64,000 nucleotides of DNA, taken from contig NZ_FQZE01000028.1 of NCBI RefSeq assembly GCF_900141875.1, positions 1-64,000 of the forward strand, read 5' to 3'. Under the pieces are notes generated by a model. That model ran no database searches and was not told the DNA's origin. It was given only the letters and a program-made list of their open reading frames with translations. This document shows positions 1 to 64,000 of the stretch, piece after piece; position 1 is the stretch's first letter, and the number at the start of each line of letters is the position of its first letter. This stretch comes from Tangfeifania diversioriginum (GTDB taxonomy: Bacteria; Bacteroidota; Bacteroidia; Bacteroidales; Prolixibacteraceae). The position numbers and the translations under genes were made by a program.

Positions 1-181
1 CATTAAGATACTGATTATCAGGGGTTTAATCAAATATTCCGATGGTTTATTTTGCTCATTTTCAAATAGTTATCCACATTTTTAACGAAGTATTGAAAAT
101 TTCACCTGTTAAAAATATTGCAGAAATCCCTTAAAAAATGGGATGTAAAAATTACCTTTGAAAAATTTGTAAGCATCAGGA

Positions 182-1303
182 ATGGAAAAAAATAATAACC
201 CAATCTTTGTAACTCAACCCGCGTTACCTCCCTTGGAAGAATTTACAGGGTATCTGGAACAAATATGGGACAGCAAAATACTCACAAATAACGGTCCGTT
301 TCATCAACAGTTTGAACAAGCGCTTGCTGACTACCTCGGGGTAAAACACATTTCACTTTTTGCCAACGGCACTTTGGCGCTGATGACTGCCCTTCAAGCT
401 TTACGCATTACCGGGGAGGTAATTACAACTCCTTTTAGTTTTGCAGCCACTACCCACTCATTATGGTGGAACAAAATTCAGCCTGTATTTGTGGATATCG
501 AACCTGAAACATTTACGCTCGACCCCGAAAAAGCGGAAGCAGCCATTACACCGCAAACTACTGCCATTATGCCGGTTCATGTTTATGGAAATCCTTGTAA
601 ACTTGAACGACTTCAGGAAATTGCCGACATTTACGGCCTGAAACTAATTTATGATTCAGCTCACACATTCGGAGTGAAAGTTAAAGATAAATCTCTTGTA
701 AGTTTTGGCGATCTTTCCATATTGAGCTTTCATGCAACCAAAGTTTTCAATACGATTGAAGGAGGCGCTATAATTTGCCCGGATAAGAAAACAAAAAAAC
801 GTATTGATTACCTGAAAAATTTTGGATTTGCAGGAGAAACCACGGTGATAGAACCGGGTATTAATGCAAAAATGAACGAAATACAAGCAGCATACGGATT
901 ATTGCAGCTTAAGTATGTGGATGAATACATTGCAAGACGTAAAACTGTGGCTGATACGTACCGTAAACAACTGGAAGGCATTCCGGGGATTCACTTCCTC
1001 GACGACATTCAGGAAGTACACCATAATTACGCGTATTTTCCAATCCTGGTAAATGCTTCTGAATATGGAAAATCCAGAGATGAGCTTTACGAAGAACTAA
1101 AACGTAATAATATTTACGGACGCCGCTATTTCTACCCGCTTATCAGTCAATTTCCAACATACCGCGGGTTGTCTTCAGCCAAGCCAAGTAATCTGCCTGT
1201 TGCAGAGAAAATTGCCGCAGAGGTAATTTGTTTGCCAATTTATCCCGAGTTGGCGTTAACAACTATAAATAAAATTATGAATTGCATTAAAAGCTATGAT
1301 TGA
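182..1303 (+). CDS. DegT/DnrJ/EryC1/StrS-family sugar aminotransferase
   Basis: PLP-dependent aminotransferase of the family that converts nucleotide-linked 4-keto (or 3-keto) sugars to amino sugars for surface polysaccharide. At 373 aa it is of normal family length. Visible signatures are the N-terminal NNGPF segment typical of the family, the cofactor-binding Asp158 in YDSAH, and the Schiff-base Lys187 in SFHATK, followed by the EGGAI loop. It most resembles the dTDP-4-amino-4,6-dideoxy-sugar branch, but the exact substrate cannot be read from sequence. It overlaps the following acetyltransferase by 8 bp, which suggests an amino sugar that is then N-acylated. The upstream 181 bp carry no recognisable gene. 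Confidence 0.9.
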   Translation: MEKNNNPIFVTQPALPPLEEFTGYLEQIWDSKILTNNGPFHQQFEQALADYLGVKHISLFANGTLALMTALQALRITGEVITTPFSFAATTHSLWWNKIQPVFVDIEPETFTLDPEKAEAAITPQTTAIMPVHVYGNPCKLERLQEIADIYGLKLIYDSAHTFGVKVKDKSLVSFGDLSILSFHATKVFNTIEGGAIICPDKKTKKRIDYLKNFGFAGETTVIEPGINAKMNEIQAAYGLLQLKYVDEYIARRKTVADTYRKQLEGIPGIHFLDDIQEVHHNYAYFPILVNASEYGKSRDELYEELKRNNIYGRRYFYPLISQFPTYRGLSSAKPSNLPVAEKIAAEVICLPIYPELALTTINKIMNCIKSYD

Positions 1304-1760
1304 TTTTCAAATTTCGGATAAACCTTTTAATGAAGATAAAATTGCAGAAATTCTAACCCACTACGATGATTACTTTATCCCAAAAATTAGTGATAGAAAA
1401 AATATAGTCGAATACGCCAGGAAATTATCGTCTAATGCAACTTTTATTTTAGCAAAGAACAAAAGAAAAATTGTAGGTTTTACAGCTTTTTATTTTAATC
1501 CTGTCCCAAAAACTACATATCTTACTTTAATAGCCACTGATAGAAATCTCCAGGGAACAGGAATCGGAAAATCAATGATTTACAAATTGATAGAATTTTG
1601 CACTACGCATAATTCCGCCGGCATTTTGTTGGAAATGAGAGCAAATAATTTAAAACTATTTAATTTTTACGATAGTTTGGGGTTTGAAGTAAAAGAAAAA
1701 TTTTCCAGTTCACTTAATGGAGAAACAAGGTACCACATGTATTTGCCAATAACAAAATAA
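1296..1760 (+). CDS. GNAT-family N-acetyltransferase
   Basis: Single-domain Gcn5-related acetyltransferase, 154 aa. The acetyl-CoA pyrophosphate-binding motif A is visible as LQGTGIGKS around residues 87-95, followed by the usual helix and a C-terminal NLKLFNFYDSLGF segment typical of the fold. The start codon lies inside the end of the upstream sugar aminotransferase (8-bp overlap), so the two are probably translationally coupled and act in sequence: amination of a nucleotide sugar, then N-acylation. The acyl donor and acceptor are inferred only from this context. No signal peptide; cytoplasmic. Confidence 0.8.
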   Translation: MIDFQISDKPFNEDKIAEILTHYDDYFIPKISDRKNIVEYARKLSSNATFILAKNKRKIVGFTAFYFNPVPKTTYLTLIATDRNLQGTGIGKSMIYKLIEFCTTHNSAGILLEMRANNLKLFNFYDSLGFEVKEKFSSSLNGETRYHMYLPITK

Positions 1761-1766
1761 TTGACC

Positions 1767-2690
1767 ATGAATGGAACACCAATAAACTTTATTTATAATA
1801 TCAGTAAAATCCTTGGAATTAATATTTGGGTAAAACACGATGACTTTTATCCATTCCCCGGCGGCGGAAGCAAAGCAAGAAAACTGAATTATATTCTTAA
1901 TGAAGACATACAAAAGAAATTCAATGCAATAGTTACCGCCGGAGGCAATCAGTCAAATCATTTACGTTCAACTGCTCTTTTTGCGGCGAAATTGGGATGG
2001 AAATTGATCTGTATAATACATGACGATGAACCGGAAAAGTATGAGGGCAATTTGAAAATCGTAAAATTAACCGGGGCAGAATTAAGGTTTGTACAAAAAG
2101 CTGGAGTTAAAGAAGCAATGGACAAGGCAATGGCTGATTTAAGCAATGAAGGCTATAACCCATTTTATATATGGGGCGGCGGCCATTGTGTAGAGGGTAC
2201 ACTGGCCTATTACGATGCAGCTAAAGAACTTAAAGCCCAGTTAAAGGAAGTTAAACCTGATTATCTGTTTGTTGCAAGTGGAACCGGTACCACACAGGCC
2301 GGGATTGAAATTGGCATCCGTGAATTTTTACCTGATTGCCAGGTAATTGGTATCTCAGTAGCCCGGGAGGAAAAGCGAGGAAAGGAAGTAATACTGGACA
2401 GTATGAAGAAACTTAATAATCATTTGGGTAATCCTATTGTAATGCCTGCTGATATTCAATTTGATGATCGCTGGACCGGTGGAAGATATGAAGCAACCTT
2501 CCCGGAATTATTAAATACCATTAAATGGGTAGTCCAACACGAAGCGCTTGTCTTAGATCCCACATATACCGGTAAAGCTTTCCATGCTCTTAAAATTTAT
2601 GCACAAAATGGAAAAATTGCTCCCGGAGCCAATGTAATTTTTTGGCACACCGGCGGACTTCTTAATTTAATGGCATCAAAAGATTTGTAA
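1767..2690 (+). CDS. PLP-dependent D-cysteine desulfhydrase / ACC deaminase-like protein
   Basis: Fold-type II PLP enzyme of the 1-aminocyclopropane-1-carboxylate deaminase / D-cysteine desulfhydrase family. The PLP lysine lies in the GGGSKARKLNY segment near residue 35, the AGGNQSNH substrate loop follows near residue 60, and a phosphate-cradle SGTGTTQAG occurs near residue 170. I start it at ATG 1767; an in-frame TTG at 1761 would add two residues. In housekeeping contexts such enzymes deaminate D-amino acids, but here the gene sits between a sugar acetyltransferase and an ATP-grasp ligase in a polysaccharide locus. It may therefore supply or modify a small amino-acid-like substituent (inference). 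Confidence 0.75.
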   Translation: MNGTPINFIYNISKILGINIWVKHDDFYPFPGGGSKARKLNYILNEDIQKKFNAIVTAGGNQSNHLRSTALFAAKLGWKLICIIHDDEPEKYEGNLKIVKLTGAELRFVQKAGVKEAMDKAMADLSNEGYNPFYIWGGGHCVEGTLAYYDAAKELKAQLKEVKPDYLFVASGTGTTQAGIEIGIREFLPDCQVIGISVAREEKRGKEVILDSMKKLNNHLGNPIVMPADIQFDDRWTGGRYEATFPELLNTIKWVVQHEALVLDPTYTGKAFHALKIYAQNGKIAPGANVIFWHTGGLLNLMASKDL

Positions 2691-2694
2691 AACG

Positions 2695-3702
2695 ATGAAT
2701 ATTCTGCTTACATCCGTTGGCCGGAGAACTTACATGGTCAATTATTTCAAAGAAGCTTTGTCTGGTATGGGAAGGGTTCATGCGGCAAACAGTGTGGAAA
2801 CCTATTCGATGAAAATAGCTGATAAATCAGTATTAACCCCTTTGATTTATGACAGTAACTATATTGATTTTCTACTCGATTATTGTTTGGAAAATAATAT
2901 TACAGCTGTAATTTCTTTATTTGATATCGATTTACCCATATTAGCCAGGAATAAAATAAAATTCGCAGAAAAAGGAATTACTGTAATTGTCAGTGATTTA
3001 GAATTAACTCAAATATGCAACGATAAGTGGCTAACTTATAATTTTCTTATTGAGAATGAATTTCAAGCTCCTGCCTCATTTCTGACAATTGAAGATACAC
3101 TAACTTCAGTTAAAAACAAGGCAGTAAAATATCCGTTAATTATTAAACCTCGCTGGGGTATGGGCTCAATTGGAATCTTTCAGGCCGAAAGTAACAAAGA
3201 GCTACAGCTTTTTTTCAAAAAAACACAGGAAAAAATTGCTAAAAGTTACCTAAAATACGAATCACAAAATGCCCCAACTGAAAATGTAATTATCCAGGAA
3301 AAGTTACCGGGAGATGAATTTGGATTGGATGTATTCAATGATTTAAAAGGAAACCTTCTCGCCTGTATCCCTAAAAAGAAATTGGCTATGCGTGCGGGAG
3401 AAACTGATGCAGCCGAAATAATCAATAATACAGAACTGGTTGAGTTAGGAAAAAAACTTTCAAAAAAAACAAAACACATAGGAAACCTCGATGTGGATTG
3501 TTTCTACAAAAACAATCAGGTTTATATTCTGGAAATGAATTGCCGTTTTGGAGGACAATACCCCTTTGCGCATCTTGCTGGTGTCAATTTCCCTAAAGCA
3601 ATCGTACAAATGCTGACGGGAGCCAGAGTTGAAAAAAAACTACTGCGTGCAAAAGCCGGAACCATTGGAATAAAAGACTTATTGCCTGTGAAGTTAGTTT
3701 AA
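2695..3702 (+). CDS. ATP-grasp ligase (CarB-like family)
   Basis: ATP-grasp protein of the group often annotated as carbamoyl-phosphate-synthase large-subunit-like, 335 aa. It opens with a Rossmann-like NILLTSVGRRTY strand-loop, then the ATP-grasp core: KYPLIIKPRWGMGSIG (ATP-binding lysine and Gly-rich loop, residues about 143-158), VIIQEKLPGDEFGLDV, and the metal-binding segment VYILEMNCRFGGQYP near the C-terminus. Members form amide or peptide bonds through acyl-phosphate intermediates. It starts 4 nt after the upstream PLP enzyme, so it is in the same transcript. It could attach an amino acid to an amino sugar (inference); the substrate is unknown. Confidence 0.75.
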   Translation: MNILLTSVGRRTYMVNYFKEALSGMGRVHAANSVETYSMKIADKSVLTPLIYDSNYIDFLLDYCLENNITAVISLFDIDLPILARNKIKFAEKGITVIVSDLELTQICNDKWLTYNFLIENEFQAPASFLTIEDTLTSVKNKAVKYPLIIKPRWGMGSIGIFQAESNKELQLFFKKTQEKIAKSYLKYESQNAPTENVIIQEKLPGDEFGLDVFNDLKGNLLACIPKKKLAMRAGETDAAEIINNTELVELGKKLSKKTKHIGNLDVDCFYKNNQVYILEMNCRFGGQYPFAHLAGVNFPKAIVQMLTGARVEKKLLRAKAGTIGIKDLLPVKLV

Positions 3703-3756
3703 GATTCAAATACAACTCAATTCGTTTCAAATTTCAATAAATTTTAAGCAGATGCT

Positions 3757-4869
3757 ATGACACAAGCCATAAAAACAATTCATATTTACACTGGGCACAC
3801 TTTTATGGGAAACTCAGATAGATTTGAGGGAAATCTTTTTGAAAACACGATAGTTATTTTTTCTAAAGAAAGAAAAGAATACAAGCCCGGAAAAAAAATT
3901 ATTCAACTTAACGGTTCTAAAAAAGATATTGAAAAAGTTATCGGCATCTGCCAAAAAGCAGAGTTGGTTGTTTTATATGATTTGGATCAGGTGAAAATAA
4001 AAATTGCATTAAGCCTGCCCAATCACATTAAAATTGCCTGGCGTTTTTTTGGTCATGAATTATATGATCGCCAAAGACTTAAATATTTAAGCAAAACAAC
4101 TCAAAGAACATTGGGTGTTAAACTTATTCTTGAAAAATTTTGGGAAAAGAAAAATATAACACAGTTTACAAAAGCACTAAACCGTATCAACTTTTTTCTC
4201 GGACTAAGTGAAGCAGAATACCACCTATTAGTAAATAACTGGAGAAGATTACCAAAATTTATACAGCTTTCATTTCCCTCACTCGATCTGAATCCAAGCT
4301 CCATTAATTTTAAATTAAAAATTAATGAACCTTCTCCTCTTATTCTAATAGGAAATAGTATGGCCATGTATAACAACCATATAGATATCATAAAATTAAT
4401 TGAACAGCAGCCCAACCGCCAACAATTTAATTTCACACTGCTTTTTAATTATGGATTGGAAAAATACTATACAAAAAAAATAAGAAAACTAACCAGAGGG
4501 AAAAACTATTTTCATTTGATTGAAGATTTTATGTCTTTAGATGAATTCAATAGTCTATATGAAAGGACAAGTGCTTTAGTAGTCAACAGCCATCGTCAAA
4601 TGGCAATGGGGAATATTTTTACGGCTTTCAAGAAAGGAGTAAAAGTATATTTAAACGAAAAAAATTTAATGTTGCATTGGCTTAAAAAGGAAGGTTTTAG
4701 GGTATTTAGCATTAAAAATTTTCAAAATGACTTACAAAATAATAATGCCTCGTTAACACAAAACCTAGCCATCAATAATTTTCAACAACTAAAAAAACTT
4801 TCAGGGAAATATTCCGATGAAAAATTCCAGGAAAATTTATATGCTGAATGTACTTTAAACAAAAAATGA
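3757..4869 (+). CDS. GT56-like (WecF/4-alpha-L-fucosyltransferase type) glycosyltransferase
   Basis: Probable glycosyltransferase, 370 aa, resembling TDP-N-acetylfucosamine:lipid II transferases of the WecF family (GT56). Supporting features are the N-terminal IHIYTGHTFM strand, the IAWRFFGHELY segment (compare the WFFWG-type motif of WecF) and the central ILIGNSM-YNNHID segment resembling the family's GNSA-type donor-site motif. The family adds a 4-acetamido-4,6-dideoxy sugar to a lipid-linked intermediate, which fits the aminotransferase and acetyltransferase upstream. The base composition is strongly A+T-rich compared with the genes to the right of 8 kb, suggesting acquisition by transfer. 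The family assignment rests on remembered motifs. Confidence 0.6.
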   Translation: MTQAIKTIHIYTGHTFMGNSDRFEGNLFENTIVIFSKERKEYKPGKKIIQLNGSKKDIEKVIGICQKAELVVLYDLDQVKIKIALSLPNHIKIAWRFFGHELYDRQRLKYLSKTTQRTLGVKLILEKFWEKKNITQFTKALNRINFFLGLSEAEYHLLVNNWRRLPKFIQLSFPSLDLNPSSINFKLKINEPSPLILIGNSMAMYNNHIDIIKLIEQQPNRQQFNFTLLFNYGLEKYYTKKIRKLTRGKNYFHLIEDFMSLDEFNSLYERTSALVVNSHRQMAMGNIFTAFKKGVKVYLNEKNLMLHWLKKEGFRVFSIKNFQNDLQNNNASLTQNLAINNFQQLKKLSGKYSDEKFQENLYAECTLNKK

Positions 4870-4910
4870 ATAAATAGATTTTAGACAGATAAGTAGTTAT
4901 TTCAATCATT

Positions 4911-5888
4911 CTAAATAGAAATTGCTTCACTTATTATTTTATAATATTCCTTATTTTTTGATATCGTTCTTTTAACACTCTCCTTTTCTTCTGTTGTCAA
5001 TTGCTTCTTCCACTTTTCCAGAGGTTCACCTTTAGTTGTGGCGTTTATAATATTCACCTTGCTTTTTGCAATTTTTTCAATATGATGTTCATGTTTTTCA
5101 TCCAATTTGAGGAATTGGAATATGCGCTTAATGGTATTCTCCTGGTCATTGACCAGATTTTCGTAAGAAACAATTAAAACTTGTTCTTCGGCTAAAGTTT
5201 TTACAGTTTCTAATGCAAGAATATTTAATTTGAACCACATTTCAGGGATAAGCTCAAAATTTTCAGGATAATATTTCACCCCGGTAATAGTATTTTTATT
5301 TGAGGTATTGCTCCAACAAGCGTGTTTTTCATTTGGCACATAGTAAAGTAATGACTTTGTTCTATGCAATTTTAAAAAATGGTGCTTCATACTTGCCGAA
5401 TGCCCATATATATCGCGAATAATTATAATAAATTTCGATTGTGGAAATAAACTTCTAACATAGCCTATTTTATTCATCAGATGAGGTGATTTATTTACCG
5501 GAATGATGTTCGGCCAGTCATAAAAAACCCTACCTGTTTTGTAATTTAATCTTGAATTGGCACGCATTAGATGCCTTTTTAATGTTTTACTTTCATGGAT
5601 AAAATCCGAAAAATAATTTGTCATCTGATACGTATAATATCCACTGGCATCAGTTGCATTTTTATAATCGCAATGCCCCTTTATACTTGCACCACCTATT
5701 TTAGTCCATACATCATTTAGTTCAACTCCAATCTTGAGAAGTTGGGGGTGAGTTGATAATTTATCAACCAACAAAGTTGTACCACTTCGCATGCAACCAG
5801 TAACAAATAGTGGCATATTATATTCTTTTGGTGCAGGTTCACCATAAGTTTTAAAAACTCTTCTCAAAAAAGGATTCAGCTTAATCAT
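4911..5888 (-). CDS. Sulfotransferase family protein
   Basis: PAPS-dependent sulfotransferase-like protein. The 5'-phosphosulfate-binding loop is GCMRSGTT at about residues 31-38 from the chosen start, and the 3'-phosphate-binding region FPQSKFIIIIRD with a following SASMKHH lies mid-protein. I start it at ATG 5888 (325 aa), 9 nt after the flippase stop; a TTG at 5900 overlapping the flippase by 4 bp is an alternative. It is downstream of the flippase on the same strand and convergent to the aminotransferase operon, so it probably sulfates a sugar of the exported polysaccharide (inference). A+T-rich like its neighbours. Confidence 0.8.
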   Translation of the reverse strand: MIKLNPFLRRVFKTYGEPAPKEYNMPLFVTGCMRSGTTLLVDKLSTHPQLLKIGVELNDVWTKIGGASIKGHCDYKNATDASGYYTYQMTNYFSDFIHESKTLKRHLMRANSRLNYKTGRVFYDWPNIIPVNKSPHLMNKIGYVRSLFPQSKFIIIIRDIYGHSASMKHHFLKLHRTKSLLYYVPNEKHACWSNTSNKNTITGVKYYPENFELIPEMWFKLNILALETVKTLAEEQVLIVSYENLVNDQENTIKRIFQFLKLDEKHEHHIEKIAKSKVNIINATTKGEPLEKWKKQLTTEEKESVKRTISKNKEYYKIISEAISI

Positions 5889-5896
5889 GAAATGTT

Positions 5897-7375
5897 TCAA
5901 TTTTTATCCACTAACTTTTTCAGTGAATTAAGAATTTTTGTAATATCTTCTGAAACCGGGAAAAATAATATAAAAACCAATGTTAATAACACTATCAACC
6001 CGCCCCGCACAAATAAATCGATTATTAATGGAAATTCCGGAATTAATTGCAATACAAAATATACCAAAACATTGAACCCAATAATTGCCGAAAACTTCCA
6101 GTTAAATGGCTGCATTTTATATTTCCAGAACAGAAAAATATAACGCATCAAATTATTTAACATTAACGATGAGGCGATTGCGACAGCTGCTCCTGAAATG
6201 CCCCAAATGGGTATCAGTAAATACATTAAAGTAATTACCAAAGCAATAAGTAATGAAATAAAAACCAAATTAACACGGTAATATTTAGAGAAAGCTATAA
6301 TTTGGCCATTCGACCCGGTACTCATATCAAACAAATACCCCAACCCAATAAAAAATATTACCCATTTGGCTCCCGAATAATCATCACCAAGTATGATCAG
6401 GATATTGTCAATATTGGCCCAGATTCCTAAAAACAAAAAACCACCAATAATTAATTGGTTCAAACAGCTTTTGTAATAAATTTCCTCAATAGTTTTTATG
6501 TCATCTTTCCTCCATGCATCGGCAATGAGTGCTCCTGAAATTCTCAACAATGTTCTTGAAGGCATTACAACCAGTGAACCAAAATAAAATGCAATTGTAT
6601 AAACTCCGGTGTTTGTCAAATCGAGCATCTGGTTGATTATAATTTTATCAATATTGAATACAATCATTGACCCCAAACCAGTTATTAACGAAAACAAAGC
6701 AACATTAACAATTTCCTTTTGCATACTTTTCCCAACGCGCCGGGTGGGTGGCTTCATCTTTATTTCCTTTTTTCTGAGCAGAAAAAAAGTTATTATCAGT
6801 GCTTTTAGTGAAATTGCCACAGCATAACTAATAATTAATTGTTCGAGGCTGATGAGCTTAAAAACAAACAACAGAGTAACTCCAAATACCAAAACCCGTT
6901 GAAAAAATTCCTGCAAAAAGGTGCCAAAAACTGCATCATAAAGCATTTTATTAAATGCATCGAGAAAGGTGAAAACCATCGTGGCAATGGTTAGTGGAAC
7001 CAGCAAGTAAAGGTATTCAACAAATAAAGGGGAATCCTCTATATTTGTTTCAACCAGATGAGGTTTTAAAAGCACAAAAGCACTAAGAAAAAGAATCAGA
7101 CCAACAATATGGAAAAGCAAAGCAATACGTAAAAAACCATTATGTCCGTTTTCTGAGTCTCTGAAATATGAAAATAAACGGTTAGTAACACCTGGTAATC
7201 CCAATAACGACAATCGTCCCATTAGTGTTGACCAGGAAACCAGCAATCCAAACAAACCAACAACCTCCGGGGTCAAATAATTAGGAAAAAGGTAAGCCGT
7301 AGTCACAAACCCAACACCTACACCCAAATACGACCAGATGCTGCCTTTAATACTTTGTTTAATGATTATCCCCAT
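5897..7375 (-). CDS. Polysaccharide flippase (Wzx-like, MOP superfamily)
   Basis: Integral membrane protein of 492 aa with about 12-14 hydrophobic helices, of the oligosaccharide flippase / polysaccharide biosynthesis family in the MOP exporter superfamily. The N-terminal QSIKGSIWSYLGVGVGF segment is the usual first helix of these proteins. It would move an undecaprenyl-diphosphate-linked repeat unit across the inner membrane. The sulfotransferase reading frame begins at or just after its stop codon, so the two form an operon reading towards the convergent sugar genes. No polymerase or ligase is visible, so the locus must continue elsewhere. Confidence 0.85.
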   Translation of the reverse strand: MGIIIKQSIKGSIWSYLGVGVGFVTTAYLFPNYLTPEVVGLFGLLVSWSTLMGRLSLLGLPGVTNRLFSYFRDSENGHNGFLRIALLFHIVGLILFLSAFVLLKPHLVETNIEDSPLFVEYLYLLVPLTIATMVFTFLDAFNKMLYDAVFGTFLQEFFQRVLVFGVTLLFVFKLISLEQLIISYAVAISLKALIITFFLLRKKEIKMKPPTRRVGKSMQKEIVNVALFSLITGLGSMIVFNIDKIIINQMLDLTNTGVYTIAFYFGSLVVMPSRTLLRISGALIADAWRKDDIKTIEEIYYKSCLNQLIIGGFLFLGIWANIDNILIILGDDYSGAKWVIFFIGLGYLFDMSTGSNGQIIAFSKYYRVNLVFISLLIALVITLMYLLIPIWGISGAAVAIASSLMLNNLMRYIFLFWKYKMQPFNWKFSAIIGFNVLVYFVLQLIPEFPLIIDLFVRGGLIVLLTLVFILFFPVSEDITKILNSLKKLVDKN

Positions 7376-7792
7376 TTATTTGCTGAAAGTGTTGTTAATT
7401 ATACCTAGAAAAATCGTTTAATTCACTGGCAAAGATAAGCGGCTTCTGTTAAAAATCCATTTATCACGCAATTATCCTGAACAAAATTATCAACCAGAAA
7501 AATTGCTTTGAATCCAAAAATTATCCAATTTCCAAAAAAAATTCATTTTTTCCCTAATATTAACAAACAACAAACCCACTCATTACTACTGTTTTAAATA
7601 TTGTTCGAAAAAATAATTTAAAAAATATGGTACTATGTGTTGCATGGTACTTATATTTTTATATATATTTGTATAGCCAATAACAATGTAATTAAAAGTA
7701 GTTTTTTAAAAAAAGTTCTATTCATTTTGTAACGATTAGTAAAAAGCAACGTCTTAAAGTCAGAAAAACAGAAAACAGAAAAACAGAAAGCC
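7376..7792. other. Intergenic region between flippase and exported repeat protein
   Basis: A 417-bp A+T-rich stretch separating two divergent genes. It contains the promoter candidate described separately at 7639-7671 and a run of short AACAGAAA repeats at about 7766-7791 just before the start codons of the next gene. A 70-codon minus-strand frame crosses the right half, but it has low-complexity composition and I do not consider it a gene. No RNA gene seen. Confidence 0.5.
7639..7671 (+). promoter_or_regulatory. Candidate Bacteroidota promoter of the exported repeat protein
   Basis: TATATTTG at 7664-7671 is a perfect match to the Bacteroidota -7 element TAnnTTTG. GTTG at 7639-7642, 21 nt upstream, is a near match to the -33 TTTG. 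This would give a 5' leader of roughly 115 nt before the ATG at 7793. Assigned from consensus only. Confidence 0.35.
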
Positions 7793-8227
7793 ATGAAAAC
7801 GAACAAAGCCATGAAAACAAATTCAACATCCCGGAGGGGGCACAAGTCCCCCCGGGAAAACAATGTTCAGAGAGCAGTTTTACGCTCAGTTGCTGTCATT
7901 ATTAGTTTCGTGCTGGTGAGCTACACCGTTAGCGCCCAGGAATTCTGGAAAAAATTAATTACAAACAGCAGCTTTAACGAAATTGCAATTGCCATGATTG
8001 AAACAAACGGAAAAATTTCTGCCACGAACCATGCCCCAGGGGCAAAGCTGAATTTCTTCTACCTCGAAGAAGCAAATGACCCGGCTTTGGAGGTGGAAAA
8101 CTGGATGACAAACAGCAAGCTTTTTGAAACCTTCAGCTTACCTTTGCAAAACGAAACAGAAGTTCCGCTTGCACTTGAAAACTGGATGCTTGACGATACG
8201 GGTTTTGAAGCCGGTGACAACAATTAA
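7793..8227 (+). CDS. Small exported protein with duplicated LEvENWM motif
   Basis: 144-aa protein of unknown function. After a basic N-terminus it has a hydrophobic signal segment (SVAVIISFVLVSYTVSA, about residues 31-48) followed by QEFWKK, so it is probably exported. The C-terminal half carries two copies of a motif: PALEVENWMTNSKLFE and VPLALENWMLDDTGFE. Short secreted proteins with repeated acidic-WM motifs are common in Bacteroidota but uncharacterised as far as I know. Two in-frame ATGs (7793 and 7811) lie in a short tandem duplication, and a strong G+C hairpin (7829-7857) sits within the first 25 codons. It precedes a PadR-PspC cluster. Confidence 0.6.
   Translation: MKTNKAMKTNSTSRRGHKSPRENNVQRAVLRSVAVIISFVLVSYTVSAQEFWKKLITNSSFNEIAIAMIETNGKISATNHAPGAKLNFFYLEEANDPALEVENWMTNSKLFETFSLPLQNETEVPLALENWMLDDTGFEAGDNN
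7829..7857 (+). promoter_or_regulatory. G+C-rich hairpin inside the first codons of the exported repeat protein
   Basis: The arms TCCCGG-A-GGGG and CCCCGGGA (with one extra G/C at the loop) can form a 10-bp stem with a bulged A and a loop around CACAAG. It stands out in an A+T-rich region, lies 18-46 nt after the second possible start codon (7811), and has no U-tract, so it is not a typical terminator. It could control translation or mRNA stability (inference). Confidence 0.4.
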
Positions 8228-8348
8228 GAAACTGATAGCTGAATGCTGAGTGACTGCTGAAGGTTGCGGGGAGTTCAATAAGGCAACACGGAAAAGTGAG
8301 GATAAACACGGATAAATACAAACCATTTAGAGAGAGGGAGAAAATAAA

Positions 8349-8681
8349 ATGAAACTAGAAAACACAAAGGCGCAAATGCGGAAAGGGGTACTGGAGTACT
8401 GCATCCTGCTGGTACTGGATGGCAAGCCACTTTATGCCAGCGACATCATTAAGGCGCTCAAGGAAGCTAAAATGATTGTGGTGGAAGGCACCCTTTACCC
8501 GTTGCTTACGCGCTTAAAAAATGCCGGGTTGCTGGCCTACCGCTGGGAGGAATCAACCCAGGGGCCCCCGCGTAAATATTATGAGTTGACCGACACCGGA
8601 CGAAAATTTCTTACCGAGCTCGAAGGTTCATGGTCGGAGTTGGTAAAGGCAGTTGAAAAAATTAAAACAAACAAAGCTTAA
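8349..8681 (+). CDS. PadR-family transcriptional regulator
   Basis: 110-aa winged-helix repressor of the PadR type. The N-terminal RKGVLEYCILLVLDGKPLYASDI helices and the VEGTLYPLLTRLKNAGLL recognition region are characteristic, followed by the wing PPRKYYELTDTG and a C-terminal dimerisation helix. It is preceded by an unusually purine-rich leader with GGGAG at 8336-8340, 8 nt before the ATG, a recognisable ribosome-binding site for a phylum where these are rare. It lies 12 nt upstream of the PspC gene and probably represses its own operon, as PadR-PspC pairs commonly do (inference). Confidence 0.9.
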   Translation: MKLENTKAQMRKGVLEYCILLVLDGKPLYASDIIKALKEAKMIVVEGTLYPLLTRLKNAGLLAYRWEESTQGPPRKYYELTDTGRKFLTELEGSWSELVKAVEKIKTNKA

Positions 8682-8693
8682 ACAGAAAACGAA

Positions 8694-10316
8694 ATGAAAA
8701 AGACATTCACTATCAATATAAGCGGTACAGTTTTTCATATTGAAGAAGATGCCTACGAAATTCTGCAAAAATACCTTGTTAACCTGAAAAACCATTTTGG
8801 TGCCAATGAAGAAGGCAAAGAAATATTATCGGATATTGAAGCACGAATTGCTGAAATTTTTACAGAAAAATCGGATGATGAAAAAAAAGTGGTGACCATC
8901 GATTGGGTAAACCAGGTAATAGAAACCATGGGCACTCCCGAAGATTTTGCTGAAGAAGAAGGCGAAGAGGAAGAAGTTTATGTAACCTCACCCAAACGCA
9001 AAAGAAGACTTTACCGCGACCCCGAACGCCGTGTGTTGGGCGGAGTTTCTGGCGGACTGGGTGCTTATTTCAACATGGACCCGGTTATTTTGCGAATTAT
9101 TTTTGTGGTGCTGTTTTTTGTCACAACCGGTGCAGCACTGCTGGCCTACATAGTGCTGTGGATTGCAGTGCCCAAAGCCCGCACCACTGCCCAACGGCTC
9201 GAAATGCGCGGCGAGGAAGCCACAGTGAAAAATATTGAAAAATCGATTCGCGAAGAAGTAAACGAAGTAAAAAAAAGCTATCACAAATTTAAAAATTCGG
9301 ACACCTACGCCAAGGGCAAAAAATCAATGGAAGGCGCCGGCGACGTAACATACAATGTTTTTAAATTAATATTGAAAGTGGCCGTTGTCATAATTGGTGT
9401 CATATTAATTTTGTCCGGTTTCTTCGGATTGCTTGGTATGATTTCTTCACTTGCCATCGGACAATCATTTGTTCAGGGATGGCCGCTGGTCTGGGGACCG
9501 GAAATTCATTTCCCCGACTTCTTCAACTATTTTGTTGAACCCGGAACCGTAACCTTCGGAATGATTGCGGTTGGCCTGCTCGCCGGTATCCCGCTGCTGG
9601 CCATGCTCTACATCGGGTCCAAGCTGGTTTTCCGCTACAAATCAAACAATACTGCAATCGGTTTATCAATGGTTGGTGTGTGGCTCATCGCACTGGTTTC
9701 CCTGGTTGTAGTTTCAGCCAGCCAGTTAGGGAACTTTAAAGACCAGGGCTCCGCAGTAATCAGCAATACGCTTCCGTGTGACAGCTGCCAAACATATACG
9801 CTCGACATGGCGGAAGACAAATACGAAAACTACGCCGAACTCGATTGGGATTTGAACAACCTGAAAGCAGTAGTTGTAAACGGTGATGAAGTAATCCTGG
9901 GCAAACCAAAATTAGATGTTGAAAAATCAGGTGGCGACTCCTTTGTAGTGTCTGTAAAAAAATCCTCACGTGGACGAACCCGCGGCGAAGCCAGGGAATA
10001 CGCCTCAGACATCATCTATAATTACCAGGTTAACGATTCCACACTACTTTTCGATCCATGGTTTTTGCTTGAAGAAGACGGCAAGTGGCGCGATCAGGAA
10101 GTGCAGATTACCATTAAAGTTCCTGAAGGAAAAGCCATCCACCTGAGTGAGGAAATGATAGAAATTATCTACGATATCGAAAATGTATCGAATACTTGGG
10201 ATGGCGACATGGTAGGAAAAACCTGGGAAATGAAACCCGAAGGACTCACCATGAAAGAGTTGTCAGAAAGCACAGAAGACAGGAAAGAATTACCCGAAAA
10301 TACTGAAGAATTGTAA
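8694..10316 (+). CDS. PspC domain-containing membrane protein
   Basis: 540-aa inner-membrane protein. Residues 1-95 form an acidic cytoplasmic domain starting KKTFTINISGTVFHIEEDAY, as in Bacteroidota PspC proteins. A PspC domain follows at about 103-165 (RLYRDPERRVLGGVSGGLG, then a helix pair ending VLWIAVPKA). Three further membrane segments lie near 222-245, 283-310 and 322-345, and a C-terminal domain of about 190 residues includes a CDSC pair. PspC proteins belong to the phage-shock envelope-stress response in other phyla; here the regulator is PadR instead of PspF. It is in one operon with the flanking PadR and DUF4252 genes. Confidence 0.85.
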   Translation: MKKTFTINISGTVFHIEEDAYEILQKYLVNLKNHFGANEEGKEILSDIEARIAEIFTEKSDDEKKVVTIDWVNQVIETMGTPEDFAEEEGEEEEVYVTSPKRKRRLYRDPERRVLGGVSGGLGAYFNMDPVILRIIFVVLFFVTTGAALLAYIVLWIAVPKARTTAQRLEMRGEEATVKNIEKSIREEVNEVKKSYHKFKNSDTYAKGKKSMEGAGDVTYNVFKLILKVAVVIIGVILILSGFFGLLGMISSLAIGQSFVQGWPLVWGPEIHFPDFFNYFVEPGTVTFGMIAVGLLAGIPLLAMLYIGSKLVFRYKSNNTAIGLSMVGVWLIALVSLVVVSASQLGNFKDQGSAVISNTLPCDSCQTYTLDMAEDKYENYAELDWDLNNLKAVVVNGDEVILGKPKLDVEKSGGDSFVVSVKKSSRGRTRGEAREYASDIIYNYQVNDSTLLFDPWFLLEEDGKWRDQEVQITIKVPEGKAIHLSEEMIEIIYDIENVSNTWDGDMVGKTWEMKPEGLTMKELSESTEDRKELPENTEEL

Positions 10317-10336
10317 TCCTTAAAAAATTCAATCTC

Positions 10337-10837
10337 ATGGATTTCATCACGAAAGTAATATTTATCATCGGCTTTTTACTGGCATCCCTGCTGCTGTCGG
10401 CACAAAGCAAGTCAGACAAAATCTACGATACCTTTTCAGGAAAAGAAGGTGTAACCAATTTTTCATTCAATAAAAATATGATTGATGCGGTTGACATCGA
10501 TTTGAATGATGAAAACCAACATGTTTCAGGCGATCTGCATGAAATTCGATTCCTCTCGTACAATCCCGAAAAAGGCGAATTGAGCGGTCCCGAATTTCTT
10601 GAAAAAGCCATAGCGCTCCTGCCATCCTCTTATAAAAAATACGAAGATCCGGAAGACGACGATTCCGATGCAGAAATCTGGCTGCGTGGCAGGGGAAAGA
10701 AGTATTCGGAATGCCATGTGTTTATCAAAAACGAAGACCCGGAAGGCAACCGGTTTGTGATTTCATTTTACGGCGATTTTAATGTGGACGACCTCGACGG
10801 ACTAAAAAAAGTAGGTAAAGATTTTTCCGAAAAATGA
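10337..10837 (+). CDS. Exported DUF4252-like protein
   Basis: 166-aa protein with an N-terminal signal peptide (KVIFIIGFLLASLLLSAQS). The body, SDKIYDTFSGKEGVTNFSFNKNMID near residues 27-50, resembles the DUF4252 family of small exported Bacteroidota proteins of unknown function. It follows the PspC gene by 20 nt and precedes a clear terminator, so it is the last gene of the PadR-PspC transcript. A role in envelope stress is inferred from this linkage only. Confidence 0.6.
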   Translation: MDFITKVIFIIGFLLASLLLSAQSKSDKIYDTFSGKEGVTNFSFNKNMIDAVDIDLNDENQHVSGDLHEIRFLSYNPEKGELSGPEFLEKAIALLPSSYKKYEDPEDDDSDAEIWLRGRGKKYSECHVFIKNEDPEGNRFVISFYGDFNVDDLDGLKKVGKDFSEK

Positions 10838-10866
10838 TTTATCAACCTGTCAGAAACTTTAATAAT

Positions 10867-10899
10867 AATCCGGGGCAAACAAGCTACCGGATTTTTTAT
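10867..10899 (+). terminator. Intrinsic terminator of the PadR-PspC-DUF4252 operon
   Basis: AATCCGG (10867-10873) pairs with CCGGATT (10887-10893), followed directly by TTTTTATTTC. It lies 30 nt after the stop of the DUF4252-like gene. Confidence 0.7.
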
Positions 10900-10992
10900 T
10901 TCATTACCCTGCTGGATTGAGGATATTTCAAAAACCAAAACATTTTTCACTGATTTTGGTTGTATTGATTATTAATCAAATACAATAATAAA

Positions 10993-11481
10993 ATGAATCA
11001 AAAAAATAGTTTTAGCAAATTAATGGCGGCCTTGTTGGTGGTTTTTGTTTTCACATCCTGCCAGGCAACTGGTCAGCAAAATAGAAACCTGAAAGTTTAC
11101 GAAAGCAGTGAACAAATGTTAGCTGCCGCCAAAGAAGTTATCACCGAAATAACGGTTGAAGATTTCAAAAATACCTACACTCAAGCTGATATTTTTATCA
11201 TTGATGTTCGCACAGCCGGCGAACACAAATCAGGTGCAATTCCCGGTGCTGTGAATATTCCACGGGGTGTGCTTGAATTCAAAATTGACATGCCCGGAAT
11301 TTGGGAGAACACAGGGAAAAATCCACCTCAAAAAGATGACCGTATTTTCGTTTATTGCAGTACAGGTGGCCGCGGAGCATTGTCGGCAAAAGCGTTAATG
11401 CAGCTTGGGTACGAAAATGTTCAGTCGTTGCAGGGTGGTTTTGGCGCCTGGAATGCGGCTTATCCCAACATCAGGGAATAA
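10993..11481 (+). CDS. Rhodanese-like domain lipoprotein
   Basis: 162-aa lipoprotein: hydrophobic N-terminus with lipobox FTSC (Cys23), then one rhodanese domain. Residues about 70-155 contain DIFIIDVRTAGEHKSGAIPGAVNIP, the active-site loop YCSTGGRGALSA with the catalytic Cys, and the closing LQGGFGAWNAA. Rhodaneses carry sulfur on the loop cysteine as a persulfide; the physiological partner here is unknown. The gene stands alone, after the PspC-operon terminator and convergent to a collagen-like lipoprotein. Confidence 0.88.
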   Translation: MNQKNSFSKLMAALLVVFVFTSCQATGQQNRNLKVYESSEQMLAAAKEVITEITVEDFKNTYTQADIFIIDVRTAGEHKSGAIPGAVNIPRGVLEFKIDMPGIWENTGKNPPQKDDRIFVYCSTGGRGALSAKALMQLGYENVQSLQGGFGAWNAAYPNIRE

Positions 11482-11520
11482 CTTCCTGCAACAACTGAAC
11501 ATTTCTCCAACACAAATTTC

Positions 11521-12108
11521 TTATTGGCGGTTAACCGGTGCATTTACCGGTTTTACCGTTTCTAATTTTTGTATCATTTCAGGTTTTACTTCAAGCGATT
11601 TCATCATCATATTGTAATCGCTTACATCCAGGTTCTTTTGGGCCACAAAATCGGCCGGCAGCACAACAATCCTGAAAATCTGATCCTGGGCTTCCGCAGG
11701 CAGCAGCGTGTTAAAATCAATGGTTCCTTCCAGAAAAACCTGCACATCGGCAAATGTATGGTCGTAATTGTATTGTAATACCTCGTTATTTCCTGTATTA
11801 TCATCATACAAAACAACCGTTTGTGGCAGCAGGCGCCAAACATCCAGCCATTCGCCGTTGTTGTCTTCTGCCTGTTCCCAAAGAATGTAAACCAGCACCA
11901 CATCGCTTTCGTAAACTGTTATACTTGAAGGGAATTCAAAGTACAACGAGTAATCGTTTTGCGAAGTAAAATCGCCTTCAATTTCAAAAACGGAACCTAA
12001 AAAAGATTCTCCGTCTTCCCCCGGAGGTCCGGGAGGTCCTTCTTCACCAATGCAACTGGTCAAAAATGCAAGTGCAAACATTAAAAAAATTCCTGTAATT
12101 GTTTTCAT
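11521..12108 (-). CDS. Collagen-like lipoprotein
   Basis: 195-aa lipoprotein. The signal sequence ends in the lipobox FLTSC (Cys19) and is followed immediately by a short collagen-like stretch, GEEGPPGPPGEDGE, then about 160 residues of predicted beta-rich sequence without a domain I recognise. Such short Gly-X-Y tethers after the lipid-anchored cysteine are frequent in Bacteroidota surface lipoproteins. Function unknown. It is monocistronic, divergent from nothing closely linked, and has the remnant of a second dusB behind its start. Confidence 0.75.
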   Translation of the reverse strand: MKTITGIFLMFALAFLTSCIGEEGPPGPPGEDGESFLGSVFEIEGDFTSQNDYSLYFEFPSSITVYESDVVLVYILWEQAEDNNGEWLDVWRLLPQTVVLYDDNTGNNEVLQYNYDHTFADVQVFLEGTIDFNTLLPAEAQDQIFRIVVLPADFVAQKNLDVSDYNMMMKSLEVKPEMIQKLETVKPVNAPVNRQ

Positions 12109-12516
12109 GGCTTTTAAATTTAAAGTTATGACTTATGGTTTCTGTAAAACAATATTAATGCCAACTCGGCTACCACCTGTAAAATTAGCTTCAGGATTAT
12201 TCAGTAATTAACCTGTAAATTCAATCCATTGTTTTTGCTGTGTCCGAAAATAGCAGCGTTTTAATATTTCAACCCGCCATTGGAAAAATCGGACCGGGTA
12301 CTTCCATAACGTTCCATAATAATGCTGTCGAGAATTGCCAACACTTCTCCATTAGTTTTAGATTACCAAAACAGTGTTTACCACTATTTTCTGAAATACG
12401 GAGATAAAAGGAGCCCGTCGAAAAAGCTGGTGGTGCAATGAATTAGCAGGAATATTATCTGTGAAAATTCGTGTAATCTGTGGCAAAAATCCTCTTCAAG
12501 AAAATATTCCGGGAAA
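12109..12516. other. Intergenic region with a decayed dusB tail
   Basis: A 408-bp stretch between the collagen-like lipoprotein and dusB. Apart from the dusB-like remnant at 12261-12362 I see no gene, RNA or strong hairpin. Stop codons are frequent in all frames. Confidence 0.6.
12261..12362 (-). pseudogene. Remnant of a duplicated dusB 3' end
   Basis: Read on the minus strand, about 23 codons encode TNGEVLAILDSIIMERYGSTR, closely matching the C-terminus of the intact DusB (TNTEVTGILDEIVERYGSVR) just upstream on the same strand; the frame then runs on to a TAA at 12261. A stop codon precedes the match directly (12363-12365), so nothing here can be expressed as a gene. The nucleotide sequences of the two copies are also alignable by eye. 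Probably the leftover of a tandem duplication or of a replaced dus gene. Confidence 0.65.
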
Positions 12517-13518
12517 TTATTCCTCATAAACCGGTCGCACACTGCCATACCTTTCCACAATCTCATCCAAAATTCCGGTGACTTCGGTATTGGTTTCAGC
12601 ACGCAGAAGTTTGATTTTCAGTTCGCGAAAGTTGGGCAATCCCGGAAAATATTTGGCAAAATGACGACGCATCATCAGAATAGCCGATCGCTCGTTGTCT
12701 TTCCATTCGAGGTTGAGCTGCATTTGTTCCTTTACATTTTCCACCACTTCGGCAACAGTTGGCGAGGGAAGTGTTTCGCCGGTTTGCAGGTAGTGTTTCA
12801 CTTCCCGGAAAATCCAGGGGCGGCCAATTGCCGGGCGGCCAATCATCAGCGCATCCACACCGGTTTGCTCCAACAGATTTTTGGCCTTTTCGCCACCGGT
12901 AATATCGCCATTCCCAATGATTGGGATTTGAATTTGCGGGTGGTTTTTCACTTCGCCAATCAGCGTCCAGTCGGCCACGCCGGTGTACAATTGCTCGCGG
13001 GTACGTCCGTGAATGGCCAGTGCGGCAATGCCGGCATCCTGAAGGCGCAGTGCAGCTTCCACAATAGGTTTGTCGTTTTTGTCCCAGCCCAACCGGGTTT
13101 TGGCGGTTACCGGAACTTTCACCGCCTTAACAATTTCAGCAGCCATTTGCTGCATCTTAGGCAGGTCGCGCAGCATGGCCGCCCCGGCACCGTGACGAAT
13201 TATTTTTTTCATGGGGCAACCGAAGTTGATGTCTATAAAATCGGGCTGCAGCTCTTCGGCAACCTGTGCCGCACGTACCATAGAATCAATGTTGTGCCCG
13301 TAAATCTGAATGGCTACCGGGCGGTCGAAATCGAACAAAACCATTTTTTGTTTCGACTTTTTCACGTCGCGAACCAGCGCCTCTGACGACACAAACTCGG
13401 TGTACATCACATCGGCGCCGTATTTTTTACACATCCAGCGGAAGGACTTGTAAGTCACGTCTTCCATGGGTGCCAAAAACAGTGGGGTTCCTTCCAGTAT
13501 AAGCTTTCCGATTTTCAT
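12517..13518 (-). CDS. dusB: tRNA-dihydrouridine synthase B
   Basis: FMN- and NAD(P)H-dependent enzyme that reduces uridines in the tRNA D-loop. Its 333 aa is normal for DusB. Motifs: APMEDVT at the N-terminus (FMN binding), DINFGCPMKKI around residue 97 with the catalytic Cys, KTRLGWD, AIHGRTREQ, the FMN-phosphate region IIGNGDI, and MIGRPAIGRPWIF; the C-terminal helical tRNA-binding domain follows. ATG at 13518 is the natural start. Monocistronic on the minus strand, with a fragment of a second copy of its 3' end just downstream. Confidence 0.93.
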   Translation of the reverse strand: MKIGKLILEGTPLFLAPMEDVTYKSFRWMCKKYGADVMYTEFVSSEALVRDVKKSKQKMVLFDFDRPVAIQIYGHNIDSMVRAAQVAEELQPDFIDINFGCPMKKIIRHGAGAAMLRDLPKMQQMAAEIVKAVKVPVTAKTRLGWDKNDKPIVEAALRLQDAGIAALAIHGRTREQLYTGVADWTLIGEVKNHPQIQIPIIGNGDITGGEKAKNLLEQTGVDALMIGRPAIGRPWIFREVKHYLQTGETLPSPTVAEVVENVKEQMQLNLEWKDNERSAILMMRRHFAKYFPGLPNFRELKIKLLRAETNTEVTGILDEIVERYGSVRPVYEE

Positions 13519-13626
13519 TCCGGGTACAAAATTAAAAATTGCCGGAATATATATTTATAGTTCCTTGTTTTCAGCAAGAAATAATTTTCAAAAAGAAAAC
13601 TATTGAAAAGCTGTCATTTCACAAAA

Positions 13627-13657
13627 AAATGGCATTGCCCAAAAGACAATACCACTT
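13627..13657 (-). terminator. Intrinsic terminator downstream of mscS
   Basis: On the minus strand GTGGTATTGTC pairs with GCAATGCCAT (two G-U pairs) and is followed by a run of T. It lies about 50 nt after the mscS stop. Confidence 0.55.
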
Positions 13658-13707
13658 TTTAGAATCATTTAGCCTGAAAAGAATTTCAGTATTCTTACCC
13701 TGAAATT

Positions 13708-14520
13708 CTATTTCTGCATGTGTACATCCATTTGCGGGAACGGAATGTTGATACCTTCCTTGTCGAATGTTTTATATACTTTTTCATGCATGTCGAAGAA
13801 AATTGCCCAGTAATCTGAAGCTTCGGCCCAGGCACGAACCACAATATTTACCGAGCTGTCGCCAAGTTCCTTAACGGCAATAAATGGTTCAGGATCCTGC
13901 AAAATTCGTTTGTCATCGTCAATTAATTTTCTCAACACAGCTTTGGCTTTGTCCACATCGTCGCCATAACCAATTCCAAAAAGAAAATCTACCCGGCGGC
14001 GTTGTTCAGTGGAATAATTTACCATTGAGTTGGTTGCAAGCCCACCATTAGGAATTATGATGGTAACATTATCAGGCGTTTTTAATATCGTGTTGAAAAT
14101 CTGGATTTCGTTAACTGTACCTGAATGTCCCTGCGCTGTTATATAGTCGCCGGCTTTAAAGGGTTTAAAAAGCAGCAGCATTACACCTCCTGCAAAATTT
14201 TGCAAAGTTCCTGAAAGTGCCATGCCAATGGCAAGGCCGGCAGCACCAAGTACCGCGATAAAAGAAGTCATTGCAACTCCAAGCATTCCCACAACACTAA
14301 TCAGCAGCATGATTTTCAACAGAATGCCTATCATGCTGTTCAGAAAACCCCGCAACGAGGGTTCCATGTTACTTTTCTCAAATTTTTTCCGGAGAACATT
14401 CAGGATAATGTTGATTATCCACCAACCGATAATAAGCGTAAGCAGAGCGCCTATCAAACGGGGACCAAAAGTCACTATTGCATCATAAAACTTTTGCCAA
14501 AGTGCGTCAATTGATTCCAT
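13708..14520 (-). CDS. Small-conductance mechanosensitive channel (MscS family)
   Basis: 270-aa MscS-type channel, close in length to E. coli MscS (286 aa). Three hydrophobic segments lie at about 18-40, 62-85 and 88-118. The third is the pore helix, a Gly/Ala-rich stretch AAGLAIGMALSGTLQNFAGG. The cytoplasmic beta-domain follows (FKAGDYITAQGHSGTVNEIQIFNT, then IIIPNGGLATNSMVNYS). It opens on membrane tension and releases solutes during hypo-osmotic shock. The gene is monocistronic between two terminator hairpins. Confidence 0.93.
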   Translation of the reverse strand: MESIDALWQKFYDAIVTFGPRLIGALLTLIIGWWIINIILNVLRKKFEKSNMEPSLRGFLNSMIGILLKIMLLISVVGMLGVAMTSFIAVLGAAGLAIGMALSGTLQNFAGGVMLLLFKPFKAGDYITAQGHSGTVNEIQIFNTILKTPDNVTIIIPNGGLATNSMVNYSTEQRRRVDFLFGIGYGDDVDKAKAVLRKLIDDDKRILQDPEPFIAVKELGDSSVNIVVRAWAEASDYWAIFFDMHEKVYKTFDKEGINIPFPQMDVHMQK

Positions 14521-14582
14521 AATATAAATTTTTTATTGATTAATGTTGAAAGTTACAAATTCTGTTGCAATATGTTCAAATA

Positions 14583-14611
14583 AAAAGGGATCAAAAATTT
14601 TGATCCCTTTT
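14583..14611 (-). terminator. Perfect-palindrome terminator after the acyl carrier protein gene
   Basis: Two 14-nt arms (AAAAGGGATCAAAA and its exact complement) around a single central A. The flanking A/T runs make it a plausible bidirectional intrinsic terminator; here it would end the minus-strand acyl-carrier transcript, whose stop is at 14643. Confidence 0.7.
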
Positions 14612-14642
14612 AAACTATAATTCAATAATCACCCAAAAAATA

Positions 14643-14888
14643 CTAAGCTGTATTTTTTAAATATCGCAATGTGTCATTTACACTACTCTGCCTTACCAGT
14701 TCTTCGTCGCGTATTGAGATATTAAAAATCCCTTCGAGGTAAAAAGTGAATATTTTCCAGTCAACTGAATCGAATCTCAAATCGCGCTGATAGAACGCAG
14801 TCGGCTGTATATCACTTTTTTGAACTCCTGTTTTACGAAGCACACGGTATAGGTTTCTTCTGATTTTCTTGTCTTCCATAGCTTCCAT
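14643..14888 (-). CDS. Divergent stand-alone acyl carrier protein
   Basis: 81-aa protein that aligns by eye with acyl carrier proteins. The segment FDSVDWKIFTFYLEGIFNISIRDEE corresponds to the ADSLD...ELVMALEEEFDTEIPDEE region of AcpP, with Ser41 as the putative phosphopantetheine attachment site (DSV in place of DSL). The final SSVNDTLRYL matches the last ACP helix. It has far fewer acidic residues before the serine than AcpP, and no ketosynthase, acyl-ligase or phosphopantetheinyl transferase gene is adjacent. Its acyl chain and partners are unknown. A second ATG at 14879 is possible. Confidence 0.65.
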   Translation of the reverse strand: MEAMEDKKIRRNLYRVLRKTGVQKSDIQPTAFYQRDLRFDSVDWKIFTFYLEGIFNISIRDEELVRQSSVNDTLRYLKNTA

Positions 14889-15055
14889 TTTCCTAAAATC
14901 ATTACCTCTGTTTCAGTTATTCAATTGTTGAAAAACCGAACAAACGAATTTACGGGTCAAATATATGAATAAACATTAGAACACAAATTACTATTAACAC
15001 AAATTAACCTGTAATTAACGAATAAGTAATTAATGATCAGATGAATGAACAAAAG

Positions 15056-15604
15056 TTATATATGGTGTTTCCGGTCGGATTTCAGCAAACTGTACACTTC
15101 CAAATCAAAAATTTTATTGCGATGTAACTCTCCTGCCCGCTCTGTGCCCTCGTATTGAAATCCGAGTTTTATCGGGATAGCCGAACTTTTGGAGTTGCCT
15201 TTTGCCACCTTTATTTGAATGCGGTTCATCTTTAATTTTTTAAACGCATAACCAATCAGTTTTTCAACGCTTGAGGTTATAATACCTTTTCCTTGCATAT
15301 TTTGGGCCAACCAGTAACCCAATTCGGTTTTGCGGTTCACCCAATCGGTGTCTTTAAAACCTATAAGCCCTGCAAATTCGTTCTTATACCAAATGGCAAA
15401 AACCTTATCCCGTTTTTTCCCGGGTTGGGTTACAAGGCTATTTATAAAATTTTCAGTGTCAGATAATTTTTGGGTGTATTCAACAAATGGGAGCCATTGT
15501 ATTAAAAAATCGCGGTCCCGATCTATTGTTTCAAATATAACCGGAGCCATCGACAAGTTAACTGCTTCCAGACGAACTTTCGGGTTTACACGCAAGTGGT
15601 CCAT
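15056..15604 (-). CDS. GNAT acetyltransferase, RimJ/RimL-like
   Basis: 182-aa Gcn5-related acetyltransferase of the RimJ/RimL type. It shows the N-terminal LRVNPKVRLEAV strand, the central IGFKDTDWVNRKTELGYWLAQNMQGKGI segment in which QGKGI is the acetyl-CoA-binding motif, and KLKMNRIQIKVAKGNSKSSAIPIKLGFQYEGTER, the typical family C-terminus. Members acetylate protein N-termini or small amines; the substrate here is unknown. Monocistronic, divergent from the cyclophilin cluster. Confidence 0.85.
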   Translation of the reverse strand: MDHLRVNPKVRLEAVNLSMAPVIFETIDRDRDFLIQWLPFVEYTQKLSDTENFINSLVTQPGKKRDKVFAIWYKNEFAGLIGFKDTDWVNRKTELGYWLAQNMQGKGIITSSVEKLIGYAFKKLKMNRIQIKVAKGNSKSSAIPIKLGFQYEGTERAGELHRNKIFDLEVYSLLKSDRKHHI

Positions 15605-15729
15605 TTTTAAATTTCTTTAAGCAACAAAATAACTACTTTACGCGAAAGCATTAACGTCATTTTTTACAACTTTTTATCTTTACAGCGATTTTTTAATTAT
15701 AAAGGTCAATTTATACAAAATTCAGAAGA

Positions 15730-16554
15730 ATGAAGAAACGGGTATTATTTATTTCAGCAGCATTAATAACTTTGCTGGGGTCCTGCTCCAATGCAACCCA
15801 AAACGATGATGAAACACTGGCAGTAATACAAACTGAATTTGGCGATATAAAAGTGAAACTCTACGAAAAAACAGCAGAACACAAAAAGAATTTTGTAAAG
15901 CTCGTGGAAGAAGGATTTTACGACGATCTCCTGTTTCACCGGGTTATCGAAAATTTTATGATCCAGGGAGGCGATCCCGAGTCGAAAAATGCTGAGCCGG
16001 GAAAAATGCTGGGAGGTGGTTCGCTCGATTACACTGTTCCGGCAGAATTTGTACCGGAATATTACCACAAACGAGGAGCGCTGGCAGCGGCCCGCCGGGG
16101 TGGTCCTTCCAATCCGGAGAAACGATCGAGTGCCACACAATTCTACATTATACAGGGCGAAATTTTCACGCACGGAAAACTCGATACACTGGAAATGATG
16201 AAAAATTCGCGCCTGAAAAAGGAACTATTACAGCAACAATTGCAATCCATTGAAAACGAACTCAATGAATTTCAACAAAACAACGACCGCGAAGGCTTTG
16301 AAATAAAAGTAGCTCAGGTAAGGGAGGAAGTTGACAGCCTGATAGAAGCACAGGGCTTAAAATTTGAACTCACCGACGAGCAACGCGATATTTATACTAC
16401 CATTGGCGGTTATCCATCGCTCGATGGCGATTACACAGTCTTTGGAGAAGTAGTGGAAGGAATGGAAGTGGTGGATAAAATTGCCGCTATGGAAACCGAC
16501 AAAAACAACCGCCCGCTGAAAAATATTAAAATGGAAATTGAGTTGATGAAATAA
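15730..16554 (+). CDS. Lipoprotein peptidyl-prolyl isomerase (cyclophilin) 1
   Basis: 274-aa cyclophilin anchored as a lipoprotein (lipobox LLGSC, Cys19). The PPIase core starts near residue 35 with IQTEFGDIKVKLYE and contains LFHRVIENFMIQGG with the catalytic Arg, then LDGDYTVFGEV close to the C-terminus. An insertion of about 80 residues rich in Glu, Gln and Lys (about 155-235), probably helical, separates the two halves of the fold. It catalyses proline cis-trans isomerisation during folding of envelope proteins. First of three consecutive cyclophilin genes; the next starts 3 nt after its stop. Confidence 0.9.
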   Translation: MKKRVLFISAALITLLGSCSNATQNDDETLAVIQTEFGDIKVKLYEKTAEHKKNFVKLVEEGFYDDLLFHRVIENFMIQGGDPESKNAEPGKMLGGGSLDYTVPAEFVPEYYHKRGALAAARRGGPSNPEKRSSATQFYIIQGEIFTHGKLDTLEMMKNSRLKKELLQQQLQSIENELNEFQQNNDREGFEIKVAQVREEVDSLIEAQGLKFELTDEQRDIYTTIGGYPSLDGDYTVFGEVVEGMEVVDKIAAMETDKNNRPLKNIKMEIELMK

Positions 16555-16557
16555 AAT

Positions 16558-17370
16558 ATGGTCAGATTTTTCACAATATTAATAACTTTCCTTTTGGCAG
16601 CCAACGCAGGTTTTTCGCAGTCCACGGTTGTTCAGGTTTCGACCAACATGGGAAATATGAAATTCCGGTTGTACGACGACACGCCCAAACACCGCGATGC
16701 TTTTATTGAACTGGCGAAAGAGGGCTACTACAACGAAACACTGTTCTACCGTGTCATTCAGAATTTTCTGATTCAGGGAGGCTCAAAAAGTTCGAAAAAT
16801 GCGGCACCGGGCAAACGAATCGGCTACGGCGACCCGGATAAAACAGTTGACGATGAAATTCTGCCGCACCACTTTCATAAAAAAGGTGCCCTTTGCGCAC
16901 CCCGCCAGCCCGATGAAGTAAATCCCTGGCAGCAGTCCGATATTTCGCAGTTTTATATTGTGAAAGGAAGGGTCCATTCTGAAGGCGAACTTGACACGAT
17001 GGAAATGGCTGTGAACCGCCCTATCCGAAAAAAAATTGTAGCAAAATACCTGACAGACGATGTAAGAAACGAACTACAAATGTTGCGGGAAGAAAAAATG
17101 GTGGATGAATTCCGGGAAATTGCCGACAGGGTAAAACAGCAAATTGAAACAGAATACAACCTGCAAACCGGAACCCTGGAATTTTCGGATGCTCAGCGCG
17201 AAGCCTATACAACCATTGGCGGCTATCCCGATTTGGACGGGAAATACACCGTTTTCGGCGAATGCATTTCAGGGTTCAAAACCATCGACAAAATTGCGGC
17301 ACTTAAAACCGATGAAAACCACCGGCCTTTTACCGATGTAAAAATTAAAGTTTCCATTCTGAATGAATAA
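16558..17370 (+). CDS. Exported peptidyl-prolyl isomerase (cyclophilin) 2
   Basis: 270-aa cyclophilin with a cleavable signal peptide (FFTILITFLLAANAGFSQS). The core begins VSTNMGNMKFRLYDDTP and includes LFYRVIQNFLIQGG (His of the usual FHR is Tyr here, catalytic Arg kept) and LDGKYTVFGE. It carries the same type of helical insertion as its neighbour (about residues 140-215). It sits 3 nt after cyclophilin 1 and overlaps cyclophilin 3 by 8 bp, so the three are co-transcribed. Periplasmic folding role by family. Confidence 0.9.
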   Translation: MVRFFTILITFLLAANAGFSQSTVVQVSTNMGNMKFRLYDDTPKHRDAFIELAKEGYYNETLFYRVIQNFLIQGGSKSSKNAAPGKRIGYGDPDKTVDDEILPHHFHKKGALCAPRQPDEVNPWQQSDISQFYIVKGRVHSEGELDTMEMAVNRPIRKKIVAKYLTDDVRNELQMLREEKMVDEFREIADRVKQQIETEYNLQTGTLEFSDAQREAYTTIGGYPDLDGKYTVFGECISGFKTIDKIAALKTDENHRPFTDVKIKVSILNE

Positions 17371-18700
17371 ATTAAAACATATTATCATTTTCTTTTTGCT
17401 TTCAGCACTGGCTTTATCGTGTGGCAACAACGCACAGAAAAAGGATATTGAAACCGAACCTGAAGCAAAAGAAAAAACGGCCCAAAATCAGGAAACCGGC
17501 TGGGAAGATATTATGCCTTCCATTGTCACCATCGATTCGTACGATGACAACCGGATTCTGGAATCGGGGCAGGGATTTTTTATTGCTGAACACCTGGTGG
17601 TTACCAAGTATTCTTTAGTAAACGCTTCCAACAATGTGCTGATTTCCCCGTTCGACACCGATGAAAAATTTAAAACCACCAAATACGTGGCAGTTGACCG
17701 GATCAACGATTTAATCATCCTTCAGATTGACAACCTGAAACGGAAACCCATCGAACTCTTCGACGGCACAGCGCCAAACTCCGCCAAAACATCTTACATC
17801 GCTGAATCTCCGGGAAAAACAATACAGATTTTTACCGGCAAATTATTGAACCAGACAAATGTTAAAGGAAGCCGGCTCTACCGCATTACCAACCGAATCC
17901 GAAAAGCCACTTTTGGCACGCCCGTTTTTGTATCGAACAAAAAAACCATTGGCATTGCATTTTCCGATGTAGCCAATTACCAAACGCAAAGTTTCGCCAT
18001 TCCTTCCACATTTATCGCGCAATTGCTCAGCAATAAAAACAGCGAACCTCAAACGCTTGAATCGCTGCGTTCGTTTACCAATGAGGAAGTGGCCGCCGAA
18101 AACAAAAAAATTAAAGGACTGATCCTGGAAACCGATATGGGCGACATTACCATTCGCCTGTTTAACGAAACCCCGCAATACCGCGACAATTTCATCCGGC
18201 TGGTAAAAGAAAATTATTACGACAGCCTGCTGATTCACCGCGTAATTACCAATTTTGGCATCCAAACCGGGGCTGCCGATACACGTTATGCCGAAAAAGG
18301 CGACATTGTGGGTTACAAAGGACCGGGCTACACATTGCCGGCACACATTGTTCCGGGGTTGTTTCATAAACGCGGGATGATTGGCTCACCACGAAAACCC
18401 GACACAAAAAACCGGCGCCGCCGGGCCGACGGATCACAGTTTTATATTGTTTCGGGCCGAAAATATTTCGATAAAGAACTGGATGGAATCGAGGAAGAAA
18501 ACGATTACACTTTTTCGTCCGAGCAGCGCCGGGCCTACAAAACAGTTGGCGGAGCGCCTCATCTCGACGGTTCGTACACCATCTTTGGCGAAGTGATTTC
18601 GGGAATGGATGTGGTAGATGAAATTGAAAAAGTGGAAACCGACCGGCAATGGAGGCCCGTGGAAGATATCCGGCTGAAAAATATTCGGATTTTAAAGTGA
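17363..18700 (+). CDS. Lipoprotein: inactive trypsin-like domain fused to cyclophilin
   Basis: 445-aa lipoprotein (lipobox LALSC, Cys20) with two domains. Residues about 50-225 follow the pattern of an HtrA/trypsin-type protease: GQGFFIAEHLVVTKYSLV, then NDLIILQI, then ATFGTPVF. The catalytic His falls on Ser84 and the catalytic Ser on Phe184, and only Asp116 is kept, so it should be proteolytically dead. Residues about 245-445 form a cyclophilin (LIHRVITNFGIQTG, LDGSYTIFGEV) with a shorter insertion than its two neighbours. The dead protease domain may act as a peptide-binding module for the isomerase (inference). Its stop overlaps the convergent HAD gene by 9 bp. Confidence 0.8.
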   Translation: MNKLKHIIIFFLLSALALSCGNNAQKKDIETEPEAKEKTAQNQETGWEDIMPSIVTIDSYDDNRILESGQGFFIAEHLVVTKYSLVNASNNVLISPFDTDEKFKTTKYVAVDRINDLIILQIDNLKRKPIELFDGTAPNSAKTSYIAESPGKTIQIFTGKLLNQTNVKGSRLYRITNRIRKATFGTPVFVSNKKTIGIAFSDVANYQTQSFAIPSTFIAQLLSNKNSEPQTLESLRSFTNEEVAAENKKIKGLILETDMGDITIRLFNETPQYRDNFIRLVKENYYDSLLIHRVITNFGIQTGAADTRYAEKGDIVGYKGPGYTLPAHIVPGLFHKRGMIGSPRKPDTKNRRRRADGSQFYIVSGRKYFDKELDGIEEENDYTFSSEQRRAYKTVGGAPHLDGSYTIFGEVISGMDVVDEIEKVETDRQWRPVEDIRLKNIRILK

Positions 18701-19327
18701 CCCGTTGAATACTTTTGTCATTTCCATCCCCTTTTTTAGCCAGAATGTTTTCAGGCCTGCCTCGTGGGCTGCATCAATATTATTCTCCAAATCATCAACA
18801 AAAAGGGTTTCTTCCGGCTGCACTCCCGAAAGACGGATAACCTTCTGATAAGCACTCAAATCGGGTTTCCGTTCACCTATTTCATGCGAATAAAAATCAT
18901 TCACAAACAGCGAAGGGAAATCGATACCATGATCGTTTTTAAACTCCGCATGAAGCCGGTTAATGTGAATCTCGTTGGTATTACTGAACAGATAAATATT
19001 GAATTTCTCCCGTAGTTTTTTTACCACCTCCACCCTTTCGGCCGGGATGTCGAGAACCATGGCACACCAAGCATCGTCAATCTGTTCATCCGGGATTTCC
19101 GGATTATTCAGTATCTCACGTATTCTTTCCCGGAAACCTTCCGCTGAAACTTGTCCCGTTTCCAGTTCATAAAAAACCGGGTCGGAGTAAGCCTGCCCGC
19201 TGTCCACCACTTCATCTGCCAGTCCCAGTTTCCGGAAAGCTTCAATGGATGCATTAAAATCGAGATTCAGCAAAACATTGCCCAAATCAAAAATGATATT
19301 TTTTACAGCAGCTAAATCAATTGGCAT
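18692..19327 (-). CDS. HAD-superfamily hydrolase (subfamily IA, YihX-like)
   Basis: 211-aa HAD phosphatase from ATG 19327, which lies directly before the conserved strand; an upstream in-frame start at 19384 would overlap divergent mtnA. Motif I is IIFDLGNVLLNLD, in which the second catalytic Asp position is Asn (DxGN, as in the YihX/epoxide-hydrolase-like group). Motif II is YLFSNTNEIH, Lys of motif III is in GERKPD, and motif IV is LFVDDLENNIDAA. Probably a sugar-phosphate or nucleotide phosphatase; the substrate cannot be assigned. Because it flanks mtnA-mtnP, a link to methionine salvage is possible but unproven. Confidence 0.85.
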   Translation of the reverse strand: MPIDLAAVKNIIFDLGNVLLNLDFNASIEAFRKLGLADEVVDSGQAYSDPVFYELETGQVSAEGFRERIREILNNPEIPDEQIDDAWCAMVLDIPAERVEVVKKLREKFNIYLFSNTNEIHINRLHAEFKNDHGIDFPSLFVNDFYSHEIGERKPDLSAYQKVIRLSGVQPEETLFVDDLENNIDAAHEAGLKTFWLKKGMEMTKVFNGSL

Positions 19328-19367
19328 TTTATTTATTTTAGCCTTCGAAGATATAGATTTTATATGA

Positions 19368-20474
19368 ATGAAAATAAAAGGCAAACATTACCATACTATC
19401 TGGCTGAAAAAAGATGACCCACAAACCGTGCAGGTAATCGATCAGCGTAAAATTCCATTTCAGTTTGAGGTATTTAACCTGAGAACTGTTGACGACACCT
19501 ACTTTGCCATTAAAGAAATGGTGGTGCGCGGGGCACCGTTAATTGGCATTACAGCTGCCTTCGGCATGTACCTTGCGTTGTTAAACACGAAACAGAAAAA
19601 CCTGGAAGAACACCTTCAAAAAACAGCAGATTACCTGAAATCCTCGCGGCCCACTGCGGTTAACCTGGCATTTGCCATTGACGAAATGCTGGAATTCATT
19701 CTGAAGGAAAAAGAAAATCCGCAACTCATACAGGAAACGCTTGAGAAAGTCCATTCATTTAAAGAAAAAGAGATTCATTACAGCGAAAAAATTGGCGAGT
19801 ACGGGCTGCAAATTATCGAAGAAATTTACGCCAAAAAGCAAGATACTGTAAATATCCTGACGCACTGCAATGCCGGCTGGCTGGCCTGCATCGACTGGGG
19901 AACTGCCACCGCACCCATTTACAAAGCCCACCGCAAAGGAATTCCGGTGCATGTGTGGGTGGATGAAACCCGTCCGCGCAACCAGGGTGCCCGGCTTACC
20001 GCGTATGAGCTGGGAGAAGAAGGTGTGCAGCATACCGTGATTGCCGACAATACCGGCGGCCATTTGATGCAACACGGCAAAGTGGATTTGGTGCTGGTTG
20101 GCAGCGACCGCACAACCGTTACCGGCGATGTGGCCAATAAAATAGGCACCTATTTGAAGGCGCTGGCAGCCCGCGACAACGGAATTCCATTTTACGCCGC
20201 CCTGCCCTCTTCCACTTTCGACTGGAAAATGGAAAACGGACTGGCTGAAATTCCGGTAGAAGAACGCGGGACTGAGGAAGTAGCCGAAATTGAAGGCTGG
20301 ACAGGAACAAAAATCCGGCGGGTGCGGTTAATTCCTGAAAACAGCCCGGTAGCCAATTACGGTTTCGATGTTACACCAGCCCGGTTGGTAACGGGGCTTA
20401 TTACAGAACGTGGAGTTTGTAAAGCAAACAAAAAAAGCATTTTAAAACTGTTTCCTGAAAAAATACAGCTATGA
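19368..20474 (+). CDS. mtnA: S-methyl-5-thioribose-1-phosphate isomerase
   Basis: 368-aa member of the eIF2B-related isomerase family. It converts 5-methylthioribose-1-phosphate to 5-methylthioribulose-1-phosphate in methionine salvage. Motifs: VRGAPLIGITAAFG near residue 52, LTHCNAGWLA (conserved Cys), the VDETRPRNQGARLTAYEL region, and VGSDRTTVTGDVANKIGTY with the catalytic Asp. Length and order are normal. It overlaps mtnP by 4 bp (ATGA), so the two are translationally coupled and act consecutively on the methylthioadenosine pathway. Confidence 0.95.
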   Translation: MKIKGKHYHTIWLKKDDPQTVQVIDQRKIPFQFEVFNLRTVDDTYFAIKEMVVRGAPLIGITAAFGMYLALLNTKQKNLEEHLQKTADYLKSSRPTAVNLAFAIDEMLEFILKEKENPQLIQETLEKVHSFKEKEIHYSEKIGEYGLQIIEEIYAKKQDTVNILTHCNAGWLACIDWGTATAPIYKAHRKGIPVHVWVDETRPRNQGARLTAYELGEEGVQHTVIADNTGGHLMQHGKVDLVLVGSDRTTVTGDVANKIGTYLKALAARDNGIPFYAALPSSTFDWKMENGLAEIPVEERGTEEVAEIEGWTGTKIRRVRLIPENSPVANYGFDVTPARLVTGLITERGVCKANKKSILKLFPEKIQL

Positions 20475-21220
20475 ATAAAATTGCAATTATAGGCGGATCG
20501 GGATTAGAAGATCCGGGCATTTTGAAAAATCCGGGCAAAACTGAAGTTGAAACGCCCTACGGAAAACCCTCTTCTTCTTTTAAAACCGGAAAGATTGAAG
20601 GTGTTGACGTTGTGCTGCTTTCACGCCACGGGCGCGATCATTCCATTCCGCCATCGCAGGTAAACAACCGGGCCAACATCTGGGCAATTCGTAAACTGGG
20701 CTGCACCCACATTTTAACAACCACTGCATGTGGCAGCCTGCGCGAAGAGATCCAACGAGGTGATTTGGTAATCCTCGACCAATTTATCGATTTTACGCGG
20801 CACCGCGAGATCACATTTCACGATACATTTGAAAACGGAAATCTTCAGCACGCGGCCATGGCCGAACCGTTTAACCAACTGCTGCGCGATAAACTTATTA
20901 AAAATGCTGATGATTTAAAATTGAACTTCCACCCGCGCGGAACAGTAATTACCATTGAAGGGCCGCGGTTTTCAACACGTGCCGAATCGAACATGTTCCG
21001 GATGTGGGAAGCCGATGTGATAAACATGTCCATTGCCCCGGAGTGCATCCTGGCCAACGAACTGGAAATTCCTTATGCGTCCGTTGCCCTCAGTACAGAT
21101 TATGATTGCTGGAAAACCGATGAAGAGCCGGTTACCTGGGAAGCGGTGCTGAAAGTATTCAACCACAATGTGAAAAATGTAATTGAATTGCTCTCGAAAA
21201 CCATTGCATCTTTCCGGTGA
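20471..21220 (+). CDS. mtnP: S-methyl-5'-thioadenosine phosphorylase
   Basis: 249-aa purine-nucleoside-phosphorylase-type enzyme that splits methylthioadenosine into adenine and methylthioribose-1-phosphate, the substrate of the coupled MtnA. Motifs: IIGGSGLEDPG at the N-terminus (phosphate site), LLSRHGRDHSIPPSQVNNRAN, TTTACGSLREEI, and TIEGPRFSTRAESNMFR. NMSIAPECILANEL near residue 185 provides the conserved Met and Glu contacts; the sequence SIAPE in place of SVAPE is minor variation. The end of the gene lies 20 nt from the convergent end of metG. Confidence 0.94.
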   Translation: MNKIAIIGGSGLEDPGILKNPGKTEVETPYGKPSSSFKTGKIEGVDVVLLSRHGRDHSIPPSQVNNRANIWAIRKLGCTHILTTTACGSLREEIQRGDLVILDQFIDFTRHREITFHDTFENGNLQHAAMAEPFNQLLRDKLIKNADDLKLNFHPRGTVITIEGPRFSTRAESNMFRMWEADVINMSIAPECILANELEIPYASVALSTDYDCWKTDEEPVTWEAVLKVFNHNVKNVIELLSKTIASFR

Positions 21221-21240
21221 AAAATATTCCGTCAGCGAGA

Positions 21241-23274
21241 TTACTTGATTTCCGAACCGTTTTTCACTTTCTGGTCAGGCGAAACAATCGACAGTTTACC
21301 GTCGGCATCTTCGGCGCACAAAATCATTCCCTGCGACATGATTCCACGCAACTTTTTGGGTTCCAGGTTCACCAAAATGGAAACCTGTTTGCCAATCAAA
21401 TCTTCGGGTTTGTAAAACTCTGCTATTCCCGAAACAATGGTTCGTTTATCAATTCCGGTATCCACTTTCAGTTTCAGTAGCTTTTTGGTTTTCGCTACTT
21501 TCTCTGCCTCCAGAACCGTGGCCGAGCGGATGTCCATTTTCCCAAAATCGTCGAATTCAATGCTCTCTTTTGCCGGTTTGGCTTTTGCTTCAGCCAGTTC
21601 GTTGGCTTTGCGGGCATCGAGCAGTTTTTGCAACTGCGCCTCAATCACCTTGTCGTCAACTTTTTCGAAAAGCAATTCCGGCTTGTTGGTTTTGTGTCCG
21701 GGTCGCAGCAAATCGGTTGCGCCCAGTTTTTCCCAGTTCATTTTGTCGAAATTGAGGAATCCGCGCAGTTTCTCCATGCTAAACGGAAGGAACGGTTCCA
21801 GGATGATGGTGAGGTTGGCCGAAATCTGCAGGCAAACATTCAAAACGGTTTTTACCCGTTCTGGATCCGTTTTGAACACTTTCCAGGGTTCTTCGTCGGC
21901 GAGGTACTTGTTGCCGAGGCGAGCCAAATCCATGGCATATTTGAGCGCTTCACGGATCCGGAAATTACCGAGACTTTTATCCACCTCAGCTTTTATGGCA
22001 GAAATTGATAAAAGTGTCTCCTTGTCGTAATTCGAAAGTTCGCCTGCTGCCGGCACTTCACCATTGAAATATTTATTGGTGAGCACCAGCGCGCGGTTTA
22101 CAAAGTTGCCGAGGATGGCCACCAGCTCGTTGTTATTCCGGTTCTGGAAATCTTTCCAGGTAAAATCGTTGTCCTTGGTTTCCGGGGCGTTGGCGGTAAG
22201 CACGTATTTCAGCACATCCTCTTTCCCCGGGAAATCTTCTAAGTATTCATGCAGCCAAACCGCCCAGTTACGCGAGGTGGAAATTTTATCGTTTTCGAGG
22301 TTTAGAAATTCGTTGGCCGGCACATTGTCGGGCAAATTATAGGTTCCCTCTGCTTTCAGCATGCTTGGGAAAATGATGCAGTGAAAAACAATATTGTCTT
22401 TCCCGATGAAATGCAATAGCCGTGTTTCCGGGTCTTTCCAGTATTTTTCCCAGTCGTCGGTGAGCTCTTTTGTGGCCGAAATATAACCAATGGGTGCATC
22501 AAACCAAACGTACAGCACTTTTCCATCGGCCTCTTTCAGCGGAACAGGCACCCCCCATTTCAGGTCGCGGGTAACGGCACGGGGCTGCAGCCCGCTGTCG
22601 ATCCACGATTTGCACTGCCCGTAAACATTGGGTTTCCACTCTTTGTGTTCCCCGAGGATCCATTCCTTCAGCCACGGTTCGTACTGGTCGAGTGGCAGGT
22701 ACCAGTGTTTGGTTTCTTTCAGCACCGGCTTGTTGCCGCTAATCATAGAAGTGGGGTTAATCAATTCAGTCGGACTCAGCGAAGTGCCGCAGCTTTCGCA
22801 CTGGTCGCCGTAAGCTTTTTCAAACCCACATTTCGGGCAGGTGCCGATGATGTACCGGTCGGCCAGGAATTGTTTGTTTTCTTCGTCGTAATATTGCTCG
22901 GACGTTTTTTCAACAAATTTGCCTCCGTCGTATAATTTTTTAAAAAATTCAGAAGCCGTTTCATGATGCACTTTCGCGCTGGTGCGCGAATACACATCGA
23001 ACGAAATGCCGAATTTCTCAAACGATTCTTTAATGATTTTATGAAATTTATCCACCACATCCTGTGGTGTCACGCCTTCGTTTTTCGCTTTTAAAGTAAT
23101 GGGTACACCATGTTCGTCCGAGCCGCCAATCAGCAGCACATCTTCATTTTTCAGCCGCAGGTAGCGGGCATAAATATCGGCCGGAACATAAACGCCTGCC
23201 AGGTGGCCAATGTGAATCGGGCCGTTGGCATAAGGCAGTGCAGTGGTTATCAGTGTACGTTTAAAATTACCCAT
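21241..23274 (-). CDS. metG: Methionyl-tRNA synthetase
   Basis: 677-aa class I synthetase charging tRNA-Met. It shows the HIGH signature ([10 protein letters not shown]), a zinc knuckle with CPKCG and CESCG around residue 145, the KMSKS-equivalent [13 protein letters not shown] and the anticodon-binding helical domain. A C-terminal EMAP/Trbp111-type tRNA-binding domain of about 100 residues ([18 protein letters not shown] to the end) promotes dimerisation. ATG 23274 is preferred because it puts the Rossmann strand at the right distance; a frame extension to 23319 is unlikely. It ends 20 nt from mtnP, keeping methionine genes together. Confidence 0.95.
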
Positions 23275-23520
23275 GTTTAAATATTTTACTTGAAAATGGT
23301 TCTTTTTTATTAAGGGCACAAAGATAAGGGAATTGAGGGAAAACGGATTTTACAATAACATTTTTTAGCTATATAGGATCGGGATTTGCCGTTTGCAGCT
23401 ATGCATTTATAAAATGTTGACTTGGTTCTAACAGTTAGAAATCTTTGCATTCATGAAAATTTTACTCAACAGAATACGAAATGAAACTGTTAAGAGTTCA
23501 ACTTTGAATGAAAAGGTTGT

Positions 23521-23943
23521 TCAAATAGAATTCACAATACTATTGAATTCACTGTACTTAACTACATTCGTATTTTGTATCTTAACCAGATCAAGCAAAT
23601 CGTAATCACCAGTAAGCAAATAATCAGCTTGAGAATCAATGGCTAAAGCAATCAGATAATCATCTTTACTGTCCCTGCAAATTTTTACTTTAGTCTGTAG
23701 TGTCACTTTTTCTGAGGCCTCATCAAGTAATTCAAAAAAATCCAGAATTTGTTCTTTGCTGAAATATTTTCTGATTTTGGGTTTATTAAATACTTCGCGA
23801 AGTTCATGCAATTGTTCTTCACAAGTTACAATGCTAATCAAATTTGAATTAATATGAATTTGCAATCCCTGTAGGCTTCCTCCAATCAGGAAAGATATCC
23901 AAACGTTACTGTCAACAATTATTTTAATAGATTTGTCTGCCAT
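23521..23943 (-). CDS. PIN-domain toxin of a type II toxin-antitoxin pair
   Basis: 140-aa PIN-domain protein of the putative toxin-antitoxin group. The acidic residues of the nuclease centre are visible: Asp in IIVDSNVWISFL at the N-terminus, Glu in EEQLHELREVF, and the C-terminal SKDDYLIALAIDSQADYLLTGDYDLL with several Asp. PIN toxins cleave RNA, often tRNA or mRNA. I start it at ATG 23943; TTG 23949 would add two residues. It overlaps the upstream antitoxin gene by 20 bp, so the two are coupled in the usual antitoxin-first order. Confidence 0.8.
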   Translation of the reverse strand: MADKSIKIIVDSNVWISFLIGGSLQGLQIHINSNLISIVTCEEQLHELREVFNKPKIRKYFSKEQILDFFELLDEASEKVTLQTKVKICRDSKDDYLIALAIDSQADYLLTGDYDLLDLVKIQNTNVVKYSEFNSIVNSI

Positions 23944-24166
23944 TTTCAAATCTTTCCTTTCTTACTGATTCAACCTCCCTGGTTATTTCGCCAAAAGTTA
24001 AATCATCAGTTTTGGCAGATTTTAAAAGTTTATTAAATCGTTTGAGGAACAGTGATTTCTTTAGTTCGTTGTATAATTGAAATCTATCATTTTCATCTAA
24101 TTCTTTTATGATTTTTATGAATTGTTTTTTATTTAATTCTATTTGTACTGTTTTCATAATTGCCAT
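23924..24166 (-). CDS. Putative antitoxin partnered with the PIN toxin
   Basis: 80-aa charged protein without a domain I can name. It begins MKTVQIELNKKQFIKIIKELDENDRFQLYNELKK, a short strand followed by helices, which fits small antitoxins with an N-terminal DNA-binding or dimerisation part and a C-terminal toxin-binding tail (EVESVRKERFENGRQ). Identified mainly by position: it is directly upstream of, and overlaps, a PIN-domain toxin. ATG 24157 is an alternative start. It would neutralise the toxin and probably autorepress the operon (family knowledge). Confidence 0.65.
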   Translation of the reverse strand: MAIMKTVQIELNKKQFIKIIKELDENDRFQLYNELKKSLFLKRFNKLLKSAKTDDLTFGEITREVESVRKERFENGRQIY

Positions 24167-24334
24167 TATTTATTAAACAAATCAAGTCAAAATTTCAAAT
24201 TGATTACTCTCTCAAAAATACAAAATGTAAATACAAAACGGCCTTTTTCAAATGATTATTTTTCAAACACATACTGTATTGAAATGAGAAATGCACCAAT
24301 TATTCAGGACGAATAAAATCGGTATATAATATGT

Positions 24335-24342
24335 TATATTTG
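24335..24342 (+). promoter_or_regulatory. Candidate -7 element upstream of the HAD phosphatase
   Basis: TATATTTG at 24335-24342 matches the Bacteroidota -7 consensus TAnnTTTG exactly, 16 nt before the ATG at 24359. No good TTTG lies at the -33 distance, so the assignment is weak; it would give a very short leader. Confidence 0.3.
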
Positions 24343-24358
24343 TCAAAAAATTATTGAG

Positions 24359-25009
24359 ATGCCATACTTTTCCCACATTATTTTCGACCTCGATGGAACG
24401 CTGACCGACAACACCCGCGGAATTGGCAGTTCCATAAAATATGCACTGGATAAAATACAACTGGATGGTTTTAACGGCGTGGTACCCGATGAATTTATCG
24501 GTCCGCCACTACAACAGGGTTTCAAAAAACTGTTTGGGCTGAATGAACGCAACACGGAACTGGCCGTGGAGTATTTCAGAGAGTATTACTCTGTGCACGG
24601 TTTGCTGGAAAACGATCCGTATCCGGGCATTTTTGAAATGCTGGAAGAATTGCATTTTGCCGGAAAACACTTATACATTGCCACATCGAAACTCGAAAAG
24701 TTTGCCCTGCAAATCAGCGATCATTTCGGGTTCAACAAATACATTGTTCAGCTCAAAGGGGCCGATTACAAAGGGGAACATGCCACCAAAGCCACCATTG
24801 TTTCTCACCTCTTGGAATCGCGTCAACTGCAGTCGTCAAAAAAAATTGTGATGATTGGTGACACGCTTTTCGATATTGAAGGTGGCATAGAAAACGGTTT
24901 ATCAACGATTGCGCTCACCTACGGTTTTGGGAAAAAGGAAGACCTTGAAAAAGCCGGCCCTGATTATTTGATTGACAGCGTGGAGGAGTTGTACGAGGTG
25001 TTGGTGTGA
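24359..25009 (+). CDS. HAD hydrolase, phosphoglycolate phosphatase-like
   Basis: 216-aa HAD subfamily IA phosphatase with a helical cap. Motif I is HIIFDLDGTLTDN (both catalytic Asp), motif II YIATSKLEKFA, the motif III Lys lies in EHATKA, and motif IV is IVMIGDTLFDIEGG. FIGPPLQQGFKKLFG in the cap is typical of the Gph/5'-nucleotidase group. Probably dephosphorylates phosphoglycolate or a nucleoside monophosphate; the substrate is not assignable. Monocistronic, divergent from the toxin-antitoxin pair. Confidence 0.87.
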   Translation: MPYFSHIIFDLDGTLTDNTRGIGSSIKYALDKIQLDGFNGVVPDEFIGPPLQQGFKKLFGLNERNTELAVEYFREYYSVHGLLENDPYPGIFEMLEELHFAGKHLYIATSKLEKFALQISDHFGFNKYIVQLKGADYKGEHATKATIVSHLLESRQLQSSKKIVMIGDTLFDIEGGIENGLSTIALTYGFGKKEDLEKAGPDYLIDSVEELYEVLV

Positions 25010-25050
25010 TCCTTTCAAAATTTTAGGAACTCAGAAACTTTCTAAAAAAA

Positions 25051-25080
25051 TTTCAGGATTATGGCAAATCCCTAATTTTG
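25051..25080 (+). promoter_or_regulatory. Candidate promoter of the lipoprotein esterase
   Basis: TAATTTTG at 25073-25080 is a perfect TAnnTTTG -7 element, and TTTC at 25051-25054 sits 18 nt upstream as a near-match -33 element. Transcription would start near 25087, about 19 nt before the ATG. Confidence 0.4.
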
Positions 25081-25105
25081 TTGCCATTCAAGTTAATTCA
25101 TAAAA

Positions 25106-26341
25106 ATGACAAAAACCATCCTGTTTATATTTATCGCAGCACTGTTTTTAGTAAGCTGCCAAACTGAATCCGTTAATAATTCAAAAGAAATAATATCACT
25201 CAAAACCTGGCTGGCGGAAGCCTCCGGAAAGGGAAGTAATTTGCCCGCACAGCCTTTTGCGCAAAAAGCAATTTCGGAAGAAGAAGCCGATACGGCGGTT
25301 CAAATGATTCATCAGTTCCTAAATAAAAAGCTAAAAGAAAAATACGCGGGCCTTTGGCAAGACAGTACATTGAAAATCGGTAACCGAGAACTTCAGTTCC
25401 GATACAAAAAATTTGGCAAAAAACCTGTAAAAGGCTGGAGCCTTTACATTTCGATGCACGGGGGTGGTGGCACAACAAAAGAGATGAACGATCAGCAATG
25501 GAGAAACCAAATCGGTTTGTACGAGCCGGAAGAAGGAATTTACATGGCGCCGCGCGCGCCCACCAACTCGTGGAACATGTGGCACCAGGCGCATGTCGAT
25601 TCTCTTTTCAGCCTGTTTATTGAACTGGCCGATGTGTTTGAAGACATCAACACCAACCGGGTTTACCTCACCGGCTACTCCGCAGGCGGCGACGGCACTT
25701 ACCAGCTTGCTCCGCGCATGGCCGATCAGTTGGCGGCGGCAGCCATGATGGCCGGCCACCCAAATGATGCTTCGCCGCTGGGATTGCGCAACCTGCCGTT
25801 TGCACTCCACATGGGTGCCGAAGATGCGGCTTACGACCGCAATAAAATTGCTGCCGAGTGGAAAAAAAAGCTGGATAAACTTCACCAGAATGATCCGGAA
25901 GGTTACATGCACGATGTCCAGATTCATGAAAATATGGGCCATTGGATGGAGCAAAAAGACACGGTTGCCATCGGCTGGATGGCTCAATTCAACCGAAATC
26001 CGTACCCTGAAAAGGTAGTTTGGAAACAAAGCAGCGTAATTCACAACCGATTCTACTGGCTAGGTGTGCCTGAAAATGAAGCTGTAAAAGATGCGCTGGT
26101 GGTAGCCAATAGAGATGGCCAAACTATTACCATTGAAAAAGCTGAACTGGTAGATACGTTCCTTATCAACCTGAATGATAAAATGGTTGATCTGGACGAG
26201 AAAGTAAAAGTGGAATACAACGGCGAAATAATTTACAACAATACACCGAAACGTGACATCGCACAAATTTGGCAGTCGCTCACCCAAAGGAATGATCCGC
26301 AGCAGGTATTTTCTGCAAAAATTGAAGTAACTTTGAATTAA
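25106..26341 (+). CDS. Lipoprotein alpha/beta-hydrolase (PHB-depolymerase-like esterase)
   Basis: 411-aa lipoprotein (lipobox FLVSC, Cys17) with an alpha/beta-hydrolase domain. The oxyanion strand is SLYISMHGGGGTTKEM, the nucleophile elbow is YLTGYSAGGDGTYQ (Ser near residue 193), and the catalytic His is in ENMGHWM near residue 277. A C-terminal domain of about 90 residues resembles the beta-sandwich found in some secreted esterases. It resembles poly(3-hydroxybutyrate)-depolymerase-type and feruloyl-type esterases; the actual ester is unknown. It precedes ldcA by 9 nt and is likely co-transcribed with it. Confidence 0.75.
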   Translation: MTKTILFIFIAALFLVSCQTESVNNSKEIISLKTWLAEASGKGSNLPAQPFAQKAISEEEADTAVQMIHQFLNKKLKEKYAGLWQDSTLKIGNRELQFRYKKFGKKPVKGWSLYISMHGGGGTTKEMNDQQWRNQIGLYEPEEGIYMAPRAPTNSWNMWHQAHVDSLFSLFIELADVFEDINTNRVYLTGYSAGGDGTYQLAPRMADQLAAAAMMAGHPNDASPLGLRNLPFALHMGAEDAAYDRNKIAAEWKKKLDKLHQNDPEGYMHDVQIHENMGHWMEQKDTVAIGWMAQFNRNPYPEKVVWKQSSVIHNRFYWLGVPENEAVKDALVVANRDGQTITIEKAELVDTFLINLNDKMVDLDEKVKVEYNGEIIYNNTPKRDIAQIWQSLTQRNDPQQVFSAKIEVTLN

Positions 26342-26350
26342 AACAGAGGT

Positions 26351-27256
26351 ATGATTGTTCCACCTGCATTGAAAAAAGGAGATAAAATCCGCATCGTTTC
26401 ACCTGCCGGAAAGGTAAAGGAGAAATATGTTTTGCCAGCTGTTGACTGGCTGCGCAAACAGGGATACCGCGTAGAATTAGGGAATCATGTTTTTACCACT
26501 CATTACCAGTTTGCCGGAACCGATCATCAACGATTGGAAGATTTACAAACAGCACTCGACGACCCCGAAACTTCGGCCATAATTTGTTCTCGCGGTGGCT
26601 ACGGAACCGTGCGCATCATCAGCAAACTCAATTACGATAGATTACTGAAAAATCCAAAATGGGTTGTGGGTTTCAGTGACATCACCATTTTGCACACCTG
26701 CCTGAACAGCCAGGGAATTGCCACTATCCACGGAGCAATGCCGCGCTATTTTTTCGAAAAAAACGGGCAGCCCAACGAAAATTTAAAGTCGTTGATGCAA
26801 CTGCTCACCGGGGGCAGTGCCTCGTACAACATACCCGCAGCCAAAGGTGATCATCACGGCAAAACAACCGCTGAACTGGTGGGCGGAAATCTTTCCATTG
26901 TATCCAGCATGCAGGGAACCAGTTGTGAGTTGAATACCGATGGTAAAATTCTTTTTCTCGAAGATATCGATGAATACCTTTACCACACCGACCGAATGAT
27001 TCATCAACTGAAACTGAGCGGGAAACTCGACAACCTGGCAGGGCTGGTACTGGGAAATTTTACCGACATGAAAGACAACGAATCGCCTTTCGGTAAAACA
27101 GTCCATGAAATTATTGCCGAAGCAGTTGATGAATACGATTATCCTGTTTGTTACGATTTCCCGGCGGGCCACAACGGTAAAAACCTGGCCCTGCTTTTTG
27201 GCAAAAAATGGGAATTGGAAGTAACAGAAAAACAATCACAACTAAAACTACTTTGA
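26351..27256 (+). CDS. ldcA: Muramoyltetrapeptide LD-carboxypeptidase
   Basis: 301-aa serine peptidase of family S66, which removes the terminal D-Ala from murein tetrapeptides during peptidoglycan recycling. It starts with the family signature PPALKKGDKIRIVSPAG. The nucleophile Ser109 lies in VVGFSDIT, the Glu in LFLEDIDEYLYHTDRM and the His in FPAGHNGKN, so the Ser-Glu-His triad is complete. No signal peptide, consistent with action in the cytoplasm. Confidence 0.92.
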   Translation: MIVPPALKKGDKIRIVSPAGKVKEKYVLPAVDWLRKQGYRVELGNHVFTTHYQFAGTDHQRLEDLQTALDDPETSAIICSRGGYGTVRIISKLNYDRLLKNPKWVVGFSDITILHTCLNSQGIATIHGAMPRYFFEKNGQPNENLKSLMQLLTGGSASYNIPAAKGDHHGKTTAELVGGNLSIVSSMQGTSCELNTDGKILFLEDIDEYLYHTDRMIHQLKLSGKLDNLAGLVLGNFTDMKDNESPFGKTVHEIIAEAVDEYDYPVCYDFPAGHNGKNLALLFGKKWELEVTEKQSQLKLL

Positions 27257-27285
27257 ACTTTGAACCTTAAACTTTGAACTAAATA

Positions 27286-27648
27286 ATGGTTTCACAACGC
27301 GAAATAGGAGAACTGGCAGAATTGCATGCAAAAAACTATTTGCAAAGTCAGGGTTACGAAATCCGGGACACCAACTGGTACCACGGCCACCTTGAGCTGG
27401 ATATTATTGCCCGCGACGGCGATGAACTGGTAATTGTGGAAGTAAAATCGCGGAACGGACTGCGCTACGAACATCCCTCGGAAGCAGTTACCAATGCCAA
27501 AATGAAACGGATTGTGGAGGCTGCCGATGCCTATATTCTCGAAAAAGATCTGGAATATGAGACCCGGTTCGATGTGGTGACTGTCATTTTTTTTGGACAG
27601 GATTTTGAACTCGAGCATTTTAAAGATGCGTTTTATCCGACACTCTGA
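27286..27648 (+). CDS. YraN family (UPF0102) endonuclease-like protein
   Basis: 120-aa single-domain protein of the YraN/UPF0102 family, with a PD-(D/E)xK nuclease fold. The start GELAELHAKNYLQSQGYEI and the catalytic block HLELDIIARDGDELVIVEVKSR (Asp and EVK) are the family hallmarks. The biological role is still unclear; it is often placed near DNA-processing genes or rnhB. Here it follows ldcA by 29 nt on the same strand. Confidence 0.9.
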   Translation: MVSQREIGELAELHAKNYLQSQGYEIRDTNWYHGHLELDIIARDGDELVIVEVKSRNGLRYEHPSEAVTNAKMKRIVEAADAYILEKDLEYETRFDVVTVIFFGQDFELEHFKDAFYPTL

Positions 27649-27701
27649 AGTCATTTCCACACATTCTCAAAAAAATTCTATTTTTAAGAAAAATTTATCC
27701 A

Positions 27702-28058
27702 ATGAACATTGAAGAACTCAGGGAATATTGCATTGCCAAAAAAGGAGTAACCGAGGAGTTTCCTTTTGATGAAACCACACTGGTTTTTAAAGTAGCGGGA
27801 AAGATGTTCTGTTTAACCGACCTGGAAGACGATTTTCATGTGGCCCTGAAAAACCTTCCTGAAAAAAACATGGAGCTGCGTGAGCAGTTTCCGGCTGTAA
27901 AACCCGGCTACCATATGAACAAAAAGCACTGGAATACCATTGATATTGATGGTTCAATTCCTGATGATTTGATTTATGAATTCATTGACACATCCTATGA
28001 ACTGGTGGCAAAAAGCCTCCCCAAAAAGAAAAAAGAAGAGTTTAACTTAAATATTTGA
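27702..28058 (+). CDS. MmcQ/YjbR family protein
   Basis: 118-aa protein of the MmcQ/YjbR family. Visible features are the N-terminal EELREYCIAKKGVTEEFPFDETTLVFKV, the LKNLPEKNMELREQFPAVKPGYHMNKKHWNTI core and a C-terminal YELVAKSLPKK. The fold resembles the double-wing motif of DNA-binding proteins, but the function is not established. It ends 1 nt before the next gene's start codon, so it shares a transcript with the C1 peptidase. Confidence 0.88.
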   Translation: MNIEELREYCIAKKGVTEEFPFDETTLVFKVAGKMFCLTDLEDDFHVALKNLPEKNMELREQFPAVKPGYHMNKKHWNTIDIDGSIPDDLIYEFIDTSYELVAKSLPKKKKEEFNLNI

Positions 28059-28059
28059 C

Positions 28060-29139
28060 ATGAAAAATTTTGCATTGATATTCATTTCTCTGGTTTTAGT
28101 GGCAACCTCCGCACAAGCCACAAAAAAACCGGGTTCGTTTACCATTGAAAAAGAGTTGGGACACACCCCGGTAATCAGCCAGGGAAGCACCGGAACCTGC
28201 TGGAGTTTTGCCACCACCAGTTTCCTCGAGTCGGAAATTCTGCGAAAAGGTTTTCCACAAACCAATTTGTCGGAAATGTTTTTTGTGTATTACGCTTACA
28301 AAAACAAAGCAAAAAAATACCTGCTATACCATGGGAACAACAATTTCGGACAGGGCGGACAGGCTCACGATGTAATCGATGTGTTGCACGAACACGGCAT
28401 GATTTCGCAGGAAGCATTTCCGGGAAAAACCGACGACGGCCGATACCGCCATCGCGACCTGGTAAATGAACTTGAGACGGAGGTTGCTAACCTGAATAAA
28501 AAAAGAAAAAATTTTGACCTTGCCGGTTTAAAATCGTACGAATCAATACTGAAAGAACACATTGGCCGTGTGCCCAACAAGTTTAAGTCAGAAAAAGGCC
28601 GGCTTTCTCCTTTGAAATTCCGTGATGAATTTGAAATTGATCCGGACGATTACGTAGAGCTGACCTCTTATTCACATCACCCGTTTTACCAGCCTATTGT
28701 GCTGGAAATACCCGACAACTGGTCGCACGCACTTTATTACAACCTGCCCATCGATGATTTGATGGAAGTGATGTACAATTCTGTTGAAAACGGCTACACC
28801 TTTTGCTGGGACGGCGATACCAGCGAAAAAACATTTTCCCACAACAAAGGAACAGCCGATTTGCCTGAAAAGCAAAAAGGGAAAGTGGATCAGCTGCTTC
28901 GGCAGAAAACATTTTTTAACCGCTCCACCACCGACGATCATCTGATGCATGTTGTCGGCATCTCGAAAAACGATGAAGGCGAAACGGCTTTCTACACCAA
29001 AAATTCGTGGGGGCCGGAAAGCAACGATTTTGGCGGCTACCTGCACATGACCGAAGATTATGTGAAGCTGAAAACCATTGCCATTTTGGTGCACAAAGAT
29101 GCCATCCCGAGAAAAATTAAAAGAAAACTCAATTTATAA
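28060..29139 (+). CDS. Exported C1-family (bleomycin hydrolase-like) cysteine peptidase
   Basis: 359-aa papain-fold peptidase with a signal peptide (FALIFISLVLVATSAQA). The catalytic Cys is in QGSTGTCWSFATTSFLESE, the His in DDHLMHVVGIS and the Asn in FYTKNSWGPES, so all three catalytic residues are present. The arrangement and the C-terminal EDYVKLKTIAILVHKDAI match the PepC/bleomycin-hydrolase type (C1B), but unlike cytoplasmic PepC this one is exported. The last base of its stop codon is also the first base of the next gene's ATG. Confidence 0.88.
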   Translation: MKNFALIFISLVLVATSAQATKKPGSFTIEKELGHTPVISQGSTGTCWSFATTSFLESEILRKGFPQTNLSEMFFVYYAYKNKAKKYLLYHGNNNFGQGGQAHDVIDVLHEHGMISQEAFPGKTDDGRYRHRDLVNELETEVANLNKKRKNFDLAGLKSYESILKEHIGRVPNKFKSEKGRLSPLKFRDEFEIDPDDYVELTSYSHHPFYQPIVLEIPDNWSHALYYNLPIDDLMEVMYNSVENGYTFCWDGDTSEKTFSHNKGTADLPEKQKGKVDQLLRQKTFFNRSTTDDHLMHVVGISKNDEGETAFYTKNSWGPESNDFGGYLHMTEDYVKLKTIAILVHKDAIPRKIKRKLNL

Positions 29140-29360
29140 TGCAGGAATTTCAACTTAAAACAGAATATATTGAACTGCTCAAATTGCTCAAACGGCTTGG
29201 CTTTGCCGAAACCGGCGGCCATGCAAAAGTTTTGGTCGAGGAAGGCGAAATTTCCCTGAACGGACAACCAGAATTCAGGAAACGGGCAAAACTCCGCGAT
29301 GGTGACGAGGTGGAAATAATGGGTGAAAAAATTATTATCCGGGGAGCAGCAGAAAAATAA
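29139..29360 (+). CDS. S4-domain RNA-binding protein (YbcJ-like)
   Basis: 73-aa protein that is essentially one S4 RNA-binding domain: EYIELLKLLKRLGFAETGGHAKVLVEEGEISLNGQPEFRKRAKLRDGDEVE. It matches the small YbcJ/RlbA-type S4 proteins. The start codon overlaps the stop of the upstream peptidase by 1 bp. Binding of structured RNA is expected from the fold; a specific target is not known. Confidence 0.85.
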   Translation: MQEFQLKTEYIELLKLLKRLGFAETGGHAKVLVEEGEISLNGQPEFRKRAKLRDGDEVEIMGEKIIIRGAAEK

Positions 29361-29363
29361 AAT

Positions 29364-29882
29364 TTAATCAGTTAGAATAAACCTCCAGGGCTTGCTGGCC
29401 CAATGCTTCCCTGCGTAATCAACTCCCACTCGCGGTGCTGTTTTGTATTGTTCTTTGTTGTCTGCATCTTCAATCCAAATCCGGGTTGAATCAGCCAAAT
29501 CTTCCCCGTAAAACGATTTGTTGAGCTGAAGCTTTTTCCCTACTCTGCCCGGTCCGGGAACGCCTTCAATTCCGCGGACTAAAACGGCTGAAGCATCACC
29601 TTGTTTGCCGGTAACAATATTCAGCAGCCAGTGAATCCCGTAAACCAAATAAACATACACCAGCCCTCCTTCGCGGAACATCACTTCGGTGCGCGAGGTT
29701 TTCCCCCGGCTGGCGTGGCATGCCCGGTCGCCGTTGCCACTGTAAGCTTCCACCTCGGTTATGGCAAACCGCTCAATAGTTCCGTCACTGAATTTACGCA
29801 CGAGGATTTTTCCCAACATGTCAGGAGCTACCTGCAATACATCGCGCTGAAAAAATTCATTTGGCAGCCTGTTGTTTTTCAT
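29364..29882 (-). CDS. mpg: DNA-3-methyladenine glycosylase (AAG/Mpg type)
   Basis: 172-aa base-excision repair glycosylase of the AAG/MPG family. Features: FFQRDVLQVAPDMLGKILV at the N-terminus, the catalytic Glu in EVEAYSGNGDRACHA, the Tyr-rich VYVYLVYGIHWLLNIVTG segment and the GPGRVGKKLQLNK DNA-contact loop. It removes alkylated purines such as 3-methyladenine. The C-terminus WASKPWRFI is typical of the bacterial form. It converges on the S4 gene with 3 nt between the two stops. Confidence 0.9.
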   Translation of the reverse strand: MKNNRLPNEFFQRDVLQVAPDMLGKILVRKFSDGTIERFAITEVEAYSGNGDRACHASRGKTSRTEVMFREGGLVYVYLVYGIHWLLNIVTGKQGDASAVLVRGIEGVPGPGRVGKKLQLNKSFYGEDLADSTRIWIEDADNKEQYKTAPRVGVDYAGKHWASKPWRFILTD

Positions 29883-29910
29883 TAAAAAAATAATTTTTCA
29901 ATTCCACGGA

Positions 29911-32376
29911 TTATGCTGTTTTAGTTTTTCTTTTCCGAAACCGGGCAAATCCATATCCTGCTATGGCCAGAATCAACAAGATTGAACTGGCCAGCGAAAC
30001 TTTATTGCCCACATAATACGATTTTGGCTCAAACTTAAACTCAATGGTATGATTTCCGGCCGGAATTAGCATTGCCCTCAACACATAATTTACCCGGAAA
30101 TGAGGAACAGGCTCGCCATCGATAAAGGCGTTCCACCCATTTTCATAATAAATTTCGGAAAACACCGTGAATTGCTCACTGGCTGCAGTGTAGTCATATT
30201 TCAGATAATTGGGCTGGTATTCCGTGAGTTCAATATGGCCGTTGTTATCTTTGCTGAATGATTTTCCGGCCACGTAATCAGAAAACCGCTGATCGACAAT
30301 AGCTGTTTCTGCCGGGTCAAAATTTTCCATGGCTTTAATCTCATCATCAGCATTTCCCACCACCTTAAATTCGGGTACAAACCATGCATTTCCCAATGGC
30401 ATTGGGTTACGAACCGGCGCCTGGTTTAAATCGTAAATCACGTAGCGGGTATTGAGCATGTTTATTGCCGGAAGCTCCATGAAAACAGAATCCATGGCAG
30501 TTCCGCCCTGAAAACCACTTACCATTTGCTGAATTTCCGGCTGCAGGTGATGGTCGATCAGATCCTGGTAACGGCGCAGTTTGGCCGCGTGGTAACCTCC
30601 CACATTTTTATGGAAATACGAACTCCTTGCATCCTGAAAAGGATTCTGCAACGGCAGTACCCTAAAATACAAATCATCATCCTGGAGAATGGCCTGGTCG
30701 GCTGGCATTTGCTGAAACGGATTTTCAGCCTGCCTCTTCGGCACAAAATGATCGTTGTTCAGGTAGCGCTTATCCACAGCCCACAAGTCGATTAGAATTA
30801 AAATCCCGACTGCTGCTATCAATGGTGTAGTTTTAATTTTTTTGATGTGCCACAGGTAGATTGCTCCGGCTGCCAGTGCAATAAAAATAAATGAACGAAA
30901 TGCATCGGAACGCAACATATTTTTCCGGTCGGCAATCACACTGTCCATTAACCAGTCGGGGAAACGCATGGCATCGGTGGCATTGGTAAAATTACCTGAA
31001 ATGCCCGGCAAAATAGCCAGCAGCAACGAAAGTCCTCCGGCAATAATAACCGACCATTTCAGCCCGTTTAACCACTCTTTTTTATCCACTTTGCCCGAAA
31101 TGATATCGTTTAAGGCAATAAAACCGAGCAGCGGCATGGTAAACTCGGCAATAACAAGTGTCATACTTGGTGCCCTGAATTTATTGTAAAAAGGCAGATA
31201 ATCGAGCAAAAAGCTGGTGAGCCACATAATATTTCCGCCCCACGAAAGCACAATAGACAAGACCGTTGCCGATGCCAGCCACCATTTTATGGGACCTTTC
31301 ACTACAAATAATCCCAAAAGGAAAAGCAAAACCACAATTGCGCCCACGTAAACCGGCCCCGATGTGCCGGGTTGTTCGCCGTGATACATGCTGACAGCCT
31401 GAATGGTTTGTCGCGGATTTTGAACGTTCTGGCTTCTCAAAGCCTGAAAACTTTCGGAGTCAGTGCCGGGGTTAATCTGGCTGCCTCCTCCTTTAAAATT
31501 TGGGATGAGCAAGGTGAGGGTTTCATCAATCCCGTAGCTCCACTGCACCACGTAATCTTTGTCGAGACCGCTGGTTTTGTTCTCATTGTTGGAAGTCAGT
31601 TCCGACGGTCCGCGAATAGTATCTTTTGAATATTCCCAGGAAGTGTAGAGCCTTGAAAAATTCATTCCAATTGCCACAACAGCTCCTGCCAGCAAGAACA
31701 AAAAGGCTTTGAAAAATGAAGGCAAAGTTTTTTCACGAATGGCAAAAATCAATTCTACCAAACCATAAACAGCAATTAATAAAAATCCGTAGTAAGTTAT
31801 TTGCAGGTGCCCACTCAGTAGTTCAAACGAAAAAGCGGCTGCAAACAGCAGCGTTCCGGCAACAGGCTTCCCCCTGAAAGCAAGCAAAACCCCGGCAACA
31901 ACCGGTGCCAGCCAGGCAATGGCATTGGCTTTTGACATGTGTCCTGCCCCGAGAATTATCAAAAAATAGGATGAAAAAGCAAAAGCAATGGCACCGGCCA
32001 CGCTTAGCCAGCGGTTAATTTTTAAACTTCTTAATAAAATGAAAAAACCAATAAGGTACAGTATCAGAAATGAGGCAGTAGAAAAAACCTGCCGAATGGG
32101 CCTTGAAATATAACGGGATAAATTGCCGGGATAGATTACCGAAATCATGTAACCGGGCATTCCGCTAAACATACTGTTGGTCCAAATGGCTTCTTCGCCG
32201 GTTTCTTCACGGTAATCGGCCAGTTCTTTTGCCATGCCCTTGTGGTGTTCAATGTCGGGCATTTGCAGAACCTTTCCTTCAATCAGGGGCGACAGGTACG
32301 CATAGGCCAAAACAATAAAGAACAGAATTATTCCCAGGGTTACTAAAATATTGCGGGAGCCGGTCATTTTTGCCAT
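29911..32376 (-). CDS. YfhO family membrane protein
   Basis: 821-aa polytopic membrane protein of the YfhO family, with about a dozen hydrophobic segments in the first 550 residues and a C-terminal globular domain. A final membrane helix (SLASSILLILAIAGYGF) is followed by a basic tail. The N-terminal loop DYREETGEEAIWTNSMFSGMPGY and the C-terminal YYENGWNAFIDGEPVPHFRVNYVLRAMLIPAGNH are characteristic of Bacteroidota members. YfhO proteins are thought to be GT-C-type glycosyltransferases acting on wall or lipid-linked substrates, but the reaction in this phylum is unproven. It lies 28 nt upstream of the glycosylase gene on the opposite side of its start. Confidence 0.88.
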   Translation of the reverse strand: MAKMTGSRNILVTLGIILFFIVLAYAYLSPLIEGKVLQMPDIEHHKGMAKELADYREETGEEAIWTNSMFSGMPGYMISVIYPGNLSRYISRPIRQVFSTASFLILYLIGFFILLRSLKINRWLSVAGAIAFAFSSYFLIILGAGHMSKANAIAWLAPVVAGVLLAFRGKPVAGTLLFAAAFSFELLSGHLQITYYGFLLIAVYGLVELIFAIREKTLPSFFKAFLFLLAGAVVAIGMNFSRLYTSWEYSKDTIRGPSELTSNNENKTSGLDKDYVVQWSYGIDETLTLLIPNFKGGGSQINPGTDSESFQALRSQNVQNPRQTIQAVSMYHGEQPGTSGPVYVGAIVVLLFLLGLFVVKGPIKWWLASATVLSIVLSWGGNIMWLTSFLLDYLPFYNKFRAPSMTLVIAEFTMPLLGFIALNDIISGKVDKKEWLNGLKWSVIIAGGLSLLLAILPGISGNFTNATDAMRFPDWLMDSVIADRKNMLRSDAFRSFIFIALAAGAIYLWHIKKIKTTPLIAAVGILILIDLWAVDKRYLNNDHFVPKRQAENPFQQMPADQAILQDDDLYFRVLPLQNPFQDARSSYFHKNVGGYHAAKLRRYQDLIDHHLQPEIQQMVSGFQGGTAMDSVFMELPAINMLNTRYVIYDLNQAPVRNPMPLGNAWFVPEFKVVGNADDEIKAMENFDPAETAIVDQRFSDYVAGKSFSKDNNGHIELTEYQPNYLKYDYTAASEQFTVFSEIYYENGWNAFIDGEPVPHFRVNYVLRAMLIPAGNHTIEFKFEPKSYYVGNKVSLASSILLILAIAGYGFARFRKRKTKTA

Positions 32377-32545
32377 AACAAACGAGTTTTCTTGTATTTC
32401 TTAATCTGAACAAAAATAGATATTAACCTGAACTATTCATAAATTTTCAAAAAAATGAAAAAAATGGAGATTAGACTTTGGGAATTTTGAATCCGATTCC
32501 AATAAAATGAATTGAAATCAGGAATGCGGCAGATGAAAATAAAAA

Positions 32546-32580
32546 AGGGCTTTGAAAAAAATCAAAACCCTCTTTTTTTG
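32546..32580 (-). terminator. Intrinsic terminator after the Ni-superoxide dismutase gene
   Basis: AGGGCTTTGA (32546-32555) pairs with TCAAAACCCT (32562-32571) with one mismatch. T runs flank both sides, so it can serve the minus-strand sod transcript (stop at 32596) and possibly both directions. Confidence 0.6.
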
Positions 32581-32595
32581 GTAGATTATGAAAAA

Positions 32596-33081
32596 TTAAT
32601 GATCGTGACTATGAAAATACAGGTTTTCAAAATTATGAACTTTTGCACGCAGCGTGTCAATTACATCTAAATCCGTAGATTGCTTGCTCTTCATGGCAAA
32701 TACCAGGATATGGTGAAGTGTTTCAAGCTGTTTCTGATACTTCTTGTAAGCTTCTTCATTATTTGCTTCAACAGGTTTAATCCGCTGGTGAAGGAAATAC
32801 TGGCTCACAATGTCCTGGATTTTTTTGGCGTGCTCTTCTTTATTCACCACCCAGCGAACCAGCTGGTTATAATCCGGGTTTTCCTGTTCCGACAGCTCGT
32901 TAATCATATTCATCGATTTTTCCACTGTCTCAATATGTTCGTAGATCAGAGCAACGCGCACGGAGTCGCCATAAATTCCACAAGGTATTTCGCAATGCGC
33001 TTTCGATTCAAATGCTGAAAAACTCAGCACACTTATAAATAGTGCCGTTGTTAGAAGTTTTGATATTTTTTTCATACTCAT
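32596..33081 (-). CDS. sodN: Exported nickel superoxide dismutase
   Basis: 161-aa Ni-SOD. A signal peptide (LLTTALFISVLSFSAFESKA) ends exactly before HCEIPCGIYGD, the nickel-hook motif HCxxPCGxYxD; cleavage after SKA would expose the His1, Cys2 and Cys6 that bind nickel. The rest is the four-helix bundle with conserved NKEEHAKKIQDIVSQYF. In Streptomyces a dedicated peptidase unmasks His1; here signal peptidase I could do both export and maturation, placing the enzyme in the periplasm (inference). No sodX-like peptidase is adjacent. ATG 33075 is an alternative start. Confidence 0.9.
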   Translation of the reverse strand: MSMKKISKLLTTALFISVLSFSAFESKAHCEIPCGIYGDSVRVALIYEHIETVEKSMNMINELSEQENPDYNQLVRWVVNKEEHAKKIQDIVSQYFLHQRIKPVEANNEEAYKKYQKQLETLHHILVFAMKSKQSTDLDVIDTLRAKVHNFENLYFHSHDH

Positions 33082-33496
33082 TTAAATTTATTGTTTCTGT
33101 GTACATAACAATGAACCCCGCATTTGGTTTGGAAATATTTTAGGTGGTAAAAACCGGCCTGCCAGATACACCAACTATTGAAAATTGTATTTACATTTTA
33201 ACACAATCCCAGATTGCCCTTAAAACACTAATAATCAATCCGTTTACTCACATCAACTTTCATAAAAAATTTTCAGTGTTGAATTTTATTACAGTGCTTA
33301 ATTTTTATACACTGCAATCAATGACCTGAATACAAACACATTAACCATATTTCCTGAAGCGGGTGTATATATTTTCAACAATAATTTATGTTTAACCAAA
33401 AGGCTAAAACCACACAAGACGCTCATTATAAATATCTTACAACAATTGGCACTTTGTTTGAATTACTCCAAACAAAAAAAACGAAATTGAAAACAA
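33082..33496. other. Intergenic region between sodN and the NrfD-GcvH operon
   Basis: A 415-bp A+T-rich spacer between divergent genes. It must hold both promoters, but I find only partial -7 matches (for example TATATTTT at 33368-33375) and no convincing -33 partner. A 61-codon frame at 33144-33329 has no family resemblance and no gene-like start region. No RNA or terminator seen. Confidence 0.5.
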
Positions 33497-35215
33497 ATGA
33501 AATTTTTAAAAACTAATATCAGCATCATGAAAAATTTATTATCCACTCTGTCAGCGTTATCGTTTTTACTTTTCTTCACTGTTGCATCAGGCAGCATAGC
33601 AAACGACAACAACCCCGGCGAACAACAAGCTTCTGCCAAAAAGCAAAACCTTGAAATTGTATGCTCTCCCGAATTAATGTCAGTTACATCAAACTGGGTG
33701 CACAACTTCAGATCATCGCACCCCGATGTGGAAATTGTGGTTAATGAAAGCACAGATGAGATGGCGGTTGAAAATGGCAAACTCTATTTTTTAACCGGAG
33801 ACCAAAAGGAAAAGATTCAAAACAACTCGTTATGGGAAATAACCATTGGCCACGATGTAATTGTACCCATTATCAATTCAAACAATCCATTAAAGGATAA
33901 ACTTTTTGAAAAAGGAATTACACCAGCTTGTTTTTCAAATATTGTTTCTGAAAACGGGAATTGGTCAGAAATAATTGGAGAGGGTGACAATTCAGCCTTC
34001 CGGTGTTATCTGCTTGACCATCCGCAGGTAATTTCAAAAGTTTCTGCGTGTGCCAAAATCAGCCCTTCCAATATCAGCGCACAAAAAGTAACTACTGTTG
34101 AAAACCTGATTTCGGCCATTCAGAATGATGAATCGGCTGTTGGTTTCTGCCGGTTGATTGATGTTATAGATGCTGATAAAAATTCATTTGCATCAAACAT
34201 CAGCATTCTTCCGTTTGATAAAAACCAGAACGGCAGAATAGATGGCTTTGAAAAAATTTACAGCAGCCCCAAAGATTTGAGCAGAGGCGTTTGGATTGGC
34301 AAATATCCCAAAGAGCTTAGTGGTGAAATTTATGCTGCAGCAGCTTTTAAACCAACCGAAGGTGCAGCCCATGATTTTTTGGAGTGGGCAATTACCGACG
34401 GGCAGGAAGCTTTGGCAGAATCAGGATTCAGCAATCTGTCAAGTGTTGAAAAAACGGCAGGGTTGCTTGCCATGCGCAGTTCCGTTTCACAATCAGGCGG
34501 TGCAGAAAATGCTTCAGGAATATCGTCAGGCTGGAGATATATTTTAGGGATGTTGGCAGTAATTTTACTAATTGTGGCACTTGTCCGTACCAATGTAAAA
34601 AACACAAAAACCCCCGGCGAAACAAGGGAAGCACCACAGGCTGCATTAAACGAAAACTCAATTCTGGTTCCGGGTGGTTTGTTTTACGACAAAACCCACA
34701 CCTGGGCATTTATGGAAGAAAACGGGCAGGTTAAAATTGGCATCAACGATTTTCTGCAACATGTAACCGGTAAAGTAACCCAGCTAAAAATGAAGGCTGC
34801 CGGCCAAAAAATTCGCAAAGGCGAAAAAATTCTCACGCTTATGCACAAGGGAAAACAGCTTTCAATTTATTCCCCTGTAACCGGAGTAATAAAACAGCAG
34901 AATGAAGAGTTACTCACCAATCCTTCACAGCTTAATTCAGCTCCCTATACCAATGGATGGGTTTATCAAATTGAACCCGCAAACTGGGTCAGGGAAATCA
35001 GTTTCATGTTCATGGCCGATAGATTCAGAGACTGGATGAAAGATGAATTTACCCGGCTCAAAGATTTTATGGCCATTGTGGTTAATGCCAGCCAGTTGAA
35101 GCTGGCCCAGCCTGTTTTGCAGGATGGAGGAGAACTTACCGACAATGTACTGGCCAACCTTGATCCGGAAGTTTGGGAAGAATTTCAGAATCAGTTTATC
35201 GACACCTCAAAATAA
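33497..35215 (+). CDS. PstS-like periplasmic domain tethered to a GcvH-like domain
   Basis: 572-aa two-part membrane protein. After a signal peptide (about 11-33), residues 50-310 resemble PstS-type solute-binding proteins (LEIVCSPELMSVTSNWVHNF, HDVIVPIINSNNPL, ESAVGFCRLIDV), with an EF-hand-like loop DKNQNGRIDGFE at 241-252. One membrane helix (about 346-364) ends in RTNVKNTK, putting the C-terminus in the cytoplasm. Residues 395-492 follow GcvH without gaps (FYDKTHTWAF, YSPVTGVI, NSAPYTNGWVYQI), but the lipoyl Lys position is Gly452 between two Lys. A C-terminal extension with LKDFMAI and LQDGGEL is shared with the last gene of the operon. ATG 33527 is an equally good start. Ligand and role unknown. 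Confidence 0.75.
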   Translation: MKFLKTNISIMKNLLSTLSALSFLLFFTVASGSIANDNNPGEQQASAKKQNLEIVCSPELMSVTSNWVHNFRSSHPDVEIVVNESTDEMAVENGKLYFLTGDQKEKIQNNSLWEITIGHDVIVPIINSNNPLKDKLFEKGITPACFSNIVSENGNWSEIIGEGDNSAFRCYLLDHPQVISKVSACAKISPSNISAQKVTTVENLISAIQNDESAVGFCRLIDVIDADKNSFASNISILPFDKNQNGRIDGFEKIYSSPKDLSRGVWIGKYPKELSGEIYAAAAFKPTEGAAHDFLEWAITDGQEALAESGFSNLSSVEKTAGLLAMRSSVSQSGGAENASGISSGWRYILGMLAVILLIVALVRTNVKNTKTPGETREAPQAALNENSILVPGGLFYDKTHTWAFMEENGQVKIGINDFLQHVTGKVTQLKMKAAGQKIRKGEKILTLMHKGKQLSIYSPVTGVIKQQNEELLTNPSQLNSAPYTNGWVYQIEPANWVREISFMFMADRFRDWMKDEFTRLKDFMAIVVNASQLKLAQPVLQDGGELTDNVLANLDPEVWEEFQNQFIDTSK

Positions 35216-35260
35216 AAACGAAATCTAAACCTTAATTACTACTAAATAAAAAATAAAATT

Positions 35261-36124
35261 ATGAGTATTAACCGACGAGATTTTTTTAAAGCCCTCGGGG
35301 CAACCGGCATGACCATAATCGGACTCAATGCCGCCGGTTCTCCCGGATCCAATTCAGACGATGATACCGAATTTTACGGAATTTTGTACGATTCGAGTAT
35401 CTGCATCGGTTGCAGGGCCTGCGAAAAAGCCTGTGCCGAAACACACGGGCTTCCTGAACCGGAAGATGAAATGGAAGCCGGCGTTCAGCGAAAAACAAGT
35501 GTAACCCAGCGTTGTACCGTTAATGCCTTCGACACAGAAGAAGGCGAAGTGTATGTAAGAAACCAGTGTATGCACTGCAACGAACCAGCGTGTGCAACCG
35601 CCTGTTTAACGCAGGCCATGTACAAAACTAAAGAAGGCCCCGTTATATGGCGCGAAGAAAAATGCATGGGTTGCCGCTACTGCATGGTTTCCTGCCCTTT
35701 TGATGTTCCGAAATTTGAGTACGAAAGTGCCAATCCTATAATTCAGAAGTGTGACATGTGTTACGACCGTATTAAAGAAGGCGAACTGCCGGTGTGCGTT
35801 GAAACATGCGGCGATGCGCTCTATTTTGGAACACGGCGCGAACTCATTGCCGAAGCACGCCGGCGTATTGCTGAATGGCCCGAAATGTATATCGATTCTA
35901 TTTATGGCGAGCATACAGTTGGAGGAACCGGTTATTTGTACCTGTCGCCTGTGCCACACAATGAACTGGGGTTCGATATCAAACTTCAAAAAGAGTCCTA
36001 CCCTTCGTTAACCAAAAGTTTTCTTTACAGTGTTCCCGCTGTAGACGTCCTGGTTCCCTCATTGCTACTCGGACTTCATGCAGCTACTAAAAACAAACAA
36101 AACAAAACCGAAAATCATGACTAG
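35261..36124 (+). CDS. HybA-like periplasmic iron-sulfur protein
   Basis: 287-aa ferredoxin-type protein with a Tat-like signal (NRRDFFKALG). Sixteen cysteines form four [4Fe-4S] motifs: CIGCRACEKAC, CMHCNEPACATAC, CMGCRYCMVSC and the split pair CDMC...CVETC. A C-terminal hydrophobic segment (VPAVDVLVPSLLLGLHAA) can anchor it in the membrane, as in HybA of hydrogenase-2. It should relay electrons between a periplasmic partner and the quinone pool through the adjacent NrfD protein. The usual catalytic partner (hydrogenase or molybdopterin subunit) is absent from the operon. Lies 45 nt after the PstS-GcvH gene and overlaps the next gene by 8 bp. Confidence 0.88.
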   Translation: MSINRRDFFKALGATGMTIIGLNAAGSPGSNSDDDTEFYGILYDSSICIGCRACEKACAETHGLPEPEDEMEAGVQRKTSVTQRCTVNAFDTEEGEVYVRNQCMHCNEPACATACLTQAMYKTKEGPVIWREEKCMGCRYCMVSCPFDVPKFEYESANPIIQKCDMCYDRIKEGELPVCVETCGDALYFGTRRELIAEARRRIAEWPEMYIDSIYGEHTVGGTGYLYLSPVPHNELGFDIKLQKESYPSLTKSFLYSVPAVDVLVPSLLLGLHAATKNKQNKTENHD

Positions 36125-37349
36125 TCCAGCATATCCAATTACAGAAAAGAAGCAAAATCAAACCATCTGGCGGTTTTTGCTGAAAGAATTAAAGCCCAGT
36201 GGCAAATGGCTCACTCCTTTTAACATTATTTCCATTCCGATTATCCTTGTGGGGCTTGCCCTTATCGTTATTCGTTTTACCCACGGTCTTGGTGCCGTAT
36301 CAAATGTTACGCAGGAAGTTCCGTGGGGATTATGGAAAGGATTTAATGTGGTAACCGGCGTAGCTTTTGCCGGCGGTGCTTATGTGCTGACTTTCATTGT
36401 TTATATTCTGAAGGTCGATAAATTCCATTCCATCGTCCGGGTTACCGTTTTGAATGGATTCCTGGCTTATCTTTTTTATACCGGCGCACTGGTTCTCGAT
36501 TTGGGGAAACCATGGAATATTTTCAATCCGGTAATTGGCAATAACTACGGTGTAAGCTCCGTGCTTTTCCTGGTAGCCTGGCATTTCATCCTCTACATTC
36601 TGGGCCTTCTCATTGAATTTTCGCCGGCAGTGGCCGAATGGCTGGGTGCCAAACGTGCCCATAAAATTTTGTCGGGAATGACCATTGGAGCCGTTATTTT
36701 TGGTATCACCCTTTCTGTTTTGCACCAGTCGGGATTGGGGGCTTTGTTCCTCATGGCAAAAGAAAAGATACACCCGCTGTGGTACTCTGAATTTATTCCC
36801 ATTCTGTTTCTCGTATCCAGCGTTTTTGCCGGCCTTTCCATGATTATTTTTGAAGGCTCCATCAGCCAGCAGGTATTTTCAGATCAAATTGATGAAAAAA
36901 GCCGGACCAGGAGAAAAGAGATGCTACAAATCCTGTCGCGTATTTGTGGTTGCAGCATGTTTATTTACCTGTTTTTGCAGCTGCTGGTGTTTATTCACGG
37001 ACAGCGCGGAAGTTACATCAACTCATCAATGGGCTACTGGTTTTTGGTTGAAATGGTTGGCTTTGTGCTCGTTCCCATGGTTTTGTTTATACTCAGCTAC
37101 CGCAAGCCCAACATTCTACTCATAAGAATTGCAGCTATTATGACCATCATCGGTATTATCCTAAACCGGCTCAATGTTTCCATCATTGCTTTCCGGTGGG
37201 ATGCAGCTGTGCGTTACGTTCCCTCGTGGATGGAAATTGTTATCAGCATAACCATCATTCTCATCCAAATCTGGATTTTCAGGTGGATTATCAACCGGAT
37301 GCCGGTTTTCAAAGGCTCACCTTCATGGGCAAAACATAAAAACGATTAA
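36117..37349 (+). CDS. NrfD/HybB family quinone-site membrane protein
   Basis: 410-aa polytopic membrane protein with about ten helices, of the NrfD/PsrC/HybB family that exchanges electrons between a periplasmic iron-sulfur protein and quinone. Family-like features are the first helix region LTPFNIISIPIILVGL, the loop QEVPWGLWKGFNVVTGVAFAGGAY, VLDLGKPWNIFNP, and the final helices with RLNVSIIAFRWDAAVRYVPSWMEI. I start it at ATG 36117, overlapping the HybA-like stop by 8 bp; ATG 36078 would overlap it by 47 bp and adds no conserved sequence. It contains no haem-type motif that I recognise. Confidence 0.9.
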   Translation: MTSPAYPITEKKQNQTIWRFLLKELKPSGKWLTPFNIISIPIILVGLALIVIRFTHGLGAVSNVTQEVPWGLWKGFNVVTGVAFAGGAYVLTFIVYILKVDKFHSIVRVTVLNGFLAYLFYTGALVLDLGKPWNIFNPVIGNNYGVSSVLFLVAWHFILYILGLLIEFSPAVAEWLGAKRAHKILSGMTIGAVIFGITLSVLHQSGLGALFLMAKEKIHPLWYSEFIPILFLVSSVFAGLSMIIFEGSISQQVFSDQIDEKSRTRRKEMLQILSRICGCSMFIYLFLQLLVFIHGQRGSYINSSMGYWFLVEMVGFVLVPMVLFILSYRKPNILLIRIAAIMTIIGIILNRLNVSIIAFRWDAAVRYVPSWMEIVISITIILIQIWIFRWIINRMPVFKGSPSWAKHKND

Positions 37350-37393
37350 TCATGTTGCCGCAAGATTCTGCCGGTAACTTAAAACTATAAATT

Positions 37394-38104
37394 ATGGATG
37401 GATTTAGCTACACAAATATTTTTGAAACAAAAGGAATCGAATACATCACCATCATTTTCTTTTTCCTTATCCTTATTCCTTTTTGGTTGTTCATCAACAG
37501 AAAAGTAAAGCAACCTGCATTTATCGAAAAAGCAAAGGGTTTTATTACTGCCAGTTCTCTTCGGATACCTCAGGGTGTATTTTTCAGTAAGTATCATACC
37601 TGGGCACATCTTGAAAAAAACGGCGAAGCACGTGTTGGCCTCGACGATTTACTGATTCACATCACGGGCGATGTAAAGATCACACAGGTAAAGCAACCTG
37701 GCGAAAAAATCAAAAAAGGTGAACTGCTTGCCCGGATTGGTTACAACGGAAACACCCTGAAAATTCTTTCTCCGGTTTCAGGAATCGTTCAGGAAACCAA
37801 TGCGGCCCTTTCTGAAAATCCGGGCGTAATAAAAGACGACCCGTACAATTTGGGATGGATTTACTCCTTGCAGCCAACCAACTGGAAAGAAGATACCAAT
37901 TCGTGTTACCTGGCTGAAGATGCCTCCAACTGGGCTGTTCGGGAGCTGGAACGTTTCAAGGATTTCCTGGCGGTTTCAACTGCAAAATTAACCCCCGAAC
38001 CCATGGGCGTTATGCTGCAGGATGGTGGAGAAATAGTTGAAAAACCGCTGGAAAAATTTCCGAAAGAGATTTGGGACGATTTTCAGAAGAATTTTCTTTC
38101 CTGA
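37394..38104 (+). CDS. Membrane-anchored GcvH-like protein without a lipoyl lysine
   Basis: 236-aa protein: one N-terminal membrane helix (about 16-34) followed by NRKVKQ, so the body is cytoplasmic by the positive-inside rule. Residues 62-155 follow GcvH (FFSKYHTWAHLE, VGLDDLLIHITGDV, LSPVSGIVQETN, DDPYNLGWIYSL). Aligned without gaps to E. coli GcvH, the lipoylated Lys64 falls on Gly119 (YNGN), so lipoylation at the normal site is not possible. The C-terminal 80 residues (RFKDFLAV, MLQDGGEI, PKEIWDDFQ) match those of the first gene of the operon, which points to a shared binding partner. This is not a glycine-cleavage component: no gcvP, gcvT or lipoate gene is nearby. A strong terminator follows. 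Confidence 0.8.
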   Translation: MDGFSYTNIFETKGIEYITIIFFFLILIPFWLFINRKVKQPAFIEKAKGFITASSLRIPQGVFFSKYHTWAHLEKNGEARVGLDDLLIHITGDVKITQVKQPGEKIKKGELLARIGYNGNTLKILSPVSGIVQETNAALSENPGVIKDDPYNLGWIYSLQPTNWKEDTNSCYLAEDASNWAVRELERFKDFLAVSTAKLTPEPMGVMLQDGGEIVEKPLEKFPKEIWDDFQKNFLS

Positions 38105-38154
38105 TTTTTCAGAGGAAAAATTTTAAGTCCTTAACGGACTTATTTTAAAATTTG

Positions 38155-38189
38155 GAAGCGATGTGCATAATGCATCGCTTCTTTTTTTC
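38155..38189 (+). terminator. Intrinsic terminator of the NrfD-GcvH operon
   Basis: GAAGCGATG (38155-38163) pairs perfectly with CATCGCTTC (38173-38181) and is followed by seven T. A second small hairpin, AAGTCC-TTAAC-GGACTT, precedes it at 38125-38141. Confidence 0.8.
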
Positions 38190-38270
38190 AAATATTAAAC
38201 CTTCAACCAACTCAATTTAAGCACTTTAATTACCAGCGGACTGAAATGGTATGGCTTTTGCATTTTACGG

Positions 38271-38290
38271 GTGAAGAAATGACTCTTCAC
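38271..38290 (+). promoter_or_regulatory. Perfect inverted repeat before the His/Tyr- and Arg/Ser-rich protein
   Basis: GTGAAGA and TCTTCAC, a perfect 7-bp inverted repeat with a 6-nt spacer, end 15 nt before the ATG at 38306. It could be an operator or a leader hairpin. No U-tract follows, so it is not a terminator. Function inferred from position only. Confidence 0.35.
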
Positions 38291-38305
38291 TAAAAATTAA
38301 AAGTC

Positions 38306-39934
38306 ATGAAAAATTTAGTAATCACATTAATCATCTCACTGCTTACAGCAGGCTGGAGCATAGCCGGGGCACAAAATTATCCGGATGAATATCTGGGTTT
38401 GCCAGGTGATAATTTAAATCTCTATGCAGTAATGAAACTCTTCCAGGAATCAGAAACCCTTGAAGATTTTGAAAAAAACCTGAATGATGAAAACACTATG
38501 GTGAATAACCTCGACCTGAATGGCGACAACCTGGTCGATTACATTATGGTGTATGATTATGTTGACAGAAACGTTCACAACATTGTTTTGCGCGTTGCAA
38601 TCAATCAGAATGAAACACAAGACGTTGCTGTTTTTACTGTTCAGCAATTTGACAACGGTTCCGTTCAGTTACAACTGATTGGCGACGAGCTGCTTTATGG
38701 CGAAAACTACATCGTTGAGCCGTATTATGCCGAAAACGGGGCAACTCCAAATCCGGGTTACGTAGGTAATACCCGGGCTGGCAAAAATGTTACAGTAGTT
38801 CATACCAACACTTACCACGTTGCAGAGTGGCCGGTAATCAGGTATATCTACCTCCCTTCATACACTGTCTGGCGTTCATCATGGTACTGGGGTTACAGGC
38901 CCGTTTACTGGAACCCGTGGCGTCCGTTCTACTGGCACACCTACTACGGATACCACTCTCACTACCATCATCATTACCATGCACATTACCGCCACTGGAA
39001 TCATTACCGTTATTCGCGGTATAAAAATCATTACTACACCAGCATCAGGACTTATTCGCCAAGGATAACCGTAAACATTAACAAAGGCGTTTACAAAAAA
39101 ACCTATTCCCGTCCCGATCTGAAGGAAAGGGGAGAAGTGCTTTACGCCCGAAAAAATTCAGGCAGAAATTCCACTTCATACAGAAATTCTGCAAATGGAA
39201 GAACCAGGGCAGCCAGCACCTCCACGGCCAGAAGGGTACGTACAAATACTCAGAACAATTCCGGAAACCGTTCGGCTGTCAGGGCTTCGGCCAGACAAAG
39301 AAGCAATACGGCCGTTAATCAGCGGAACAGTGCTGCACGAAAATCTGCTAACGTCAGAAGCAACAGAAACAACACGAATCCTTCGGTTAGGCAGAATTCA
39401 GGAGCAACGCGAAATACATCAGTTACCAGGGTGCGCAAAGCAACCGAAGCCAGGTCAGCCAGAAAAAGCACCGGCACAGCTGTAAGACAGGGAAGTTCAA
39501 ATAACGACAGGGCAGTGAACATAAAAAACTCAACTGTCAGAAGCACCAACAGAGCTGTTCGTAGTTCATCGGCAAATACTTCAAAACGGCCGGCAGTTAC
39601 ACGACAGGCAAGAAGCAGCACACCCAGGAAGTCTGCCACGATTTCCTCAGGGAACACTACGAGACGTTCGGCTGTGAGCCGGTCCACCAACAATGTTTCC
39701 AGAAGATCGGCACCTTCGGTTTCGAGGCAGCGTGCACCAAAAACCAAATCGGCATCCAAAGTGAGTAGTTCAAGGAGTTCGCGCCGGTCAGCTCCTAAAG
39801 TGAGTACCTCACGGAGTACTTCCCGCAAGTCTGCTCCATCTGTAAGCAGAAGTTCTTCATCCAGAAGCTCTTCTCCTTCAGTAAAAAGCAGCAGATCCAG
39901 CAGCTCTTCAAGAGGAAGCTCACGGCGCAGATAA
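38306..39934 (+). CDS. Exported protein with His/Tyr-rich segment and Arg/Ser-rich tail
   Basis: 542-aa protein of unknown function. A signal peptide (LVITLIISLLTAGWSIAGAQ) leads to a folded part of about 140 residues (YPDEYLGLPGDNLNLYAVMKLFQES) including NLDLNGDNLVDYIMVYDYV, which looks like a calcium-binding DxNxDxxxD loop. Residues about 190-250 are extremely rich in Tyr, Trp and His (for example YHSHYHHHYHAHYRHW), suggesting metal or surface binding. The last 260 residues are low-complexity Arg/Ser/Asn/Thr ending in RSSSSSRGSSRRR, strongly basic and probably disordered. Similar Tyr/Trp-Lys/Arg-rich exported proteins occur in Bacteroidota. It is flanked by its own terminators. Confidence 0.6.
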   Translation: MKNLVITLIISLLTAGWSIAGAQNYPDEYLGLPGDNLNLYAVMKLFQESETLEDFEKNLNDENTMVNNLDLNGDNLVDYIMVYDYVDRNVHNIVLRVAINQNETQDVAVFTVQQFDNGSVQLQLIGDELLYGENYIVEPYYAENGATPNPGYVGNTRAGKNVTVVHTNTYHVAEWPVIRYIYLPSYTVWRSSWYWGYRPVYWNPWRPFYWHTYYGYHSHYHHHYHAHYRHWNHYRYSRYKNHYYTSIRTYSPRITVNINKGVYKKTYSRPDLKERGEVLYARKNSGRNSTSYRNSANGRTRAASTSTARRVRTNTQNNSGNRSAVRASARQRSNTAVNQRNSAARKSANVRSNRNNTNPSVRQNSGATRNTSVTRVRKATEARSARKSTGTAVRQGSSNNDRAVNIKNSTVRSTNRAVRSSSANTSKRPAVTRQARSSTPRKSATISSGNTTRRSAVSRSTNNVSRRSAPSVSRQRAPKTKSASKVSSSRSSRRSAPKVSTSRSTSRKSAPSVSRSSSSRSSSPSVKSSRSSSSSRGSSRRR

Positions 39935-39978
39935 CAACAATGTGATTACTAATCAAAATATGGATATACAATTCTTAC

Positions 39979-40013
39979 AGCCTTCTCTGGTCATTCAGAG
40001 CGGGCTTTTTTTT
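39979..40013 (+). terminator. Intrinsic terminator between the Arg/Ser-rich gene and CE15 gene
   Basis: CTCTG pairs with CAGAG around GTCATT, extended by GCC/GGC, followed by a run of nine T. It lies between two convergent genes and serves the plus-strand one. Confidence 0.65.
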
Positions 40014-40024
40014 GAAATGAAACT

Positions 40025-41356
40025 TTATTTTTCGAAATACCTTTCAGCAAACTCTATGAACCACGGCCAGTTGGGTTTATTGGTGTGGCCGCCTTCGTGC
40101 TGCCGGAAAGCCACATCGCCGTCAACCAGTGTTTCCTGCGGAGGGAACAACATGGTGCGCATGCTTCTTTTACCCAAAAGTTCGTAAACCGGACCGGCCA
40201 TCGCGCCACCCAAAAACATCCCTTTAGCATCCACCCACTGGCCTTCGACAGCCGCCGAACCTGAGCTGATAAAAACCGGGCGGGGAGCACACAATGCGAC
40301 CAAATGGTGCGCATCCACCGGTAAATCTTCCTGCGTAAGCGGGCCGGCATATTTTATAGAGTTCCCGGCAAACCAGTGGTATTCTGCGGAACTTGCGAGA
40401 TTTTCAACCTGTTCACCAAAAACCCGGTGCAAAATTTTTGCGCCGCCGGCTCCCGATGAGCCAATAAAACCAATTGCAATGCGCGGTTCGTATGCCATTG
40501 CAACCAGTGCCGCTTTCCCGTACCGCGAAAGTCCTTCAATCCCGACGCGGGTTTCATCCACCTCTTTATCAGTTTCAAAATAGTCAATCGCCCGGCTGGC
40601 TCCCCATGCCCAGGCGCGGAGTGCTCCCCAGTCGTCCACATTACGCGGTTTTCCTTTGTTCACCAAACCAATAATTCCCTGCCGCAAACCGGCGCCGTTA
40701 TCGGCCTGTACACTTACCGGAACAAGTACGGCGTAGCCCCACCCTTTTTGCAGCAACTGCTGTTTCCAGGTGAGTTCATCATCATTCTGGATTCTTCCAA
40801 ATCCAGCAGGCCAGTTAAACCCAAATTCCATAATCACCGGAACCGCTTCCCCGGATTCTGGCGGGATTCCCAGTGTCAAATCAATTTCAACATCAATTTC
40901 GGGATAAGAGGAATTATCCACCACACCTTTCAGTTGCTTAATTTTTACCGGAAAGTCGCCATCCATCGTATCATTTTCGCTCACAATTTCCCATTTCACA
41001 CCGGGAATACTTTCAGGGAGACGGCCGTAAATTTCGCGGTCAAACAGTTCGAAAATTTCGGCGCGGCGTTTCTCCCACTGCTCGCGTGTAATTACTTTGG
41101 TTCCATTGTTAAAAACCAATGGATTGGGCAAAAAATAGGGCTGGACTTTGGCTTCGTCAGAAATGGCTGCATTGGGTGCTTCGGGATTTCCCGACGGACC
41201 GGGGCGCAATTCCGAAATGCCCAGTTTTTCCATCATTAGTTTGTGATCTTCGTAACTGAGACGGTTTATACTGTCGCGGTATTGCTGCGAAAATTGAGCA
41301 GATACAAAGGAAGAAACGAAAACTCCCAGAAGTAAAAAAAATCCCGATTTATTCAT
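40025..41356 (-). CDS. CE15-type glucuronoyl esterase
   Basis: 443-aa secreted alpha/beta-hydrolase with a signal peptide (FFLLLGVFVSSFVSAQ). The nucleophile motif GLSRYGKAAL near residue 275 is the G(C/L)SRxGKA signature of carbohydrate esterase family 15. The catalytic His is in RQHEGGHTNKPNW, and the YFxxRR-like HREQ region lies upstream of the fold in REQWEKRRAEIFELFDREIYGRLP. CE15 enzymes cut the ester between glucuronic acid side chains of xylan and lignin alcohols. It lies next to GH127, GH95 and GH43 genes acting on the same type of polymer, but on the opposite strand. Confidence 0.88.
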   Translation of the reverse strand: MNKSGFFLLLGVFVSSFVSAQFSQQYRDSINRLSYEDHKLMMEKLGISELRPGPSGNPEAPNAAISDEAKVQPYFLPNPLVFNNGTKVITREQWEKRRAEIFELFDREIYGRLPESIPGVKWEIVSENDTMDGDFPVKIKQLKGVVDNSSYPEIDVEIDLTLGIPPESGEAVPVIMEFGFNWPAGFGRIQNDDELTWKQQLLQKGWGYAVLVPVSVQADNGAGLRQGIIGLVNKGKPRNVDDWGALRAWAWGASRAIDYFETDKEVDETRVGIEGLSRYGKAALVAMAYEPRIAIGFIGSSGAGGAKILHRVFGEQVENLASSAEYHWFAGNSIKYAGPLTQEDLPVDAHHLVALCAPRPVFISSGSAAVEGQWVDAKGMFLGGAMAGPVYELLGKRSMRTMLFPPQETLVDGDVAFRQHEGGHTNKPNWPWFIEFAERYFEK

Positions 41357-41521
41357 TATTCAGTTTGTTTAAGTACCTATTCCTGCGCAAGTTAATTTAT
41401 TTCAGTCAGATTGTCCAAATACACATAAATTTAGGTTTTTTCTTTTAAGGTGATAAATTTTTTGATTAGAGTATTTCCGTGAGTTTGCCACATGTTTTTA
41501 AATAGGTTGAAAAAATTTCTT

Positions 41522-41554
41522 TTTAACAGTATTTTTTACTTTTTTTAAAGTTTG
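41522..41554 (+). promoter_or_regulatory. 25-bp repeat (copy 1) with TTTG, upstream of the GH127 gene
   Basis: The 25-bp sequence at 41522-41546 (TTTAACAGT, then A and T runs split by AC) recurs identically at 44044-44068 upstream of the esterase gene. In both places TTTG follows after 4 nt. Here TTTG (41551-41554) is followed 20 nt later by TATTTTTA (41575-41582), a fair match to the Bacteroidota -33/-7 promoter, so the 25-mer would sit just upstream of the promoter, where an activator would bind (inference). Confidence 0.5.
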
Positions 41555-41607
41555 GTAAGACAGCTGATTTAGCGTATTTTTAATGTGAATGTATTTAATT
41601 GCAGGTT

Positions 41608-43989
41608 ATGAAGGATTTTCTGTTTTCTATATTGGTTTTCATAACATGTATTGGGAATTCAGCCATTTCAAATGGACAAAACTACTCCAATACATTTCCG
41701 CCGGCCGATGTGGTTTTGCTGGATGGCCCTTTCAAACATGCCCGCGATCTCAACATACAGTATCTCCTGCAATATGATGTTGACCGGCTACTGGCGCCCT
41801 ACCGCAAAGTAGCCGGCCTGAAACCAAAGGCCGAAAGTTACGAAAACTGGATTGGCCTGGATGGTCACATTGGCGGGCACTATCTTTCGGCTATGGCTAT
41901 GAATTACGCAGCAACTGGCAACCCGGAATGTAAAAAAAGAATGGATTACATGCTGGCCGAATTAAAAGCCTGCCAGAATGCCAATGTCAAAAATAACCCG
42001 GAATGGGGAGTTGGTTATGTGGGTGGAGTTCCCGGAAGCGATGAAATCTGGTCTGCTTTTCAAAAAAATAACCTCGGTGCATTTCGCCGTTCGTGGGTGC
42101 CGTGGTACAACCTGCATAAAATGTATGCCGGCTTGCGCGATGCCTGGTGGTACGGGAAAAGCGAAGTAGCCAGAAATATGTTCCTGAAATTTTGCGACTG
42201 GGAAATTGAAATCACTTCAGGTTTTTCTGATGACGAAATGGAGGCTATGCTGGGAACAGAGCACGGCGGCATGAATGAAGTTTTTGCCGATGCGTATGCC
42301 ATTTCGGGCGATGAAAAATATTTAACTGCTGCCAAACGTTTTTCGCACAAATTTTTACTGGAGCCAATGGCCGAAGGCCACGACAATCTGGATAATTTAC
42401 ATGCCAATACACAAGTTCCCAAAGCAGTCGGATTTCAACGAATTGCGGAACTAAGCAGCGATGAAAAATATGCAAAAGCCGGACAGTTTTTCTGGGAAAC
42501 GGTTACCAGAAACCGCAGTTTGGCTTTTGGCGGTAACAGCCGGCGCGAACATTTTCCGGCAGCATCGGCATGCACCGATTATGTGGAGGATGTGGAAGGA
42601 CCGGAGTCGTGCAACACCCACAATATGCTCAAATTAACGGAAGGTTTGTTCCGAGCTCAACCGCAGGCCAGATATGCCGATTATTACGAAAGGGCGATGT
42701 TTAATCACATACTGTCAACCCAGCATCCCGAACATGGTGGCTACGTTTATTTTACACCGGCAAGGCCGCGTCACTACCGGGTGTATTCTGCGCCTAATGA
42801 GGCCATGTGGTGTTGTGTGGGCACGGGAATGGAAAACCACGGAAAGTACAATGAATTCATTTACACACATCAGGATAACTCACTGTATTTAAACCTGTTT
42901 ATCGCATCGGAACTGAATTGGAAAGAAAAAGGAATTCAAATCAGGCAGGAAACAAATTTTCCGTTTGAAGAGAAAACCAGGTTACAGGTAATTGATGGTT
43001 CGGCACATTTTGAATTGAAAATTCGTTATCCGGGGTGGGTTGCTGGAAACAAATTGAAAATTACTGTGAATGGCAAGGAATTTCAGGTTAAAACAAATCC
43101 ATCTTCTTACGTTTCGCTCGATCGTACCTGGAAAGAAGGGGATGAAATTGAGATTTTATTGCCCATGGCTCACCGGCTCGAGCAGTTGCCCAACGTTTCC
43201 AACTATTACGCATTTATGTACGGGCCGGTGCTTCTTGCAGCCAAAACCGGCACTCAGAATTTAGCCGGACTGGTGGCCGACGACAGCCGCTGGGGCCATA
43301 TCGCTCACGGGGAAAGACTCCCGGTGGATATGGCACCGGTGATCATTGGAAATAGTATTGCTGAAATTACTGAAAAACTGAATCCTGTAGAAAATAAACC
43401 GCTGACCTTTTCAATTTCAAATCTCAACCTGTTAAATCCGCAGGAGATTGAACTGGAACCCTTTTTTCAAATCCACGATGCCCGTTATATGATGTACTGG
43501 ATGGTTTTGTCTGAATCCGGTTATGAAGCCTATCTCGATTCTGTTGCCCGGGCCGAAGAAACAATGCTGGAACTGCAAAAACAAACCATCGATTATGTGG
43601 CCACCGGCGAACAGCAGCCGGAAGCAGACCATGCCATGGAAACAAAAAATTCACATTCAGGAACCAATTTAAATGAATTTTACCGGGATGCCGGAGATGG
43701 CGGCTATTTCAGCTACCGGTTTGAAACCGATGGTGAAGAAAATTTGTCGCTCATGGTACGTTACTGGGGATACGAATGGGGCAGCCGGAAATTCGATATT
43801 TTAATCGATGATGAGAAGCTTGTAACGGAAGATAACACCGGAAGATGGCACGAGTCAAAATTTCAGGTTGTCGTTTATGATATCCCAAAGGATATGGTGG
43901 AAGGAAAAGAATCGGTACGGGTAAAATTTCAGGCGCATGAAGGCAGCACTGCAGGCGGTGTTCACTACATCAGGTTGCTTCGAAAATAA
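41608..43989 (+). CDS. GH127 beta-L-arabinofuranosidase (DUF1680)
   Basis: 793-aa exported glycoside hydrolase of family 127. A signal peptide precedes the (alpha/alpha)6 catalytic domain: VLLDGPFKHARDLNIQYLLQYDVDRLLAPYR, GHIGGHYLSAMA, LGTEHGGMNEVFADAY. The zinc site of the family is visible as Glu333-x-Cys335 in GPESCNTHN and the Cys402-Cys403 pair in MWCCVGTGMENHGKY. A beta-sandwich follows (DUF4986-like), then a C-terminal carbohydrate-binding-like domain of about 110 residues (GYFSYRFETDGEENLSLMVRYWG). It removes L-arabinofuranose side chains. I start at ATG 41608; TTG 41599 is less likely. Confidence 0.9.
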   Translation: MKDFLFSILVFITCIGNSAISNGQNYSNTFPPADVVLLDGPFKHARDLNIQYLLQYDVDRLLAPYRKVAGLKPKAESYENWIGLDGHIGGHYLSAMAMNYAATGNPECKKRMDYMLAELKACQNANVKNNPEWGVGYVGGVPGSDEIWSAFQKNNLGAFRRSWVPWYNLHKMYAGLRDAWWYGKSEVARNMFLKFCDWEIEITSGFSDDEMEAMLGTEHGGMNEVFADAYAISGDEKYLTAAKRFSHKFLLEPMAEGHDNLDNLHANTQVPKAVGFQRIAELSSDEKYAKAGQFFWETVTRNRSLAFGGNSRREHFPAASACTDYVEDVEGPESCNTHNMLKLTEGLFRAQPQARYADYYERAMFNHILSTQHPEHGGYVYFTPARPRHYRVYSAPNEAMWCCVGTGMENHGKYNEFIYTHQDNSLYLNLFIASELNWKEKGIQIRQETNFPFEEKTRLQVIDGSAHFELKIRYPGWVAGNKLKITVNGKEFQVKTNPSSYVSLDRTWKEGDEIEILLPMAHRLEQLPNVSNYYAFMYGPVLLAAKTGTQNLAGLVADDSRWGHIAHGERLPVDMAPVIIGNSIAEITEKLNPVENKPLTFSISNLNLLNPQEIELEPFFQIHDARYMMYWMVLSESGYEAYLDSVARAEETMLELQKQTIDYVATGEQQPEADHAMETKNSHSGTNLNEFYRDAGDGGYFSYRFETDGEENLSLMVRYWGYEWGSRKFDILIDDEKLVTEDNTGRWHESKFQVVVYDIPKDMVEGKESVRVKFQAHEGSTAGGVHYIRLLRK

Positions 43990-44043
43990 TAATTTACTGA
44001 GTCATCAAAATATTTTTTGAGATAATGTGTTGTAACATTTTCG

Positions 44044-44076
44044 TTTAACAGTATTTTTTACTTTTTTTATGCTTTG
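44044..44076 (+). promoter_or_regulatory. 25-bp repeat (copy 2) with TTTG, upstream of the esterase gene
   Basis: Identical over 25 bp to the copy at 41522-41546, with TTTG again 4 nt downstream (44073-44076). The ATG of the esterase is only 24 nt after TTTG, so if TTTG were a -33 element the transcript would begin inside the annotated gene; here the repeat may act as an operator only. Confidence 0.45.
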
Positions 44077-44094
44077 TTCTGAAACCAATAATGA

Positions 44095-44943
<849 letters not shown>

Positions 44944-44963
44944 TCTAATAGAATTTCAGACAA

Positions 44964-47426
44964 ATGAATCGATTTAACTCAGTGCTTTTAGTAATATGTA
45001 TTCTGCTGTTCAACAACCCGTTGCATGCAGAAAAGGGAGGCAAGCTGAAACTGTGGTACGATAAGCCGGCCAGCAACTGGAACGAAGCCCTTCCGGTTGG
45101 CAACGGCCGATTGGGCGCCATGATTTACGGTGACCCGGCCAACGAAAAAATTCAGCTAAATGAAGAAACGTTCTGGTCGGGAGGTCCTTCACGCAACGAC
45201 AATCCGGATGCACTGAAAGCCCTGCCGGAAGTACGCCAACTTATTTTCGACGGCAAATACCACGAAGCAGAAAAAATGGTGAATGAAAATATGGTCACCG
45301 ACTTGCACGGCTCCATGTACCAGGTAGTTGGAAACCTCAACCTCTCTTTCCCCGGACATGAAAACTATACCGGTTATTATCGCGAGCTGGATATTGAGAA
45401 GGCCGTTTTTACCACTACTTACCAGGTTGATGGCGTAACATACACACGGGAAATTTTTGCATCGCAACCCGACCAGGTGATTGCCATTCGGTTAACTGCC
45501 GACCAACCGGGTAAAATAACACTCAGGGCAGGAATGGATGGCGCATTGCAAAAATCAATAAAAACGCTCGACAACCACACCATTGAAATGACAGGTCTTT
45601 CGGGAACGCACGAGGGTGTAACCGGGCAGGTAAAATTCAACGCCCGAAGTAAATTCATCGCCAAAGGTGGTTCAACTTCAACAGAAGCAAATAAAATTAA
45701 AGTTGAGGATGCCAACGAGGTGGTCATTCTCATTTCAATAGCTACCAACTTTTTGGATTACAAAACACTAACCGCCGATGAGGCTGAGAAATGTGCCGGT
45801 TTTCTGCAAAAAGCCGAAAACAAATCTTTCGAAGAAATAAAAGGAAGTCATATTGCAGCCTATCAAAACTATTTCAAACGGGTAAGCCTCGATTTAGGCA
45901 CATCTGAAGCAGCTAACCAGCCTACCGATGTGCGGATCCGGGATTTCTCACAAAACCATGATCCGGAGCTCGTTTCATTGTATTTTCAGTTTGGTCGTTA
46001 CCTGCTCATTTCGAGTTCGCAGCCCGGTGGCCAGCCCGCCAATTTGCAGGGAATCTGGAACGAGAGTACCCATCCGGCATGGGACAGCAAATACACCATC
46101 AATATCAACACCGAAATGAATTACTGGCCGGCCGAAAAATGCAACCTCCCGGAGATGCACGAACCGTTGATTCAAATGGTGAAAGAACTTTCTGAATCGG
46201 GCCGGCAAACCGCCCAAACAATGTACGGCGCACGTGGCTGGGGCACCCATCACAATACTGATATCTGGCGTATTTCAGGTGTGGTGGACGGTGCTTTCTG
46301 GGGCATGTGGCCCATGGGGGGCGCCTGGTTGTCGCAGCATTTGTGGGAAAAATACCTGTACAACGGCGACACGGAATACCTCGAAACAGTTTATCCGGTG
46401 CTGAAATCGGCATGCCTGTTTTACCAGGATTTTCTCATTGAAGAGCCAACCAACAACTGGCTGGTGGTGAGTCCATCTGTTTCTCCGGAAAACGCACCCG
46501 CGGGTCGCCCGTCGATATGCGCCGGGGCAACAATGGACAACCAAATTCTCTTCGATCTGTTCACAAATACCATAAAAGCAGCAGAGTTACTTGGAAAAGA
46601 CAAAGCTTTAACGAAAGAATTCCGGAAAATAAAAGACCGATTGCCGCCTATGCAAATTGGAAAGCATGGCCAGCTACAGGAATGGATGGAAGATTTGGAC
46701 AGTCCCGACGACAAACATCGCCACGTTTCGCATTTGTACGGACTGCACCCCAGCAACCAGATATCACCCTACTCTTCGCCTGAACTGTTCGATGCCGCGC
46801 GCACTACACTCAACCACCGGGGCGATGTGTCAACCGGCTGGTCGATGGGCTGGAAAGTAAATTTCTGGGCACGGCTGCTCGACGGCAACCACGCCATGAA
46901 ACTGATAAAAGACCAACTCACATTGGTTGGCGGGGAAAGCAATCGTGGTGGAGGTGGCACATATCCCAACTTTTTGGATGCCCATCCACCGTTTCAAATC
47001 GACGGTAATTTTGGCTGCACCGCGGGAATTGCCGAAATGCTGTTGCAAAGCCATGACGGGGCTATTCATTTTCTGCCTGCCCTGCCCGATGACTGGGAGA
47101 ATGGAAAAATTTCAGGATTGAGAACTCCGGGTGGTTTCGAAGTCAGTTTCAACTGGAAAAATGGTGAGGTTCAGCAGATTGAAATTAACTCGAACCTTGG
47201 CGGAAATTGCAGGATTCGTGTTCCCAACGCAATGGAATTTGCTGACAACAATTCTCTGAGTCCAGCAACCGGGGAAAACAACAACCCGTTTTTTGATACT
47301 CCCGACATTAAAGAACCTTTGATTTCAGAGCGGGCAAATCTAAACCCGGTAAACCTGACTCCAACAAATTTGTACGACATTCAAACCGAAAAAGGAAAAA
47401 CATACACCTTGATAAAAAGGAAATAA
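44964..47426 (+). CDS. GH95 alpha-L-fucosidase / alpha-L-galactosidase
   Basis: 820-aa exported family 95 hydrolase. After a signal peptide the N-terminal beta-domain begins LKLWYDKPASNWNEALPVGNGRLGAMIYG, the family hallmark, with IQLNEETFWSGGP. The (alpha/alpha)6 domain includes LQGIWNESTHPAWDSKYTININTEMNYWPA and RGWGTHHNTDIWR; Asn and Asp residues in these loops are the ones used by the family. The C-terminal TPGGFEVSFNWKNGEVQQIEI domain is complete. The family includes alpha-1,2-L-fucosidases and alpha-L-galactosidases; next to CE15, GH43 and GH127, removal of L-galactose or L-fucose caps from glucuronoarabinoxylan or xyloglucan is plausible (inference). Confidence 0.9.
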   Translation: MNRFNSVLLVICILLFNNPLHAEKGGKLKLWYDKPASNWNEALPVGNGRLGAMIYGDPANEKIQLNEETFWSGGPSRNDNPDALKALPEVRQLIFDGKYHEAEKMVNENMVTDLHGSMYQVVGNLNLSFPGHENYTGYYRELDIEKAVFTTTYQVDGVTYTREIFASQPDQVIAIRLTADQPGKITLRAGMDGALQKSIKTLDNHTIEMTGLSGTHEGVTGQVKFNARSKFIAKGGSTSTEANKIKVEDANEVVILISIATNFLDYKTLTADEAEKCAGFLQKAENKSFEEIKGSHIAAYQNYFKRVSLDLGTSEAANQPTDVRIRDFSQNHDPELVSLYFQFGRYLLISSSQPGGQPANLQGIWNESTHPAWDSKYTININTEMNYWPAEKCNLPEMHEPLIQMVKELSESGRQTAQTMYGARGWGTHHNTDIWRISGVVDGAFWGMWPMGGAWLSQHLWEKYLYNGDTEYLETVYPVLKSACLFYQDFLIEEPTNNWLVVSPSVSPENAPAGRPSICAGATMDNQILFDLFTNTIKAAELLGKDKALTKEFRKIKDRLPPMQIGKHGQLQEWMEDLDSPDDKHRHVSHLYGLHPSNQISPYSSPELFDAARTTLNHRGDVSTGWSMGWKVNFWARLLDGNHAMKLIKDQLTLVGGESNRGGGGTYPNFLDAHPPFQIDGNFGCTAGIAEMLLQSHDGAIHFLPALPDDWENGKISGLRTPGGFEVSFNWKNGEVQQIEINSNLGGNCRIRVPNAMEFADNNSLSPATGENNNPFFDTPDIKEPLISERANLNPVNLTPTNLYDIQTEKGKTYTLIKRK

Positions 47427-47440
47427 TAACAATTAACTAT

Positions 47441-49213
47441 TTGAATATGAAAAGAAATAAGTTGAATCGAACAATTGCCAAGCCAGTTTACACATTTTTA
47501 CTGGTTACCTTTTTTGCACTGCTCTCATTTTCAGGCTTCGGTGGGCAAAAAAATTCAGTCGATCAAAATCAGCCGGGACACACACCGGTATTCACCCAAT
47601 TTGTTTACCAGGGAAACGACGAGGTTTACAATAACCACCCGCTTGAAGAAGATGAATTTTACAACCCCATTTTGCAGGGTTGCTATCCCGATCCGTCCAT
47701 CGTCCGCAAAGGCGACGACTATTTCATGGTCCACTCGTCGTTTGCCATGTTCCCGGGAGTGCCTATTTTTCATTCGAAAAATTTGGTGAACTGGACACAA
47801 ATCGGGCATGTGCTCGACCGAAAATCGCAGCTAAAAGTGCAAGACGCAGGAATCGCTGCCGGTGTGTATGCACCGGCCATTAAATACAACCCGAACAACG
47901 ACACCTTTTACATGATTACAACCCAGTTTGCAGGCGGTTTTGGAAATATTGTGGTGAAAACGAAAGATCCATTCAAAGGCTGGAGCGACCCGTACAAACT
48001 CAAATTCAACGGAATCGATCCCTCCATGTTTTTTGACGATGATGGAAAAGCTTACGTCGTGCATAACGATGCGCCGGATCAAGGAAAAGAATTATATAAC
48101 GGCCACCGGGTCATAAAAATATGGAATTACGATGTGGAAAGCGACCAGGTGATTGCCGGCACCGACAAAATAATTGTGGACGGCGGGGTGGACCTTTCGG
48201 AAAAACCAATTTGGATTGAAGCGCCGCATATTTACAAGAAAAACGACCGCTACTATTTAATGTGTGCCGAAGGAGGTACCGGCGGCTGGCACAGCGAAGT
48301 GATTTTTGTGAGCGAAAATCCGCGCGGGCCTTACAAACCGGCAGCCAACAATCCCATTCTTTCGCAGCGGTATTTGAATCCCAACCGCGCCAACAAAGTA
48401 GATTGGGCCGGCCATGCCGATTTGGTGAAAGGCCCCAACGGAGAACAATATTACGGTGTATTTCTCGGAGTTCGGCCCAACGAAAAAGAAAGGGTAAATA
48501 CCGGCCGCGAAACATTTATTTTGCCAGTGGACTGGAGCGGCGAATTCCCGGTTTTTGAAAACGGTTTAATTCCGATGGAACCCAAACTGAAAATGCCTGA
48601 AGGAGTAGTAAACAATACCGGAGAAGACGGATTTTTCCCCAACGGGAATTTCACGTTTACCGAAAATTTTTCATCGGATAAGCTCGATTACCGCTGGATT
48701 GGAATGAGAGGGCCGCGTGAAGATTTTATTTCGGTGACTTCAAACGGACTGGAAATAACTCCGTTCGATACAAACATAAAAGCTGTTGCGCCCATTTCAT
48801 CGCTGTTTCAACGGCAGATGCACAAAAAGTTTACAGCAACCACAACAGTAAACTACAAACCGGAATCGGAAAACGATTTGGCCGGATTGGCGTGCTACCA
48901 AAGCGAACAGTTCAACTATGTTTTCGGAATCACAAAAAAGAATAATGCGTATTATCTTCTTCTCGAAAGAACCGAAAGAGGAAAATCTGAAATAATTGCA
49001 AGCACCCGGATTGATATCACCCAACCAGTTCAGTTACAGGTAAAAGCCGATGGGGATGATTACCGTTTCAACTTTGCAGTTAATGGTGGCAATTTCCAAA
49101 ACCTTGGAGGAACCGTCTCAGGCGATATCCTTTCCACCAATGTGGCCGGTGGTTTTACCGGAGCTTTAATCGGATTGTATGCCACTTCAGCCAACGACAC
49201 TCAACCTGAATAG
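47441..49213 (+). CDS. GH43 beta-xylosidase/alpha-L-arabinofuranosidase 1
   Basis: 590-aa exported family 43 enzyme. The five-bladed propeller starts YNPILQGCYPDPSIVRKGDDYFMVHS, with the general-base Asp in CYPDPS. The second Asp is in GIDPSMFFDDDGKAY and the general-acid Glu in WIEAPHIYKKNDRYYL, so the catalytic set is complete. A C-terminal beta-sandwich of about 200 residues (ENFSSDKLDYRWIGMRGP onwards) is the usual GH43 accessory domain. An N-terminal stretch of 60 residues before the propeller is longer than usual. Specificity (xylose or arabinose) is not assignable from sequence alone. Confidence 0.9.
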   Translation: MNMKRNKLNRTIAKPVYTFLLVTFFALLSFSGFGGQKNSVDQNQPGHTPVFTQFVYQGNDEVYNNHPLEEDEFYNPILQGCYPDPSIVRKGDDYFMVHSSFAMFPGVPIFHSKNLVNWTQIGHVLDRKSQLKVQDAGIAAGVYAPAIKYNPNNDTFYMITTQFAGGFGNIVVKTKDPFKGWSDPYKLKFNGIDPSMFFDDDGKAYVVHNDAPDQGKELYNGHRVIKIWNYDVESDQVIAGTDKIIVDGGVDLSEKPIWIEAPHIYKKNDRYYLMCAEGGTGGWHSEVIFVSENPRGPYKPAANNPILSQRYLNPNRANKVDWAGHADLVKGPNGEQYYGVFLGVRPNEKERVNTGRETFILPVDWSGEFPVFENGLIPMEPKLKMPEGVVNNTGEDGFFPNGNFTFTENFSSDKLDYRWIGMRGPREDFISVTSNGLEITPFDTNIKAVAPISSLFQRQMHKKFTATTTVNYKPESENDLAGLACYQSEQFNYVFGITKKNNAYYLLLERTERGKSEIIASTRIDITQPVQLQVKADGDDYRFNFAVNGGNFQNLGGTVSGDILSTNVAGGFTGALIGLYATSANDTQPE

Positions 49214-49215
49214 TT

Positions 49216-50790
49216 ATGAAAGTACCTGTTTTAATTCTGTTTAGTTTTTTTACCCTCATTTACGGTAATTCAGTGTTTGCACAAAACGGTGCGAAAAACC
49301 CCATCATCCATGCCGACGTGCCCGACATGTCGATGATTCGCGTGGGCGACACGTATTACATGAGCAGCACCACCATGCACATGACCCCGGGTGTGCCTAT
49401 CATGAAATCGAATGACCTAACCAATTGGAAAATTGTCAGTTATTGTTACGATACGCTTGATGATGTGGACGCACTGAACCTCGAAAACGGGAAAGATGCT
49501 TATGGAAGCGGTTCGTGGGCAAGTTGCATCCGTTATCACAACGATACTTACTATGTGAGCACGTTTGCCGGAACCACCAACAAAACGTACATCTATTCAA
49601 CCAAAGACATTGAAAACGGACCGTGGAAGAGGATTACATTTAGTCCAAGCTATCACGACCACACCCTATTTTTTGATGACAACGGCAAAATTTACATGAT
49701 TTGGGGCGTTGGCCGGTTGATGATGGTGGAGTTGAAAGAAGACCTGTCGGGTGTGAAAGAAGGAACCGAGCGGGTTCTGATTGAAAATGCCAGCAAACCG
49801 GCGGGCGACAACATGATGCTGCCGGCCGAAGGGTCGCAGCTTTTTAAGGTGAACGGAAAATACTACCTGTTCAACATTACCTGGCCGCGAGGCGGTATGC
49901 GCACGGTGATTGTTCACCGCGCTGATAAAATTACCGGTCCGTGGGAGAGCCGGCTGGCTTTGCAGGACCGGGGCATCGCACAGGGCGGCTTAATCGATAC
50001 GCCCGATGGCGACTGGTATGCCTACCTTTTCCGCGATTACGGCTCGGTGGGTCGCATTCCCTACCTCGCTCCGGTTACATGGGAAGACGGCTGGCCGGTA
50101 CTGGGAATAAACGGCAAAGTGCCGGATGTACTGGAAGAATTGCCGGCAAGCAAAAGTTTAATACCCGGAATTGTGGCATCCGACGATTTCAAACGCAAAA
50201 AAGGGGAACCTGATTTGCCTTTGGTGTGGCAATGGAACCACAATCCCGACAATGAATTTTGGTCAGTGAACGGCAAGAAAGGGTACCTGCGTCTGAAAAC
50301 CGGTCGTGTGGACGACAACTTTCTTCAGGCCAAAAATACACTTACCCAGCGCACCATTGGCCCGGAGTGTTCAGGAACAACAGCAATCGATGTTTCGAAC
50401 ATGAAAGAGGGCGATTTTGCCGGATTGGCTTTGCTGCAAAAAAAATATGGCCTTGTTGGGGTAAAATTTGAAAACGGGACCAAAAAAATTGTAATGGTGA
50501 GCGCCCAAAATGAAGAGCCGGTTGAAGTGGAAAGCCTGCCGCTGAAACAGGATAAAATTTACCTGAAAGCGGAAGGCGATTTCAGCAACCGCAAAGATGT
50601 GGCCGATTTCTATTACAGCCTCAACGGAAAAAAATGGATAAAAATCGGCTCGCAACTAAAAATGGAATATACGCTTCCGCATTTTATGGGCTACCGGTTT
50701 GGGTTGTTCAACTATGCTACAGAAGAACCGGGAGGGTATGTGGATTTCGATTATTTCAGGATAAAAGACAGTATATCAGGAATGAATTGA
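49216..50790 (+). CDS. GH43 beta-xylosidase/alpha-L-arabinofuranosidase 2
   Basis: 524-aa exported family 43 enzyme, starting 2 nt after the previous GH43 gene. Propeller motifs: IIHADVPDMSMIRVGDTYYMSS (base Asp), HDHTLFFDDNGKIYMIWG, and the general-acid Glu in LPAEGSQLFKVNGKYYLF. It resembles the GH43 subfamily-12-like group. A C-terminal beta-sandwich runs from about residue 320 (SDDFKRKKGEPDLPLVWQWNHNPDNEFWSV). It differs clearly from its neighbour, so the two probably cut different linkages of the same glycan. It is the last gene of the esterase-GH95-GH43 transcript. Confidence 0.9.
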   Translation: MKVPVLILFSFFTLIYGNSVFAQNGAKNPIIHADVPDMSMIRVGDTYYMSSTTMHMTPGVPIMKSNDLTNWKIVSYCYDTLDDVDALNLENGKDAYGSGSWASCIRYHNDTYYVSTFAGTTNKTYIYSTKDIENGPWKRITFSPSYHDHTLFFDDNGKIYMIWGVGRLMMVELKEDLSGVKEGTERVLIENASKPAGDNMMLPAEGSQLFKVNGKYYLFNITWPRGGMRTVIVHRADKITGPWESRLALQDRGIAQGGLIDTPDGDWYAYLFRDYGSVGRIPYLAPVTWEDGWPVLGINGKVPDVLEELPASKSLIPGIVASDDFKRKKGEPDLPLVWQWNHNPDNEFWSVNGKKGYLRLKTGRVDDNFLQAKNTLTQRTIGPECSGTTAIDVSNMKEGDFAGLALLQKKYGLVGVKFENGTKKIVMVSAQNEEPVEVESLPLKQDKIYLKAEGDFSNRKDVADFYYSLNGKKWIKIGSQLKMEYTLPHFMGYRFGLFNYATEEPGGYVDFDYFRIKDSISGMN

Positions 50791-50837
50791 AATTTTTCAT
50801 TGATTAATCACACACCACAAACCCGGCTGACCATTCC

Positions 50838-50873
50838 TGCCTGGGTGTTTTACCTCGGTAAAATACTCAGGCA
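50838..50873. repeat. 17-bp near-perfect inverted repeat at the convergent gene ends
   Basis: TGCCTGGGTGTTTTACC and GGTAAAATACTCAGGCA pair over 17 bp with two G-U positions and only TC between them. The right arm covers the stop codon (50867-50869) of the minus-strand DUF6051 gene. It has no T-run on either side, so it may act as an mRNA-end stabiliser or a bidirectional terminator of unusual form. Confidence 0.55.
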
Positions 50874-52006
50874 AGAAATTCAGCCCCTCTCTTAAATACT
50901 TTATTGAATGCGGACTTAAGATCATGGCGATCAATCCTTCCATTTTCCGGGAAAGGTGATTCGTGGGAGTATTCAAACGGAAAATCCATCACCTCAAAAC
51001 ATTCCTCTGCCCTTTGTTTTCCCATGCAGGCTTCAACTCCACTAAAAGGCATCACTTTATCTTTTAAAAGTGAAATACCCGAAATCCTGTGTTTTTGACT
51101 TTCAAAAAATGTTTCCCGCTCATTTTGGTTTATATCAGGCTTTATCATTGAATTAAAAGCCTGGAACAAGAAATCATTCGTATTTCTTTTCGATAGCTGC
51201 CGGTTGAATCCCGTTTCGATCCAATTTTCACAATAAAATCTCAATAACAGGTTATAGGCCTGTCTATCCATGATATATTTCGATTCTCCATACATATTGC
51301 CGAAAATTGCACCACCACAAAAAATGAAAAGGCGTGACGCAGAAAACAGTTTTCCCGGATTGGCCATCAAAAGTATTTCGGCCAAAAATGAGCCAATGGA
51401 ATAGCCAAAAAAATCCATAGTTGTTCCTTTCCCGAAAAGCGGGTGCCTGCCATTTGAAATTTGTGAAGCCAACCGGGAAATATCCTCAACCGTCTGAATT
51501 CCTGAATTATAGAAACGAAGAGGCTCTTCCGTCAATCGCTCACTCATTGCCACGTTGGCAAAACTTAATGAGCTGAAATCCCCTTCCGTTCTTTTTCGTT
51601 TTTCAATTAACCTGGTCATCTTTCTCGGATCGCTCCATGCTGAAGGCCTTCTGTTAATATGAAATGCAATAGGAAAAAGAATAACCGGCTTGCGTGTTGA
51701 GGCAGCCAGGTATTCGGCCCAGGAAATATATTTGTCCCAACTCTGCTCATTTAGTCCGTGCAGCAACATAATACACGAGTTGTTAATACTGTTAACCGGA
51801 ACAATTACAGAATAATGAAAATACCGGTTTTCTGATATAGCAGAATCAAAAGACAGAAATTCATTTTCCCGGGCTACATCAGTGGTTGAAAATTCAGAGC
51901 GAAACGAAAAATTCAATGTTTTCAATGCGGGTTTCCTTATAAAATTTTGCATCAGCACCCGCTTTGAATATTTATTTTGAACCACTGGATGTTGTTTTGT
52001 TTGCAT
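50867..52006 (-). CDS. DUF6051-like alpha/beta-hydrolase
   Basis: 379 aa from ATG 52006 (an upstream frame to 52078 and an internal ATG at 51952 are alternatives). The sequence has an alpha/beta-hydrolase core: CIMLLHGLNEQSWDKYISWAEYLA, then the nucleophile elbow DFFGYSIGSFLAEIL, and a C-terminal His-containing MDFPFEYSHESPFP. It resembles DUF6051, a Bacteroidota family of unknown function. There is no signal peptide, so it is probably cytoplasmic. It is divergent from a membrane LytTR regulator, which may control it (inference). Confidence 0.65.
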   Translation of the reverse strand: MQTKQHPVVQNKYSKRVLMQNFIRKPALKTLNFSFRSEFSTTDVARENEFLSFDSAISENRYFHYSVIVPVNSINNSCIMLLHGLNEQSWDKYISWAEYLAASTRKPVILFPIAFHINRRPSAWSDPRKMTRLIEKRKRTEGDFSSLSFANVAMSERLTEEPLRFYNSGIQTVEDISRLASQISNGRHPLFGKGTTMDFFGYSIGSFLAEILLMANPGKLFSASRLFIFCGGAIFGNMYGESKYIMDRQAYNLLLRFYCENWIETGFNRQLSKRNTNDFLFQAFNSMIKPDINQNERETFFESQKHRISGISLLKDKVMPFSGVEACMGKQRAEECFEVMDFPFEYSHESPFPENGRIDRHDLKSAFNKVFKRGAEFLA

Positions 52007-52266
52007 AGTTTTTCTTTTTGAGCGAACAAAAACAGATTGTTCTGTTACAAATAAAAGCCAGCAAAACTCCTTGTGCAAAATAATGGGTCATACCCCTGTG
52101 AAAGGGGAAAAAATCGGTTCTACAGGGACAAAATGTATTTATTTGGGGTGAAATCCGATAAAAGAACATTGAAAATGATTGCACAATGGACCCGAATGGG
52201 CTACCTTTACAATGCCATAAAACACTTTTTGCATTTTGCAGGATAACAACAATTTTTCAAAAAAGA

Positions 52267-53115
52267 ATGAATCAAAAAATTCCGGAATACTTGTATGAAA
52301 AAGGGAATATCACAAGGTTGATAATCTACACCGCTTTGTTTGCCCTTATTTTTATAAATATTTATCAGCCTTTTGATTCGCGCAACTGGTTTCCGGTATC
52401 AGAAGTAATGTATCTGGTTTTTTCGAGCCTGGTAATTCTTACCGGCGTTTTGGTCGTACTTGTAAGCAGGATTATCATGTACCACTATGCCCGTCGCAAC
52501 GGGCTCTTTTTTTGGCAATATGCATTATGGATCCTGACCGAAATATTTGCCATGGCCATGTTTTATACGCTTTTCCAAAATATTGTTCTCGATGATCAAC
52601 GGCTTTTCAGCGATATGTTGCGGCAATCTATTATAAACACATCACTTGTGTTGTTACTTCCCTATTCCATTTTATGGCTCTATTTTACCCTTAAGGACAG
52701 AAACAAAAAACTGGCGATACTTAGCAATAAAGTACCTGATAAAGAACAGCATGGTAAACAAATGTTTAATTTCAGAGATGAAAAGAGAGAACTCAGGTTT
52801 TCAGTTGTTGAAAACGAAGTACTTTGGATTGATGCAGCCGACAATTATGCAAAAATCCATTACCAAAACAAAGGCAGAATTGCCACTTTTATGATCCGGA
52901 ATACGTTAAAAAAAATTGAGAATGATTTTGCCTCCACTTCTCTTGTGCGCTGCAACCGTTCGGTCATTGTTAATTTCGATCGGGTTAAAATTCTCCGCAA
53001 AGAACAGGAAGGTATTTTTCTGAGCCTCGATTATGAATCAGCACCCGACATCCTTGTTTCCAAAACTTATGCCGACAAAGTTTTGGCGCGGTTCTCAGAA
53101 CAGTACTCCGGTTAG
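52267..53115 (+). CDS. Membrane-bound LytTR transcriptional regulator
   Basis: 282-aa protein with four membrane helices (about 17-33, 45-68, 82-103, 122-142) and a C-terminal LytTR DNA-binding domain from about 177: FSVVENEVLWIDAADNYAKIHYQNKG, RNTLKKIENDF, VRCNRSVIVNFDRVKIL. This is the four-helix LytTR architecture of Bacteroidota that lacks a receiver domain and so senses through the membrane part. I start it at ATG 52267; a frame extension to 52186 contains no conserved sequence. It lies between the GH43/DUF6051 pair and GH76, and may regulate either. Confidence 0.85.
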   Translation: MNQKIPEYLYEKGNITRLIIYTALFALIFINIYQPFDSRNWFPVSEVMYLVFSSLVILTGVLVVLVSRIIMYHYARRNGLFFWQYALWILTEIFAMAMFYTLFQNIVLDDQRLFSDMLRQSIINTSLVLLLPYSILWLYFTLKDRNKKLAILSNKVPDKEQHGKQMFNFRDEKRELRFSVVENEVLWIDAADNYAKIHYQNKGRIATFMIRNTLKKIENDFASTSLVRCNRSVIVNFDRVKILRKEQEGIFLSLDYESAPDILVSKTYADKVLARFSEQYSG

Positions 53116-53117
53116 CT

Positions 53118-53145
53118 GGCGGGGCCAACATTCCCGCCCGTTTTG
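53118..53145 (+). terminator. Terminator after the LytTR regulator gene
   Basis: GGCGGG (53118-53123) pairs with CCCGCC (53133-53138), followed by CGTTTTG. It begins 3 nt after the LytTR stop. The T-run is short, so it is a moderate candidate. Confidence 0.5.
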
Positions 53146-53298
53146 TAAATCACGAATGCTTTAAAATTTATTTTTCCACTGCAACAAAACATTTTGAGAT
53201 GTTAAATGCATCAGGAAAATGCATGAGCCGCAGACATCAAAATCGGCATTCGTTTTGAACTCCGGATATCGTTGCAAAAGGTGCAGATTCAAAAACTT

Positions 53299-54744
53299 CT
53301 ATTCTGTTTTTTCAAGTTCGTACCGGGCCAAAACAGCGTATTCGGCAGCAAAAGCAAAACTGAACATGGCTTCTGTTGTATTTTTGGCTTCATCTGAATC
53401 CCAGCCATTCAACAGATCAGAAGGAAGAAATCCATCATGCAGAAAATGCCCGTAGCCATAATCGAGGTTTCGCTGAAAACTATCGATATAATCAGCCACA
53501 CCTTTGTAAAAAGGGAATATATCAACATATCCGCGCATCAGCACGCCGTTAAACCAGTTTCTGAACCCGCTGGTATCGAAAGTATAATAACCTGGCATGT
53601 CAGTAGCGGGGGTGGCAAAAAAGCTGAAACTTGCATCCGACAACTGCGTTGCGTCATCAAGATACTTATCATTTCCGGTTGCCCGGTAAAGGTCGGCAGC
53701 GCCTGAAAGCATTGTTCCGCTGTTGTATGTAATGGCCGGTCCTACCCTGTCAGTGCAAACAATTCCCTTACGATAAATTTTCCCATCAACTGTTTCGGTT
53801 TGCGGTTTATCGGGCGTGCAACCACCCAACATATCGTCGTAAACCCCATCAGTACGCAGTAAGTGTTTTTTTTGCCAGTGGTATATTTTTTTGGCGAAGT
53901 TCAAATAAAAATCGCTTTTCTTTACCTGCATTGTTTTTCGGGTTTCCCTGTCGGTTGCATCAATAAAGCGGTATTCAATCTCATCATTCTTATTTTTATA
54001 GAGTTCATGCAACCACACCAGCGGACTAACCATTGGCCCGTTGCTGCAGGAATGTTTGGTTACGTACCCCGGCCCCCAGGTTATGCCGCCAGTTTCTTTT
54101 CCGTTTGCTTCGCGGGTGCAATCCCATCCGTCGAGCACATACCCGGTTAAATACTCCGCTTTTTCCAGAAACTCCGGATTCTCGGTCAGCTTATAAGATT
54201 CGAGCAATTCACGAATCAACCACATCTGGTCGTCGTACACATTTTCAATTCCCGCAACTTTTGCAGAACCTTTGGAGGTACCTCGATGTACTCCGTAAAC
54301 AGTCCACTCACGGGTTTGGGTATAAGATGTCAACTCAAAAGTTCCGAGATAAAAGTTGGCGTTTTCATATAATTCCTGCAATAATTTGGCATAACGCTTA
54401 AAATGTTCGTTGTAAAGTGCGGGGTTCCCGTTTTCGTGATGTGCCTTCAGGGCATGAAGGATTGCGTTGACAGCCTCAACCGCACTGGTGTACATCCAAA
54501 TACTGCCTGTTTCGTCAGAACGAATTTCGTTGTAAGGATTGTAGTACCTTGCCATTTTCATATCGTTTCCTGAGAAGTGGGCAGCAATTGTCCGGTCAGT
54601 AACATCCATTGCACGGCGTAAATTTTGCTCTGAAAGTGAATCTTCCTGCGGTTCTCCGGAAACAGTATTCGCAATTGTTTTGCTGAACCCGGCCGTGACT
54701 AACAAAATAAGGACACAAGTTAAAAACACACGTAAATACATCAT
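53299..54744 (-). CDS. GH76 (alpha-1,6-mannanase family) glycoside hydrolase
   Basis: 481 aa from ATG 54744, just before a signal peptide (LRVFLTCVLILLVTAGFS); the frame extends to 54792. An (alpha/alpha)6 protein resembling family 76. The paired catalytic Asp are in ENVYDDQMWLIRELL (about residues 171-172), and the repeated helices WMYTSAVEAVNAIL, YTRE-type Trp/Tyr contacts and GGCTPDKPQTETVDGK fit the family. It contains GGITWGPGYVTKHSCSNGPM, matching the WKNxxxNxxxNGP-type loop. GH76 enzymes cut alpha-1,6-mannan of fungal walls or mycobacterial lipids. The fit to a xylan cluster is poor, so it may serve another glycan. Confidence 0.75.
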   Translation of the reverse strand: MMYLRVFLTCVLILLVTAGFSKTIANTVSGEPQEDSLSEQNLRRAMDVTDRTIAAHFSGNDMKMARYYNPYNEIRSDETGSIWMYTSAVEAVNAILHALKAHHENGNPALYNEHFKRYAKLLQELYENANFYLGTFELTSYTQTREWTVYGVHRGTSKGSAKVAGIENVYDDQMWLIRELLESYKLTENPEFLEKAEYLTGYVLDGWDCTREANGKETGGITWGPGYVTKHSCSNGPMVSPLVWLHELYKNKNDEIEYRFIDATDRETRKTMQVKKSDFYLNFAKKIYHWQKKHLLRTDGVYDDMLGGCTPDKPQTETVDGKIYRKGIVCTDRVGPAITYNSGTMLSGAADLYRATGNDKYLDDATQLSDASFSFFATPATDMPGYYTFDTSGFRNWFNGVLMRGYVDIFPFYKGVADYIDSFQRNLDYGYGHFLHDGFLPSDLLNGWDSDEAKNTTEAMFSFAFAAEYAVLARYELEKTE

Positions 54745-54937
54745 ATTCAAAATATTAATTAGCACTCCCAGCTCCTTCACCAAGAATTGCATTCCTCAAA
54801 CAGGAATAAAAATGGTTAATCTATGGAATTATACAAATTTCGCAAGATTTTTAATTACAATAATTTCTCCAATTCACAGGTACATTCTCGTAGGTATTGT
54901 TTGTACATTTTAACACGATTCGAAAACAATAGCCCTT

Positions 54938-57466
54938 TTACTTTATCAAATTCTTAAACGCTGATCCAAAAATCAGATAACTGGTATTGCCGCCAATCGT
55001 GCCTTCGTTTTGTCCCCACAAGAACGGCCAGTCATCGTAATTTTCAAAATGGTCGGGTTGGCGGAATAATATGCCCGGCGCCACATTGCCCGGGATAAAG
55101 GAGAAATCGGCCCGGTTGTTTCCGTAAAAGACTTCTTTGGGACGTGCGGCGCCCAGCGTGGCCACCAGCGAATAGTTGTGGTACGGATGGCAGCCATACA
55201 GCCAGTTGGTAGCCTTAAACGCATGGCTGGCATCGATTATATCGGAGAAATGTTTATGGGCAAAACAGATGGTGGTGCCAAAGTTCACCACGGCCCCGCT
55301 TCCGGCCCAGTTGCCCAAACCGATGGGCACTCCGTAGGGATTATCCTTTTCAAGGTCGTCGATGTATTCGTTATACTGTTCAACATACGGTCGCAGCTTT
55401 TCTTTGTACGAGGCATCCATGTGCGAAATGCCGTGCAATGCCGTCAAAATAACATAACTCAGGTTCCGGTCGAGTGCAGGCCATAAAAGTTCCTGAAATT
55501 TATCGGCATATTGCTGCTCCCCGGTTGAAATGTACAACTGGAGGTTGGTGCCCACATCTGCCGCTCCGAAGCGTCTGCCGCGGCTGTTCTCCGGCTGGCT
55601 GGCCAGCAGTTCGGTGGCCTCGTTAAGCAATCGTTTCGACTGGTCCAGTGCACGTTCCGCAAGATCATCGTTGTATCCTTTCAACGCGCGGCTGACAGCG
55701 GCAAACATGGTGGCCGCCCTGAGGTCGAGACCGGGATTGCGACTTGTAAAGGCCCACATATCGTCCTTCACCCCGCTCGAAAGGCCGTCGGAAGCCGTTT
55801 CGTAAGAACCGAGAGCGGAGTTGTAAGGAAGGCCGTCGGTGATGGACGCGGCATCGCCCAGGTGATGATAATTGTACAACACCGAGTTGGAAAGCGTTTG
55901 TGCCATGTGGCCGATAATCTCTGCCTGGGCAACCAGATTCTTGGCTCCGTGCTCGATGAACTGCAAAATATCCGGCGTGCCGTCCGGGCGGTGCAAATCC
56001 ACATATCGCTGCTCCTGACTGACAAACGTCTGGTCGCGTTGGGGTCTAAAATACTCCCAGGTCTGCACAAAGTTTTGCACCACGCCTATGTTCGAGCCGG
56101 TTTCAATATCAAAATCCCCGGCATCGAAAAAACCGCCGATGTTTAACCCGGGAATCCGTTCCAGCCCTTCATATTTTGTGTCGGTTGTGGGGCCCTGACG
56201 GTGGAGGTCGAAATGATCGGTATTTGGCGGCGCCTGCCGGTAACCTTCCTTAAACGGCTCGCCGTGCCACACCCGGTACCCCTCGCGCACAAACATGTGG
56301 TTCATGTGAATGGGAATCCAGATATCGCTGGTGGCATCGGTAATTTTGTCGTAAACGTCATCGTTAATGATAAAGTTATTGGTTTTCTGGTCGCCATACT
56401 GGATATAATAAATACCGGGGGTGTTCACGGAAGAGAAATCGAATTTCACATAGTGGTATTTGTAATAGTCACCCCAGGGCTCAATATTGCCGCTGAACAC
56501 TTCGGCAGCCCGTCCGTTTTCATCGATTTTATAAAGCGAGGCCGTTGCCAGCAGTGTGTCTTTTTTGTCGAGTTCAATCACCGAAACCTTGGGTTGCGAA
56601 GGAAGGTAGCCAACCTGCGAGAAGCCGATGTTTGGTTCTCTTATCCAGCCGTCGATGGCATGGGGTTCCACGGTCCAGCTCAGCACCTTGCCCGTTTTTC
56701 CTGCCGGGAGCAGGCTGCGCACCACAAACCAGCCGTTTTGTGCCAGCACCCGGCCGTCGAAAAGCATGATTTCGGCATCGTGCGAGGTGATTTTCACCCT
56801 GCGTTCCGGGTCTTCGGGCGCAAGTATAAAAGTACGCCCGGTTTCAAGTGGCAGCGGATCCACAAACCGGCCGGTCCCCCGGTCGTCGGACGTGACGTAC
56901 CCTTTGAATTGTTTTATTTTTTCGCTGTTGGGCCGGGTAACGGTGTTGCCCACCACATAGCGCGGAAACCGGTTGAGGCGCCCATCTGCCAGGTAGGTTT
57001 TTCCCCAGTATTTCGAGGGCAGGAACTCCAGGTTAAACCCGGCAGCCCCTTCCAGTTCCGCGGGAACGGGTTCATCCAGGTAAACTGCTATTTCAACTCC
57101 TTTGTCTTTGGCGGTAACCACCACCCGGGAAGCAAAGTCAAAATCTTCATACGTCAAAACCGATTCAATAGAATTGGATGCACGTTTTACCGTGCGAATG
57201 GGAATGGCCGGAACAAGATCCCACTGCTCCGGCGTGTTGGACAGCCGCACCGCACCGCCCTGCGCGGTTCTGACACCATGATGAATCAATTCGATGCCGG
57301 CGGTTTTTTCGTCGTTAAAACCTCCGGTAAACAGGTTGCTATATACCAGAACGTTAACGCCCTGGGTTTCGAAATACTCCAGATCGTTGAGTTGCAGCTC
57401 TTGCCCCGGAGCCTGTTGAAATGCTGCCAGCAACACGAATAGTGTTAAAAATATAAGTTTTTTCAT
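54938..57466 (-). CDS. GH9 endoglucanase-type glycoside hydrolase
   Basis: 842 aa from ATG 57466 (the frame extends to TTG 57475) with a signal peptide (LIFLTLFVLLAAFQQAPGQ). An N-terminal beta-rich region of about 300 residues is followed by the Ig-like cellulase domain (IGFSQVGYLPSQPKVSVIEL) and a GH9 (alpha/alpha)6 domain. Motifs: NIGGFFDAGDFDIETG with the catalytic Asp pair, YGCHPYHNYSLVATLGAARP, and WPFLWGQNEGTIGGN with the proton-donor Glu. GH9 enzymes cleave beta-1,4-glucans or related beta-glycans. Its base composition is noticeably richer in G+C than its neighbours, a sign of recent acquisition. Confidence 0.85.
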   Translation of the reverse strand: MKKLIFLTLFVLLAAFQQAPGQELQLNDLEYFETQGVNVLVYSNLFTGGFNDEKTAGIELIHHGVRTAQGGAVRLSNTPEQWDLVPAIPIRTVKRASNSIESVLTYEDFDFASRVVVTAKDKGVEIAVYLDEPVPAELEGAAGFNLEFLPSKYWGKTYLADGRLNRFPRYVVGNTVTRPNSEKIKQFKGYVTSDDRGTGRFVDPLPLETGRTFILAPEDPERRVKITSHDAEIMLFDGRVLAQNGWFVVRSLLPAGKTGKVLSWTVEPHAIDGWIREPNIGFSQVGYLPSQPKVSVIELDKKDTLLATASLYKIDENGRAAEVFSGNIEPWGDYYKYHYVKFDFSSVNTPGIYYIQYGDQKTNNFIINDDVYDKITDATSDIWIPIHMNHMFVREGYRVWHGEPFKEGYRQAPPNTDHFDLHRQGPTTDTKYEGLERIPGLNIGGFFDAGDFDIETGSNIGVVQNFVQTWEYFRPQRDQTFVSQEQRYVDLHRPDGTPDILQFIEHGAKNLVAQAEIIGHMAQTLSNSVLYNYHHLGDAASITDGLPYNSALGSYETASDGLSSGVKDDMWAFTSRNPGLDLRAATMFAAVSRALKGYNDDLAERALDQSKRLLNEATELLASQPENSRGRRFGAADVGTNLQLYISTGEQQYADKFQELLWPALDRNLSYVILTALHGISHMDASYKEKLRPYVEQYNEYIDDLEKDNPYGVPIGLGNWAGSGAVVNFGTTICFAHKHFSDIIDASHAFKATNWLYGCHPYHNYSLVATLGAARPKEVFYGNNRADFSFIPGNVAPGILFRQPDHFENYDDWPFLWGQNEGTIGGNTSYLIFGSAFKNLIK

Positions 57467-57475
57467 GATGGTCAA

Positions 57476-57731
57476 AAAAATTAAAATCAGGTATTGGTTT
57501 AACTAAATATTTACTTGTAATTATCAACGCTATTTATACACTTAAACACAGATACTAAAATAGAAAAATATGTGCTATAACAAAACAATTAAGATTGTAG
57601 CAAAATGAGATAATTATCAATAAAATATGCATCAACCTGAGGCAAAATATTGCATTTGCTCAGGACTCACTTGTTCAGAAATTACCACCCAATAACCTTG
57701 CTTCAATTTCTGCAATTCCCCATTTCTTGGG
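57476..57731. other. Intergenic region between GH9 and the Xus-type operon
   Basis: A+T-rich spacer between divergent genes. It includes the inverted repeat GATAATTATC at 57609-57618, which is only weakly Fur-box-like, and no gene or strong hairpin. The candidate promoter of the TonB-receptor gene follows directly. Confidence 0.5.
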
Positions 57732-57763
57732 ATTGCCTCTTATCTATAATCAGTCTAGATTTG
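57732..57763 (+). promoter_or_regulatory. Candidate promoter of the TonB-receptor operon
   Basis: ATTG at 57732-57735, then 20 nt, then TAGATTTG at 57756-57763, a perfect TAnnTTTG -7 element with a one-mismatch -33 element. Transcription would start near 57769. This also argues that translation starts at ATG 57799 and not at the frame-extending codon at 57727. Confidence 0.5.
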
Positions 57764-57798
57764 TGCCCAATACATTAGAAATCAAACAAAAAAAGCAG

Positions 57799-60183
57799 AT
57801 GATGGGAGTTGTTGGTAAGAAGGTGATTGAAAAATGGATAGCCATGTTGCTATTCTTGCTATGCTTTCTTCCGGCTATATCGCAAAATGCACAAACAAAA
57901 ATTGAAGGCACCATTGTGGATGAACAAAACCAGCCGCTGCCTTTTGTTTCCGTCCTTATTGAAGACACTCAGAAAGGTGCTGCTGCAGATGAAAACGGCT
58001 ATTTTTTTATCGAAAATATTACCCCCGGAAATCATCTGCTGAAAGCAAGCAGTCTGGGATACCAAAACGAAACAATTGCCATTGATGTTGCTGCCGGCAG
58101 AACAACGAAGGTTTCCATTGTTTTGCGGGAATCGTCAGTTGATTTGCAGGAGGTGACAGTTGCCGGCAAAAGCAAAGTAAGACAAGCAAAAGAGACGGCC
58201 TACGCCATCAATTCAGTTAACGTGAAATCGCTGCACAACAGCAACCAGGATTTGAACCTGGTGCTCAATAAAACTACCGGACTTATGGTCCGCGAGGAAG
58301 GCGGACTGGGTTCCGGATTCGATTTTGCCATCAACGGACTGTCCGGGAAACAGGTTAAATTTTTTATCGATGGAATTCCACTCATTAGCACCGGAACATC
58401 GCTCACATTTAACAACATCCCGGTAAATCTTATCGACCGGGCCGAAGTATATAAAGGCGTTGTGCCGGTTAACCTGGGATCCGACGCTCTGGGGGGTGCC
58501 GTGAATATCATCACCAAACAATCGGTAAAAAAGTTTTTCGATGCATCTTATTCTGTCGGGTCATTCAATACGCACCGGCTGGCATTGAACGGGCATTATT
58601 TTAATGAAAAAAACGGCCTCACGTTCAACGCCCGCGCTTTTTACAATTATTCCGACAACGACTACAAAGTGGAAGTAAGTGTGGTGAATCCTGAAACCGG
58701 CACTTACGGCGAACCGGAAAAGTTACCTCATTTTCACGATGCCTATGAATCGAAGATGGTGCAGTTCGAAGGCGGATTTCTGCAAAAAAGCTGGGCCGAT
58801 ATGTTTTTGCTGGGAATCATTTTATCCGGTAACCACAACGAAATTCAGCATGGTGTAAGCATGGACAGGCCATACGGTGAGGTTTTCCGCGAAGACGACG
58901 TGTTGTCACCTTTTCTGAAATATAAAAAAGACGACCTTGGGGTGGAAGGACTTGATGTTAAAGGCTATTTATCATATACCGACGGGCAATTCCTGGTTGC
59001 CGACACCAGCTCGCGAAGGTACAACTGGCGGGGTGAGTACGTAATCAATAACGACGAGAACATTGGAGAAGCCAGCTGGCAAAAATCCCTGTTCCGGTTT
59101 AACGACAAAACGGTTATCGGAAATGCCGGAATCCGTTACCAGCTCAACCCCCAAAACCACATCGATTTCAACCTCACATTGTCGTCGGTTAACCGGCAGG
59201 GTAGCGACCCCCTGAGCAGATATGAAACGGCGTTTAGTCAGCCCAATACCCTGAACAAATCGGTTTACGGATTATCGTGGTCGGGGAAATTCTTCAGGAA
59301 CAAACTCAGCACCACCCTTTTTGTAAAACTATATGACTTCAATTCTGAGATGTCTGATGTGGACTGGGACGGTGAACGCACAATCTACACTTCTGACTAC
59401 AACAACGCCGGCTATGGAACTGCCATAACATGGTTTTTCAGCAAAACCGGGCAACTGAAAGCTTCTCTGGAAAATGCATACAGGTTGCCCGAAGGATACG
59501 AAATGTTTGGTGACGGACTGAACCTGCTAAGCAACCCCAACCTTCAGCCGGAAAAGAGCCTGAATGCCAACCTGGGATTTTTATGGAGCTACCGGACAGG
59601 CGTTCATTTCATTGAAACAGAAGGAAACCTGTTTTACCGCAATGCGAAAGATTTTATCCGAAACCAGGCCGAAGGCGCTACCAGTACATACGTCAATCAG
59701 CGCGATGTATTGAGCTCCGGCGTTGAATCGGAAGTGCGTTATACCTGGCGGCAAAACTATTTTATCAGTCTGAACGGAACGTATCAGAACATTATCAACA
59801 ATACGGAATATGAAGGCCAGCGCAAAAGTGGTGTTTACCGCGACCGGATTCCAAACATTCCGTACCTGTTTGGGAACCTTTCGATTGGAGCCTGGTACCA
59901 GGATGTTTTCAGCAATGCCGACAAATTCACCTGGCAGTTTAACAGCCGTTTTGTGGAAGAGTATTTTCTGAAATGGCCAAGCCAGGGCGATCCCGAAAAT
60001 AAGTACACTATTCCGCAGCAAATTGCTCACAATGCCGAAGTAACTTATTCGTTTGGCGGGGGAAAATACAACCTGGCGTTTGAATGCCGCAACCTGCTCG
60101 ATGCTAAACTCTACGACCATTTCAGGCTGCAAAAGCCGGGACGTTCTTTTAACCTCAAAATCAGATACTATATCGAGAAATAA
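57799..60183 (+). CDS. TonB-dependent siderophore receptor (XusA-like)
   Basis: 794-aa outer-membrane receptor. Signal peptide (AMLLFLLCFLPAISQ), then a carboxypeptidase-like regulatory domain of about 90 residues (IEGTIVDEQNQPLPFVSVLIEDTQKGA, GYQNETIAIDV), a plug domain (VREEGGLGSGFDFAINGLSGKQVKFFIDGIPL, DALGGAVNIIT) and a 22-strand barrel ending NLKIRYYIEK. The domain order matches Bacteroidota receptors. Neighbours encoding a DUF4374 lipoprotein and a PepSY protein reproduce the XusABC xenosiderophore set of Bacteroides, so ferric siderophore uptake is likely. I start at ATG 57799; ATG 57802 is equally possible. Confidence 0.88.
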   Translation: MMGVVGKKVIEKWIAMLLFLLCFLPAISQNAQTKIEGTIVDEQNQPLPFVSVLIEDTQKGAAADENGYFFIENITPGNHLLKASSLGYQNETIAIDVAAGRTTKVSIVLRESSVDLQEVTVAGKSKVRQAKETAYAINSVNVKSLHNSNQDLNLVLNKTTGLMVREEGGLGSGFDFAINGLSGKQVKFFIDGIPLISTGTSLTFNNIPVNLIDRAEVYKGVVPVNLGSDALGGAVNIITKQSVKKFFDASYSVGSFNTHRLALNGHYFNEKNGLTFNARAFYNYSDNDYKVEVSVVNPETGTYGEPEKLPHFHDAYESKMVQFEGGFLQKSWADMFLLGIILSGNHNEIQHGVSMDRPYGEVFREDDVLSPFLKYKKDDLGVEGLDVKGYLSYTDGQFLVADTSSRRYNWRGEYVINNDENIGEASWQKSLFRFNDKTVIGNAGIRYQLNPQNHIDFNLTLSSVNRQGSDPLSRYETAFSQPNTLNKSVYGLSWSGKFFRNKLSTTLFVKLYDFNSEMSDVDWDGERTIYTSDYNNAGYGTAITWFFSKTGQLKASLENAYRLPEGYEMFGDGLNLLSNPNLQPEKSLNANLGFLWSYRTGVHFIETEGNLFYRNAKDFIRNQAEGATSTYVNQRDVLSSGVESEVRYTWRQNYFISLNGTYQNIINNTEYEGQRKSGVYRDRIPNIPYLFGNLSIGAWYQDVFSNADKFTWQFNSRFVEEYFLKWPSQGDPENKYTIPQQIAHNAEVTYSFGGGKYNLAFECRNLLDAKLYDHFRLQKPGRSFNLKIRYYIEK

Positions 60184-60219
60184 TCACAAATAATTTTAAA
60201 TCCATTTAAAGTCAATATC

Positions 60220-61449
60220 ATGAAAAAGTATTTTAATTATTTAATCCGTTCAGTATTATTCCTATCAATAACAGGATTGGTAATTTCGTGCTCAGAGGAC
60301 GAAGTCAATCCCGACCTCCCCTCTGACCAGGAAGCTTACACCGTTGCCCTTCAGGTTCTCGGCTCGAACGACGAAGCTGCCGATTACCTTGTTCAAACCG
60401 AAACATTGTCGGAAGGAACAATTACGTCCGAAGGCCAGGGGCTTGAACAAACCGGGTGGCGCTATTTTGCACAGGTAGATAAATCGGTGTTCAGCATCGG
60501 CTATTTCGATGACAACAACTGCATTGGTTACCAGCTTGATGAAAACGGCGATTTGGTGGAATACGGCCGTTTTGTTTTTGAAAAGACACTCGATTGTATG
60601 CTTCCTGCCGACAATAACACGCTGCTTGCATTCGAAGTTCCGCGCACCGGCATAACCCAGCGGGTATTGCATGTAATTGATGCGGAAAGTGTTTCGCTGG
60701 ACCGGAAAGTGGAAACCGACATTTACAAACCCGAAGGCGACACCTTGCCCAAATGGCCCACAGGCATGGTGGTAAAAGGCGATAAGTTGTTTGTGTCATT
60801 TTACCCGGTATCTCCTTCCGGCGATTTTTCCACACCGAGCGTGGATACGGCCCAGGTGGCGGTGTTCTCTTATCCTGAACTGGAGTTTGAGCAGGTCATC
60901 AGTGATACCCGAACCAGTCCGATCGGTGTTTACGGAAATGCAACCGGTTTGCTCGAAGCAGAAAACGGCGACCTTTACACCTATTCCTCATCGTCTCTGG
61001 CAGGTGGTTTCACCAAACAAACCAAACCATCGGGTATTTTGAGGATTAAAAACGGAACTACAGCATTCGACCCCAATTATTTCCTCAACATTGAAGAAGC
61101 CACCGGCGGCGGTAAAATTGTTTACTTCTCTTACGCCGGAAGCGGAAAAGCCGTAGCACGAGTCGTTACCGACGACTCGGTCTTGTGGGGTGCGTTTTCA
61201 CCCAGTAATCCAATCTGCAAACTGGTTATTATCGATCTGAATGCAGCTACAGTTACCGATGTAACCGATGTGCCGCTTCACGGAGCACAGTATGCCACAC
61301 CTGCCCTGGTGGAAAACGGAAAGGTTTACATGAGTATCACCACAGCTACCGATGCCCATATTTATGAAATTGACCCGGAAACTGCTACAGCTGTTAAAGG
61401 TGCTGAAATCGACGGTCTGGAAGCCAAAGGGATTTTCAACTTAAATTAA
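60220..61449 (+). CDS. DUF4374 lipoprotein (XusB-like siderophore-binding protein)
   Basis: 409-aa lipoprotein (lipobox VISC, Cys24) of the DUF4374 family, predicted to be a surface beta-propeller. Repeated strand blocks are visible, such as GWRYFAQVDKSVFSIGYFDDNNCIGYQLDENGDLVEYG and GAQYATPALVENGKVYMSIT. In Bacteroides thetaiotaomicron the homologous XusB binds ferric enterobactin at the cell surface and passes it to XusA. It lies 36 nt after the receptor gene and 12 nt before the PepSY gene, the same order as xusA-xusB-xusC. Confidence 0.85.
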   Translation: MKKYFNYLIRSVLFLSITGLVISCSEDEVNPDLPSDQEAYTVALQVLGSNDEAADYLVQTETLSEGTITSEGQGLEQTGWRYFAQVDKSVFSIGYFDDNNCIGYQLDENGDLVEYGRFVFEKTLDCMLPADNNTLLAFEVPRTGITQRVLHVIDAESVSLDRKVETDIYKPEGDTLPKWPTGMVVKGDKLFVSFYPVSPSGDFSTPSVDTAQVAVFSYPELEFEQVISDTRTSPIGVYGNATGLLEAENGDLYTYSSSSLAGGFTKQTKPSGILRIKNGTTAFDPNYFLNIEEATGGGKIVYFSYAGSGKAVARVVTDDSVLWGAFSPSNPICKLVIIDLNAATVTDVTDVPLHGAQYATPALVENGKVYMSITTATDAHIYEIDPETATAVKGAEIDGLEAKGIFNLN

Positions 61450-61461
61450 AATTTATTCATC

Positions 61462-62622
61462 GTGTATTCCCGCATTATAAACATAATTACAAAAACACAC
61501 CAGTGGCTCGGGTTAGGTTCCGGGTTGCTGGTATTTTTAATCAGTATTTCAGGTGTTATTTACACTTTTAAAGACGAAATTTTTTATGCGGCCCATGCCG
61601 AAAGCATGCACGTAAAAGAGCCCGGAAACGAACGCCTCCCGTTGGATTCGCTATGGAACATCGCCCAGGCTGAATTGGGCACTGAATATCCGATAACCAC
61701 CGTTAATGCCTACAAAGAGCCCGATAAGACCTGGCGGTTTAAAGCGTATAAATACAACAAAGAAAAAGTTAGTTATTTCTCCTGGTGTGAGTACGATTAT
61801 ATACTGTTTATAAACCCTTATACCGGTGAAATCAAGAAGACAATGAACCACAAATACGAGTTTTTCCAGCTGGTGAAAATGTTCCACTGGAGTTTCTTGC
61901 TGCGCACCGAAATCGGTCAGCCCATAGTTGGCTGGACGGTTTTTCTATTTGTAATTTGTCTTATCACCGGAATAATCTGGTGGTGGCCCCGCAGAAATAA
62001 ATTCACCAAACGTTCTTTTACCATCCGATGGCGTGGTGTTTCAATGGATATTAACCGCGATTTGCACGTTGTAACCGGTATTTACAGCATTCCGCTGCTT
62101 TTGGTTCTTGCTTTCACGGGAATGGTCTGGTCGTTTAAATGGTTTATGGCCCTGGTTTATGTTGTGGCCAATCTGAGCACACAGCCTCCGGCAACGCCCA
62201 CTCCACCTGAATCTGCAACAAATAAGCCCCTAAAAACTATTTACGAAACGGTGTACCAAAACAGCCGAGCGCATCACCCGGAAGCATACGATATTGCTTT
62301 GTACGCGCTTGAAGAAGATAAAAATACGGTAGATGCCTACGTAAAAAACAAGGCTGGTGTGTATTACGATGCCAGCCTCGAAACGTATGATGCTTCCACC
62401 GGCAAACGTTTAACCGACCGGTCATTTGAGAATATGAACCGCGGAGAAAAACTAATCGCCATGAACTACGATATTCACACAGGCGCTGTACTGGGAATTT
62501 GGGGGAAAATACTGGCTTTTATTGGTGGGCTAATCGCTGCCGGGCTACCGCTCACAGGATTTATCATTTGGTGGTTACGGCAAAAGGAGAAAAACAAGTT
62601 TTTAAAGCAGATGGAAATCTGA
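61462..62622 (+). CDS. PepSY-associated membrane protein (XusC-like ferric reductase)
   Basis: 386-aa inner-membrane protein, starting at GTG 61462. Four membrane helices (about 17-36, 153-172, 206-225, 352-375) frame two periplasmic PepSY-like regions. Four histidines lie close to the membrane helices: His13 (THQWLG), His142 (MFHWSF), His202 (RDLHVVTG) and His349 (YDIHTGA). This resembles the bis-haem arrangement of FoxB-type siderophore reductases. It would reduce ferric siderophore in the periplasm with electrons from the cytoplasmic diflavin reductase encoded next (inference). Gene order matches xusC. Confidence 0.82.
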   Translation: MYSRIINIITKTHQWLGLGSGLLVFLISISGVIYTFKDEIFYAAHAESMHVKEPGNERLPLDSLWNIAQAELGTEYPITTVNAYKEPDKTWRFKAYKYNKEKVSYFSWCEYDYILFINPYTGEIKKTMNHKYEFFQLVKMFHWSFLLRTEIGQPIVGWTVFLFVICLITGIIWWWPRRNKFTKRSFTIRWRGVSMDINRDLHVVTGIYSIPLLLVLAFTGMVWSFKWFMALVYVVANLSTQPPATPTPPESATNKPLKTIYETVYQNSRAHHPEAYDIALYALEEDKNTVDAYVKNKAGVYYDASLETYDASTGKRLTDRSFENMNRGEKLIAMNYDIHTGAVLGIWGKILAFIGGLIAAGLPLTGFIIWWLRQKEKNKFLKQMEI

Positions 62623-62637
62623 AAACAAAGGATTGCA

Positions 62638-64000
62638 ATGTTTTGGAAGTGGAATAAAAAAAGTGTAAAAGAAGACGAACTGCTTATTTTATTTGGAACC
62701 CGTTCTGGCAATTCCAAAATGGTGGCCAAACAGGCTGAACAATTTTACCGGAAAAACGGCGTGAAAGCTACCTGTGTGAACATGTCGAAATACAACGCGG
62801 AAAAACTACCGGAGGTAAAAAAATTGCTGGCTGTGGTTAGTACCCACGGCGAAGGAGAACCACCGGAGCAGGCCCAAAAATTCTTTCTGAAAATGACGGA
62901 AAAGGGCATCGGCAACTTGTCGCAGCTGAAGTATTCTGTTTGTGCACTGGGTGATTCCGGTTACGAACAGTTTTGTAAAGCCGGAAAAGATTTGGATGAA
63001 CGCCTCAGCCGGATGGGCGCCACACCGGTTTTGCCCCGGATGGATTGTGATGTGGAATTTTCACAAAATGCAGCCCAATGGGTCAGGGAGAGTTTTAAAG
63101 TCTTTTCATCAAAAAACGGACACCAAAAGATAGTTGAAGGAGCGGTTAATTTTCAGAAAGAATCAAAAAACCGCCCGCAGTTTTCAGCAATAATAACCGA
63201 AAAACGGAAACTTACAGCAGACTCGGCTCAATCACCCGTTTATCATATTTCGTTGAAAGTTGAAAGCAAAGGATTTTCATATAAAGCCGGAGACTCCATT
63301 GAGATTCTTCCCAGAAATCCTGAATGGCTGGCCAACAAAATACTGGAGCAGGTGCAACCCAGCTCCACAGAATCCAACTCAGGGCCTTATTCAGATTTAA
63401 AACTTTTTCTTTTAGAAAAAACCGAAATTACACGCTTAAATGCAGGAACAGTAAAAAGGTACCAGAAAATAGCAAAGCTTGAGCAACTGGAAAAGCTTTT
63501 AAATAACCAAACGGCTTTAACCGAATACCTGGCGCAGTCGAACCTGCTGGATCTTCTGCTCGATTTTCCCTGCAGCATAACTGCCAAACAGTTTATGGCA
63601 ATTCCGCCCAAACTGACACCACGGATTTATTCCATTGCATCGGGCCCGCAACTGAATCCCGGCACTATCGATCTTACCGTGAAAACCATTCGCTATCAGT
63701 TCAAAAACCTTCCGCACGAAGGTTCGGGCTCGGTTTTTATCAATGAAGATTTACACCCCGGAAGTCCGCTTGAATTTTCGCTGGAAAAAAATCCGGAGTT
63801 CCGGCTGCCGAAAGACTTCAAAACACCGGTTATAATGATTGGAGTGGGAACGGGAATTGCACCTTTTCGGGCGTTTTTGCAGGAACGGTCGGCGCATGCA
63901 GTCCAAAACGGTACGTGGCTCATCTGGGGAGCCAAAAAACAGGCCAGCGATTCGTTGTATAAAGAAGAACTTGAAGCATTTAAAAATAACCGAACACTGG
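62638..64000 (+). CDS. Diflavin reductase (CysJ/cytochrome P450 reductase-like), partial
   Basis: 454 codons are present and the gene runs off the window. Residues about 15-155 form a flavodoxin domain (LLIFGTRSGNSKMVAKQ for FMN phosphate, STHGEGEPPEQA, CALGDSGYEQFCKAG). A connecting and FAD-binding region follows with PRIYSIASGP (FAD site), then the nucleotide-binding GVGTGIAPFRAFLQER. The order FMN-FAD-NAD(P)H is that of sulfite reductase flavoprotein CysJ. Here it starts 15 nt after the PepSY gene with no haemoprotein sulfite reductase, so it probably delivers NAD(P)H electrons to the PepSY protein for siderophore iron reduction (inference). Confidence 0.85.
   Translation, partial: MFWKWNKKSVKEDELLILFGTRSGNSKMVAKQAEQFYRKNGVKATCVNMSKYNAEKLPEVKKLLAVVSTHGEGEPPEQAQKFFLKMTEKGIGNLSQLKYSVCALGDSGYEQFCKAGKDLDERLSRMGATPVLPRMDCDVEFSQNAAQWVRESFKVFSSKNGHQKIVEGAVNFQKESKNRPQFSAIITEKRKLTADSAQSPVYHISLKVESKGFSYKAGDSIEILPRNPEWLANKILEQVQPSSTESNSGPYSDLKLFLLEKTEITRLNAGTVKRYQKIAKLEQLEKLLNNQTALTEYLAQSNLLDLLLDFPCSITAKQFMAIPPKLTPRIYSIASGPQLNPGTIDLTVKTIRYQFKNLPHEGSGSVFINEDLHPGSPLEFSLEKNPEFRLPKDFKTPVIMIGVGTGIAPFRAFLQERSAHAVQNGTWLIWGAKKQASDSLYKEELEAFKNNRTL

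Follow-up and report, generated by a model that had tools for sequence, protein, structure and literature searches.

The question raised by the locus described here is what a respiratory-type membrane redox pair may do when its genes lie between those of two proteins resembling the H protein of the glycine cleavage system (GcvH). The locus was recognized in Tangfeifania diversioriginum, within a window of 64,000 nucleotides (the whole stretch of DNA analysed; contig NZ_FQZE01000028.1). Analysis of the open reading frames (ORFs), with domain assignment by Pfam and NCBIfam, confirmed the four-gene operon proposed in a preliminary description (positions 33527–38104). All four ORFs are present and co-oriented, and they encode PG (PBP_like_2 and GCV_H domains), an HmcB-like FeS protein (4Fe-4S dicluster), an HmcC-like protein (NrfD) and Gm (a transmembrane segment, TM, followed by GCV_H). 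The strong terminator said to close the operon was also identified. The features are as follows.

33446–33462, + strand: sigma-54-type promoter-like site TTGGCAC-N5-TTGAA, 65–81 bp upstream of the likely PG start
33527–35215, + strand: PG, with signal peptide, PBP_like_2 domain, TM, GcvH-like domain and C-terminal DGGE/WEDFQ tail
33629–34396, + strand: periplasmic PstS-fold domain of PG, with degenerate phosphate loops
34217–34252, + strand: EF-hand-like loop DKNQNGRIDGFE within the PBP domain; D-x-N-x-N and the final E invariant
34682–35026, + strand: cytoplasmic GcvH-like domain of PG, with Gly at the lipoyl-Lys column
35261–36124, + strand: HmcB/HybA-like Tat protein with 16 Cys for four [4Fe-4S] clusters and a hydrophobic C-tail (Pfam/NCBIfam)
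36117–37349, + strand: HmcC/HybB-like membrane protein of the NrfD family (Pfam/NCBIfam); the ORF opens at 36078
37394–38104, + strand: Gm, with N-terminal TM, GcvH-like domain lacking the lipoyl Lys and C-terminal tail
38154–38182, + strand: intrinsic terminator, a 12-pair stem with a T-run

The PG reading frame opens at 33497 (572 aa), but an internal Met conserved in the alignment indicates that translation most likely starts at 33527 (562 aa). The start of the NrfD-family protein is probably at 36117, overlapping the stop of the FeS gene. The HmcB-like protein (287 aa) contains a Tat motif and 16 cysteines distributed across four cluster motifs, while Gm is 236 aa long.

In comparisons with NCBIfam, the FeS protein was nearest to HmcB (301 bits) and then to HybA (208 bits), and the membrane protein to HmcC (379 bits) and then to HybB (245 bits). 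Both remained below the respective equivalog cut-offs (420 bits for HmcB, 550 bits for HmcC), and the membrane protein passed the threshold of the NrfD family PF03916 (59.1 vs a gathering score of 25.8 bits). Neither the operon nor its conserved neighbours include an ORF for a hydrogenase subunit, and the HmcA multiheme cytochrome is missing from the window operon, a 13-heme HmcA-like protein being found only in a sister module (see below). The earlier statement that no standard catalytic subunit is encoded with the NrfD-HybA pair holds for the operon and its conserved neighbourhood.

Gene order and co-occurrence

The host genome carries a second PG paralogue (PG2) on another contig (C52), in line with the genes of a sensor kinase (HK, 556 aa), an NtrC-type regulator (RR, 448 aa) and an archaemetzincin (Amz, 183 aa). 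In other Bacteroidota the genes GcvH-like - HmcB - HmcC - GcvH-like - HK - RR - Amz are contiguous, and the complete order PG-HmcB-HmcC-Gm-HK-RR-Amz was found at 13 loci of the host family (L113–L120, L128–L132). Since HK-RR-Amz directly follow the four genes elsewhere, the window contains the leading part of a seven-gene operon that has been split, an arrangement common to this genome and Mariniphaga (L121/L122, L123/L124). The search for a recurring fifth gene, recommended in the preliminary description, thus yielded a kinase with two heme motifs, followed by the sigma-54 regulator and the archaemetzincin. The latter, usually the last gene of the module, has an intact HELGHTFGLTHC motif (L006 5085–5636).

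Co-conservation of the genes across genomes, which had been anticipated, was evident from this shared order and from their joint distribution. Because most members share descent, the co-occurrence counts are not phylogenetically independent and Fisher p-values overstate independence: among 140 genomes of the host family, 69 had HmcC of this type and 70 had the kinase sensor, with both in 64, HmcC only in 5, the kinase only in 6 and neither in 65. For the five genomes with HmcC only, completeness does not exceed 80% in three, and the remaining two have HmcC close to the end of a contig. HmcC and the kinase are encoded on one contig in 56 of the 64 genomes, and the gap between them (0.9–1.4 kb in the 12 checked) corresponds to the Gm gene. 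The searches were confined to Bacteroidota, many of the genomes being MAGs; in a set of 297 the kinase was detected in 41, including all 25 with a strong GcvH-like match (E < 1e-18), and in 14 of the remaining 16 a GcvH-like match was located within about 3 kb of the kinase.

Two genomes (G335 and G405; loci L126 and L127) retain PG-HK-RR-Amz with no HmcC match. The HmcBC input is therefore dispensable for the kinase, which suggests that the kinase-PG pair can take another input.

A Ni-SOD gene (window 32596–33081) is divergent from and adjoins PG, and a gene of the Fe/Mn-type (L006 11064–11645) is placed in the same way beside the PG2 operon. A link between superoxide dismutase and the module was rejected, as no SOD gene occurs at any other module locus read, and the two neighbours are probably a coincidence.

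Heme motifs of the kinase and promoters of the module

The partner proteins form a two-component pair, composed of a HisKA/HATPase kinase and a receiver-AAA-HTH_8 regulator; RpoN and two cytochrome c assembly proteins are encoded in the host genome. In all 29 aligned module kinases the periplasmic domain contains invariant CXXCH and CX4CH motifs. The second of these is also a heme motif in c3-type cytochromes. The sensor profile matches the chemoreceptor sensor PDB 3b42 (GSU0935; E 2.2e-5), with CX4CH aligned to the heme motif of that sensor, and from these motifs the kinase is predicted to carry two periplasmic c-type hemes. The L006 and L057 kinases gave no match to Pfam DUF3365/Tll0287 at E 0.1. 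A 2026 preprint on single-heme Cache sensors (PMC12889525) reports NO binding for signalling-fused members, which makes NO sensing a live alternative or additional input of the kinase; the words diheme, NrfD, Hmc and glycine cleavage are absent from that text.

The sister module (L057, L060, L063, L069–L072, L074, L076, L077) has the order HmcB-HmcC-13-heme HmcA-like cytochrome-HK, after which come proteins with a receiver domain fused to a GcvH-like domain. These fusions are the strongest hint that the GcvH-like domain may be a signalling rather than a metabolic part. The sister-module kinase (L057 12164–14032) has a zinc-ribbon-like insertion in its ATPase region. At L056 the operon itself includes a tetraheme cytochrome gene (12832–13335), a candidate electron carrier, placed after the second GcvH-like gene and before the kinase. 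Large multiheme cytochrome clusters (16–19 CXXCH) with cytochrome b, and in some cases a beta-barrel-like gene, occur at L061, L063, L070, L071, L077 and L011; such clusters, which often neighbour module loci, bring extracellular electron transfer to mind.

Sites resembling TTGGYAY-N5-TTGRA are found upstream of 21 of 22 PG-type operons, mostly at -50 to -105, vs 16 of 858 other genes, and upstream of no PG-type operon when the spacing is altered by one base. In the first count, 5 of those 16 other genes were module kinase genes. Genome-wide, 12 sigma-54-type sites were found vs 9 for a reversed-pattern control, and the strict consensus gave two matches, below its control; with the site count so near the control, no wider regulon of the regulator is visible. 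An identical 17-mer (TTGGCATAAGTTTTGGA) shared by four genomes was considered as a regulon site and rejected, since in the three that were read it falls within a conserved gene that codes for protein. The simplest reading is that the module would be autoregulated by its own sigma-54 regulator.

GcvH-like domains and the proposed redox relay

The Gm model has the GcvH fold (pLDDT 82; TM-score 0.87 to 1onl, by target length). In 62 of 65 GcvH-like rows, a set that excludes two true GcvH controls, the lipoyl-lysine column is occupied by Gly, Asn or other residues, and one of the three Lys exceptions (L073_07) belongs to a different locus. In the alignment, the PGs have an invariant Lys one residue past the usual lipoyl position, which is missing from the window Gm as well; lipoyl modification of PG seems unlikely from these residues. 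Both GcvH-like domains of the window (77.7 and 72.1 bits) miss the GcvH subfamily/equivalog cut-off of 117 bits. The second GcvH-like protein of distant modules (L046 6549–7400, L057 4554–5273) has an N-terminal Cys motif, CIWM..GV..YKLCD..F.CE.CPFD, not found in the window Gm. Glycine cleavage genes, described earlier as missing, are indeed missing locally, but the host genome encodes a canonical GcvH with the lipoyl lysine on contig C76. Because the operon's GcvH-like domains lack this lysine, the presence or absence of such genes is beside the point. Plasmid searches retrieved ordinary GcvH and HybB-type proteins only.

With moderate confidence, we propose that the operon encodes half of a two-component system that senses redox state at the membrane, in which a quinone relay leads into the diheme kinase and the GcvH-like domains serve as adaptors. 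Electrons would move between the quinone pool and the periplasm by way of HmcC and HmcB, and the relay would run from the quinone pool through HmcC, HmcB and the diheme kinase to the regulator. The electron partner of HmcBC is likely to be the diheme periplasmic domain of the kinase, which would be reached directly in the window-type module and probably through the 13-heme HmcA-like cytochrome in the sister module. The non-lipoylated cytoplasmic domains of PG and Gm would be the adaptors that connect the membrane complex with the kinase or receiver, and the phosphorylated NtrC-type regulator would switch on sigma-54 promoters, the module's own first. In line with the earlier suggestion, the layout fits a coupling of quinone or periplasmic redox state to cytoplasmic signalling. 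Gene conservation, co-occurrence, the motifs, the Gm fold and the common promoter type are observations, whereas electron transfer to the kinase hemes, the adaptor role and autoregulation are inferred. The two genomes that retain PG-HK-RR-Amz without HmcBC (G335 and G405) speak against the relay.

The main rival, which we regard as rather unlikely, is that HmcBC with the GcvH-like proteins is an ordinary respiratory or detoxifying quinol:acceptor oxidoreductase with a soluble periplasmic cytochrome as partner, the kinase and regulator merely switching on its expression, like Rrf1/Rrf2 for hmc. The similarity of HmcB and HmcC to energy-conserving Hmc/Hyb proteins is consistent with it, as are the tetraheme cytochrome genes that some module loci (L056, L011) contain or adjoin, a promoter usable by the kinase's regulator and the regulators known beside an hmc operon (PMC10924467). 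However, the membrane-anchored GcvH-like domains and their receiver fusions, the almost obligatory association between this type of kinase and GcvH-like proteins, and the occurrence of PG-HK-RR-Amz without HmcBC would all be left unexplained.

A ligand-sensing three-component system, in which a solute of the periplasm or Ca2+ is the ligand of the PBP domain and the signal passes via the TM and the GcvH-like domain to the kinase, HmcBC being accessory or a target, appears improbable. The domain, earlier taken for a PstS-like sensor, does have a PstS-like fold: the window PG matches PBP_like_2 with 28.7 vs 27 bits, and 9 of 10 relatives match as well. It also keeps an EF-hand-like loop (DxNxNGxxD..E, with D, N, N and E invariant), and PG remains with the kinase where HmcBC has been lost (L126, L127), both of which this alternative would accommodate. 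Against it, the aligned PBP profile shows no equivalent of GSTS, GSSAG and GSGT in 4q8r (alignment judged by eye), and in distant module members TM-GcvH occurs without a PBP domain. Because it is absent from those members and its phosphate loops are lost, the PBP domain is a lineage addition to PG and not the core sensor. An AlphaFold model of PG (five sequences) was too poor for use (pLDDT 47). Finally, that the GcvH-like proteins are lipoylated and carry reducing equivalents or sulfur, like LbpA in the sHdr system, is very improbable because the lipoyl lysine is missing, in spite of the GcvH fold and the shifted Lys of the PGs.

Comparison with known systems

In the literature searched, which leaves most subscription journals outside, no paper on this combination was found, in agreement with the earlier remark that no function is known to have been described for it. 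Tail-anchored FeS proteins paired with HybB/NrfD proteins occur alongside hydrogenases, octaheme cytochromes, the Hmc complex and a periplasmic FeFe hydrogenase (PMC10924467); in none of the cases described there do GcvH-like proteins or heme kinases belong to the conserved parts. Glycine, histidine kinases and two-component systems are all unmentioned in a review of NrfD proteins (PMC8076601).

The Hmc complex of Desulfovibrio vulgaris (HmcABCDEF, with rrf1/rrf2) resembles the module in having a tail-anchored HmcB-like FeS protein beside an HmcC-like NrfD protein, with regulators nearby; in contrast, the window operon lacks HmcA, D, E and F, and has GcvH-like proteins and the module diheme kinase instead. 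HybA/HybB of E. coli hydrogenase 2 likewise combine a Tat FeS protein bearing a C-tail with an NrfD-family membrane protein, but hydrogenase subunits are absent from the operon and its conserved neighbourhood. GcvH and the lipoate-binding proteins (LbpA, PMC6067878) share the fold of the module domains, which differ in lacking the lipoyl lysine, in being membrane-anchored or receiver-fused and in having the extra C-terminal DGGE/WEDFQ tail. PG resembles PstS in its PBP_like_2 family match and partial sequence similarity, and departs from it in its degenerate phosphate loops, its EF-hand-like loop and its fusion to a TM and a GcvH-like domain. The heme Cache sensors (GSU0582, GSU0935, DUF3365/Tll0287, 'sCache_heme', PMC12889525) also have a c-type heme motif in the periplasmic sensor domain of a signalling protein. 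Unlike them, the module kinase has a second motif, CXXCH, upstream of the CX4CH that stands at the heme position of GSU0935, and is genetically linked to a membrane redox pair.

More tentatively, the module might represent a new sensory class, in which a respiratory-type quinone-FeS pair feeds the c-type hemes of a kinase and lipoate-free GcvH-fold domains, also receiver-fused, form a new family of signalling adaptors. The proposed relay, if true, would account for HmcBC pairs without a catalytic subunit and give a role to proteins that resemble 'glycine cleavage system protein H' yet are unable to carry lipoate at the usual place, and that are a likely source of misannotation. The kinases by which bacteria are known to monitor the quinone pool either bind quinones or have redox-active thiols. 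Coupling a heme kinase to an electron-transfer pair of its own would read the respiratory state in a different manner.
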